Positions 1 through 64,000 of a DNA stretch of 64,000 nucleotides are shown piece by piece. Location: positions 34,224,001 to 34,288,000 of the forward strand of contig OU612068.1 in assembly GCA_914767715.1 (NCBI GenBank). Reading direction: 5' to 3'. This stretch comes from Membranipora membranacea. Its lineage: Eukaryota > Bryozoa > Gymnolaemata > Cheilostomatida > Membraniporidae. Made by a program: the position numbers and the translations under genes. Numbering within the stretch: position 1 is the stretch's first letter; each line of letters begins with the position of its first letter. Under the pieces are notes generated by a model. It saw only the letters and a list, made by a program, of their open reading frames with translations, was not told where the DNA came from and did not search any database.

Positions 1-1508
1 ATGTTTATAGGAATGCTTATCCTTTTGTACACAAAACGCTGCACAATTTAATTCAGTCTGTCTCTATAACAGTGGATCAGCACCAACATATAGGAGAGTT
101 AGATACTGGCTAATCAAATGGAGAAGATTCCCTGTGAGTTTGCAGTATAAGAAAAGATCACTTTCAATAAAGTCTGACAATAGAATTGTCATTTTCAGTT
201 GATTATTACCCGACCTGTTCTGAGCATTCTACTGTTTTTCTGTGAACCAGCGCCACAGCTTCCAAAATGAATACAATATGGTACTGTCAATTAGTTGGGT
301 TACCAAAGCTTGATCAGATTACAAATAAAAAAAACCTGACGTCATGTTAAATAGTGCACCACATTAGAACTGCTAACGGGATACTGGGAGTCAGCACTGA
401 TCCATGATGGATTGCATACGAACTGGACAAATTCTATGATGTCAAGCTTGTAGCTTGAATTTAATTATTGACTTTTTTGTGAGTTGCGTCATTTCATATT
501 CTAGCTAGGTACTTGTTTTATTTCAAATTATGTTTTTGGAAAGAACTGAGCAAATGATGAAAATGTTATGACCGTTACGGATTGTTGAGATTCAATCAAC
601 TTAGTCCTACATCATTGATGAAAGATGAAGTTCTCTCAATCACAGGTCATACTGTTATGTTCAAAATAAATTTGTCTTTATTAATTGAGTTGAATGCAAT
701 AAAGAAACTTCTTGTCAGGCTACCTTATTTACTTTTAAATGAGTTTCAACAGACTGAGCACTTTTGTAAATTCAGTGATGACCATAACATAGGCCATAGG
801 GGATTTAAACTTGGGTGTCATGTAAAGTTATCTGCACTATGTAATTGGGGAGCTAACTCAATTACCACAAGGTATTGAGAGAAAAGTTTCCAACATTCGA
901 GAGCTCAATATTTATCGAGAAGTTGAGTCACCAGATGGTGTTATGTAGAAATGTACACAATAATTATTAAAAAAGACTAGAAATTATTTCTCTGAAGATA
1001 ACTGAACTAAGAAGGTCCATGGATGTAAGTTTATTGTAAAACAAATCCACTGTGCAGAGAATCTAGCTCAGTAATACCCATGATTGTCTTTGAAGAAGGT
1101 GGTGTGGTTTCTAATACAACCACATCATATAGAGAGAGAGATATACATATGGACAGATGTGATTTACAAAGACAAAGAAGGAACAGGCATCAAAAAAGAA
1201 AGAAAACTATAATATTATCTCCCGACAAATGGACAGTGACAGCAATTTTCTAATAAACATAAGTGACTCAACTTTAGGAAATGCAGCAAATTGTATTTTA
1301 AATACTCATGTGCATACCATAATCCCACATTATAGAAATTGACTGCCATTGCCATTATTACTGGTGTTGAGTCATTTCTGCTGTCGTTCTCATCAAGCCG
1401 AATACAATAAGCAATCGGGCCTTTATGTGCATTGTGTATAATGTACATAAAGGCATCAACTTTCTGATTTTGGCAATTGCGGCACTTTGCTGTGTTTCTC
1501 TTGGTTGT
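1..1508. other. No gene recognised
   Basis: I see no exon with protein similarity or a convincing splice pattern here. A 98-codon plus-strand open frame at 582-878 has no recognisable motif, no splice context and ordinary AT-rich composition, so I do not call it. The downstream side of Flattop ends at 1509, so part of this stretch may be its 3' UTR. A short GA run lies at about 1130-1143. Confidence 0.5.
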
Positions 1509-3797
1509 TTATTCTGCCATAGGAGGAGGGGTGCATAGGTTCTGACCAGCGGATAAAGCTCTGTATGGGGTGGTTGGTTTAGGAGTTCCCTATTAAAACA
1601 AACAGTTATATCATAGTAAATAGTGGCACAGGAAAAGTGATTACTTTAAGCTTTAATGTGTTCAAGGCTCGAGTGCCACAGCAGACAGCTGAAGATTACT
1701 AAGCTTTGGCTATCATGCTCCAACAAAAAATCAAGCGGTGAATGCCTCTGCAGCATCATACAACAACAACAGCAGGTAACAAAACTGATGTGAAAAGACC
1801 ATTTCATTTTAACCAGCCTTTCTAATCTTTTACATGAATATTTAGGAGTCTTCTGCTCAAACCACAGCAAACAAGCTTAGGAAGCTACGTTGTGATTCTT
1901 GTTGAAAAAATTGGCCACGAAGTATCAGAGCTGATAGTTGCATGACCCAGAGTTGATAAATAGAAGTAATTAAAATGGAGGCACACATACAATTTGTGGA
2001 GTAACTCCTCTATCCAGTGGTGAGCCGGGCAGCTGTGGCAGCGGTGTTCGTTTAGGAGTGGCAAATCCACCGATAGAGTTGTGCATGGGTGGTGAGCTAA
2101 CATTGACTGGAGTCATCCTCAATGGCTGCGGAGTGCTTCCCAGCTGCGGGTCAATCTATCAATTGTTAGAAGTTATAACTAGCAAAACAACACTAAGTTA
2201 GATTATGCAACCAATGTTTTACTATTGGGCACTAGCGTTTTTGGCACACATCATATTTGCTTTGCACTCACTAGCATTCTAACAGCTACATCAATCAGAG
2301 AGGTGGCGTTGAAATTTTGAGCACTATTGCTCATGCGCTCAATAATATGAAGATGAGTCGATCTGCTATACGCGGTAACAGTGTCAATACTTCCAGCACA
2401 CTTAGCTTGTTGTGAGTGTTACATGCTCAGCTAGCTCTAATGCTGTGTTATTTAAAGCTTAGTTAGACAAACCTCTACGTTAGAAGGTGCGATATCCATC
2501 ATATTTTGTGGCATGGTTGGTGGGCTGGGTGCTCTCACAGGGGTGCCCATTCTTAGTGGGCTTCCATTGATGATAGGGTTAGCAGCGCCAGATCTTATTA
2601 CCTGATTTGTGGCTTCTACATTAACTGGAGGATCACAATGGGTCGGCATGGCCTACAAACAAAGCAAAAAAACAAATTAACACTTTTCATCTTCATCACA
2701 TGAAAATTATTCCTTGTTATTATATAATAAACCAATATTCCAATGATAACACATACTGCTAACGGTTGTCCAGCTTTGGGCCTTCTCAGCTTGTGCTGTC
2801 CGTAAATTATTGCATCTGCTTCATTCTTCATATCAGTTTGTCTGAAATGTGCATTAGCTGACCGAGCCATTGGGTCTGTCTGCTTGTTTCCTGTAATATA
2901 TCAGTTCAAGGTTGCGTTGACAGGTTGCAGTAACACGACAACAGTTAAATGGGGTTAAAATTTCTCATCGATGCCGGACTAGAAACATTGCTATCTATCT
3001 AACACATCGTATATATCGTACAAGCTTTTAGATCAATTAACTAGCATCGCAAACAAAACAGAGGGTCAAATGAACGGAGCTCACAGACAGCATTGCATAC
3101 ACTGGTTAAGTAATGGTAATGAAAACTGCAAGTTTTTGAATAGAATAATTAGAATGATTTATGCCCAGAATCTTATAATATCTTTAACGTTGTGTGATTG
3201 ATTACCTGGTAATGTTTTTGGTAGATCCCATGTTCCTACAAAGGTACCCCATGGTGAGCGAGCTGAGCGGGGAATGGATGGCAGCAGATGACCTCTGTTA
3301 TTAGAAATAATCTGAGTGTATCCAGATTTGGTCAGAGGTCTCTGTCGGTGACAATTTCTTTTCTCCCAGTTTTGCATACGCTTAGAGTTAAATGCTCCCT
3401 CATACTAAAATAACCATTCGATATCTATGATTGAAGCGCGTACATACATATAAACTGCTTGACTTGAACAACTGATTCAATGAATGATGATTCTCAGTAC
3501 AATCCAATGAGTTATCTTTCGCTGACTAAAAACCTACCAAATCCAGAAAACAAACATACATTTCTAACGCATTTGGGAAATGGTAGCCAATACCTAGTTT
3601 TCTCCCTTTAATCCTATACCCACATGTATATATATATATACATTATAGATTCATATCAATGCCTTCACCTATCGATAATATAAAGGAGTGACAGTAATAT
3701 TTACTCAATGATGAGTCTTCATGACTATCTATGAGCACAATAATCCATTTGTATCATGATCTCAATATACCTGTCCACAGTTGAAGCTGAGAGACAT
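1509..3797 (-). CDS. CFAP126: Flattop / CFAP126 homologue (ciliary microtubule protein), 6 coding exons
   Basis: Coding exons on the minus strand are 3771-3797, 3206-3404, 2757-2890, 2473-2652, 1991-2155 and 1509-1589 (stop). All junctions are GT-AG and in frame, giving 786 nt and 261 residues; human Flattop is somewhat shorter. The first two exons match the Flattop N-terminus closely: a YEGAFNSKRMQNW block, then GYTQII, RGHLLPSIPRS and SPWGTFVGTWDLP. The rest is a Pro/Ser/Thr-rich tail with repeated TP and SP pairs, probably disordered. In the known family the protein binds doublet microtubules and basal bodies and acts in cilium positioning and axoneme structure. The short first exon (MSLSFNCGQ) was chosen because it aligns with the vertebrate start and ends in a good donor. 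It is head to head with a kinesin-3 gene that may also be ciliary. The last two exons are called from composition and frame only. Confidence 0.88.
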
Positions 3798-4724
3798 TGT
3801 AATTCTCAATGTTTAGATGGAGCAAAGGGTAGAATTAATGGATGATGGCAGAGTAGGGTGTAAATCCTTGATATTAGGCAGGCTTTACAGTCACCCTGAA
3901 GTCTGTAAATGTGGTGGATCAATAGAGTGTGTGACAGTGACAATAATAGTTTTTATGTTACTATGTGTTGCTATGCAGACGTTACCACGTAACACTAATT
4001 CACTATTAACTATCATAGATTGCCCGCTGTCTGGGTACAATAATCTAGACATCAATATTTTATTTCCTACCAAAATCTATTTACAACTATGTTTGCATTG
4101 TCTGTTACACAGCTATTAAAGTATTACCATTTCCACAAAATAAACAAAATTTTTCACAGTATTTTAGTTGTCTTACTATTGACTAATTCTACTATCAGCC
4201 ATAAATGATAGCTAGAGCTGATGCAAAGAGCCATACACCGTTTTTGACCTGTGTATTTAGGGATAAATTTAAATATTTTCTGTCTCCTTCATAATTATCA
4301 TTGGATTCAGTAGAACAAGTACTTACCTACTTAATTATTGATTTTATTTATATTAATAATATATATTAATATTCTCAATTTATATTAGGTATTATATATA
4401 CATACATACACTCCGTTAATCCTATTCGCCTAGCCTGTGGCAACGGGCATAAAGGATACATAAATTTTCGGTTGTGGCATATAAGTGTGTGTGGATGTTT
4501 CGTAAGTGATCTCAGTGGCAGCAGCAGGCAATGTTTCCTCGCTAGAGCTGGTGATGAATTATTAGGTTGTATAGAAGAAAAATCGATTCTTAATGGTACT
4601 AAGAAAGTAAAAAAGATAAATATAAACTAAACAGTAAGCCTGTCGTAGGGACCGAGAGTAATCAGGATTGATCAATTATAATCTTTTTTTTTACCAGCGG
4701 TATGTACAAGTATGGTTAGTCAGA
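3798..4724. promoter_or_regulatory. Shared upstream region of Flattop and the kinesin, with RFX X-box-like sites
   Basis: This non-coding stretch lies upstream of the Flattop start and, beyond a LINE fragment, upstream of the kinesin start. At 3967-3980 it has GTTGCTATGCAGAC, which matches the animal RFX X-box (GTTGCCATGGCAAC) at 10 of 14 positions. At 4431-4444 there is TAGCCTGTGGCAAC, which keeps a full right half-site. RFX factors drive ciliary genes in animals. This is motif matching by eye; such half-sites occur by chance. Confidence 0.3.
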
Positions 4725-5345
4725 TACATTTGAGGTTGAGGGGGGGGGGGTTAGAATCAAAGTGTACCTTCACTTCCTCACGCATCCTGTTGTAAAAACT
4801 GAATCTCCATTGGTTAACATTATGTTGGTGGCTAATAACTTTACCTCTGGTTTTGTGAGTCGAACTGAACTTGATGTACGAGTTAAGCTGTACTTCAAAC
4901 AGACCTGCTTCAATTTTCCTTAGCATCAATATATCTAATTCACGACGCCTGTCATACAAAAAAACGATATGGTTAAGGGACATACAATCAGTAACACTGT
5001 CAAGCCTTGCAAGATAATAGGACCATCTATCAGCTTGGCATTGTACTTTTTCTATAGTATTTACAAGACCAATGTTATGAGGTGACCACACCTGGGACGC
5101 ATATTCAAGAATAGGTCTAACAGAAGTTTTATAGGCAGTTATTTTAGTCTTAGGCGGGGCACCATTGAGGCTCCTATGTAGCTCTCCTAGGGAACGGTTT
5201 GCTTTAGCGGTAGTCTAAGAAATATATGTGTTCCATTTCATGTTGGATTGGATGTGTGCACCGAGATAAGTCATACAGTCTGATGTTGGGATTTGGTCCG
5301 TATTGTAGTGCAGCTGCTCTCTACCAACCAATGATGTATAATTGG
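4725..5345 (-). mobile_element. LINE retrotransposon fragment (3' end of reverse transcriptase ORF), decayed
   Basis: The minus strand encodes the C-terminal part of a non-LTR reverse transcriptase of the Jockey/CR1/L2 style. Landmarks are MTYLGAHIQSNMKWN, then KANRSLGELHRSLNGAP, then TAYKTSVRPILEYASQVWSPH and NTIEKVQ, which follow the typical order of thumb and connection segments. One stop codon interrupts it just after the WNTYIS stretch near 5215, and the 5' part of the element is missing. It lies between Flattop and the kinesin and is a dead insertion. A G-run at 4741-4750 marks its left side. The superfamily assignment is approximate. Confidence 0.8.
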
Positions 5346-5592
5346 CATGACTAACTTATCTCTATATCTGAAACGAATTTGGAAATAACCAAGGAGTTGA
5401 TGTAACAACAAGGAGGCGCAATGGATGCAGCAGGACAAATGAAGACATTCTGGAAATTCCAAAAATACATTGATTGACTTTTAAAGCTTTTTATGCTGTT
5501 TACATTTTCCTGCTACGTCTTGATTATACCATAACCTGTTGATGTTCTTGTATTCAATAGGCATGGTTTAGATATAGTGCTGATTATCTGAG

Positions 5593-8500
5593 ATGAGTGA
5601 TACAAATATCAAAGTGGTTGTGAGGGTTCGCCCATTTAATACAAGAGAAAAACAGCAGACTAGTGCGGCACAACAATGTGTGGTCTCCATGTCAGGAATC
5701 AGCACAACACTGCTAGCCGATCCCAGGTATGATTCCGTTCTCTCGATCAGCCTAAAAAGGTAACAAATAGCTATCAGCATAATTTGTCATTACAATGTTC
5801 TTATGTCTGGTAATTTGTCATCAACACTGAAAGCATGCTCCGCTATCAGTAACCACATGTGTCTCCAATAAACTAAGGGTTTTTTCCACTATTGAATATG
5901 AGTAGCACATTCTGATTGCCTTGCATGCTGTGCAGCATATAGCCTGGTAAAGTATGAGGCTGTGAGCCATATGAGCCTGGGCAGGCTGTCGTGTCGGGGG
6001 GGGGGGGGAGGGGAGGGGGGACAGCCTGGTTGAATCCATTTGGTAAGAGAGGACAACTCATAAATGAATTGCAATAGTTGTGAATTCGGGATAAAATAAG
6101 TTGTCCGATTTTATTATATTGGTCATGTGAGCACAATATAGAAATAGACTAATTTGATGTCTGTGTATGGATGTCTATTGATCACAATGCTGAATTTAGT
6201 AAATAAATTTTCTTCACTCCAGCCAATCTTTACTAGCTAAGCCTAAGTAACTAGGCTAGTAGTTTTACAACAGTATGACATGCCAAATGAACAGGAAATC
6301 ACATATGATAAGAAGAAGAATCAAATGTGAAACCAAGGACTACTCCTTGGTCAAACTAACAAAGATATTTGTGTTAGCTGGCTCTTGATCGTAAATCCGA
6401 ATTTATGAAAGTAGACAGGTCTGTGTCGTGGCCTTGAAGAGGTCACGACGGATTTACCCAGGCTGTCCAGGCTAGAGCCATGTTGTGCTTGGAAATCACC
6501 TCAGAGATTTGAAACCTGTTTGTGTTGGTTTTGCCTAAATTTTATTGCTTTCCCGAGTATATTCTGTAATTAAACTATCATTTGCATATGTGATTTAAAA
6601 CTTGAACAAATTGTTCTTAGCTCCTTAATAGCTAACTCCCAACTTGTTTCGCACAGTTATTATTTTGCTATTTCAGGGACAGAGCATCCAAGGAGCGACA
6701 ATTTGCCTATGACAAGTCATACTGGTCACATGATGGATTCATGACAGATCCATCTACTGGGTATCAAAAATCAGCTTCTGCTACCAGCAACTACGCTGAT
6801 CAGGTATAAATATAACCAAGGGAAACTTTTAGTGAACTTTTAGGAATTGTTTTATTTTCTGGCTTTTCAATAACAAGTAAATTGGCAGATGAGTAGAAAA
6901 ATGTCAAAATAAGATTACAAAGCATCTTGCTCATCAAACGAAAATAGATGCATTGGTAGTCAGAAAAGTGTCAGTGAGTCAAGCATTTCATGAAATGCTA
7001 GATTCAAGCATCAAACAAAAGCATCAGCAGTCCGATCGTTTACTCAAACATGGTCCTCTGTACAGACTTGTCTTCACTTTTGGAAACAAAAGGCCACTCC
7101 TAGCAACTTTTAGTGATTCATCTACAAAATGAGTCAGTTTTTTTTGTAAATATTTATTCAACCACTCTATATTTCTAGCAACTTGTATTTGATGACATTG
7201 GTAAAGATATGCTTAGTGCAGCGTGGAAAGGATATCACTCTACTATATTTGCATACGGGCAGACGGGAAGCGGCAAATCTTATACAGTTATGGGTCACCA
7301 TGCTAATGCCGGTAATAATGGTTATCGGAGCGGAACTTTTTTGACTTTCATATGTTAACTATATTGTGGATGTTTTGCATTCTTATGATCTCTCTCTCTC
7401 TCTCTCTCACACTCGGGTCGCCTAACACACACTGTCTCTGATATATACACTTCAGGGTTGGTACCGAGGATATGCACAACACTGTTTGAGCAGATAGATG
7501 AGAATAGTGGACGACAGACAGACACCAGATGTGAGGTCACGTTCAGTATGCTCGAGATTTATAACGAGAAAGTACGAGATCTACTGGAGAAGGGCAGCAA
7601 GGCAGCCTCAGAACTTAAAATAAGACAAAGCAACAGTGGCGGATTTTATGGTAAGTCATAATGAAAATTTGACTTATATGGATTGGTAGTTTTATATTTT
7701 ACTAATTATTGGCTTTTTGTTTTTAAGATTATATAAATACAATAGACCATACTTGTAAAGTTGAGATATTAAGCCACCCTCTTGTTTCTACAGTTGACGG
7801 ATTAACAAAGAGACCCGTAGATAGTTATAAGGCGATATCTGCCAGTCTTATAGAGGGAGAGAAGAACAGAACTATAGCTGCTACTAAGATGAATGAGACG
7901 AGTAGTAGAGCTCATACTATAGTCACTCTCAACTTTCACCAAATTAAACCAGATAACATAACACTGATCTCTAAAATAAACCTGGTCGACCTCGCTGGAA
8001 GGTATGTATAAAATCTACCTCTGTTGAGCATCTCTTGCTGACCAAGCTGTATTAATTAACTTGAGATTAATAGTGAGGTACTAACACTTAGAGAAATACC
8101 AGACTTATTAAACCTTGGACTCTATGAGATAAACGTTATCTCAACATTTTTCTCTTTGAGTCTTTTTGACTTGCTCACTTGCAGGCTATCGGCTGTAACA
8201 ATGTATAATAATTGACATTTACTAACACTATGATATGATATCTGTTGTTTTTGGACAGTGAGAGACAATCACAAACAGGTGCTGAGGGTGACAGATTTAA
8301 GGAAGCTGTAAATATAAACCAATCCCTATCTTCTTTAGGCAATGTACTCAAAGGTTTGTACTGTTAACATTGATTTTGGTGCTCGTATCCGGTATTGTGG
8401 AAACAAGATGGCCAATTGTGAAATCCAATGATGTTGCATATGGCTAAACTTCAAGTTCAACGGTAAATTTGAGGTGATGTTCAATTGGTTTGTTGCTGAT

Positions 8501-11500
8501 ACAAGTGAGGGTCCATGTTTTATTTGCCTTACATTGACAAGATGTATTGCGTTATACTTCTTTCAGCTCTGGTTGATATACAGAATGGTAAGCCTCATGC
8601 CCATGTGCCATATCGAGACTCTAAACTCACTAAAATACTCAGTAATGCTCTCGGAGGTAACTCAAAGACAACTATGGTCGGCACCATCAGTCCTGCATTA
8701 GAGAATTATGAGCAGACCTTATCAACTTTAAGATACGGTGAGAATCGTATTATGTAATTAATACCAATCCTTAGCTATCATCCTGGTTCACGTGGATCAA
8801 TATTCTGTATATACATGGTCATTGATAGCGGGTACCTTGATACATTTTAATTACTTTTCTGATTTTGCACTGATATTGATCCTCTGATTGTCCGAGATTA
8901 ATTTTTTGCATCAGTATCAGTGTATCAGTGTATCAATGTATCAGTGTATCAGTATCAGTGTATCAGTATCAGTGTATCAGTATCAGTGTATCAGTATCAG
9001 TGTATCAGTGTATCAGTGTATGCTCATTGATATGCTGTGATATGATTGTCACCTTATATCTCTGATTTTTAAGCTGAGAGAGCTAAGACCATAAAGAATA
9101 AGGCTCAGGTGAACGCCACGGCTACTGACAAGCTGATACAGGAACTGGTCGCTGAGAAACAGCAGCTACTGGAAGAGCTAGAACGAGAGAAGGCTAAACA
9201 CAAACAAGGCAGGGGAGACGAATACAACGCTGTAATCGCTGCTCAAATGAAGGCTGAATATGAGGAGCAAATCAGCAAGTAAGCTGTCTGATCTGTTACT
9301 TTACTAGATTAGATTTGTTTGCGTGTCTTGCTGCTCTAATTGAAAGGAGTATTTATGTGTTCTTATAATCAACATGTCCCCACTGACAGCAGAATGAACT
9401 GTGAACCCCTTAACCCCTTAACTTGGCGAGTCTTGACAAGCCTTGTTGGTTGTTGCTTCCTTCCTTGATCAAAGTTATAGCATGTATAGTAAGGCACGAT
9501 AATAAGCAAAATACATCAGATTTTAATCAATCAAGTATCAATCAAGTAAATACAGCATTGAATCTGATTACCTAGACACAAAAATGAACTAGAGAATATT
9601 CAAAAGTCTTGGGAGCAGAGGCTGCGTGAAGAGAATGAGGCTAATATACGTAGAATAGAAGAGATAAACAGAGAGGAGACCCAGAAGAAGAACATCCCTT
9701 ATATATGGAATCTGAATGAGGACCTTACACTGTGCGGAAAAATAATACATTTCTTGGAAGAAGGTTGGTTTATGTTGATTATTTTTAACTTGGCCTAGAC
9801 ATACTGCTTTTATTTTCTGAACAATTGATTTCACCATGCAATTGTATATAAGAATGCTAGGGAGGGAAACACAGACTGTGTGCAAGTCTGTGCAGATATG
9901 AAAATGATCATCCTTCTTGAGAGTTGCCTCATGCAAAGAGATATGGTTTTGAATGTGCCTCTCTAGCAACAACGAGATAACATAGTAAGTTACTACATCA
10001 GTGAGGCCCGTAATTTTTAACATTTTTCCAGCAAAAAACAAGAAGTGCTCTACTTTGGCTTGAAAAGGTAAATAATTTCATGCACTGAATCATAACATGG
10101 GCACATTATCTGGTTTAAGGTGTGGTGAAGCAAATAGGTAATCAAAAGTACGATGCTGTGCCTGATATAGCCCTAGTCGGGTTAGGAATTCATGCTAAAC
10201 ACGCAACTATAAAATTTGCTGGTGGTAAGATGAGTATCAGCCCGCAGAAGGGTAAAGTTCATGTCAACGGCAAGGAAGTGACGGAGAAGAAGTCACTGCA
10301 TCACAACGACAGGTTAGTCTTATCAAACCATCATATTAGTCCTGATAGCTAAATATCTGTCCATGTACAGCTCTGAGGCGTGAGCTCATCACTGCAAAAT
10401 TGAGTCTCAAAGTCCCGAAACATTCTGTAAGGGTACCTGGTTCTTGTATTCAATCTTTCTTATCCTGTTAAGGTGTGAGGATTAGTTTTTTAAGAGTTTT
10501 TTTCCAATTTCACCATCAGCTGCTTTCGATCGGGAGGCGTTCTTGTTTCTCATGACTGATATTAATTTCAGAACTTTAGCTAAAGTATTGAACTTGCACA
10601 TGGTGCATAATTACCATTAGAATACCTGGGCGTAGTCGAGACCAAAAGAGTCAGTGTGATCATGATGAGATAGGAATGTTTGCTTTTCACATTTACTATC
10701 TATCCTCAACCTGATGATACCTGGGCATGCCATGACACTGACCTGCCTTCCCGTTATTCCCGCCCTGATATTGCTTTGTTTGGCTTCTCTCAGGATATGT
10801 TTTGGGCAGCGGCTGATCTTTGTTGTGACAGACTACAGAAAATTAGAGAAACTTAAACAAGAGAACAAAAAGCTTCCTCCTCCCATAACTTATGAGTTTG
10901 CTCAGCAGGAACTAGCGAGAGACTTCACTGACAACATAGATGGAGGTAAGAAACAGATTTTCCTGTTCAGCAATTTTGGTCTATAATACTTTATCCTTTA
11001 TGAATCAATAATACAAGCAGAACTAACTTAGGAGGAGAAGGATATTACATTCATCATGGAAACCTTTCAGTGCAGTAATATTGGCCATGTCTAATTAAAT
11101 CTCTGTCAAGAATTGGAAGTATAATTAACGTAAGTTAATGTAAATGTAGCAATCAATTTCAAAATCCTCAACCTAATAAACATTTTACGCTTCTCTCTTT
11201 TTCCCAACTTCTGTTCTCATTGCATTGGCGCGCTATGGAAATCATCTCACGAGGATGATATTGAATGTGAAATCATAATCATAATTGTTTTAAAGTTGAC
11301 AGGTTGTTGAAATTGTCTCAATTCTATGATTAATCTTGATAGCTGTTTTATATCTGAGCAGAAGCGATAACTTGGACGCTGCACACTATGTTGTAGATGA
11401 TCTGCTGAAGCAGAGTGTGATATCAGTTATGAAAGAAGTCACTGAAGCCAATATTATAGCTGATGAGTTCAACAAAGATTGTCATTTTGATATTGTACTT

Positions 11501-14500
11501 GTATCAGCATTAGCCAGAGGTCTGGATGAAGGTCGTACAGAGGTGTGTGATGGTTATCCAAGCATAGGTCTAAATTCTTATAGGAACATAATATGGTTGT
11601 CTTATGATAATGAGACCTCATAAATTAATGAAATCGGTTTGACATGATGCCAAGTCAAGTTCTGCAAAACATTTGTCTCGGGACATTCAGAGGAAATGAG
11701 AATCGATAATACTCTGGCTCTGCAAAAACTGAGGTCAATTCTTGAAATTCTAACATCCCTTGTTCTAACCACTTAGGTATACATCAAGCTAACTGACAAC
11801 CATACTGGAAATAAGTACATGTGGGATTCCGCAAAGTTTTCCAACAGGCATGGAGTTATGATGGAACTATATAATCAAGTAGAGTCAGGAGAAGATGTTC
11901 TGGAAACTTTAGATGAGGTTAGATGATCCTCTGTCACTAAATTATAATATCTTGTTGTTAAAATTACTCCCTTCTTGTTAGTGTATGAGCTATACTCTAT
12001 GTTTGATATAATTGTGCACATAGTGTTCTAACCTCCAATTATGACTTCAACTATGACTTTTGACTTCACTCAATCTTGATAAAAAAGACCAAATATATTT
12101 TTCTGAGGATGCATGCTTATAAAAAACACATGACAACTATTTTGGCTCATTGCTTCTCTGCCTGCTTACTATATATGATACTAATGTTGACACAGGAAGA
12201 TGATCCGTGTTATGAGCCTTATGAGACGGCATGTGTAGTAGGGGTGGTGGGTGTACCCCTCCTCAGCTTATCATTTATGGAGAGTTACGATGAGACACTG
12301 ACTATTATGAGTTATGAGGCTGAGACTGTAGGGAGACTAGATGTTAGTATTATACCTTGTGATGCCAGTGGTAACGAGGATACTGATATGTATGACGATA
12401 TTGAAGACAGTGTTGATTTGGTAAGTGAATAACTTCATATTATATAACTGTGATATTGTTATATCTGAAACTAGGGGTTTTAGAATAACCGATACAACTA
12501 AACTCAATACAATCGATAGAACAGGCTCACCTCAAATCACTGTTACAAATGTCTGACTTGCTCAAGCAAGATCTTCTCAGTACAGAGCTATCAGTGGATT
12601 GTCCTCTCTACTAGCCGCCAGCGTTCTGGGTGACTCTACAAGTAATATAATCCTCATATGAGTAATCTAGCTGTCCTCATAAGTATACATGTTGTACAGT
12701 AAGCAGTCCCTTTCCCATTCTTGCCTTCTTCCTTTTTTCTTTTGCTTTTTCTGTCGGTTTTTATTTTCTGTTTTTGTTGTAGCGTCCTACAAGTTTTTGG
12801 TTGATTTGTTTAGATCCATAATATGTAATGATGTATATATATATGTAGTTGGTACAAAGGTATAATGTGATTCCTCAGTACGAAATATGATAGTAGTCTG
12901 CCCTATCTGGTTGCCGTTACATGACTGACTGGTTTCTGGCTGAGTCATATTATTTATACCTTTGTATTCCAACTACATGTAAAAATGGGAGTTGCCTTCA
13001 TTTATGTGTGGTGGGGCAACTCCAAAGTAATATATGATGGCTATTAGAATTTGACTAATATTCAATATAGCAATATGTGCTATTATGATTCAATGTTTCA
13101 TATATGAATAATACAAAAATCATAGCTGCAGATTTCATGTGAACATAAGATTGTATACACTTAAACTGTGTGCCCAGTAGTCCGTTTTGTCTCTTGTTTT
13201 TTGAAAAAGTGACAGCTGGTAGCGCTGTAGAATTATTATATATGCTGCTCTGTTCACACCATCATCATCATCATACCGCAACAATAGATTAATATACCAC
13301 TAATATCATCACAGGAAGATTAACGTGAAAAGGACCGCCCCCTAAAGCGGTTTTAGAGCTCGGACTGGGAAACTTATGCGCCTCCTTGCAGATCCAACAA
13401 AAATAATGTCCAAACCAATATCCAAACATCTTATGGAAAACTTTAGATTGGTTTTGTTTCCTGATCCATAACATCTAGATAACTTGTTCAGGGAAATTTC
13501 ATGTTTGGGATGATGTTTAATCAAACAAGGCACTACTGGTAAAATTATAGAATTTGTGAGCAAGATATTAATAATCAGTCCACTCAGGGAGTTTTGGACA
13601 AACTCCCTGGTTTAGTGGAAAATTTAATTAATATTATTGATAATAATTAGTGTGAGTTATCTCCTCATAACATAAGAGAAGACAACCACATCAAACATTT
13701 GTTTTCCTTCTAGTTTTCCCCTGTATTTGTCTTAGAGGGTATTTCTATTGAATTTTCATACAATGTTCTGTTGGTAACATCTTTAGAAAATAATATGTCA
13801 TAAGGTGAGTTTATTGAGAGATATAGAGTGTTACTCAACATATATCTGTTACTGTATTTTGTAGAGTCATCGCAACCTGTTTTTCAAGATTGGGATTACT
13901 CAAGCTCATGGGCTGCCATCTAACTTTAAGGAGGTATATTAAATGATTTAATGTTGTTGATGGATTTAGTGTTTTGTGTGAGTGGAAAGTTGACTCTAGC
14001 TAGACTATGTAACCTGGACCAGAAACCTCTGGAGAACCAAGTGAGAAGAGTCAGCTTCAAGCTGAGGGTTTCTTCATCCAGGCTATAGCTGAGCTAAACC
14101 ATTTGATATGTCTCCGGTGATTTTTTGTTTAGTTAGGTTTTGTCCATTCCAATCTCATTCTCTCTGATCTAACATTCATTATCTTGTAATTGTAGACTTG
14201 GTGTAGATTTAGATTCTTCTCAAACCCTGACGATTATAAAAGTGTCAGAGTCGGTGGCATTAACCCACAGTATGGATTTGAGAAAGTTATCTCTGTGAAA
14301 AATTCTGATCACACATTCATACATTATGTAGACAACAAAGATCTATGCATAGAAGTACTCGGATATCAGGATATAAAGGAATTACCTGCTGCACGAGCGG
14401 TCAGTCTATATTGTCTGTCTGTCCAAAGGAATTGTTCAGAATAAATTATTCCAATATATGAATCTTCTACTAGAGGGCTATCTATATCTGCTCTACTAGA

Positions 14501-15282
14501 GGGCTATCTATATCTGCTCTACTAGAGGGCTATCTATATCTGGTACTAGAGGTCTATCTATATCTGCTGACTATATCTGCTGACTTTATCTGCTGCTATA
14601 TCTGCTCACGTAATTGGCATTGTTTTCTCAGTCCTTCATCATTGAATTTAAATCTAATCACGTACTCAATGGAGCTTGAATTATGTTATCAGTTAAATAT
14701 TTATTCTGATTGGTGGTCGACATGATTTACGATTGTGTTATATAGTTGGCTGGCGCAAGAGTAAATAAGGAGATGCTAGAGAGATACAAGACTGAGAATG
14801 ATGCCCTACGGCAATTTTATGTAAGTTCTTAAGTTTTAGTGACTAATTTTTAGGCTGGATGCTATAGTTTACCCTGATCCCATGATGATTACTAAATCTG
14901 GAATCACATGATTACTGAATCTGGAATCACAGCCCTTCCCTCTTGAATAAATGTAAATTATATCAAAATAAAATTACCCTAGAAGTGTAATGTAAGCTAG
15001 AGTTTAGTTAAGTTAGTTCGAAGTTGAATCAATGTTATCTTACACTTAATTTGGGATAGCTGCTGAGGTGTGCGAAATGGTGCACACCCGAGTGATCCCG
15101 ACTCATCTAGGACACGCATACCAGTTATCTTATTATACGGAGAACCATTAATAATGTTGTTACAGGAGAATGTGAGTAGGACCGTTCTGGAGAGACCTTT
15201 GTGTAGAGGTTGTGACTCTACCTTCTCTCATATCAGGTCAGAGATAATCAGAACTGAAAAGTGTCTGCATACTAACCAATGA
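5593..15282 (+). CDS. KIF28P: Kinesin-3 family motor, KIF28P / KLP-6 type, 18 exons
   Basis: Exons: 5593-5726, 6677-6803, 7179-7311, 7456-7650, 7794-8001, 8259-8353, 8567-8737, 9074-9278, 9576-9763, 10120-10312, 10794-10945, 11343-11542, 11777-11917, 12196-12420, 13865-13933, 14196-14399, 14746-14820, 15166-15282. All phases agree: 2832 nt, 943 residues, close to the usual size. The motor domain (about 1-360) has GQTGSGKS near 114-121, switch I NETSSRAH near 230-237, and DLAGSE switch II. The family often has SRSH where this has SRAH. A coiled segment rich in Glu/Lys follows, then a WNLNEDLTL kinesin-3 motif and an FHA domain ([26 protein letters not shown]). The C-terminal half holds the conserved segment around AHGLPSNF. 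The YWSHDGF and [11 protein letters not shown] blocks favour the KIF28P/KLP-6 branch. These motors are plus-end directed; worm KLP-6 works in sensory cilia. The acceptor of exon 12 (11343) is the least certain junction. Confidence 0.9.
5998..6020 (+). repeat. G-run in kinesin intron 1
   Basis: A run of 13 or so G followed by A-separated G blocks lies in the first kinesin intron, directly after a GCCTGGGCAGGCTGTCG motif at 5974-5990. The same motif and a G-rich stretch recur at 31464-31508. It could form a G-quadruplex on the plus strand. Confidence 0.6.
8910..9019 (+). repeat. Short tandem repeat in kinesin intron 7
   Basis: About 110 bp of alternating GTATCAGT and GTATCAGTGTATCAGT units lie in the intron before exon 8 (9074). 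It has no coding potential and ends 55 bp before the acceptor. Confidence 0.85.
14467..14592 (+). repeat. 31-bp tandem repeat in kinesin intron 16
   Basis: Three near-identical units built on CTACTAGAGGGCTATCTATAT are followed by degenerate ones (CTATATCTGCTGA) in the intron after the exon ending at 14399. Nothing indicates function. Confidence 0.85.
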
Positions 15283-15426
15283 TGCGATAAGAATTATTTT
15301 TAGTTAACCAGTGATAGAAAGAGTATTTATTTAATACAAGTTTTAACTTGTACTTTTACTTTGATGTAATAGGGTCATATAGGATTATCCTGTCATTTAA
15401 TTTAGTTTGCTAGATTTAGCTGTCTA

Positions 15427-15432
15427 AATAAA
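15427..15432 (+). terminator. Poly(A) signal AATAAA, kinesin gene
   Basis: A canonical AATAAA hexamer lies 145 bp after the kinesin stop codon at 15280-15282 and is followed by a T-rich stretch. It is the nearest strong candidate for 3' end processing of this gene. Confidence 0.55.
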
Positions 15433-16134
15433 GAGTTTTATTCTCAATGATCTACTGAACCTAAAAATGAAGCTTGCATCTGAGACTGCGAGCTTCGTTA
15501 GTTATTCGCTTTGTGTCTCAGATTTGCCATATTCTGATCACTCGTTTGCAATCTCTTTACTTGTGATTACTAACAAAACTGCAATCTATGTTTATGATCA
15601 ATTTTGTGAAGGCCTCAATACGGCTTTGCAAATAAGAAACATTATTTTTTCATTATTAATTTAGTTGTTATTGGCATCATGATCATAAAGGTTTTTCTTT
15701 GTCCTCCTGGTCCATGTAGCTTGAATTACCTGCTCGATGATTCCGTCCATGAGACATTTTAAAAGTTTTCATATCACAGCTATGTTGTATTTTTTTTATA
15801 TTTTGCACTCATTTTATTTGAACTAAATGATAGTGAAATACTCTTCCGTCCAGTAATCAGTAACTTCTCATACCACATTCTGACTAGGAGTCAGCTCTTA
15901 TATTAACAGAAAAACCATATAGAATTTCTAAAGCTTGCCATAATATAAATTGAGACACAGACAAGGGAATATTCATGATTTATGTCTAAGTCAGATCAAT
16001 GATTCAGCAGGAGGTTGGTACAATAGTCCGAATAAATTCTGTAATTCTGCAATAGGTTTTTATGATAGACAAAGCAAACTCCAGGATTTAGCAAGAGTTT
16101 TCCCTTATAGACTGCTTAGGCTTATTTTCAAGCC

Positions 16135-16259
16135 ATGGATTGGAAGGAGGTTCAACCGATATTGACCAATCTCATGGACCCAACATCAGCAGACCAGAGA
16201 GAGTTGTTACTGTTGACTACAGCGATGAAAGTGTTCAGTAGCGATCCAATGGAGGAAAA
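16135..16259 (+). other. Possible first exon of a small unidentified gene
   Basis: An ATG in a strong context (GCCATGG) opens 41 codons beginning MDWKEVQPILTNLMDPTSAD and ends at a good donor, AAAA then GTAAGG. The sequence looks like a helical, Leu-rich protein start, but I do not recognise the family. A tiny in-phase exon 16985-17002 could follow, after which the frame stops at 17245 inside the antisense end of HIRA. That would give only about 49 residues. It could instead be a chance frame or a decayed gene. Confidence 0.25.
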
Positions 16260-17120
16260 GTAAGGCATGCTGAATATTGCACAGTAAGTGGCTCTGGTGA
16301 TGGGAAGCTAACTGGTTGGTGAATGGGACAGACTCATCTTTATTTTCATTCGATGAGGCAGTCACCACTATATTCTTTGGTAGTTCAGTCACTGAGCACC
16401 TTGTGCATTACATTCGCAACCATATATTGTGACTTATTATCAGTTCTGAGCAAATACTAAGAGCAGAAGGAAGTTCAACACAGTACCCGCTAGGGACTTA
16501 AACCAGGGCTCTATCCATTTTACACAACAAAATGAGTGCACAAGGAGGACCCAGCCCTTTGGAGCATTTACCATATTGGAAATGTGGGGTGCTTGGTTGT
16601 GCAAGGGGGCCCCCCAAGTTTTAGACTTATTCCAAATACTACAAATCCCTGATATTGAAATGCCAAGGACTCCCTGTGTGGATAATGCTGAAATTAGAAT
16701 TGCAGGCTTTTCAATGCTCTATAAGACTATCAGGTCAAAGTTAATTAAGTCGACTGTGAGTCCTAAAGACCGACCATCATCCTATCAACACCAAAGAGTA
16801 CTGTGTTCACATCCTTGAGGCAGACATTGGGATAATTGGCTAGTCCGGGAGATTGAGGAACTGTTGTATTTTGATCAATTGCACAGAATTGCATTGTTCA
16901 TTCAATTCATTACCATTGGCCTGTAGAAAACAATTTCAAAAATGAAATTACTGTAAAGAAAATGCTAGAAAATGTTCATTGCAGACGAACGACTTTATCT
17001 AGGTGAGAAAAAATGTAAATATGAGCACTTTGAATATATAGAGCAATAAGAACTGGATATACGGTCGGATATAGGGTAATGAAGACCATAAATAGCATCA
17101 TACTAGACTGCTCTACATAT

Positions 17121-20100
17121 TCAGCCGAGACCAGATTTCATAATGTCTAAGAGATCACTGAACTCAGTGTAGAGGCGCTGAAGTTTAAGATTTGATCCGA
17201 TTATTGGTAGAATATCCTCTAATAATTCTCTTCTGTCTAGATTCTAAAAAGAAAGCAAAGTAAGCGATATCAGAAAATCTTACATTGATGAGCTTAATTA
17301 AGAGAGTGGAAATGGGACCCAAGTATTAACAAGAAATATACAGCTGTTAAAATTGAGGGGGTGCTTGTGCTCAAATTCTGCCCAGATTGCTCAATTATCA
17401 ATCACCTTCTGACCATTGATAATGGAGGGATGAAACTACAAGCCATGCTGGTGGTCATTAGCATCTTCAGTTTAGGTTACATATTGTTTCTGCAGGGTGT
17501 TTCTTCAGCACATCAAACAGTATCAATATTGAAGCTAGCGAAGTATTGTAGTCAGTCCGGAAGTTTCATGCTTTCATGCAATAAATCGTTCACTCATCTC
17601 AATCACTACTAACCATTATAGGAGTGGTGATAATCAGGTGATTATTTGTAGCAGGATGATTATTTGATGTAGATGGCCCACCAGGCAGGGTATTATGTAC
17701 ATCAGTTGTTTGCCCATGTGAGGTAGCTGTTGGTTCTTCAGTTAGATTCTGACCGGTCGGGAGTTTTCCCCTCTTGGATTTATATACAACCTTTGTACAG
17801 TGAGAGCACAACTCTCGAAGTTTAATCTCATCATCTGCAATAAGTACAAAATCGCACAGTACGTTTATAGGGCTTGATCAAGGATCATATCTGATAGTAA
17901 TTTATATCGCTGAGTAATGTGTTCCACAAAGAACTATGACAATAACTGGTTATCTTAATTACAATAATAAAAATCTGAAATTAAAGATTTTAAACCTCTG
18001 CCTTAATCTGTAGGCTTTATCGCATTCAAAATCTATGAATGGTCTATTAATTAAACTTATATTATATATATATATATATATAGATTAATTAAACTTATAT
18101 ATATTATATATATAAGTTTAATTAATCCTTTTTCTAACATGACTGTTACATACCGTGCTGGACGAGATATCTGACATATGCGAGTAACCAGTTCCTATAC
18201 TCAGCAGAGCTATTTAGAGCTCGACACAGAGCCATCTGATTCTGTATATGAGCGAGTGTACAATGCTGCTGTGTCAGGGCGTCAGACTTATATACACGAT
18301 TCAGTGATGTAGAAGACCTGACAAGTAAAACAAAAGTTGTCAACATGTTTGGACACAGTGTTGGATGTAATCTGCAGACTGAGTAATGAAGGATCCTCTG
18401 GGCACAGCACATGTTCGGCGGCAAGTTTCTCTCATTTTTGCAGTCAGGTCTCCCCTGCCTGAAAAACTGAGAGCCTTAACAATATCCCATTCACACAGTT
18501 ATACTCACAGCTGGAGGTTATGGACTATAGCAGCTACTTTATCCTCTTCCTTTGATTGCATGATATGAGTTTTATTTACAATTTCCTGACTACAGTACTG
18601 CCGTATGCTATCCTCTGCTTTTCGGAAAGACAACCTGCAAACGGATTTTAACTTACTCTATATATTGTTGAGCACTAGAAGTATGGATGAGATGGAAAAC
18701 AAAAACCAATAACAATCAAACTCAAATACCCAGAGGATACTGCGTTTGCGTATACATGTCAGTTCCTGTCGTGTCTGTTCCCTAAAGTGCGGCGGTACAG
18801 AACTTCACATGTGGGATCAGCAGGGTGGACAAGCGGCAGTCCAATATTGTGGATTTTCCATTAACTCATGTATGATTTACAAGTAGTTGTAGGGCCTTCC
18901 TGATAACAAGCATGAGGGATATGTGTGCACAGATTTAATATTATCTACTGTCTTCATACTCATTCAGTAGAGCACATACATGAAGTTCCAATGTTTTTAA
19001 TTGTTTTAATACCTTGTCTAGAGTGACTCACTATGTTTTGAGATTGGTGTGGTATATATAAGAGTTACTCACCATGTTTTGAGATTGGTGTGGTATATAT
19101 AAGAGTTTGAGAGTTACTCACCATGTTTTGAGATTGGTGTGGTATATATAAGAGTTACTCACCATGTTTTGAGATTGGTGTGGTATATATAAGAGTTACT
19201 CACCATGTTTTGAGATTGGTGTGGTATATATAAGAGTTTGAGAGTTACTCACCATGTTTTGAGATTGGTGTGGTATATATAAGAGTTACTCACCATGTTT
19301 TGAGATTGGTGTGGTATATATAAGAGTTTGAGAGTTACTCACCATGTTTTGAGATTGGTGTGGTATATATAAGAGTTACTCACCATGTTTTGAGATTGGT
19401 GTGGTATATATAAGAGTTACTCACCATGTTTTGAGATTGGTGTGGTATATATAAGAGTTTGAGAGTTACTCACCATGTTTTGAGATTGGTGTGGTATATA
19501 TAAGAGTTTGAGAGTTACTCACCATGTTTTGAGATTGGTGTGGTATATATAAGAGTTTGAGAGTGACTCACTATGTTTTGAGATTGGTGTGGTATATATA
19601 AGAGTTACTCACCATGTTTTGAGATTGGTGTGGTATATATAAGAGTTTGAGAGTTACTCACCATGTTTTGAGATTGGTGTGGTATATATAAGAGTTACTC
19701 ACCATGTTTTGAGATTGGTGTGGTATATATAAGAGTTTGAGAGTTACTCACCATGTTTTGAGATTGGTGTGGTATATATAAGAGTTACTCACCATGTTTT
19801 GAGATTGGTGTGGTATATATAAGAGTTTGAGAGTTACTCACCATGTTTTGAGATTGGTGTGGTATATATAAGAGTTACTCACCATGTTTTGAGATTGGTG
19901 TGGTATATATAAGAGTTACTCACCATGTTTTGAGATTGGTGTGGTATATATAAGAGTTTGAGAGTTACTCACCATGTTTTGAGATTGGTGTGGTATATAT
20001 AAGAGTTTGAGAGTTACTCACCATGTTTTGAGATTGGTGTGGTATATATAAGAGTTTGAGAGTGACTCACTATGTTTTGAGATTGGTGTGGTATATATAA

Positions 20101-23100
20101 GAGTTACTCACCATGTTTTGAGATTGGTGTGGTATATATAAGAGTTTGAGTTTGAGAGCCAGATACAGGGTAAATTAGATTCCGTGAGAAAGCACTGGCT
20201 TAGAGATAATGACCCGTTTATTAACTGTGATACATCTAATGATGATACTATACACTGCATAGATTCAAAATTCCTACAACAACACAGTATATTAACATAT
20301 TATGTAATACAGGCCATGCCATGCCATTATTAAAAACTCCTGGAAAAATAACATGGCCATCCATCCAAAGTACCATAAACTAGCGTCGTGTGACAAGTCT
20401 AACCGTAAACACAAAAACAAATAACAACAAGTTCTGTTTGCTCGAAAAAGTATACTAATAACATTTTAGTTATAATGCTTTCCTTCTCATTAGGACAAGA
20501 ACACGAAAGGCTACTTTACTAGCTACTTAAAGGGAGCAAAAACTGCTGAGTATCTGTAAATGATCACTTTGTAGAGTATAGTATATATATAATCTTTATT
20601 ACTGAACCAATGATCATCTTCTAAAAATTAGAGGCGACCTTTAGAGGTTTCATCAAGTAAGAACAGAAGCAGTAGACTTACCAGAGAGAGAGTTTGGAGT
20701 GACTTGTAATACACAAGCAATGATGTCTATTTACAGAGAGGTGAGAAATATCAGAATCAAGTATTATATCAGGTAGAAGTCTATGACCAGATGTGTTATA
20801 TACAGAGAGACTTCGCTCCTTACATGCTGAGCATACCAGATATCTGTAACAAGAGACAACTGACAGGTCAATTTCTACTTTACATATCAGAAAAATCAGC
20901 TAAACAGTTCATCTGAGTCAAGTTAAAATACATAGGTCTCAGGGATAAGGTACAACATGAGTACTCATTCATGTAGGCTGACATTGAAAAATCAAACACA
21001 AACTTATGTTTCATATACTAATACAGTCAATTCAATTTACTATAAATCGCAACATAATTCTCAATATCCATTTATAGCTCTTACACTCCTCCATGACAAA
21101 TCATACTTACAATTACAACGTATAATATATTAACTTACTGGCTGGCTTTAACATCTATCACAGGATTACTGAACATGGCAGACCAGGAGCTTGTCCTTAG
21201 TTGAGCTTGTAGGGAGCTGAGGCTAGGACCACCAGTTGGTTGAATGCGATTGGTCACTGTGATATCAATCCGCCAATCATCAGCAGAATGCTAGAAAATA
21301 TAAGTGAATGGGTTTATTACTTAGAGAACAAAAACAAAACACTCAGGTCAAAAGACCAGTGATTTAATAAAGACGCAACTTCAAATCGCACAATGCAATT
21401 TCTGTTTGTTTAATCATCTTCCTTGCTTTAACAGGTTTCCAACGGTGTACAGAAGGTCAATATCTGATGACCCCCAAGCCTTTTCCTTAGTCAACAACAA
21501 GGATACTGACACACGATGTATGAGTATGATGATACTGACACACAATGTATGAGTATGATGATACTGACACACGATGTATGAGTATGATGATACTGACACA
21601 CGATGTATGAGTATGATGATACTGACACACAATGTATGAGTATGATGATACTGACACACGATGTATGAGTATGATGATACTGACACACAATGTATGAGTA
21701 TGATGATACTGACACACGATGTATGAGTATGATGATACTGACACACAATGTATGAGTATGATGATACTGACACACAATGTATGAGTATGAGATGAGATGA
21801 CACTCACATGATACGATAGTGTTTTCTTTATTTCAGGTACAGGCAGAGACTTGACAGAGGGTTGTATCTGCTGTATGACTGTAGGAGTTACCTGTCCCTG
21901 TAAGTAATGAGAATCACACAGGTGAGATATTACATATATAATACGGCTTGTAAAACATTGAACATTACAGAGGTCATCCCGACCATCAATCTTACATGAT
22001 GTATCTAAATCCTGCACAGGTTTTATTTACCGGACAGTGCATTGCATTACGTACTCAATAATTTCTTATTATTTCACATAATCTGACTTGTGCCCATAGA
22101 GTTATTACATACTAATGATGAATATGTTACTATATAATACCCCAATGCTTGTGCCTCACAATAATTTAGGCCAAACAGATGACAGATTTACTTTGGCCTG
22201 TGAACAGGCACAACAAAATAAGCTCCACAGATCATCAGTAGTTTATTCAAGCCTCTATCTTCCAAACTAAACGGTGGAGGATGTTCATATTTGGCTTCTG
22301 TTTAGATTATAATATTTTGACCTTACAGCATTGTATCAAGTTATATGAATTGTTGGTCAACAGATAGATTTTTGTGGTAATGAAGTACAAAATCAGCGAT
22401 CCCCAGATTATTCATTGTCATACCTGAGATGTACTCGGGACTAGCTGTGCTGCCTCAGGTTGTGTAGCTGATTGTGGTGTATCCTTCTTCTGTTTCTTAT
22501 TAGCCTGTGGGGGCGGAGCTTTCCGCTTCACCGCTATCTTATTCACCACCTCCTTTTCTTTCTGAGGTAGATTCTCCACAGACGATGACGCCGAGACAGG
22601 CTTTGAGGATTGACTAGATGAAGATGGCTTAGATTTTGATCTGTACATACAGAATCATAGATCATAGTGAAAATATTTATTTTCAATCACATTAGTCAAG
22701 AATGAAACCTGTGGGTGTCCTTCACTAGAATATCACAATTTAATTTCCTCCTATCATAAAGTATGCTCATTAGAACACAGCCTATAAAAAGATTACTTTG
22801 GGGTTGAAATCTTTTTGACAATGACAGTATATTATGAATCAGTTATTTGTGTAATTATTTGAACAGTTATGAGCTATAATGCTTGGTTTACATACTTGCT
22901 GGGATCAGTTGTATCTGTTGCAGTCTTGACTTTTTTAGGAGTAGCACCTTTTGCCTCAGCTGAAGACATCGGCTAAATAAAAAAAATATAAAATATACTA
23001 AATGCAATCCAGTGAACTAAAAAAACATCTATAATCTTTCCAGCAGGGCCATATATTTATTAGTGCATTGTTTTGCAGGCAAGCTTTTAATTTTCTCACC

Positions 23101-26100
23101 TGCATGACAGCCATTGCAGCCTCCGGTAGTTCAGTCTCATTCTCTTCACCACTAGTAGGTTTGTTATTGCGAGTAAACGAGTCGAAGCACACCACAGGAG
23201 ACTTGCTATCTGTGTTGGTGTTTGGTCTAGCAAACAATGACGCATCATCAGAGGAGGCGTGCTCTATCACAATCTTACTAATCTCATTGGTCGATGTGAA
23301 AACAGGGAGAGGAGGCACCACATCACTGTAAAGGGAAATAATAAAGTCAGGTGTAACGCTGTACTCTTCATAAAAAGATTTGAATTGCACATTGTAAAAA
23401 CCTAACCAACATTGTGTAACTAGAATTGCTCAATAATCATCACAGAACATCACAAGAACAAAGCTTAATCCACTGCTGACACAGCTGGGCTTTGCCAAGC
23501 AGAGCCACCAGTCAAAAGTTTAAATAGAGGGTTGTGGCATCAAAACATCTAGCCAGTAGCCATCTAGCCAGCTTTGAGATCTGAGATCCAACACTTTTAT
23601 TAGTGATGGATCTCAGCTAGATTTTAAAGGCACCTGATTGGTCAGTGTCAACTTTTGTCATCACTAGTGGCGGATGGCTGGGGAAGAAGATACTCCCTAC
23701 TTTTTGAGAGCGCATATAACTCCATGCAAAGCTTCTGGCTATATGTTTTGATCCCACAACTCTCTATTTTAATCTTTGACTGGTGGCTCTGCTGGACAAA
23801 GCCCAGCTGTGGCAGCAGTGGTTTAACTTACCCTACTGCTGGAGGAGGAGAGATGAATATTGGAGTTATTCGTCTTCTACCATCTTTTGTTCTTGTCTCT
23901 ATCTGTTTACTGGGAGTCTAAAAATTAATTATATATTATGATTATTTTCATGATTTCATTATTCAGCAGAAGCTATATTAAAACAAAAATACATTAGAGT
24001 TTTGGAAACTTATGATTATGGCAATGCTTGTGATTCTGTGTGGCGGGGCTAAAAATAATAATATACAGTTGACCTTCACAATTCCCAAATATAAACTTTG
24101 CTATTAATTCAGACCGGCACTGGTAGGAGGGGATCACCTCTTGTTTACATCCATAGCAACAAACATCTGAACTATGACGTCCCCTAAGGGCGTATTCATA
24201 ACTTTCAGCTATTAACCAGTTTATCGGTTTATGCCAGCTTTTATGGAAGATAAGACGTAAGTAGAGAGAGGTATTTACGCACACTTACATTCATAGTGTT
24301 CGATGTCATGGACGAATTTAAGTTAGATGCTGTACCATCCTTTCTTGGTGTATGCTGTCAAAATGAAATATCAAATAATCAAACATCAGATGAAGACTTT
24401 TGATTGTTCGGTGACTTAATAAGTCGCATATTAATATAAATGAAAACATTGAAATACTGTAGGCTATAGATACATGACAAATATAACCCAAATATATGTT
24501 GTCTATTTATTAAGGTTCAGGTGGAGCAGCCAAGTAATTAAATCAGGTAAAGTATCACAGCTTACATAACCATTGACGACTTGTTTGGCAGGCGGAGTAG
24601 GAAGTGTACCATTCATATGAGAGCCGCTGATCTGTAGAGATCCATTACTGATAGTCTGCTGGTGTAACTTTAATAGCTCAACATTTTCAATTATCTGTGT
24701 TGGGGCGTTGCCATTCATCACCACTGAATTCCCATACATTGTGCACAGGAGCTTGGTCTATAAATAAAGAGCATATTTCACGAAGCTGATAATTTGTTGG
24801 TTTGAAGATCTGTCAATTGATGGCAATTAGCAAAACCTGAGAGAAGTATTGAAGGCCTGAATGCAAAATCACATTGTCTGTCAGAGTGAGATTGGATCAT
24901 GTTATTGAGTGTATTTACCACTACAATCACCTTCACATGAGGTCAATCACTGTCTGTTAATCATTTATAATATTCATACTAGCCAGGCCAAGTATGACAA
25001 GTATAGATAATGATGTTAGTCTGAAGAGGAAGTTGATATCAAATGAGCGACATGTTCGTGTTCATACACTAATAAATACTGGCACACCTTTTCATCCTCC
25101 TTTAGAGCTGTCCCTATTTCCTCCCTCGTGAACTCAACGAATGCCATGGAGCCATCAGAGGAACACACAAACAGCTGAGTCCCCTTAGTATTCCTGTGAG
25201 GGTCAAAATAAATGTTTATTAGTTTCCTATATTCACCTTTTGTAACTAGTCTGAGCCCCCCGACTTTTGCCCCTCGCCCGACGGCCCCCCGGCGAAGGAA
25301 AGTCTGAGAACAATGCAGGGTCTTGCTGGAGTTGTCTGCTCTTGAGTGATATAAGTCAATCAAGGGGAGCACTAAAACTGCAATATCTATTGATTTCTAT
25401 TCATGCCACCTACTATATTGCTCCAGGTATGAGAGTTTTCCAGTCAGACTCTGGGAAAAGCAGCCTCATGTTTGGGAAATACCCATGAGCAGAGATATTC
25501 ACTGCCAAGTAGTGAAGAAAATGTCAGCCAGAATTTCTTTCATTTTGAATAAGGGCGGTCATTCATGACATTGACAAAAGATCATACAATGTGTATTATT
25601 GGACCCTAGGCTATATGAAGTAAGATTAATGTAGAAGTAATGAGAGGAAAAATCCAAGCAAATCCTGCAAAGTGCATAGACTACTTTGTAACAGATGATG
25701 TAGCGCAACAGTCTTTCGTCATTTGTGAAAATGTTTATTATACCGCTGTGAACCAAGCAAAAATGCATAGCAACACTATGTGATTTATTTCATAACACAC
25801 ACCTTCCTCATTAACTTGATAAAGAAAGCTTATTTTGTTTTGTTTGAAGATAGATGCAAATACCATGGCTGATAAATGCATTAATGGAAACACTAATTTT
25901 TAACATGAGTTAGAGCTCTGTTAGATTCATCTTACCATGCTAAGTCAATAACTGAGTTATCAAAGAGATCATGTAGCACAACCAGTGGTCTCCTCAAAGC
26001 TGTCAGCTACAATCAAATAATAACCCAGTATGACAGTGCTAGCATCTCAAGATTATGATAATTATTTAGTTCCGATAAAGCTGGGTTCGATTTATTTTAT

Positions 26101-29100
26101 TTTTGACAAAACTGTGTACATTGTAATGATGAATTATTATTTTTAACTCAATCAACATCTAGAATAATAAAAGCACTTTGTCGATTTGATCATGATACAG
26201 TGGTTGACCTCAGTTTTATATCAGCAAATCAAGATGGCAGCATAGTACATTGGGCCTTACTATGTTAGCCTGCTTACTTAGTTAAACATGGAAATGAATC
26301 AGTATTCCTTAAACGCATCCGATTATTTTTTTTTAGGTGAATTTCATAAATTAAATATTTTTTGGAAGGAGTTCATGTAGAGCATTTCTGGATTTGAACC
26401 AACATACCCATATGGAGCAGGAGCTATCTCGACTACCGACCGCACAGCAGCAGTAGTTTACTAGCTTCTCTTTACTTCCTTTAGTCACCTTTCTGGTCAG
26501 CAGCTTAGGGTTAAACCTCTGAAATAATAGAGCAATGGATCAGTCATTGGAAGGAGTCAAAATGATCAGTATCAAAAGCCATAATTTACATTATAACAAT
26601 ATATCACAATATCTCAACTATTATCAATCATCAAATATGGGTTAGCTGTAATAAGCTTTTCGGCTGGAATATGATTAGAATCATATAGATCCCAGGAAAG
26701 ATAGAATATTAAATAGTAAACACATCTGAGACAGTCTGTATATATCAACATTGACACAATAAAGGTACATAAAAACAGAGACTCTGTTATACTGTTAAGT
26801 AATGTAAGTGGCGGTTTGTATATTGGTACTTACCACACAAGAGACAGCTTTCCGATGACCGACAAAGTCCATAGCTGTACTCCAGCCAGTCCTGGATATT
26901 ATCTGGGCTGTAGGTCCCATATTATTCATGGCATGAGCGGAGACCTGTGTCAAATAATCTAATGGCCGTAATTAAATGAAGATTAACGCATGCAGCTGAG
27001 TAAAATCGGGACCAGTTCACCCTGATAGAAGGTCTTAGTCAACCAAGTTACCCGAACAGTGAAATACATCCTGACATACCTTGAAATATGACCCTAACCC
27101 TAGTAACGTGTGCAACAGTACGAGTATACAAAACTGAAAGTTCTTAGTTACAACCTCACCATATAACCACCATCAGGGCTCCATCCTAGCCTTAGGGCAT
27201 GTGTTGTACCTCCAGCCTCTTTAAATGGCTCTGATATAGTTTTCTCCTGTAACCAATCAGAAGTTCTCCACACTATTAGTGTCTTATCGTCAGACTGGGT
27301 GGCCACATACTTACCGATAGGATCCCAGGTTACTCCCTTCACCATACTTGTATGACCTTTCAAAACTTTTATTTGATCTACAAAGGAAAATAAACTGTTA
27401 TTCAATCATATTATTGCAGACTTATTTTTCAAAGTCTTCAAAATCTCAACTGAGGGACGAAATACATAACTTTTTGCACTGACAGTTCTACATTTTGGTT
27501 CTGATCAGATCGAGCTTATATAAACACAGCTGAGATTGACTAGTTTGGTGGTGAGTTGTAAACAACATACCTGGGAATTTTTGAGCATTCCATATAATCA
27601 CAGAGTTATCGACACTGCATGTGGCCAGATAGCTATCCTGTGGAGACCAGGCCAGATCTAACACATCTGACAAAGAAATGAGCAAATAAACATCATTATG
27701 CTGTAGTGTTTTTTCTGCAGTCGAGGAAAAAAGGTTATAACAGTATCTCAAGTTGTTGCATTCAAAGTATCTCAATAAGCCCATATAAAAAACATCAGAA
27801 TATTTCAACATGTTTAGCAAAACAATAAAACAACAAAACAATAAAGGAAATAGACAGATATTTGCACTTTGGCATCATCAGACTTATATCTAAAAGCTGA
27901 AGCATATTACTAAACATGTAATGTAAGCTGGTGGTATAGCTGATAGTAATAATCCTACCTCCTGAGTGACCCCTGAGTGTATGTACACACCTCCATGTCT
28001 CTACATTCTCCTGTACACTACCAAAGGTCTTAGAGGCGCCGCCACCATACCTACAAGTACAACCAAGCCGAAATCAACTGTGTACATCAAACACAGAATC
28101 GACTGTGTACATCAAACATAGAATCAACTGTGTACATCAAACATAGAATCAACTGTGTATATCAAACATAGAATCAACTGTGTATATCAAACATAGAATC
28201 AACTGTGCACCCACACTCTCCTGTGCGGGTTCATCTATATCATATTCAACTTTGAAAGTCTATAGCGCTCTAGAAGGCTTCATATCAGAAAAATTCTGAT
28301 AATTCTGATAACAAAATTACTCAATATGTCTGTATCATTTAACTCCTTCTCAAGTTAAGCTTATTAATGCCGCAGAATCAACCATCAATCTTGAAATTGA
28401 TTATTAAGACTGATTACCTCCAAATCATGATAAGTTTATCGTCTCCAGCCGACGCCAGCCATGTACCATTGTTACTCCAGCGTACACAGTTCACACAGGC
28501 AAAGTGATTATCCATCTGACACAACATCCGAGGTAAGGAGGAGCTCTTCTCATTACTAACATCGCTAATCGGCAGCACACTCCATATAGTTATTCTCCCT
28601 GAGGACTCCCCTAAAGTACACGGTATACCATGTCTATCAACTGAGCTGTACAGTACAGTAACAATACATCTCAGATAAAAACTCGCTCATCTGGCAGGGC
28701 ATCATCAATTTTTCTGATTTTTGACGGACTTATCTGAATCCAGACACACTTAAAGACTTTGTTTGAGGCTGCTCTTTTGTATCACATCTTATTCTCCATA
28801 TTTTATTCTATCATGTGAGCGATTTTCAGCTTTAGAATCCAAATATTGAAGAAGTGATGGCCTCTCAAACTTCCGGGGTGATTGCCTTCAATCGGCATTG
28901 GGAATAAGCGGATGTTTCCCATGGGGTATGTCACAACCATAGACATGTGACATAGACATTATGAGTTATTAGTTAATACACTAATAATCGCAATAATTGA
29001 TGATCAAAATTCAGACTTGGGTGGGAATGGAACCCGGGTCCCCATACCTCTAGGCAACGACGCTACCATCACGCCACTTGGACCAACTAGGTTAACTGGC

Positions 29101-30803
29101 TGTGACCAGGGAGAATGCTGTGACGTACCCTAGGGATTGCAGGCTGATTTTTACTGCCGATAAATTGCCGTCACCTTGGAAGTTTGAGAGGCCATAACTT
29201 CCTCAATATTTGGATTCTAAAGCTGAAAATCGCTCACATGATAGAATAAAATATGGAGAATAAGATGTGATACAAAAGAGCAGCCTAAAACAAAGTCTTT
29301 AATCTGTAGACTACAATTGCGTGTGAAGTGAGAGGCTGTATTTACAAAGATATGAAGCAAAAAATTTGGCTCTGAAGCTTTTATAGATCAGTATGGATGC
29401 AGTACACGTTGAATACTGAGAAAGTTAGAGTACCTTGCCCGGCTGTAGCAAATCGACTTCCATCTGGATGAACGTCAATGGAGAAAATCGGCTTCCCTGT
29501 AACAGATAACCAAAAGCGTTATACTGTGGCCACACCTCAGGCACATGCCTTGATGGTAGGCGTAAGCCTACATACATGGGACTCACAATTAAAATCATGG
29601 ACTGGAAATGTTCATAAATCTTCGGTGATAAATGATACTTGGTTTGTATGTGTTTTAGGATTTCTAGCTAATGCATAATAATAATACCCTAGCCCTTGCA
29701 ACCTCATATAGGGAGTAATTCTCGGTTTGCACTGCTAAATCATGACTTATTAAGAAAAAGAAAAAAACCATGAAAATTATCACGATTTCACACGCGAAGT
29801 AATGCTGTGAGGTCCATGCTTTTAAAGCGATGGGAGGTAAGCTTGTCAAGTAAGTCTAGGTTACCTTTTATTTGAAATAGTTAAATGCAATAATGAAGGA
29901 TTATAGAGTAGCTTAGGTTAAATAATTACTATACATCATTCGACATTCAAGACTTAACTTTAGATCACTTAACGTAGATACCTCCAAACTGGGTTACGCT
30001 ACTATTTAAATGTTCAGTCCTTATCTGACTAGCACATTCTTCATAGTGTTTAGCCACTGATTGCACCTCGGACTAGCTCATGCTCATTTAAGTTCCGCAG
30101 CTTAATTCTAGGCACAGCAGGAAGTCAACCAGCAGGTAACGCACTTTCATGTCACAAAATCTGGGTGATCCTACATTGAAACTGCAGGTGAAATGCATCA
30201 ATGCCAACAACATGTAACCGAGAGTGCACATACCTTTGAACAATGGTGTGGAGCTGCAGTAGGCCTTAGCTTATCGGTCTATTTTAGTAGGCCTACCGCA
30301 ATTATTAAGATTCATTGTTCAACCAATACTACTATGGAGGAGCAATAAAACATTTAGAGTAAGGTTGTATTAACCTTGATTTACAATGGTGAAATGCAAT
30401 TATTCGTTATTCATTCAAATAAATGGACAGAGAAGACTGGAAGTAGAAGAGTCTCTTTTATGCTTTGCTGTTATTTAATTGGCATGCCAATTTAGGGATG
30501 ACAGTGAGTGTGACAGTCACTGAGTCAAGACAGATTATCTGACAGATATATGCTGGCCCTGTCTACTGCACATATGGCACATATGGAGATAAATGGACAA
30601 ACTAATGAGTTTTAATGAGGACTGCTAGAATGTTTATGTTAATAATAGTAGTTACAAGTAAATAAGTCAGAAGAAATAAAAAATAAATAGATAGATTAGT
30701 CTAGTCTTAGAATTTCATTTGAAAAAGTGACAGTGAGTGTTGTTCACAATATTTAATTTCTCTTACCATTATGATTGACCCAAGGAGGCTTTAGAATCTT
30801 CAT
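17121..30803 (-). CDS. HIRA: HIRA histone chaperone, 24 coding exons
   Basis: Exons in transcript order: 30767-30803, 29434-29496, 28418-28610, 27959-28050, 27571-27666, 27160-27377, 26834-26944, 26408-26518, 25936-26006, 25088-25193, 24566-24757, 24289-24354, 23832-23917, 23100-23325, 22896-22972, 22424-22640, 21808-21897, 21139-21290, 20682-20843, 20112-20273, 18509-18634, 18154-18317, 17614-17834, 17121-17243. Sum is 3162 nt, 1053 residues; human HIRA has 1017. It starts MKILKPPWVNHNGKP as in vertebrates. Seven WD repeats fill about 1-350 (MLCQMDNHFACVNCVRWSN, LRGHSGD, GHRKAV). The ASF1-binding B domain (IETRTKDGRRRITPIF) is near 456-471. A Ser/Lys-rich linker follows, then the Hira domain from about 720 and a conserved LLEDILPIIGSNLKLQRLYTEF end. 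HIRA deposits H3.3 outside S phase with UBN1 and CABIN1 partners. Several introns carry tandem arrays, and one array copies an exon end (see 19021). Confidence 0.95.
18060..18130. repeat. AT-rich palindrome in HIRA intron
   Basis: A TA dinucleotide run joins a near-perfect palindrome: ATTAATTAAACTTATATATA reads into its own complement up to 18128. It lies 20-90 bp downstream of the 5' splice site of the exon 18154-18317. Such sequences extrude or stall replication easily. Confidence 0.85.
19021..20150 (-). repeat. 25-copy tandem array of a HIRA exon end plus its 5' splice site
   Basis: Units of 41 bp and 49 bp alternate irregularly. On the minus strand each holds the last 31-41 coding bases of the HIRA exon 20112-20273 (TATATACCACACCAATCTC, then AAAACATG) followed by the donor GTGAGTAA. 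The unit next to the exon body (donor at 20110-20111) is the working one; its encoded IYHTNLKTW matches the conserved HIRA segment ending in Trp before the next exon at 18634. The other 24 lie in the intron. Three copies (near 19021, 19561 and 20062) have GTGACTCACTATG on the plus strand, so their donors read CATA then GTGAGT. The 49-bp form adds CTCAAACT, also an exon sequence. Confidence 0.95.
21501..21790 (-). repeat. 29-bp tandem array in HIRA intron, about 10 copies
   Basis: The unit is GATGATACTGACACACRATG followed by TATGAGTAT. Because 29 is not a multiple of 3 and the unit lacks stops on the minus strand, all three minus frames stay open through it. This explains the long Ser/Tyr/Val/His-rich frames there, which are not genes. 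It starts about 18 bp downstream of the donor of exon 21808-21897. Confidence 0.9.
23471..23821. mobile_element. Short inverted-repeat element (MITE-like) in HIRA intron
   Basis: About 90-bp imperfect inverted arms (23471-23560 and 23735-23821) begin CACTGCTGACACAGCTGGGC and end with its complement, GCCCAGCTGTGGCAGCAGTG. TTAA lies just outside both arms. No transposase is present. The right arm ends 11 bp before the end of HIRA exon 23832-23917, so it lies next to the 5' splice site. Confidence 0.7.
28072..28208 (-). repeat. 26-bp tandem array in HIRA intron, about 5 copies
   Basis: Units of AATCAACTGTGTACATCAAA plus CATAG repeat about five times, starting some 20 bp upstream (in transcript sense) of the acceptor of exon 27959-28050. 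The array occupies the branch-point and polypyrimidine region of this intron. Confidence 0.85.
28750..29302. mobile_element. Inverted-repeat element in HIRA intron 2
   Basis: Arms of about 128 bp (28750-28877 and 29174-29302) are near-perfect complements. Shared landmarks include TAAAGACTTTG, TATCACATCTTATTCTCCAT, GAGCGATTTTCAGCTTTAGA and GGCCTCTCAAACTTCC. The 300-bp loop contains a tRNA-like segment. No coding capacity is seen. Confidence 0.8.
29015..29085 (-). mobile_element. tRNA-derived SINE head (candidate)
   Basis: On the minus strand the segment reads GGTCCAAGTGGCGTGATGGT, then AGCGTCGTTGCC, and further on GGGTTCCATTCCC. This spacing resembles a pol III A box followed by a B box (family form GGTTCGANTCC). 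It lacks a clean cloverleaf, so I call a SINE head, not a tRNA gene. It sits in the loop of the inverted repeat 28750-29302. Confidence 0.45.
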
Positions 30804-32083
30804 AGCTGAGAACTCATCAATAACCTCTAATAAAGGGGTCTCACTACACAGCTGTTGGCACAAGCCCCTTGCTGAACTTTGCAGCCAGAGTCAATTTTTT
30901 AACCAAAACTTCAGCGCCATTGTGAAAGTGCAAGGAGCATTATGGGAAGGTTAAGTGGTTTCAGTTTATTAAAAGGATTTAGGGAAATTCAGAGAGTGCT
31001 CTCAATCCGGCAATATTGATTGTCTGTTAGTAATACAGAATTTTAAAATTTCTGTCTGAGGTAACTTCTTAGCTATAGCAGCTCCCATAAATGAGCATAT
31101 CATATTCCAAGTGTTAACAGATGAATGAGGTTTTATAGCTAAGTGGGCGACGCTCATAAACCGAAACCGGAAACTCATGCATGGCCTGGGAATTTCAGAA
31201 AAGAGAAGCTGCCAACAATGAACTAAAGGTTTAGTTCATTGCTGCCAATAAGGATAAGTTCTGCTTGAGTAAAAACAATTGATGTGAGTAATGCAAACAA
31301 CACAAGTTGAAAGCTAATAATATATACATAATTTTGGACATATTCCTTTGTATAGATCTTTAAAAAAAACTCATACAAACCAGTACCTATAAAACAGTAT
31401 GACTGATGGCTGCTGACTCACTGTGTCATTTTCTGCAGGATCAAGTCCATTGTTGTCAGACATTAGCCTGGGCAGGCACCCACCCACCCCGACAGCCTGC
31501 CCAGGCTAGTCAGGCATAATATCTCCTCTCATAAGCAGAGCAGATTGATTAAATAACATTCCACTTATGTTAAAATTCTTAAAGGTAAAGAATTAATCTG
31601 GGCTGCCTGCAAGCAACATTTTAGTGCAGTCAAATCAAGGAGTGGTCAAATAGACCACAACTTTCTGAAAGCTCTGCAGTAGGAGTGGTGATCAGTGGTC
31701 TGATCTCACCGTTACAGCGGTCAATACTGTATAGATGAAATTCACTCAGTTTTATACAACGGTCGGTCGGCATGCTACAACCTGGCTGTACTCTGATTGG
31801 CAATATGCATATGAGACAATCTGAATTTTCACTGATTGCATCTTTCACCTACATGTGAAGCCCACTACTGTAGTATCTCTTAAAACACACCAGCTATCAA
31901 GGGTACGAGTAATAACAAGCCGGGATTGTTGTGGAGCAGTAATACAATGCAATATAATCCAGAAAATTGCCAGGTCATTGAATTGCCATTTTTCATTGGA
32001 ATATGTTACAGGTATGACCGAGTTCATTGGTATGACCCTATATGAAAACCTACTATATTATGACTTTGTATTTTACAGTACTC
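30804..32083. promoter_or_regulatory. Head-to-head intergenic region between HIRA and L2HGDH
   Basis: This 1.3-kb gap separates the HIRA and L2HGDH starts and must hold both promoters. I see no TATA box in an obvious place. It carries two dispersed palindromes: CAATGAACTAAAGG with its complement at 31215-31241, and TAGCCTGGGCAGGC with its complement at 31464-31508 around a C-rich loop. Open frames here have no family resemblance. Confidence 0.45.
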
Positions 32084-35000
32084 ATGATGATAAGAGTGCG
32101 GCCCTATTTAGTCAAAGAACTTTTGGAAAGAGTAAGATGTACATGCACTCGGATAAACCATAGGAACCTCTCTAGTGTTGACAGGTAACATCATGCATTG
32201 ATCGTTATGATGCATTTTATTATATTATTCTATGATTTGAGAAGGAAATGAGCTTAACTTGCCAAGATGCAACGGTTACTTTCTCAATTTTGCTATAGCA
32301 TATTTATATTGTCAATTTTCACTGTAGTTTCATTCTCGCACAACCTCATTCAGCATATATGGGAGAATAAATAGAAATTTGACACTTTTATGTTGTCATA
32401 AGGCCCATCATCATTATATTACAAAGTCTTCTCGCTTTAAAATCTTGTTCTTCTTGCTTGTTCCAATCTGTAATCTAATTTCCACAGTAATCAAACAGAT
32501 AGAGCTCATTGCTATGATGTGGTGGTTATCGGTGGAGGTATAGTTGGTGCTGCAACTGCAAGAGAAGTACAAAAAAGGCACCCGAACTTTAAATGTGCTA
32601 TTCTGGAGAAAGAGGATGGGTTTGGTAAGTGTTGTCCCTCCAATTATGATATGTACGAGGGTGCTAGCCGCATTATCATTGCTCAGTATAACGTATTTTT
32701 ATTCTTTATGAATATTTGAAAATCTACCATCAAAGAATCTGATGACTCATTTCTCTTACTATGAATGTCCCGGAGGTGGACAACGCTGCTCATAAGAAGG
32801 TCCTATGAGTAACCACAATATAACATTCTGTTTCAGCTCAACATCAGAGTGGTAGGAGTAGTGGTGTTATACATGCAGGTATATATTACAAGCCAGGGTC
32901 GCTGATGGCTAAGCTTTGTGTGGACGGATTGCATAAAATGTACAAGTTCTGCCAGGAACATGACTTGCCCCACGACAGATGCGGAAAGGTAAGATTTAAG
33001 TTTATCTATCGCAAATTTAGTAGACATGTCTTACTTTTGCTTCTGTACATGTACATGTGTCATAATTTGAGAAAAATGACGTATACCTGTAAGTGAGGAA
33101 ACTTGTCAAAGAAAGCAGTTAACTAGTTTTAGATACGCTTATTGATTTGATTTGGACTTATTGATAAGCAAACAACAATTCTGATACACGATGACATAAA
33201 TGATAGAACTAATAGAGCTGTATTGGGTGACTCACAACAAGGAATATACAGCACTCTAAATCACCTTGTGGTGGGGGAGTGCCCCTTTGGTCAGTGATAT
33301 GTCGGATTGCAAAGACAGTAAAGACTGTTTCCATGAACACATGATTATGGCATTACAAGATGGTTTGAAATATTTTTCTACCCACTGAAGTCACCTAATG
33401 TGCTGTGCTGTGCTAGAGTTTTCTCTGTTCGGCTCAATCTATGTTTTGCACATACAACAATTTTTTACTTAAGCTCATAGTTGCCACTGAACCAGAAGAG
33501 CTTGGAAGACTTGATGAGTTGTATGAAAGAGCTAAAATAAACAATGTACCGGATGTTACGATGATTCCTGGGGAGAAAATTAAAGGCATAGAGCCACATT
33601 GTCAGGTAGGAGCATCAAAAGGTTTGGTACATTGGTGTAAAGTAGAGTGTACCATATTTTCCACTAGTTGTTTGGCAAAGACAAATTAATTATCTATACT
33701 AAGGTTATGAAAGCACCCAACTCCACAGCCAGCACTTAATAGCACCCGGGATGGTGATCGCGGCCGTAGGCTGTTGTTAAGAGGTGGGTGGGAAGCTAGG
33801 AAGCTATTGCAATTTATCACTTTTTTGACTTTGGCACCTGTCAACAGCACTTATGCCTCATTTTACAAAGCTCTTACCCTGTCTTTCAGTTTCCTCATAC
33901 TTATACATACAAAGTTGCTACATCAATTAAATATCATAAATAAACAGACTTATTAATGGTTGTCTTCTTCCATGTCAGACACGGCACTTTTCAAAAACTC
34001 AAAAATGAATTCTGTCAATATAGGCTTGTAAGAAATAGACCCAACTCTATGTTCTATGTTGCGACATGAGAATTTCTTTTTTTGCTATATTATCCCATGC
34101 TAGTAAAATAGTTGTCTTACCGTGACGATAAAATCTGATCAAAGCGAAAACCTCTTAATCAAATATGACGAGTCCTTATCAATTTTAAACAAGAATGCAG
34201 TCTCTGAAAAGTACCATGTCTGAGAATATCCAGAAATAGGAGAAGGGAACCATTATTATGTCTGTTTGTTTATGATATTTTATTGATGTAACAATGTAGG
34301 CTACTATGTATGAGAAATCTGCAAAACAGGGTAAGAGCTTCGTAAAATGAGGGAAAAGGTTTGTAGACAGGTGCCAAAGTCAAAAAAGTGATAAATTGCA
34401 AAAAATTCCTTTCCTTGCTTCCCACCAACCTCTTTAACAACCGCCCTGTGATCGCCATGCCGGACGTCATTAAGGGCTGGCTGTACCCCACTGTAGTGAT
34501 CGTTTGCAATATTACCATCAATACACAAAAATTTGAACACAGCTAAAATACTTGACAATGTTTCCATATTGTATATAGACTTAGTATATTTTACATAACC
34601 GCTATCATACTGTCAATCATAGTGATTACTACTAATGGATTTAAACAGGGAGTTTGGGACCCAAACTCCCTGATTTAAACATGTTTTGTACATTCCAACA
34701 GTTGGGAGTTGCCTGCCTAATGTAAATATGTTCAAGGAGAAGATAACAGCATGTTATGAATAATGGAAGTCAGACTTATCTGCCAAGATTCAATATACAC
34801 TTGTGATCGGTTTTTACTCAGTGATTTTGTTTTTAACGTTGTAGGGATTGAAGGCCATCCACTCACCCCATACCGGCATAGCAGACTACGGAGCAGTGGC
34901 TAACTGCTTAATCAAGCTGTTCAACTCTGACGGGGGGAAATCATATACAAACTTTGAAGTAGACAACTTTACTCTATCCACTGATAGTACCGGCACATCA

Positions 35001-37675
35001 GTGTGCATACACGGGAAAAATAAGGTGTGTTCTGCTAACCTTAGGAGTTGTGTTGGCTCGAGCACCCACAACATTGTATTAGTATAAACAATAAATATAA
35101 ATACTATCAATAATATTTATGTGTTTATGGTATAAATCACCTTTCGGGTCTATAAATATATGAGGAACACTAAATATTAAAACATATCTCATGAGCTGGT
35201 ATTTAGATTTAAAATCTTTGTCTGGCACAGAGTCTGAAATGAGATTGAGCTGTGGACAGTCTTTGTTTTTTAATAATATTGTTAGGCTTTTAGGTTATGC
35301 CCTAGCTGAGTAAAGAATTTGCAAGAGGGAAAGTTCGCCTTTCCTCATAGTCATGCTTCTATATAGCTAAATTTAATTCTAGCTTTCACTTACCCACCTC
35401 TTTCCGTACGCTCAAACTAGCACAACGTAATTCTAGCTAACATTTCCTGCTGTAGGGTATGTATATTATTTAACATGACCATGCCTACTTTTTAAGGATA
35501 CAGTAGTACGATCACGTTTTGTGATCACATGTGCAGGCTTATACGCAGACAGAGTGGCTGTGATGTCAGGATGTGATCCACTACCTAAAATTGTGCCATT
35601 TAGAGGAGACTACCTCGTGCTCAAACCAAATAAACTACATCTAGTCAGAGGAAACATTTATCCTGTAAGTATAGCAGAAAATCCATTTCTACCATTTTAG
35701 TGTATAGTAGGAAGACCAATTTTAAAACTAAATTTCAAATTATCGCATGTATATTATACAGTCTAAGCCATGATTGTCTGTACACTAATTTCAGGTTCCA
35801 GATCCACGATTCCCGTTCTTAGGCTTCCATTTTACACCTAGAACTAATGGTGACATGTGGTTAGGACCAAATGCAGTACTAGCCTTTAAAAGAGAAGGTT
35901 ACAGTCCGTTTGATTTCAGCATGAAAGATTTCTCTGAAGCTGCTGCTTACAGGTTAGTTCTCTTTGCTATTCTCAGCTTCAACAGGGTTTTCAATGACGC
36001 CGATGCTGAATCAAGACACATTATTATCATATTATAAGCGGTTTTCAAGATGACCCTCTTTGCAGCTCCTTTTTCCTATGTGGCGTGGATTAAAAGTACC
36101 AAACTGGAGAGAGTACAACTCCGAATAGAGGCTCAAATTAGAGCTCAGAAAACTGTCTATTGCCAATGACATATTACAAGGATAGTTTTGGAATGTCTAT
36201 GTTATGTCAAAGATCTGCTGGTCCTTACTTTTGGCAAAAGGCATTGGGATCTTTGGCATGAATAGCAGTCATTTAAAATATGCTTCTGTATGCATAGTTT
36301 GTGGCTGAAATATGAATCCTTTCAACTACGTAGCTAGTTACATCTGCAGAAAAATTGTTACTGATAGATATTTAAAAAGTCGAGTTCGTCCTTGATCAGT
36401 TGATGAATACCACAACTCGAATATATAAGTGAGAATGGGAGAAATAAGCGTTTTGATAAAATGATCTGAGAAAGTAAAAGGGCTTGAGTATATGTTAGCT
36501 AGTACTAAATTTAGCTATTTCAAGCCTGTGTGAAATGGCAAATATTTTCTCCTGCTGATACTTTACTCACTTCACTAGGGTAGTTGTGTCTCAGCAAACC
36601 CGTAACACGTCATGCTTAAACACATTGATAAGTACCGAAAAAAGTTGTATCTTCTATTTGAGTAGCCTTGTTAACAGAATATTGACTGGATTGTATAACT
36701 ACATCATGAATCTCAGCTTTCTTAAATGTTATTTTTGGTTTATAATTTACTGTCTTCCAGTATCTTGTGAAAATCACTCCAGAAAAGATAATCTTGGCTG
36801 CCAATATATAGAAACGCCCCATAACAAAACTTGGTCAATTCAAACATCTTCAGCCGATTACTTTTAATGTTGTTTATCTTTATAAATATACTAAATTATG
36901 TTCCTTGTCTCCCCCTTTTTCAGTGATGTTAATTTTCTTTGTCACTACTGGCAAAATACTTTTATAAATAATTAACAGACTGATAGATAGATTGACAATG
37001 AGCTATACACATGTAGATAGCTATGGAAAAAAAGAATGCTTGGCAATCGTACTATATTTATTTCTGGCCCATTTCTTCTTGTTCTTAATCTGATTGTTTG
37101 TTTCCAGAGGCTTACGGAAGTTAGTGATGAATAACTTTAGCTATGCAGTTAGCGAATTGTACTATGGAATAAACCTTCGTGCAACGGTCAAAAAGTTACA
37201 GCGGTTCATTCCTGACATTACTCCAAATGATGTTGAGAGGTGGGTTTACTTGATGATTGATGTACTATATATATGTTTGATGAGTACGTACTCCGATGAC
37301 TTATCCAGGTTTGTTGCTTAACAAGTCTGTTTATGGATCTGTGAAACGTGCTAACCTGCACAGGTTAACTTTTTTCAAATCTTTTCTTGACAGCTAGGAG
37401 TGAAAACCTGTGTGTTTGGATATCTATGTTTACAGTTTTTACAATGTCTAATATATTTTGATAGGGGTCCCTCAGGTGTAAGGGCACAGGCACTCGCCCC
37501 GGATGGATCCTTGGTGAGTGATTTTATATTTGACAGTGGTGTAGGGGAGATAGGGTCACACATGTTACATGTGCGTAACGCCCCCTCCCCCGCGGCCACC
37601 TCCTCTCTAGCCATAGCTGAGATAGTCGCTGATGAGGCAGAGAAAAGATTCAATCTACTGAAGACCTCAACTTGA
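32084..37675 (+). CDS. L2HGDH: L-2-hydroxyglutarate dehydrogenase, mitochondrial, 9 exons
   Basis: Exons: 32084-32184, 32488-32624, 32837-32988, 33474-33605, 34845-35024, 35497-35664, 35795-35952, 37108-37239, 37465-37675. The total is 1371 nt, 456 residues; the human enzyme has 463. Exon 1 encodes an Arg-rich, acid-poor start ([18 protein letters not shown]) fitting a mitochondrial presequence. It is called from frame, phase and composition; a second ATG lies one codon on. Then come the FAD-binding [13 protein letters not shown] motif, [59 protein letters not shown] and [11 protein letters not shown], all hallmarks of this family. The enzyme oxidises L-2-hydroxyglutarate to 2-oxoglutarate using FAD, removing a by-product of malate dehydrogenase. 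The usual HQTGHNSG reads HQSGRSSG here, a variant I believe occurs in related oxidoreductases. The gene shares an upstream region with HIRA. Confidence 0.95.
33719..34492. mobile_element. Fold-back element in L2HGDH intron 4
   Basis: Arms of about 230 bp (33719-33948 and 34258-34492) are imperfect complements separated by about 310 bp. Shared landmarks are CAATTTATCACTTTTTTGAC, CTTTGGCACCTGTC, the GATCGC to GTTGTTAA block and the TTATGATATTT end. There is no transposase, so this looks non-autonomous. It does not disturb splice sites. Confidence 0.75.
34640..34679. repeat. Perfect CAGGGAGTTTGGG palindrome
   Basis: CAGGGAGTTTGGG is followed directly by CCAAACTCCCTG, flanked by TTTAAA and ATTTAAA. 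The same palindrome recurs at 13580-13618, at 47221-47254 and with a longer loop at 62801-62932. Confidence 0.9.
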
Positions 37676-38579
37676 TGGTGAGCGGCACACTTTTTTCTGT
37701 TGATTTTCTGTTGCTTTTTTTTCCATCTGCATTTACATCAATATTTTCTTAGCTCGATACACTAAGCACAGTCACAGTCAGTTATATAAATGGTTCTGTA
37801 CTTATGTAAATCAGATACTCTACTATCTAACAGTGGTAACATTTTGCATCGATTTTGAAATTGTAGAAGCCATGGTGGCAGGTAGAACATTTGAGAACTA
37901 TTTATGAACAAAATCAGAAAAGAACGGTGCATTTTCCATTGCAAAAAAAAATACAAAGTTTTTCATTTTTATGGTAGACAATCTAAAACTGGTGCTTTGT
38001 ATTGTCAGGGATGATTTGTATTACCGCTCTCCAAGAGATGTACTTTTACTCACTTTTTTATAAGAGCAGGCTTATATTTCTAAATTTATTAACAGAATGA
38101 GGAATGAGGATGTGATACAGGGTGATATGTTGCAACAAAAATACAAGAGACAAGAAAATATCTATCTAAACTAAATAATAAATACCCTATATATAATCAT
38201 TCATTGACAGAAAATCTGCAGACATCCTTGATAATAGATAAAGTTATATAACTCTCAGGAGCTTTGGCTTAATTATTCAGTATGAATAATTATTCAGTAT
38301 GAATAATTATTCAGTATGAATAATTATTCAAAATACCCAAGGAGATACTTGCATCTCCATTGGTAAGTTAAATTATTATTGCCTGTTTTCAAAACATATA
38401 AAATATTAACTATAATGATCACAATCTGAAATCATTCAATAATTGAATACCTTTTTGAATGACAGAACAACTAGTAAAACAATTGTAATAATCCACAAGA
38501 TTCATCAACTAATCATGAACTTCAACCATAGCTAACTGATGTACAATTTGGTGATTATGCATGAAAGCACATGAAAATG
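37676..38579. other. 3' region between L2HGDH and the GPCR gene
   Basis: The stretch between these convergent genes shows no exon. It holds an AATAAA at 38177-38182 that could serve L2HGDH, and a threefold TATGAATAATTATTCAG repeat at about 38277-38330. The plus-strand gene and the minus-strand gene probably share it as 3' UTR. Confidence 0.5.
38177..38182 (+). terminator. Poly(A) signal AATAAA, L2HGDH
   Basis: A canonical hexamer lies about 500 bp after the L2HGDH stop codon. No nearer canonical hexamer was noticed, but variant signals were not excluded. Confidence 0.35.
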
Positions 38580-40122
38580 TTAGAAATCAGGAATATTCAT
38601 TGGCTTGACTGAGATTTTCTTGGTCCGTTTGTTTCTTCCTGTTGAAAAGCCAATGCCTTGCTTTCTTCTATCATGCATGATTCCCCTCCTCTGCACCTTT
38701 GCCTTGGCTGCTGGGTAGTTTACAGGAATCGTCCTCCTATGTCTGATTGAGCATAGCTCAGTGAAGGATTGTCTATAGTTCTCATTGGTCAGACCATAGA
38801 CAGCAGAGCTCATGATCCCATACATCATCATAAGGCACTGCGCAAAGTAGGCGGTTTCTCTCCTTAATGAGTACCCTGTGGCTACCATGACAGCCAATGT
38901 GAGACAAGGCAGCCAGAATAGTATGTAGAGCAATGTTAGGCTTATTGTCGGGACAGCTCGTTTGATTTTCTTCACTCTCTCACCTGATGTAAGAGTATAG
39001 AGATAGGCAGCACTTCTTATATACCAGGCAGTGATGATAGTCCCAGAGGTTATCCACACAATCAGAGTGAGAATACTCAGAATCATGTGTGATAGTTCAG
39101 TACCATCCATACCAGAAAACTGCAGAACGCATCCTCCAAATGGTAAAACACAAGCTTTACCCTTCACTGGCAGCCAGATTACTAAACATGCTATGAAAAA
39201 CCACAGCATGCTGGCACTACCTGCCACTAGTGATGGAAATCCATGTGACTCCCATTCTACAAAATCAAGAGCAAGAGCTACGTGAAACATTTAGCACTGT
39301 TTTCTAAGCAAAAAATATAAAACATTCGATAATTAGTCAATGATTGCGTTGTCAATGGGAGGTAAGTCATATGAGACTACGCTCTCAACAGAGCGGTGTA
39401 ATCCTCAAAGACTGCCTGAAAGTTTTGTGATAATTTCAGATAGAGCACATACTCGATGTCATTAGGGTAGAAATTAGTTGTTCGTAATGTTGCGATCATG
39501 CGAAAGTCAAACCCAGGACATCTCACTGGATAGCTATACATGCGGTCAAATGTGCGTTCAGTATCCGTGATAAAAAAAGCTGTGAATAAGAAATGGCCTG
39601 AGATGACTAGACAAAAGCCAAAAGTTCCGAATGTAATAAGAAGTTGACAGATTTTGTCCGACGTGTCTTACCGTAATACGAACAGGGGTGTGCTGCAGCC
39701 CGATAATTATCATAGTTAATCAGCGTCATCAGAATAAGAAGAATTCCAGCGCTGATCAAGAAGAATGTGGCGTGTATCTGACATAAGTATGGTGTAATAT
39801 ACAGGTATCTCGTCCACTGACACATGTTAAATGGTGATGATATTAAAGTGAATATCAGGTTATTTATAGAGATATACATTAACATCCTACTGCTGGTTGT
39901 AGACCACAGTTTATCAGATCGTCTTATCAATGTTATACTGAGAAGACTTGTGCTGACAATGGCCAGTGATAGAAAGAGAGCGAAGCCGCTCAGGAAGGCT
40001 GGCGGGCACTGTCCATGCTCCGCCCCTATAATACATGGTATATAATCCACCACTGATGTGTTGAAGGTTATATCTAGATTTCGTTCTTGGCCACCTGAAG
40101 CTGAACCTGATGGAGGTGGCAT
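38580..40122 (-). CDS. Rhodopsin-like (class A) G protein-coupled receptor, divergent, 2 exons
   Basis: Exons 39672-40122 and 38580-39256 join in phase to give 375 residues. Seven hydrophobic segments are visible: TM1 GFALFLSLAIVSTSLLSI, TM2 MLMYISINNLIFTLIS, TM3 ending LILMTLINYDNYRAAAHP, TM4 MLWFFIACLVIWLP, TM5 ILTLIVWITSGTIITAW, TM6 LTLLYILFWLPCLTLA, and TM7 MMMYGIMSSAVYGLTNENYR. The Cys before TM3 (YLCQIH) and those after TM4 fit the usual disulfide. The DRY motif reads DNY, so the arginine is lost, and NPxxY reads SSAVY. The short N-terminus has NTS as a possible glycosylation site and there is no signal peptide. The C-tail is very basic. Ligand unknown. The intron falls just after TM3. 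It converges with L2HGDH. Confidence 0.85.
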
Positions 40123-40885
40123 TCTCCTGCTGCGTATCTCGCAAGGTATGATAATAATGTCCAGGGACTGGTTTCAATGTTTAATATGATGAAGTGCTTC
40201 TATGAGTACAGAAATGTTGCCGGTGTTTATATATAAGGCGTTCAGTCTTTGATGATTTATTCATTAGATGACTGATGGTTAAATTTAATAACAAATATTT
40301 TGTTAATTTTTAGTACCTCCCAGTATAAAGGTGACAAGCATACAGAATTTTTCGTTCTGCTTTGCAGGGAGTTTTTCCCCTCATTTCCTAAACATTTATC
40401 TAGCTATTCTTGGTAAAACTGATGGTTGAATTTATGATCAAATTGATGGTTTAATTGAAATTATAAATCGTTAAATTAGGAACATTTATGGTTGCACAAT
40501 ACTGAGATGATAGTTCTTTTTGAAAAAAAGTTCTGAATAATAGCCTCAGCTCATTGTGGTAGTCTCCTTTCAAGTGCTACAATTTGACAGGTTCAGTAAA
40601 CTGTTGAATTAACCCGAGTCACTAGTAGCTGTTGTAACTGTCATCAGCACGATTTTTAAAAGTAAAATGGTCAGCAATTCATAGATATAAGACATGATGA
40701 TTTATTTTTGTTAGCCATTCAAATCATTTTTTTAGTAAACTTTTTTTTAATTTATTCAAATTATTTTAAATAATAATTGGTACTAAGCAAGATACACACG
40801 ATGTAGTATGTGTTAAAAGGCCACATGAGGTGTGACAGACACGTCTAGCAAATCAAAACCATAACAAAAAAGGTATTCATTTACA

Positions 40886-40931
<46 letters not shown>

Positions 40932-40984
40932 TTGATACTGATAGGAATCCCAGTGGGAGTGGGTGGAATGACAAAGTCACACTA
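40123..40984. other. Intergenic region with AT microsatellite
   Basis: No exon is visible. An (AT)n run lies at about 40888-40926. TTTATT at 40751-40756 reads AATAAA on the minus strand, about 230 bp past the stop of the RING/membrane gene, a likely poly(A) signal for that gene. Confidence 0.55.
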
Positions 40985-43900
40985 CTAGTCATCATCACTG
41001 GCGCTTCCCAGGCATGCGCACACTATACATAGCGCCAGGAGAAATATGATCGGAGCGTAGATCATGAATATGAAGAATGCGGATGCCATGGCACAGAGGT
41101 AGAACAATGCCATAATAACACAACATGTAAAATGTCCTGAGCAGCTTAGCAAAAATGTTTTAGCATTAACCAGAAAGTTTGACACAGACGCTACGGCCAA
41201 CAAGATCACAGTTGCCATCCATTGCCCCGTGGTGTTATCCAAAATATAATCAGTACTGAAAATTAAGCCTAAATAACATGTTATGTTAACTATACCCACT
41301 GGGAACATCCAAAAGTAAAGGAAAGTGCCGAATTTGGTTAATGCCATCGCATACATGTTTTTATGGAATGAAGGGGTGTCTCGAGTGAGGCTGGTCATCA
41401 GTCGGTTGGTTGAGTCGAATCTTCTAGGGTCTAATTTCATGATGTTGACACCACATTGCAAAGTGACCTCATAAATATGAGATATGTAAAACATCACCAT
41501 GTTTAATGTATTATTGCAAACAATGAATACACAGAGAACAGCTCGTGGCAGAATCTCACCTAAAACATTGTATGAAGAGCGCCTTTGTGGCCAGGAGTAT
41601 GCTGTTAGAGCTGCTAGCCAGAGCAGAACCACAAGAAAACTCCCGATGAGGAAAAGTAAAAAACGGCCAAAGAACACTCTTATATAACCACGGATTTGTA
41701 TGACGGTGATGAGCCGAAATACAAACACTAGAACCAAAGATAAGATACAGAGATAGAACGGCACCCCTCTGTATGTGTTATAGGTGGAGAGCAGAAGCAT
41801 ACAAGATACGCATAGCTGAGGAAAGATGCTTAGTTCACTAAGATACTGCTGTATCTGCTCCATGTAGAAGTATGACACAACTCTAGATTCACCCTTTACA
41901 TCGTTTTCTAGAGGTCTGTATCTGGTAAAGTTAACAGCTGTGAAAGTGATCCACATCAATATGGCACCACCATTGAAGGCACAAGCCACAGCACTAAGTA
42001 CAAAGTTTTCACCAACTACCATGTTGTACACATTTATCCCTATACAAGTACCGAACATGGCTACCAGCCACAATGACCATAACACCTGGAACCAGAATGG
42101 GAGAATAGTTCTCTGTCTGGATAAGATGAGTTGCCATGCAGAATCCCTCAAGGGTTTGAGGTCTTGTGTTTCCATATCGATCACTTTGCCATCACGGAAT
42201 ACTTTCACGCATGAAGCACTAGCCTTCATCATGCAGTACACCCTGCAAAAAGCATGATAATGACTCATAACTATATTTAGATGATGATGTTTCAATGCAG
42301 AGTGTCAACTAAAGATATAATAAAGGCCAGTGTTATCTAACTTGACAAACACAAAGGTATTAGTGATCTCATCTTTTCACACTGTCACAAAACAAAAAAA
42401 TTTCCCTACGTCAAGGCTTGTGTGAACTTTATCCAGAGTACATAGTGCATACTGTAATGTAAATGAAAAGTGTCCCATATAAACTGGATAAAACCTTCAT
42501 GATGATATCTCCGAAAAATGCTAGAAGATGAGCATCCTTAGTCTGCTTACCAGCATGGGAGCAGAAAGCATCCAGCAACTTTATTTCTGCTTTTGCACTG
42601 TTCTCCTCCTGCCTGACAAAATGCTTCCTCTGAGTATTGAAGAAGGTCTTTACCACAGTCTCTACATGATCGGTGGCAAGTCCAGTCACATCTCACATCT
42701 TTCTCCACCATGTTATCACAGCACTGTCTCACTTGTCTCCTACGCTGTACTTCAAGGTCATTAACTACATTGTGATCTGCTTCTGGAGCTCTATCATCTT
42801 CTGGAATCGTGAACAGTTAAATTTTCTGACAAAGCACTTAGACTGAACTGTGAAGCATGGATAGTCAATAAATCTTGGATGACCGTATAGACTGCATGCA
42901 TGTCCAACCTTTTTTCGGATTCGGCCAGATTATGTTTGGCAGCATACCAATTGGCTGCACTACTTTTTGGGAATATTTTACTTGATTAAAAAAGGTTGAT
43001 TAAAAAATTCGAGATACTTGCGATATAGATAAGAATGGGAAATATCTAGGGCTGTATCTGTGGGTTTTAAAGTGGTAGGGCCAGGCGCTAGGTGGTATTG
43101 GGCCTCCCCAGTAATTTTTTTTGAGACAGGTGGTCTTTAGGTGTTCCAGCCCTATTTGGGAAAAAAACTAACAAGCAATCGGCCACTTATGAATCTTTTA
43201 GTCACAATTGAATTACAGGGACATCAAATTCTATCTGATCCCTTCCGTGTTTGAAACTTTGAATTGAAATTCAGTGGACTTATTGTGAACGTTGGTAAAT
43301 GGCCGTCAGCAATTTTGTGTAGTAATTGAAAATAACATGGGAGTCCTAGGAGGTAGGAACCAGAGCTAGAATTAACTGCTTGCAGAGAAGTTGTTTTAGT
43401 TGAGGATATACAGTCAGGAAAATATGTGATTTTGGTAGATTGTCAGTGAACAGGATAATGAGAAGAGTTTTTGTGCAGGCAAGTTTTATCAAAATTCTAA
43501 TTTTAATGATCATCACAGAGCAACATGAACATTTTAAAGCAGATAATATTTAAGATGGGACACCATGACCTTGTTGACAGTGAAACCTCACAAGGTCACT
43601 CAGTGGCTTAAATGAAAATAGGCTATGATTTGGTCTAGGAGTTATCAACCTGTGAATTCAATAGGCTATTATCCAGCACAGTATAAATTCATTTACAGTT
43701 CAGAGTCACTGTTTGAATACACCAATGAACTTAACCTTTAGTTCATTGAATACACAATGGAAACTAGGATTAGATGTTTTGAGTTAGCACAGCAACATCT
43801 CGGTTCTGTGGACCTCCTATGTTCCCATCTATAGTTTGATAACACATATTATTTAGTTTGGGTGGGAGGTAACTGAGCAACAGCGGTGTGATTGCGATTT

Positions 43901-46489
43901 GTCATTGGAAAATGGGGATAAAGAGTGGACAGTTGAATGCAAATATTTTACTAATTTCCTTGGGTAAGGGGAAAGAGGCAAGGAGGGGATTGGTACACTA
44001 GGGCGTGAGGGCCTGTTAGGCAACAAATGGAAGGGGTTCACCATGAGGGATACGTTGTGGTGTTATATCCGAGCCGCTGTATCTCACAACTAGGAGCAAG
44101 AAGCCAACACTTGAAACTGGATATTGAGAAGTTAAAAGCAGGGCAATAATTATGAATTGTCTACCATCATACAAAGAAATTAGTTGCACTTGAATATATA
44201 TACATGATGGGGGGGGGGGGGGGTACGAACAAGAAAATGTAATAGGCAAATTAAATACAAGATAGGCAAATTAAATACAAGATACTGTTTGCTTTACTTG
44301 GAATAGCATGACATTTTACATCAAAAATATCTAAACCTAAGATTTGTATAAACATGACAAATCTTAGGTTTAGTAATTTTTGCAAACAAATCCTTGGCCC
44401 CCCTGCAAACATTTTAAAACATGTTAAATGTTCAATAATATGATATAATCTTTATTTCAAACCATTGGTATGGCCACCCTTACAGTTTTGGTACAAGAAA
44501 GAAAACAAGGCAATGTTTTCAAGCCTTGCCCATATCGGTGTGGAGGTATGTTTTGAGGCAGGCCATAGTGATGAAGAATAGCTCCCATGTTTCGGATTTT
44601 AATTTGTTGATGAGCTCTACACATTATAAAATATAGAAATTTCCCAATGAAAACGGTAGTACCAGTATAATTTCTTCATGATCCTACTAATATCACCTGG
44701 TAATGATAGACATAAACAGAGTCAATAGCATATTTGGGCTATTATGGCAAGTTCCCTTCCCTTAGTTTTCATGTTTACCTACCCATGAATATACCCCTTT
44801 TACTACACTAGAGCAACTATTGAACTTTTCTATGTGTGCTTCCTGATTTATCTGTTGTGACCGAATACTGCAGAATTTCCTTTATGTCTTTTACCTTTGA
44901 ACAAAATGTGAAAATTTGTCTCAACTTTTTTCTGTTGTAAGGGTGCATTTGGCCGAACAATATGACCAATTTGGCTGAAATGGCCAATTTGGCCAAGGTT
45001 GAGCATGGCATCTTCTAATTGTATCAAACGCTTTAGAAAATCTGCGGATCTATTTTGCGAAATGTCATTACGTAATGATGACTTTGTTCAAAAATATTTT
45101 ATAAATTTATCAATAACTGGTCTTATTAATTGTGCATGTTGAATTAATGGTAAACTTGGACATCTATTGAGTTAGTGGTAATTATGATAAATAAAACAGA
45201 CAGTGCGTAAATGATTGCTATCCCTATATCTAGAAGGGGCTGCTATGGTAGTGTCTACATAAGTAGTCGTCCTGGACAGTCGCCATGCTACCACTATGAG
45301 TCAAAACCAACAGCTAGCTTATATTCCGATTGATATGGTATGAATGTTTACCATTTGGTAACGTTCCTAACATCTTTAGGAGAGCAAAGATACTAAGTAC
45401 TCAAAGTCATTAGGGAGAGGCATGTCAAAAGGGGTGTAGATTTTATCTATACGTGTGTTGCATATCTTTTCATTAGATGTAGGCCCTATGAATGTTATCT
45501 TGCAGTGCACTATAAGCACTTTCTGATTTGGCTTTGCCTGTTGACACAGTCTGCTGGTTCTCTTTGAGATAAGAGAGTTATTGCGTCTCAAACATATTTT
45601 ATTCTCTCATTGTAAAAAAATACCTGGATAATGTCAGATAGTGCTTATAGAGTTCTCAATACAATCTTATCAATCTTATGCCGGCTGTTATAAAGTTATA
45701 CACAAGTTTATGAGATCGTGGAATGTGGATTGTGAAGATTCTTCTCATTTCTATAAGGAATTATTGGAATTGGTTGAATATCATTAGCCTACAATCACTT
45801 TTGTTTTGTTGAAAATACAACTATGTCTACACATGTCGAGTTAATGATGGTAGACAGATACAATGACTTCAGTAACATTAAATTACCTCTATGTGGTCTC
45901 GGTGCGTGATGTATCTGCTGGTTTGGTGCAGGTGGGGGTGGTCGACGAACGCCCAACTCATTCGGGTTTGCATATTCCTCCTCTATTGCCTCTTGCAGCT
46001 TTCGACCTCTCTCCCTCATAGCCTCTGCCATGCGATAGACTGGTAACCCATTTTGAGGTATAGCAATGTCAGTCCTACAGTTTTGACAATGGAATAGTCT
46101 TCGACCATCAGGTGTCTGCCGCTCTGGTTGTGCGGCAATCCATTGCTCTAGAACATAAGTTATATTGGATAAAACTGATTGCTGGGGACGACAGATTACT
46201 TAAATTATGGATGGGTGTGAGTAAATTTTTAAATATTCCCAAAATCTTTGCTTTTCCCCATGCAATTAAGATTGAATGGTTTGGGGTTTCAATTGTTCTG
46301 TTGCTGATACTCAAGGTGAGAAACATGTATGTATATCTGCTTACCAACACAATCAGTGCAGGCGAAATGTTGGCATTCAGGAAAGAGCCTTAGCTGTTTA
46401 TCTGGTTCGCTGCAGATTGGACATTCAAACTCTTCTTCTACCTCCTGTACATGCTCCCTGACCAAACTTCTCCTGCTTCGCTTAGGCAT
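40985..46489 (-). CDS. RING finger, Cys-rich, multi-pass membrane protein (copy 1, intact), 4 coding exons
   Basis: Exons 46345-46489, 45887-46147, 42551-42800 and 40985-42242 join in phase: 1914 nt, 637 residues. A C3HC4 RING occupies 23-72 (CPIC, then CQHFACTDC, then HCQNC; ligands C23 C26 C39 H41 C44 C47 C69 C72), so a ubiquitin E3 role is likely. Next are a Glu/Arg helix, a Pro-rich linker, and a second Cys-rich module (CCDNM, RCDWTCHRSCRDCGK, AFCQAGGEQC, CFLLPCW) near 160-218. The last exon has about nine or ten hydrophobic segments up to an acidic SASDDD end. I do not recognise a named family with this order. Homology of exons 1-2 to exons 3-4 rests on the duplicate copy, which has the same exon order and phases. 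A duplicated non-coding 5' exon lies near 46646. The 3-kb intron 2 holds no visible gene. Confidence 0.82.
43723..43748. repeat. CAATGAACTTAACC palindrome
   Basis: CAATGAACTTAACCTTTAG followed by TTCATTG is an imperfect palindrome. Related copies are at 31215-31241 and 56867-56959. It lies in intron 2 of the RING/membrane gene. Confidence 0.8.
44210..44282 (+). repeat. Poly-G run and 20-bp direct duplication
   Basis: About 14 G in a row at 44209-44222 are followed by two copies of AGGCAAATTAAATACAAGAT (44246-44284). A 16-bp hairpin, TAAACCTAAGATTTGT with its complement, follows at 44331-44373. All are intronic. Confidence 0.8.
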
Positions 46490-46645
46490 TCCGCCAAATA
46501 TTTTTCATCTAATATACGAATTGATAAAGTTTTTTCATAGTCATTCAAGTTATTTCAATCTATTTTCATAAAAGAGTCTGATGTACCTTTGCATATGCCT
46601 GCGTATAAAAGAAATACCAATTACACAGATACATTATACACTCAC

Positions 46646-46735
46646 TTGCTGGATACAGACAACGGAGAGACTAATAATGGACTAGCCGCTTTCTTATGAT
46701 CAGGAAGTGTGGATATGCACTGACCTCCCAATAGG
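46646..46735 (-). other. Likely 5' UTR exon of RING/membrane copy 1
   Basis: The segment is strongly similar to 55894-55990 upstream of copy 2 (shared GATCAGGAAGT, GGAGAGACT, GTCTCTCCG on opposite reading). Both end in a donor (here CAGCAA then GTGAGTG). No ATG-initiated frame joins the RING exon. The conserved start suggests a non-coding first exon and promoter duplicated with the gene; the 5' limit is not defined. Confidence 0.5.
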
Positions 46736-47918
46736 TTATGGCATTTATATTGATGGTTATGATCACATTATAAACAGTTTCTTTTTAACTTGTTCGTTGT
46801 AAGTTGTTCTTATCTGTATACTATAAAGACTCTTGTCGCATTGATAATATCCTCGACTAAAATGATAAACCTGTGAAATTTGTGACGAGCTTGTTCAAAC
46901 CTGTATATATACTTTTTTAGTGGAAAAAAAACTTCCCATAATTCAAACTCTCTTCCTATCTCTGGTCTGACCTCAGCATGACAGTAATCAATATCAGACA
47001 ATACATGTGAGAACGGCTAAAACAAGACCTTCCATTGAACCAATCCTGTCAACAACTAAAATATCCTTATGATGTTTATACATAAAACTTGAGCACAAGG
47101 AAAACAATGGACTTCGAAGAAATTGTAGTTATTTTTGCCCAAAAAAGGCGCAGTTGTGCTCTCGTGCAATATGAGCGGACAACTCCAAATTGACAACTGA
47201 ATATAAAGAATAAAGTACTTTATCAGGGAGTTGGGGACAAATTCCCTGACTGTATTAAGTTTGATCCGTTTTTTTCCGCATTCTTGTTTTTCCTTTCATT
47301 CTGATAAGCCGCTGGTTGCTCGATGAGAGGAAGGGGCAACTCTAAATACAGGCACATTGGATCAGACTTGATCTAGTTAAGGCCAATTTCATTACAGTTT
47401 TGATTGCTACTCCTTCTCTGTTTACTATGAATACAACATCACACTGCCAAAACCAGATATGTAAATTGTAGCTATACTCAAAATATCTCTCACTCTCCCG
47501 TTCCTTTGCGAAAGATGAAACTGTTGAAATTTATTAAGAATATATAAAAACTTAACAATAAAAAGATTATGTAAACAAAATTGGTCCGAAAAACATAGTG
47601 ACAGGTTTGATGGTATAAAAACTTTTTCTTTCTGTTTGCTATTATATACATAATTTGTATTCTGCCAGAAACACAGTATAACGGGGCACAGGATTGCTGA
47701 ATAAATGAGAAATGACAAAAGTCAAGCATTTACTGCAGATCGCAATCAGAACTTACTGGTATTTATTTTTCACATTGTAATGCAATAATCACCAATCAGT
47801 TTAAAATAAATAACCATTTACTATAAGTCCCGATTCTGATGAGAATTCAACGAATCCCTGATGTAAAGTAACGTACAGTCCATTCTCTCATGATAATTTA
47901 TGGAAGGGAAGGGTCATA
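46736..47918. other. Intergenic region between the RING/membrane copies
   Basis: No exon is recognised. It has a CAGGGAGTTGGGGAC palindrome at 47221-47254 and TTTATT at 47762-47767, which reads as a minus-strand AATAAA about 155 bp beyond the end of copy 2. Confidence 0.5.
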
Positions 47919-49207
47919 TTAATCTTTATCACAGCAACAGCATTTCACGCACACAAACCCTAAACACAGTAATGGAATGCAAAATATGATAGGAGCGTAG
48001 ATCAGGAACGCAAAGAATGCAGATGCCATGGCACAGAGGTAGAACAATGTAATAATAACAAAACATGTAAAATGTCCTGAGCAACTCAGCAAAAATGTTT
48101 AAGCATTTACCAGAAAGGTCGTCACAGACGCTAAGACCACCAAAACCACAGTTGCTATATCCCATCTGAGTGTAGATAGGTAACATGTGATGTTAACTAT
48201 ACCAACTGGAAACATCCAGAAGTAAAGAAGGGTGCCAAATTTGGTCAATGCCATTGCGTACATATTTTTATGGAATGAAGGAGTGTGTCGAGTGAGGCTG
48301 GTCATCAGTTGGTTGGTAAAGTTGAATCTCCTAGGGTCTAATTTCATGATGTTGACACCACATTGCAATGTGACCTCATAAATATGAGATATGTACAACA
48401 TAGCCATGTTTAATGTGTTATTACACACAATGAATACACAGAGAACAGCTCGTGGCAGAATCTCATCTAAAGTGTCGCATGAAGAGCGCCTTTGTGGCCA
48501 GGAGTATGCTATAAGAGCTGCTAGCCAGAGCAGAACCACAAGAAAACTTCAGATGAGGAAAAGTACAAAACGGACAAAGAGCACTCTTATATAACCACGG
48601 ATTTGTATGACGGTGAAGAGCCGAAATACAAACACTAGAACCGAAGATAAGATACAGAGATAGAACGGCACCCCTCTGTATGTGTTATAGGTGGAGATGA
48701 GAAGCATACAAGATACGCATAGCTGAGGATAGATGCTTAGTTCACTAAGATACTGCTGTATCTGCTCCATGTAGAAGTATGACACAACTCTAGATTCACC
48801 CTTTACCTCATTTTCTAGAGGTCTGTATCTGGTAAAGTTAACAGCTGTGAAAGTGATCCACATCAACATGGCACCACCATTGAAGGCACAAGCCACAGCA
48901 CTAAGTACAAGGTTTTCACCAACCACCATGTTGTACATATTTATCCCTATACAAGTACCAAACATGGCTACCAGCCACAATGACCATAACACCTGGAACC
49001 AGAATGGGAGAATAGTTCTCTGTCTGGATAAGATGAGTTGCCACGCAGAATCTCTCAAGGGTTTGAGGTCTTGTGTTTCCATACAGACTACTCTGCCACC
49101 ATCACGGAATACCTTCAGACATGATGGGCTCACCTTCATTATGCAGAACATCCTGTAAGAAAGAGAATATTTCGAGGTTTATATGCTGATGTTGTTTCCG
49201 GTAAACA

Positions 49208-49406
49208 GGGAGGGGGCAGACGGAGGGAGGGACAGGAGGGACAGTAGGGACAGGAGGGACAGGAGGGACAGTAGGGACAGGAGGGACAGGAGGGACAGGA
49301 GGGACAGGAGGGACAGTAGGGACAGGAGGGACAGTAGGGACAGGAGGGACAGGAGGGACAGGAGGGACAGTAGGGACAGGAGGGACAGGAGGGACAGGAG
49401 GAGGGA
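49208..49406 (+). repeat. GGGACAGGA minisatellite
   Basis: Nine-base units, GGGACAGGA and GGGACAGTA, repeat about 20 times in intron 3 of copy 2, about 55 bp upstream of its last exon in plus coordinates. The plus frame reads an Arg/Asp repeat, which I do not take as coding. Copy 1 has no such array at this place. Confidence 0.9.
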
Positions 49407-50577
49407 GGGTTGTTCAGCAGCAGGATGAGAAAAGAGTTTTTGTTGAGGATTTTTAATTCTATTTGAGATTTACATATCAGAGAGGCAGGGTCTGGTTAAA
49501 TTTTTAGGTTCTCTTTAACTCATCTGTACGAGGAAGGAAAGGGCAAACCTGTTCGCTGGCCTGTTTCGATGGCTGAGGGGAGGAAGAATAACTATGTATG
49601 ATATATCAGTTTTCAAATATGTATATTTGTTGTTGTTTGTTGTTGAAAAGTCAATTGAGGCAGGGAGGAAGGGTTCACATCATATTCATAAGAAAACGGG
49701 TGAGGGACCTGTCACACAGCTATAGCTTGGCTAAGATAAGAGCAAGCCTACTTACCAGCATGGCAACAGAAGACATCTACCAGACTGATTTTCGCACTGC
49801 TCTCCTCCTACTTTACAAAATGCTTCGTCTAAATGATGAACTAGGTCTTGTCCACATGTTAGGCAAGATTGGTGACAAGTCCAATCACATCTCACATCTT
49901 GCTCCACCATGTTATCGCAGTGTCGCCGTACTCGCCTCTCTCCCTTCATCAAGGTTATTAACCTGATTCTGATTTGTCTGTCTTCGTTCAGGAGTTCTAC
50001 GATCTTAGAAAAACAAAATATCAGTGGCGGCAAGGCAAAGAGAATGAGCTGAAAAGCAGTCTCCAATATAAATTACAAATCTTTGGTGACGATCACTGAA
50101 ATATATTCATGCTTCATGGATTAGTGGAACATTTTCTTATCTTTGATTGGACCAAAAATTCAGTAATGCTACAGCCGACCCCTTGTAAACATTTGTCAAG
50201 TTGCTTGCCTGAGTTTTTTAAAGTTTGTTACAGGAACATCAGTCACACAATGCATAACTTTGTAAGCGCCAGAATTTTAGCTAGATCCAATTACTGACAC
50301 AAAGTTTTATACTGATGTAATTCTTTCCACAAATAGCCATACTGTGTATTTTACCACTAGTCCATGAATTTGTATCAATGGTGACAATATTAAGCACCTA
50401 ATTATTTCCAATGATTGAGAAGATCTGCTCACTCCTACGTCAGAATATGTTGGCGAGTAATGAGAGAATATCCAGAGAAATTTGTTGTTATCATTTGAAA
50501 AATGTAAAGCAAAACTGGAGCCAACCATTCAACCATTAAACAATGAAAAAAATTCTGACATGAACAGTATATGGTGT

Positions 50578-53500
50578 AAGGGGACTTAGTTATAAGGGGA
50601 CTTAGTATCGTTTATTTTTCATTTTTGCGCACTGATGCTTAAATATAAAAATCAACTTGTTTTTCGTTTATTATTCCAAAACAACAAATCAAAATATGAA
50701 AATCGAGTCAATTTTTGTTTTTGATTTTCTTATTGATGAAAACCGAAATATTGATATGAATCCTATTTTCATATTTCAACTTTGAATCACAGTAGCAAAA
50801 ATCAAACATTCCAAATGTAGCCTTAGTTGTTATTTTTCTCATGGGGATTTACTGGGGTTTGCATTTCTTGCTGCTACCGGATGCTGCCGCCAAAAATGGG
50901 ATGTCTGCCTGAGGTTGGCACGCTGAGATAATTTGTCAAGTCAAGTCAGCTGCTATGAGGGGTTACTGTGTGGCTTGTCTGCATTGAGTGCCACACAATG
51001 TATGTTACAGTGCTGGGGTGAAGATGTGAGGTATTCGGCGCAGGTGCTTTGCAGTGAATTTTGCTGATGCTGTTGGGCTGCCGCCTGGTGACTGCCGCTT
51101 GTTTGATTTCGATCGTACGTTAAGCTTGCTGCCTCTGTTGGGTGTGCTGTCGCTGATGTGTTACAGATGGTGTGCTCAGTGTGCTGCTGATGGTGGGTGT
51201 GCTGCTGCTCATTGGTGTGCGGCAGCACACCCACCAGAGGATATATGCTGAGCGTACAATCGACAGCACATCAGCGGAAGCACATCACCATTTTACCAAA
51301 CCTATGTTATGAAGAAAGGGTAGAGTTTTTGAATTTATCCTCATTATGATTTTTTTAACAGAACAAGAGCCATCTTGTAGAAATAGGTGCTGATCAAACA
51401 CACCCTCTTTTTAATTAGTTCGGTGGCAGCCTCCTCCTAACTTATCACTTCTATTTGCGATTTTGGATGGATAAGGTTTGTCGGTTGTTTCTGGTACAGT
51501 TTTCGAAGCTGATCGCAATGGCAATATTGTACCTTACTCTTAGTTGCACATTAAGCCGCTAATTGCCAAAAACACTGCCGGTAAAAGGGAAAGTGATCAA
51601 AAGATGATATTATGGTCTCAAACTATCCAAAATCTGAAAGAGCATGTCACAATTAGTGGATCTACAACTTTACATGGGTCTGCTATCTTAACTGGCCGAG
51701 CTATGGCCAACAACGTTTGCAATGCCCCTTATATCACCTGTATATAACTATCATTGAAACGAAACCACTTTTTCAATTTTGCTGCTGCCTAAAAGGCAGG
51801 CTTTGAATGTTTGTACTGATCTGATTTTCTTATGGTGATTTTGTATTGGCCTTTCCCTCGCATAACACCAGTGTTTAATGCTCTGAGTGTGTCGTTTTTC
51901 AAATAGTGCGTATTTTTAGGTTTCCTTTATAGTATCATAAACATCGTCTTCCTAAGTTTATATAGCATGTAAAGCAAAAATGAACTCCTTCAAGTATCAT
52001 CAAAAAGATGTAATGCAGGCTTTGATGGAGTCACCATGAAAAAAAATCAGATCGATACGAACATTTGAAGTCAGTTTACGAGGTGACTGCAAAAAAATAG
52101 GGTCCTTTCAATGATAGTTATATACAGGTGATATAAGGGGTATTGCAACTTGTAGATCCAGTAATGATGACATGCTCTTTCAGATTTTGGATGTTTTGAA
52201 CCAATGCATCATTTTTTTATCACTTTCCCTTTTTGCGGTGTTATCACTTTTTATAAGGTTGTGCATTCACTCAATATTTGAGATATCACAATGATATAAT
52301 ACAAAAAACTGATCAAGGCATGTATAAATCTGATTGCAGAGTTTGAGTAACTCAACTCAACTCATAAGGTGAGCACAGGACAGACCTTTGAAATCTCCAA
52401 AGAACAGTGATTTTGGCCATTTTTGGCAGCATTTTTGGCATTAAGCTGCCTATTTGTGCAACTTTGTGTAATTTATATCATCACCATTGCGACCGCCTCA
52501 AAAAAATACCCTAAATTCCACCAAGGATTTCTCTTGAAATCCTTGATTCCACTTGCAGAATTTATCCATCCAATTTTGTAAATATGAAGTTGCGTTTCTA
52601 GCCACATTTTTGGTAGGCTGCCACTGGACTAAATTGTATTATCAGTAATGAATGTAGAACGTCAACTCGCTGCAAAACTATTTTTAGACCTAAACTATGT
52701 AGGTCCCAAAACCGTGCCAAATCCTTTTTTCCTTTTTTGTGACTCATTTTAGTAATCTCCGCTCTCAGTCATTTTTGACCCAACATTGTAAGCATTCATT
52801 TTTATCAATACCATGATATCAGTTGAAAAAATAAACTAAAATAAATGCACTGCACACTATCGGCAGCACACTGAGCACGCCATATGTAACACACCAGCGA
52901 CAGCACACCCAACAGAGGCAGCAAGCTTAACATGCAATCGACATCAAATAAGCAGAGGCCACCAGGTGGCAGCCCAACAGCATCAGCAAATTTCACTACA
53001 AAGCACCTGCGCCGACTACCTCACATCTTCACCTCAGCACTGTAACATACATTGTGTGGCACTCAATGCAGACAAGCCACACAGTAGCCCCTCATAGCAG
53101 CTGACTTGACTTGACAATTAAGGCTACATTTGCAATGTTTGATTTTTGTTGCTGTGATTCAAAGTTGAAATATGAAAATGGGATTCATATCAATATTTCG
53201 GTTTTCATCAATAAGTTAATCAAAAAACAAAAATTGACTCGATTTTCATATTTTGATTTGTTGTTTTGGAACAATAAACGAAAAACAAGTTTTTTTTTTA
53301 ATTTTAGCATCAGTGCGCTAAAATGAAAAACACACGATACTAAGTCCCCTTATACTTAGTATCGTTTGATTTTCATTTTTGTGCACTGATGCAAAATATG
53401 ACAATCGAATCAATTTTGTTTTTTTGATTTTCTTATTGACGAAAACCGAAATATTGATATGAATCCTATTTTCATATTTCAACTTTGAATCACAAAAACA

Positions 53501-54516
53501 AAAATTGAAAAATGAAATGATTTTTGTTTTGATTTTTTTCATTTTTGATGCTGCGAAACAAAAACGAAAATCCAATTCCATATTTTGTTTTTCATTTTTT
53601 GTGTTGAAAGACAAAAATCAAACATTGCAAATGTAGCCTAAATTGTTATTTTCCTCGTGGGGATATACTGGGGTTTGCATTCATTGCCGCTACTGGATGC
53701 TGCTGCCAAAAAACTGGGTTATCTGCCTGAGTCTGGTATGCTGAGCTAATTTTGTCATGTCAAGCCAGCTTCTATAAGGGGCTACTGCGTGGCTTGTCTG
53801 CATCGAGGGCCACACAATGTATGTTACAGTGCTTGGGATTAAAGGTATTTGGTGCAGGTGCTTGGTAGTGAATGTTGCTGATGCTGTTGGGCTGCTGCCT
53901 GGTGGCTGCCGCTTGTTTGATGCCAATTGTACATTAAAGGGAAACCAGGGTTTCAAACAACTTTGCATTGATTAATAGCAAATTGCACCTTCTGCATAGG
54001 GAAAAAGACAAAATATAATTCGGATGAGTATTCAGCCAGGATTCTTGTGATATATTTCATCCATCAGGTACTCAAACTCAGCTAAAATAGAATACCACAG
54101 AGCAGTTTCCTGTTCTTGTTATTATTTGGCCTGCGCTCTATCATCATTACACCAATGTCTTGCAACCTCCCCTGAGCTGAAGTGTTACCCAGCTTAGAGT
54201 CAGCAACTGCTTTGAGTTTTGCGTTGCGTAATGCACAAAGCTGATGCTGCCTAGCACATTATTTACTACTCATTAACGTGATATATCGCTTTTTAAAACT
54301 TTTTAATATTGTATTGGTGAACGGTCGAAACCTCTCAAATATTTGACGTTGAGTCGCAGTGACCTCTGAAAGTTCATTTTGGGGCAAAGAGTGCCCTTTT
54401 GATTCGATTTTCATATTTTGATTTGTTGTTTTGGAACAGAAAACAAAAAAGAAGTTGTATTTTGTCTTTTAGCGTCAGTGCGCAAAATTGAAAGTCAGAC
54501 GATACCAAGTCCCCTT
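50578..54516. mobile_element. Composite fold-back (giant palindrome) element
   Basis: From AAGGGGACTTAGT at 50578 the sequence runs for about 0.65 kb and returns as its complement at 52852-53351, ending TAAGTCCCCTT. Inner segments 51560-51840 and 52030-52262 are also complementary, so most of 50578-53351 is one large palindrome centred near 51950. At 53354 a further forward copy of the arm starts (to about 53936), and a short reverse arm closes at 54393-54516 (CCAAGTCCCCTT). The flanks ATATGGTGT (50569-50577) and ATATGGGGT (54520-54528) differ at one base and may be a target duplication. No transposase is visible. Confidence 0.8.
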
Positions 54517-55893
54517 ATAATATGGGGTTTCTCTCATTCTAAATCATTGTAATGCGCTAGGAGGCGGTATTTTATCTTTCCAGTGGGAGTATGAGTATGC
54601 TGTGCTGCGCATACTGTGCATCAATGTACTGTTTGATATGCTGCTTCGCAATCTATCTATCAATATTTGACATTATTAAACTTCTTGGTTGGTGGACTTT
54701 GCCATAAGAAAATATTTGCATCTTATCAAATCATAAATGCGCAAGTTCATCAGTCATATGCCGGATTCTATATTTTTGTCTCAATTTCTTTCACTGATAG
54801 ATAAAACTACTAGCTGGATGAACAGCTTGACCATATAACTTGTTTGACCTAGGAACATTCCGTACCTCTCTGTTGCCTTGGTACCTTATGTGTCTGCTGG
54901 GTCTGTGGGTTGGGCGCACTTGGGGGTTGGTTTTGTTGGCCAACACCATGCTCAATTGTGTCGGCATATTCCTCCTCTGTTGCCTTTTGAAGCTTCCGTC
55001 CTTTTTCTCTCATGGCCTCTGCTATACGGTAGACTGGTAACCCATTTTGAGGAATAGTGATATCTGCCCTACAGTTTTGACAATTGAATAGTCTTCGACC
55101 ATCAGGTGTGTGTCGCTCTGGTTGTGCAGCAATCCATTGATCTAGAAAACGCTATCAGCTGATTTAATTGATAGAAACAACAGAATTTTTCAAACTTTGG
55201 ATGAATACAGCTAAAAAGTTCTTGAGGTTCATCATCTTGCTGTTACTCATGGAGGTGTACGGACCGACAATCCATATAACATTCAAGATAATGTATACGG
55301 TCAAGCTATAGTCACAGCATGCTGAAATGATTTGTCCACTTTACTCTGCCAGTGAGAGTAAGACCTTTTACCATCATGCATAAAACGCAATATCTTCGGC
55401 TCAACCATGAATAAGCCTTGGAAAAGTATGGGTTTTCAAGTCCTGCCTTTTTTCCACATAACTATCAAGAATAAGCATCGGATTCCTCAACAGTTTTGTT
55501 GATATAAGATTATTTTTTAAAGTTATCACAGAGTAAAGGTATATCCATACTCTGTGAAGTCATCATATACTTACCAGCACAGTTGGTGCAGGCGAAATGT
55601 TGGCATTCTGGAAAGAGCCGTAGCTGTTTATCTGGCTCACTGCAGATTGGACATTCAAACTCTTCTTCTACTTGCTGTACATGCTCCCTGACCAAACTTC
55701 TCCTGCTTTTCTTGCTTCTCTTGGGCATTCTGAAATACATCCTCTGATTTTATAGAAAACATAATCAAAGTTTCCTCTTACAAAATTTGATTCACTTTAA
55801 TGTAATTTAACAAACGGATAGGATAGAATATGCCCCGTATAATCTCTAGATGTAAAAGGAGTACAACATACACTGTATAATGTACACACTCAC

Positions 55894-55990
55894 CTGCTCG
55901 ATACAGGCACCGGAGAGACTGATAATAGACTAGCTGCTTTCTTATGATCAGGAAGTATTGATATGACATTGACCTCCCATTAGGTTTTGG
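55894..55990 (-). other. Likely 5' UTR exon of RING/membrane copy 2
   Basis: This is the counterpart of 46646-46735, ending in GAGCAG then GTGAGTG. Its conservation with copy 1 indicates that the duplication took in the promoter and first exon. The broken copy may therefore still be transcribed. The 5' limit is estimated from where similarity fades. Confidence 0.5.
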
Positions 55991-58109
55991 CATTTGGTCT
56001 TATCTTTTCATTGCAAACAATCTTGTAGCAATTGAATAGCACTGACTCAGCTGATCAGCTTGTGATATTTGTGACGAACCTTTCGTTTTATTACTGACCA
56101 TAATATGTCCTAAGGAGGACCCATAGCCCTAAACTACTTTCTTCCATAGTCTGAACATGACATGTCAGTAATCATCATCAGACAACTAGATGATGAGAAT
56201 AAAAAAGGGTTCTCTCTCATTCAACAAATTAAAAAAAATATCTACAGAAATTAATTGTGGACAACTCCCCACAAACAGCCCCTGTGCCAAAGTAAAGTTC
56301 AATTCATAACAGTTTTAACTATTGTCGATTACAGCTCAGGCTGTTGTTGCAAACTCATCAAAACGTCTCAACCTGATTCAGCTTGAATGAAGATTATTAG
56401 CAGAACAATAAATAATTTTGGGTTTATATTTTGATAATAATGATTATGCATTTTACTCTTCAACTTTCCATAATATTCATCAGCGAAAGGAATGACCCAT
56501 TGTTAGTGCGCTGCTGCTGATGTAATCTTAGAGAGTAACTAGATGCCGACATATTAACTCATAGAGAACATTGCGAACCCCTCGCCTGCCCAAAAGGAGC
56601 TGTACACCTTTATACGGTGTGCAATAAAAATACTGTGGTTGGTGATGGTAGGTATGTGTCTATGATCAATTTGTTTTACTGTTGCTGAGAATCTTCGAGA
56701 CAACTTTTGATGTCTCTCATGTTGCCATTTTTCTGTTGCATTTAACCACAATAGACGCTCTTTCTATCAGCTTGGATCAAATATAAAGCATAGTTGGTTA
56801 CAAGGGTTGTGTTCTCTTCCTTTATTAGCGGACAACTCCTTAAACTCAGTATTTACAACCAACCATCAATGAACTTAACCTCCTTTAGTTCATTGCTAAA
56901 GGTTCATGAGCTTAAAGTTCATGACCTTTAGTTCATGAACTAAAGGTTAAGTTCATTGCAACCAAGGTACCCCTTGCTTTTTTCAACTTATATTTGTATA
57001 TTATGCGAGGTTATCATGAGGGATCTCACAGTCTCAACTGATCACAACAATCATAAATAGAAACAGATAAAAATGAGGAAAGCTCTCGAGCGCGCCGAGT
57101 TAAGCCCCAACACTCGAAACCAAAATCTATTTCCTAAATTATTCAGGTACTATCAACCTGTGAACAAGACAAGAAGTAGGGCCTACTGTGAGCGTTGGTT
57201 CAAACAAAATGTGCTACTTGATCAGTAATTACACTGAGATAACAGGAGGACAAAGGACAGGAAGTCTTGGCACTTGGCCTACTGCTGTTGATGGAGTGAA
57301 TATGTATCATATATATTTTGTATTCACTTTGCACTTGCTGAACATTCATTCACTGTTTGCTAAAGTATGTGAACTTAAAATGCGACATTATTCCGTCACC
57401 AATCAAGCCCTATTAAAGTTATGGTTCCAGGAAACGCTCACTCAATGATGGAACTATAAACATTCCGAATTAGAGCCAAGTGATAATTTGGATAAAAAAT
57501 CATTATTCTAATTGAAAGACAGAGTAATAGAAAGAGTAGATATTACCTGATGTGGTGAGATGATTCCCGATAATCCCTAACGCCGTACAATTCATGTGGA
57601 ATATCGGTTACCACATTATGACGATGGTTGTTATCAGAATGTAATGTTAGACAGTCACATGAAGATTACAAACAAGATAATAGTCACATACTGAGTTGAC
57701 TTATTCATTATTTTACCATGGTATAACTAGACATTATTATTACAATTCACAGTAGCAGATAATTATGATGGCATGGTGCAGCAGAAAAACTAAAAATGTT
57801 GGTTGAATTGTTGCAAAAAACCTCTTCCGTAGTCATTAATGTTAATGAGGAACCGTACAACAAGATAAGAATGAAATAACCCAGTCTCATTGAGCCATAA
57901 ATTTAATGATAACAGGCCAGGTCAGTTTATCAAAAATAGACAGGCAGCTTTGCATTAGTCTAAACAGGATACGGAAAATGAATCTGTCGCTCGATGACCT
58001 CCAATATCTTGTTGCATGAAAATATTGAATGGTAAAAAACCTGACCTGACATAACAAGTTGTTATTTTGCTAAGCACCGTTTGCATGTCTGTCTGTCTGT
58101 GAATGTTCT
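55991..58109. other. Intergenic region
   Basis: No exon is recognised between copy 2 and the 3' end of DENR. The main feature is a palindrome cluster at 56867-56959. An 86-codon plus frame at 57188-57448 has no motif or splice context. Confidence 0.5.
56867..56959. repeat. Clustered GAACTTAACC / TTTAGTTC palindromes
   Basis: Several overlapping inverted copies of ATGAACTTAACC, CTTTAGTTCATTG and CTAAAGGTTCATGA lie within 93 bp, including CCTTTAGTTCATGAACTAAAGG as a near-perfect palindrome. It extends the motif at 43723 and 31215. Confidence 0.8.
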
Positions 58110-59942
58110 CTACCTCTTCATCTCTCCGAGATCTTCTATCAGGTCTTCGTCAATCTATAACACAAATTATACTTCTACATTTCATAGAAGATTTATCTTG
58201 AGCAAGAAGCCGGACCTAGATCAAGTTTGATCCCATTTGCCCACCTTTTGGTCGCTCTCATCCAACTTGAAGGCCTCAGGTGGCTCAAGGGGAAGCAACC
58301 CTAAATTCAGATACTTTATCAAACATGATCTTGGACTGGACTAGGGCAAACACAAGTAATCGCACCCCTCAAACATCTTGCAGATAACCCCATATTCACT
58401 CCAGCATACTATGAGTGTAAATATAACTGAATTCCTGGTGGAGTTAGAATAGCACTTTGTAGTCATCTTCTTACCTGTGGCCATTTCTCTGGCAACACAT
58501 CAAACAGATCATCCACACAGTCTCCTTGTATCACAATCACATCAGCTTCTGTAACTGAAGCACCACAAGCGAATCGGCTACCTAAAAACTTACTCGCAAC
58601 TTTCACGTCAATATCTGGAAAAAATAAAAACAGAAGATATTATATATCGAATGTTCCGACATTATAGATAATCATCTAGCTAGTAGCTGATGAGAATTAA
58701 CACTCAATCAGCGATCGTCTAGCTGGGGTCAGCAGCAAGATTGAGGCAGACACTCATTGAAGAAAATTTATAATTATGCTTCAAACAATGATGGGCATTG
58801 ATCGGAATTGTTGGTGTCTTGGTATGCATCAATGTGCCATTTAAAATAATTAACCACACTGACCATCTCACAGATATATCATTTATACAATGGGTTTTAT
58901 GGACAAAAATTATGTTCACATCCATATTGCTTTTCCATCTTTTCATTGGTAACTTCATTGAACTTTTATTAACATTCCTAACTAGTCACACTAAAAACAA
59001 ACTCACTCACCAACAACTGACCTATAAGTCTATATTTGGCTCACCGAATGTTGACAGACCAGTGACGACAGTGGCCCATTTCCGTTTGCCTCTTGGTGCT
59101 TTAGATATTGTGATTCTCTGTGGAGCTTTTTTGGCTTGTATAGTCTTATGGGCAGCTTTACCGCCCCTCTTTTGTCTTTTCTTCTCCTCTTTTTCGTCTC
59201 CTTCACCTCCATCGTCCAAGTCTGAATAATTAAACAGAACAAATGCGAAAAATAAATTGAAAGAAATTAACTTTAGGGATGTTGAAGAATGTTCAGACCA
59301 ACTTAACAAAATCTATGTGACCAACAACTATCATCATACAATATCTAAACATCATCTCTATCAGCTTTTATGACTATATGTAAGACTATAATAACAATGT
59401 CCAATAAAGCTTACTCAGTTTCTCAAATTCCTCAGGAAGATGAGTCTGCAACCAGGCTTTACATTTCTCATAATCAGGTCCATATTCACAGTATTCAGGA
59501 GGCATACCACACACTAAAACAGAGATGTCATCAAACAATAAAACTATAATAATAGAGCATAACTAAGGATTACCTTATAAGATATGTTTATAGCACAAGT
59601 ATTATATGTGTAACAAAGGCTGCCAAGTACAGTTATGAGGATGGGAATTTAAAACATGAGTTGCTCAAAGTACCTTGTAATAAAGTCCCTTTTCCAAGGG
59701 AAGACAACTTGATGAAAATTGTTTATTTTCAAAGGCCTGGTAAGTCGCCTATTAGATGTTCTCTTTGATGACATGATATTTTGACAAATTTGTCAGTAGA
59801 AGATTGGAAATTATTGATAAATGAAAGATAATGAGAAGATAATCCACTCACCACCACAGTAAGCGACACTGAGAGGATAGCTCACACCTGTCACTGGAGC
59901 TGCCACTTCCTTCCATACTCTATCGGTAGCTGCTTCAGCCAT
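58110..59942 (-). CDS. DENR: Density-regulated protein (DENR), SUI1-domain translation factor, 5 exons
   Basis: Exons 59852-59942, 59415-59513, 59045-59221, 58475-58614 and 58110-58154 join in phase: 552 nt, 183 residues (198 in human). The N-terminal part has the Cys pattern of the family (YCGVCGMPPEYCEYGPDYEKC), then KAWLQTHLPEEFEKL. A charged KKRQKRGGK linker precedes the SUI1/eIF1-like domain from about 105, with RITISKAPRGKRKWATVV, FACGASVTEADVIVIQGD and a WPQIDEDLIEDLGEMKR end, closely matching the human C-terminus. With MCTS1, DENR acts on 40S ribosomes in re-initiation after short upstream frames and in recycling by removing tRNA. The Arg-Gly-Lys basic loop expected of SUI1 domains is present. 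It is a clean single-copy gene. Confidence 0.95.
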
Positions 59943-62405
59943 TATTTATAGTATACTTATTGGTTTTACCTTTAAAAATAAGATAGATTTCATTGAGCAG
60001 GTAAGTCAAGATCATGGTAATACCTCGAATTGGATTACCTGTATCAGATGGGTGTGACCAATACGGGAAAGCTTTGGTTCCAGGGCTGTTTCACGTTAGT
60101 CTTTTCCATATCCAATTGAGGGTTTGCTAGAAAAGTATAATTTCTTCCCAAAACTTGAGGAAAGACTACATCTTATCCAAACACCTAGGTATCGCATTAA
60201 TTAAATACCCCATATAGAACATATTGGAATAAAATAAAAGTGAACATTTTCAAATGCCGATCACATGATGCTTCAATACAAAGCAACAGTGGCAGACAGT
60301 AAGTGTTCCAAATCTGGAGTTGAGAAGCTGCTACACAATTTTGGGAAATGGTTACATGCAAGAACCCCACCCCTTCCCTCCGCAACACCAACACAATTTG
60401 GACCACCAAGACTGTGCGAGTGGACACTTGGCTCATCTCGAAAATAATCAATATTCGTGTCAAAGATGTCATAGATAATGGCTAGCTTGAGCAAGAGTTA
60501 CTGTACTACAATGGGCAAGCAGAGATTCGCACTCATAGTATGTAACACTTTCTCAATCTACACACATCTCTGTTTTACTGACACAGTGTCCACATAATTG
60601 ATTGGTAGGGGAGAGGGTGGGGCAAGTTGGGACAGGACAGTTTAGATTTTTGGGAATGTTACACAATCCAATGATATTCAACAAAGGTTAGAACAACTAA
60701 AATCATCAAGACTAAGACTAAGAGAAACTCAAAAGCCGGCAATTTATGATAACTCCCATGTACTGATGAGTTCAATTTTTACTGTGTATATACCATCCAA
60801 TCACCTTGAAAATCAGTGTAGGGAAAGTTAAATGTGTGTTTTCGTAATAAATCCTGTTTAAAAATTGAGTATTATTGAACGAAAAAAAATTAACTACATT
60901 TTAGTAAAACATGGCAGCGGGGGCAAGTTGAGATAGGATACATTGCGACATCCCATCTTACCCCATCTCAATTGTTATCTGTACAAGAATAAAAACAATG
61001 CGGACATTGATTTTATTTTATCCTTTCACTGCTGCCATCTATCAGTGTTGCAAATTCCCAGAGTGAAATGTGCTGTGCATTTATTGATTGAAAATCAAGT
61101 CAGCCACCAAGTTGTAACACCACAAATGATTTGACAGCTCGAACTTCCCAAGATATCCAATGTTATCCAGTGACATGCATGTCATTAATTGACAGCTTAA
61201 AAGTTACGTTCTTGATATGACAACGAGATTGACAAACTCACTCAGGATTTTGACAATCCATAATCCAAATAAATCTGGTCAATTCTGATCTTCCTTTTGG
61301 AGGAGATCTATTTACATTCGGTTTTTAAGTTGTGAATATATAAGGGGTCCTGCCGTAGCTGTATCAGAACCAGAAAGTGAAACACAGCTAAACACTAGTT
61401 GAACAGCATGCGAGCGTATCCCAAAAAATAATATAGGCAGCCTTCGCATGAGAATATTATAGATGGAATTGTAGGGGATGTTCTGCAGGTCAAAATGTTG
61501 AATGTCGGCAAAATACAGTGTTCCAAATTCATCTGTATATAATCAGACTGTATATAATCAAACTAACCAATTTTTTTATGATTGAATACCAAAAACTGCA
61601 TGTTTATCAGCCAGTTTTAGATACCTTTACTGCACAACATTTGTAATGTCCCAACTTGCTTTGCACCTGTCTCAACTTACCACGCTGACCGGGCGAGTTG
61701 AGACAAGTGGAATATTCTACCAGATCATCAACTACCAAGTTTTACTGATATATAAGCTTTGTCATTTTTGGATAAAGAAAGAGCATCTTACTACCAAAAT
61801 TTGCTTGTGTCAATGGAGTGTGCTTGCCTACACTACATGTTATCTGAAAAAAAAACATAGAAATTTGTACTTCAATTTACATCAATGATGACATCATGCT
61901 GGACCGCCAAGACGCCGCTCAGGTTTTTGGTCTTGGGTTTGACAGTAGGACATTGTTCCAGTTTCCCATCCCATGGGTGCGGCATTTGGGTTCAGAGTGG
62001 GTACAACCAAGGAGTAATAGAGGTACAACGACAATCCAGTTGTTTGGCATGGGTTAGGATAGTTGGTCCTCTAGTGTCAGTCATTTCTTTGTTTTCTTTG
62101 AGGTCCTAACATAACTGACTTTACCCCACACTCCCTATCTTTTATAGCTTTGGGAAGTGAAGTGGACTTGGTTCATATATTATTAGAGTAGGAGGCTGGG
62201 GCCTATCAGTATCAAGTAGTAAATCTTTTTCTCCTTGGTCCTATTAATAACTTATTGTAAATAATTCTCCATAGCAAAATAATTGATGATAATATATATT
62301 TATATATTACATATACAATAATAACATCATTAATTACTTTATTATTCTTATAGATTATATATACCATATATAGCAATCCAATTCTTTCAATTTTTGTGTT
62401 GGCTC
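59943..62405. other. Gene-free region with possible TIR element
   Basis: No exon is recognised. GCAAGTTGGGAC at 60622-60633 is exactly complementary to GTCCCAACTTGC at 61648-61659, and variants of CAAGTTGAGACAAG occur at 60922 and around 61668-61711. This could be a non-autonomous element of about 1 kb, or a loose cluster of a recurring motif. The short plus-strand frames in 61646-62109 have no motif. Confidence 0.4.
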
Positions 62406-63577
62406 CATAGACTTAATAATAAACCTAGACAGGACACTGTATATAGCTAAAGTGAGGCACTTAATTATGGTGACGCGACGTCACTGGAGGGTGTAGAAAC
62501 AGTGATTTTTACGCATTGCTATCATTGATTTACCCGTCCCAGCTCGGGATAAATGTTGATAACTCAACTGGCTTCAATCGGAATATAAGTTTGAAAATTG
62601 CAATGGATTCAGCAGCTTCTGGCGATCACTTTGATAGTCGGTTTAGCTCCATAGCTCAAATATTATCTAAAGAGCAAGCTATTTAAAACGGTGCATAGAC
62701 TTAAAGCTATAATTTTGTTGGAATTTTGAGTTTGAAAATTACAATAGGTTCAGTAGAGATCATTTTGATGGTCTCTTCTGCCTTGTAGCTCAAGTATAAC
62801 CAGGGAGTTCAGGACATTCTTCTTCGCTACCCCTTTCCATCAGCCAATAATTGTGTCATTATTAGTAGTATAACGGTTTTCAATTGCTTGCTTGTTCAGT
62901 TATACCAACGAGGAAAGTCCTAAACTCCCTGGTTATACTTGAGCTACAAAGCTAAACAGACCTTCAAAATAATCTTCACAAGCTACTGAATCTATTGCAA
63001 TTTTCAAACTCAAAATTCCATCAAAATTGGTTTAGATATAAGCATTTAATCAGGACAAAATTATAGCTTTGAGTCTATGCACCGTTTTCAATAGCTTGCT
63101 CTTTTGATAATATTTGAGCTACGAAGCTAAACAGACTATCAAAATGATCACCAGAAGCTGCTGAATCTATTGAAATTTTCAAACTCACAATTCCAACAAA
63201 ATTGTTTGAGATATAAGCATTTAATCAGAACTGAAACTGCAAAAAGAATTATAGCTTTAAGTCTATACATCGTTTTAAATAGCTTGCTCTTTTGATAATA
63301 TTTGAGCTATGGAGCTAAACCGACTATCAAAGTGATTGCCAGAAGCTGCTGAATCTATTGCAATTTTCAAACTTAATTTAAATTCCGATTGAAGCCAGTT
63401 GAGTTATCAACATTTAACCCGAGCTGGGAACGGTAAATCAATGATAGCTATGAGTAAAAATCACTGTTTCTACACCCTCCAGTGACGTCGCGTCACCTTA
63501 ATTAATGCCTCACTGCCTCAATGCTAATGCTCCATACAGTGTCCTGTCTTGTTAGGTTTATTATTATTAAGTCTATG
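62406..63577. mobile_element. Fold-back transposable element with 8-bp target duplication
   Basis: The element begins CATAGACTTAATAATAAACC and ends with the complement AAGTCTATG. The exact 8-bp repeat GTTGGCTC flanks it at 62398-62405 and 63578-63585. The arms run for about 400 bp (TGACGCGACGTCACTGGAGG, AAACAGTGATTTTTAC, TTGATAACTCAACTGGCTTC and their complements). The inner right arm has repeated versions of a block with TTTGAGCTAYGRAGCTAAAC and GAATCTATTG. No transposase is encoded. An 8-bp duplication is typical of hAT-type elements, but other superfamilies also make it. Confidence 0.8.
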
Positions 63578-63585
63578 GTTGGCTC

Positions 63586-64000
63586 TGATCTCCCAGTAGT
63601 GTACAACAAATCAAAGCCAACACATTAGCTAGTCAACTCAATTTAATCAATGAGATGGGGAAGTTAGTGCGAGAACTCATTGATAAAGTGAGCAATCGTC
63701 CTAAACCTAGGCTGAATAGTTGTTCACTCAGAATTTTCATTTGTTACATATATTATAGTTTATTTGATGATGTTGAGAAAAGTGAACCGGAAATAAAGAT
63801 TTGACCTTGACATTAGAATATTCAGAGATATAATTAAACAATTGTCTGTAGAAAAATCTATCCTGATATTTATTATTTTTCTCTTCTATTACAAAAATAG
63901 CTATAAATAAGTAACATTTCTTTTTTTTTAATGTGATAGAATTTGAGAATTTCTGGTCAATTTCACTCATCAGGTCAAAAAGCAACTACCTGTTGAAGTT
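63586..64000. other. No gene recognised at window end
   Basis: AT-rich sequence beyond the fold-back element shows no exon or known repeat. An 82-codon minus frame at 63737-63985 is Lys/Tyr-rich with no motif and is probably chance. Confidence 0.4.

Follow-up and report, generated by a model that had tools for sequence, protein, structure and literature searches.

The 64,000-nt stretch of DNA analyzed here (henceforth "the window") harbors a gene for HIRA on its minus strand; all coordinates given below are plus-strand positions within the window. The exon borders of this gene were set by eye from the sequence, and the gene model must therefore be regarded as a prediction. Its 24 coding exons are joined in a frame that is open from 30803 to 17121 and encodes 1,053 residues, and all 23 of the intervening introns begin with GT and end with AG. 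When the predicted protein was compared with the sequences of solved structures, 27 matches were obtained at an E-value of 1e-20 or better, the best of them to a WD-40 repeat protein (1.6e-92). Yeast HIR1 matched residues 1–476 of the model (5.4e-64). Human HIRA (5yje) was matched both by the whole model (4e-46) and by its last 399 residues alone (1e-47), and the same 399 residues matched the Pfam Hira family (PF07569; 2.8e-36). The identification as HIRA is based on this combination: a WD40 N-terminus, a Hira domain, and a C-terminal match to human HIRA that spans the junction of exons 20 and 21. A separate protein search with the last 399 residues gave 2,093 candidates with shared words, none of which reached an E-value of 0.001. 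In base composition and gene compactness, the DNA is reminiscent of a demosponge such as Amphimedon. The features that are central to this report are collected in Table 1.

Table 1. Positions of the predicted HIRA gene and of the repeat array at the end of its exon 20 (plus-strand coordinates within the window).
Feature	Position	Strand	Basis or remark
Whole HIRA gene model	17121..30803	-	Coding exons 1-24, 1,053 aa
HIRA exon 20 (162 nt), source of the repeat; its last two bases open codon W843 (TG/G)	20112..20273	-	Gene model; human HIRA 5yje alignment; Pfam Hira domain
Donor 1 (ATG/GTGAGT), sole donor compatible with full-length HIRA	20106..20111	-	GTGAGT count, translation, gene model
24 further copies of exon end plus donor; donors 2-25 start at 20070...19031	19026..20105	-	Repeat finding, unit comparison
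Donor 2, variant ATA/GTGAGTC	20065..20070	-	Lower donor score, predicted hairpin broken
Right border of array, CACTCTAGACAA; shares ACTCT (probable microhomology of the initial duplication) with exon ...CAAACTCTTATA	19014..19025	-	Sequence
Unique rest of intron 20, ending at the acceptor	18635..19013	-	Sequence, gene model; acceptor score 7.9
HIRA exon 21, in frame; supplies the last base of W843	18509..18634	-	Gene model

The 5′ splice site of exon 20 is the first of 25 GTGAGT donors that follow one another on the minus strand from 20111 to 19031. The spacing between neighboring donors takes one of two values, 41 nt or 49 nt, each of which occurs 12 times. Tandem Repeats Finder reported the array twice, at 19020–20146 (period 90, score 1579) and at 19020–20150 (period 499, score 2057). 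Across the window, GTGAGT is found 42 times on the minus strand, with 17 of these outside the array, and 16 times on the plus strand. An initial annotation of this DNA had described 24 extra tandem copies of an exon end with its 5′ splice site in a HIRA intron; the donor count, the repeat finding and a scan of all junctions of the gene (see below) bear that description out. It had further called the 25 splice sites near-identical. The row is indeed near-identical, but it is not uniform: 22 of the 25 sites read ATG/GTGAGT, and all of these are identical from −3 to +6, whereas the other three (donor 2, donor 13 at 19571, and donor 25 at 19031) read ATA/GTGAGTC, with an A at −1 and a C at +7.

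Each unit straddles the end of the exon and the start of the intron. The 41-nt unit consists of 35 exon nucleotides and 6 intron nucleotides, and the 49-nt unit of 39 exon nucleotides, 6 intron nucleotides, and 4 nucleotides at the joint. Counting back from the donor, half of the 24 intron units (12, all of 49 nt) are identical to the exon end over 39 nt and nine (41 nt) over 35 nt; in the remaining three (41 nt), the last base is A instead of G. The unit of "31–41 coding bases" plus GTGAGT that had been proposed at the outset was thus roughly right. A search of prokaryote genome contigs gave no exact match to the unit. Both borders of the array are clean. What lies in intron 20, then, is a junction minisatellite: its homogenized units run head-to-tail, span an exon-intron boundary (as drawn in the gene model), and carry splice signals.

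From the sequence, we conclude that exon 20 is the source and that the intron copies are its duplicates, as the initial annotation had held. The end of the exon aligns with human HIRA (5yje) without gaps and with W on W, and the exon's SNSNS codons are included in this alignment. When the intron units are aligned on CTCT, they appear to be shorter than the exon's CTCTCAAACTCAAACTCT, the DNA for the SNSNS stretch, by 6 or 14 bases. The difference between the two unit lengths, 8 nt, is not a multiple of three, which fits non-coding copies. Moreover, the ATA variant is possible only in non-coding copies, because at the exon it would give TAG in the HIRA frame. Coding length is kept only by the exon copy.

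Is this arrangement peculiar to intron 20? The 23 donor and 23 acceptor junctions of the gene were each compared with their own intron, with 200 shuffles for each of the 46 tests. The donor junction of intron 20 scored 74 against a shuffle maximum of 25; no other junction of the gene, whether donor or acceptor, rose above its own shuffle maximum. Among the 23 HIRA introns, only intron 20 carries copies of its own junction. It is also the longest of them (1,477 nt), and subtracting the 1,080 nt that separate donor 1 from donor 25 leaves 397 nt, compared with a median of 367 nt for the gene. Four more of the 46 junctions had p-values below 0.05 (intron 12 acceptor, 0.005; intron 12 donor, 0.025; intron 23 donor, 0.01; intron 14 acceptor, 0.045), all with scores within their shuffle maximum, and we attribute them to chance or low complexity. 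Two other tandem arrays in the gene were considered as candidate "mirages," the name given to such junction repeats in amphioxus, and were rejected. The first, a 29-bp × 10 array in intron 17 (21502–21790), had a junction score of 17 (p about 0.145); it begins about 17 nt behind the 5′ splice site of that intron. The second, a 25-bp × 5.4 array in intron 3 (28072–28207), was associated with an acceptor score of 12 (p about 0.93); its end lies about 20 nt short of the acceptor of exon 4, and its unit has ACACAG on the minus strand.

The neighborhood holds other repeated features. Intron 2 of HIRA contains a foldback element (28750–29302) whose 160-nt inverted arms are 90% complementary and lie 233 nt apart; we take it to resemble a MITE. 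Elsewhere in the window, two ORFs that resemble those of membrane proteins (40985–42304 and 48549–49178, minus strand) are 88% identical over 208 residues, and no Pfam match was found for either. By eye, the second of these copies runs on into the neighboring ORF 48099–48548 and is thus interrupted. A 9-bp × 19.6 array of GGAGGGACA (49226–49401) is located just upstream of ORF 48549–49178.

The composition of the HIRA array speaks to its history. Its 24 intron units represent four sequences that occur 10, 9, 3 and 2 times. Since no unit sequence is single-copy and no unit bears a private substitution, the array is either young or being homogenized. When the series of unit types is offset against itself by 11 units, 10 of the 13 places agree; among 20,000 label shuffles, 116 reached this level at any shift between 5 and 15. 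A duplication of a block of roughly 500 bp is thus probable. The four repeated unit sequences and the 11-unit shift fit minisatellite turnover. The same 11-unit block (period 499; 10 of 13 unit types alike) could instead have been created or expanded in the assembly, with the true allele having far fewer copies, and the available text of one report states that an amphioxus mirage was apparently misassembled in the genome draft (PMC3087553). We nevertheless consider an artefact improbable here: the copy types are mixed, 3 of the 13 places differ at the 11-unit shift, and both borders are clean. In addition, such an artefact could alter the copy number, but it would not account for the existence of the junction repeat.

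A plausible origin can be read from the borders. ACTCT is common to the exon, which has ...CAAACTCTTATA, and to the intron past the last copy, which has GTGAGTCACTCTAGAC. The seeding event was probably slippage between the exon ACTCT and the intron ACTCT, in which a tandem duplication would have copied the final ~35 bases of exon 20 and the adjoining 6 bases of the intron. A duplication between the two ACTCT motifs would give exactly the 41-nt unit, and the 49-nt unit would need a further event; regarding the order of the units, an initial short unit fits as well as an initial longer unit that later underwent deletions. Unequal exchange or slippage would then have led to the present 24 intron copies, including the repeated 11-unit block. 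Coding constraint would act only at the exon-side edge of such an array, everything behind the first donor being intron. We infer this duplication route, as well as the choice of donor proposed below.

The repeated donors are not equivalent with respect to the protein. In the gene model, intron 20 interrupts codon W843, with two of its bases in exon 20 and the third in exon 21, and another 210 residues come after this tryptophan. We translated exon 20 up to donors 1, 2, 3, 4, 13 and 25: the frame stayed open with donor 1, and each of the other five brought in a stop directly after W843. Because that stop sits in the first intron bases, which are common to all copies, the result holds for all 24 later donors; any of them adds TGA right after W843 and removes the 210 residues. 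Thus, two further statements of the initial annotation stand within the gene model, namely that only the outermost donor fits full-length HIRA and that every other one costs the protein about 210 residues through an immediate TGA.

What might direct the spliceosome to donor 1? To score the exon-20 donor, a small matrix was built from the other 22 donors, which were themselves scored on a matrix that included them. On this scale, the exon-20 donor (10.08) ranks sixth of 23, and the ATA variant scores 6.61. A preference for donor 1 is unexplained by sequence alone: this donor is fairly strong, and nothing between −3 and +6 sets it apart from the 21 other ATG copies. For each of the 25 donor copies the predicted accessibility is close to zero, the three ATA copies being slightly more open (0.001–0.003), and neither predicted pairing nor accessibility singled out donor 1 among the 25. 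Among the 23 HIRA donors, that of exon 20 has the lowest accessibility predicted by folding (6.1e-5). In each ATG copy, a CACCA/UGGUG hairpin of −4.5 kcal/mol is predicted around the donor, and it is broken in the three ATA copies; 3.4% of 1,000 mononucleotide shuffles were as low in energy. This hairpin is unexceptional in the gene: in the same frame (−25 to +6), five of the 23 donors are lower and one is tied. It was rejected as a donor selector, as donor 1 is indistinguishable from the other 21 ATG copies. Donor 1 is singled out by its position, which makes exon 20 a 162-nt exon, as opposed to one of 203–1,242 nt with the other donors.

We propose that the exon-adjacent donor would normally be paired with the acceptor at 18635 and that the array is tolerated because this donor is used. 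Transcripts from later donors would gain an immediate stop and be removed or wasted. The array is, in our judgment, likely to be a neutral or nearly neutral junction minisatellite of the mirage type, spliced at its first donor. The initial annotation had offered U1 buffering, tuning through nonsense decay, and neutral expansion as explanations. Its anatomy stood, but it had missed the described class to which amphioxus mirages and the human CBS 31-bp repeat belong; of its three explanations, the amphioxus cases favor neutral expansion.

The main rival to the neutral reading is a dose effect exerted through the downstream donors, which we consider unlikely. U1 would occupy many of the 25 donors, some downstream sites would be used, and the length of the array would set the HIRA dose; the resulting product would stop after W843 and then be degraded or truncated. 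The immediate in-frame stop (five of the 24 downstream donors translated), the scores of the ATG donors, which resemble those of donors elsewhere in the gene, and the low predicted accessibility of the exon-20 donor are all consistent with this scheme. In addition, a dose effect is not to be dismissed, because the accessible portions of the literature associate the human CBS repeat, which is laid out in the same way, with reduced activity. Set against these points are the amphioxus mirages, which the available accounts report not to disturb splicing, and the fact that the near-identity of the copies is accounted for by turnover. A stronger form of the idea, in which array length serves as a heritable, fast-mutating dial on HIRA because more copies would draw more splicing to downstream donors, each giving a stop after W843, is somewhat less likely still. 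If it were true, the dose of this histone H3.3 chaperone would vary between individuals with repeat number.

The acceptor side of the array was also inspected. It contains 28 AGs, the best of which scores −0.6, compared with 1.4–12.4 for the 23 real acceptors on a small matrix built from those same acceptors. Since the best array AG falls below all real acceptors, exons inside the array are unlikely; a usable acceptor within the duplicated unit, the mark of intron gain, was not found among the 28 AGs with this small matrix. An AG behind the array, at 18899, scores 2.3 and thus exceeds the weakest real acceptor (1.4; the true intron 20 acceptor scores 7.9), but it lies downstream of every copy. 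These observations, and the stop met by any transcript that keeps a copy behind W843, make it very improbable that the repeats represent a stage in intron gain by tandem duplication, with copies being recruited as exons, even though this model is proposed for amphioxus mirages in the accessible text (PMC3087553). Less credible than any of these is a role as a U1 decoy or telescripting array, which would protect the transcript from premature cleavage and polyadenylation: intron 20 does hold many U1-type sites and three ATTAAA motifs, but it is without AATAAA, and introns 1 and 9, which have no arrays, hold four and three such signals.

Apart from its origin, the locus amounts to a natural duplicated-splice-site experiment, with 25 donors in near-identical context, one acceptor, and a single donor, the first, that gives protein. 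It adds HIRA to the genes with junction minisatellites and strengthens the case for a genome-wide look.

We found no description of the HIRA array among the open-licence papers listed, which is weak evidence of absence. Related repeats are known, and the comparisons that follow are with the available portions of the reports. In amphioxus, mirages have been described in BflGb6, BflGb9 and Adh3; the BflGb6 mirage has 6 and 3 units in two haplotypes, that of Adh3 is somatically unstable, and the Adh3 data together with globin RT-PCR suggest that mirages leave regular splicing undisturbed (PMC3087553). TnC and PGBD5 also carry mirages, and those of Adh and TnC are stated to yield no aberrant mRNAs (PMC3902484). 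The units of BflGb6 measure 150–160 bp and lie on the acceptor side, whereas HIRA has 24 copies of 41 or 49 bp on the donor side; BflGb9 has one 157-bp duplicate of the 3′ boundary of an exon, as opposed to 24 copies. Adh3 units span 10–72 bp and the PGBD5 repeats are imperfect, compared with the 41/49-bp units of HIRA.

A closer likeness is found in human CBS. Its VNTR c.1444_1467+7(16_21) comprises, by its notation, 24 coding and 7 intron bases in 16–21 copies (PMC2630376). The CBS 31-bp repeat at exon 13-intron 13 is listed with raised homocysteine (PMC1395315) and is associated with reduced CBS activity (PMC2630376, PMC1395315). Like the CBS VNTR, the HIRA unit joins an exon end to the first intron bases on the donor side, and the copy number is similar; unlike the HIRA array, the CBS repeat belongs to another gene and sequence and is known to vary between people. 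In CBS, the more distal copy of a 68-bp duplication of the intron 7/exon 8 junction is strongly used (PMC2630376). Judging from the 68-bp and 31-bp cases, junction duplications are not always silent or resolved at the first site. In classic duplicated-donor experiments, the intron-proximal donor was often favored. An SR protein tethered between two competing donors favors the intron-proximal one, according to the available text of PMC5585400. Both the SR-protein and the CBS junction cases leave room for a use of later HIRA donors.

Intron gain by tandem genomic duplication has been described for potato RdRp and others. The HIRA array resembles the potato case in being an intragenic tandem duplication that involves splice signals; in the potato case a new intron arises, whereas the HIRA array is without a good acceptor. 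As far as the accessible accounts go, the HIRA array belongs to a known kind, and its copies slightly outnumber those of the compared cases for which copy numbers are stated.
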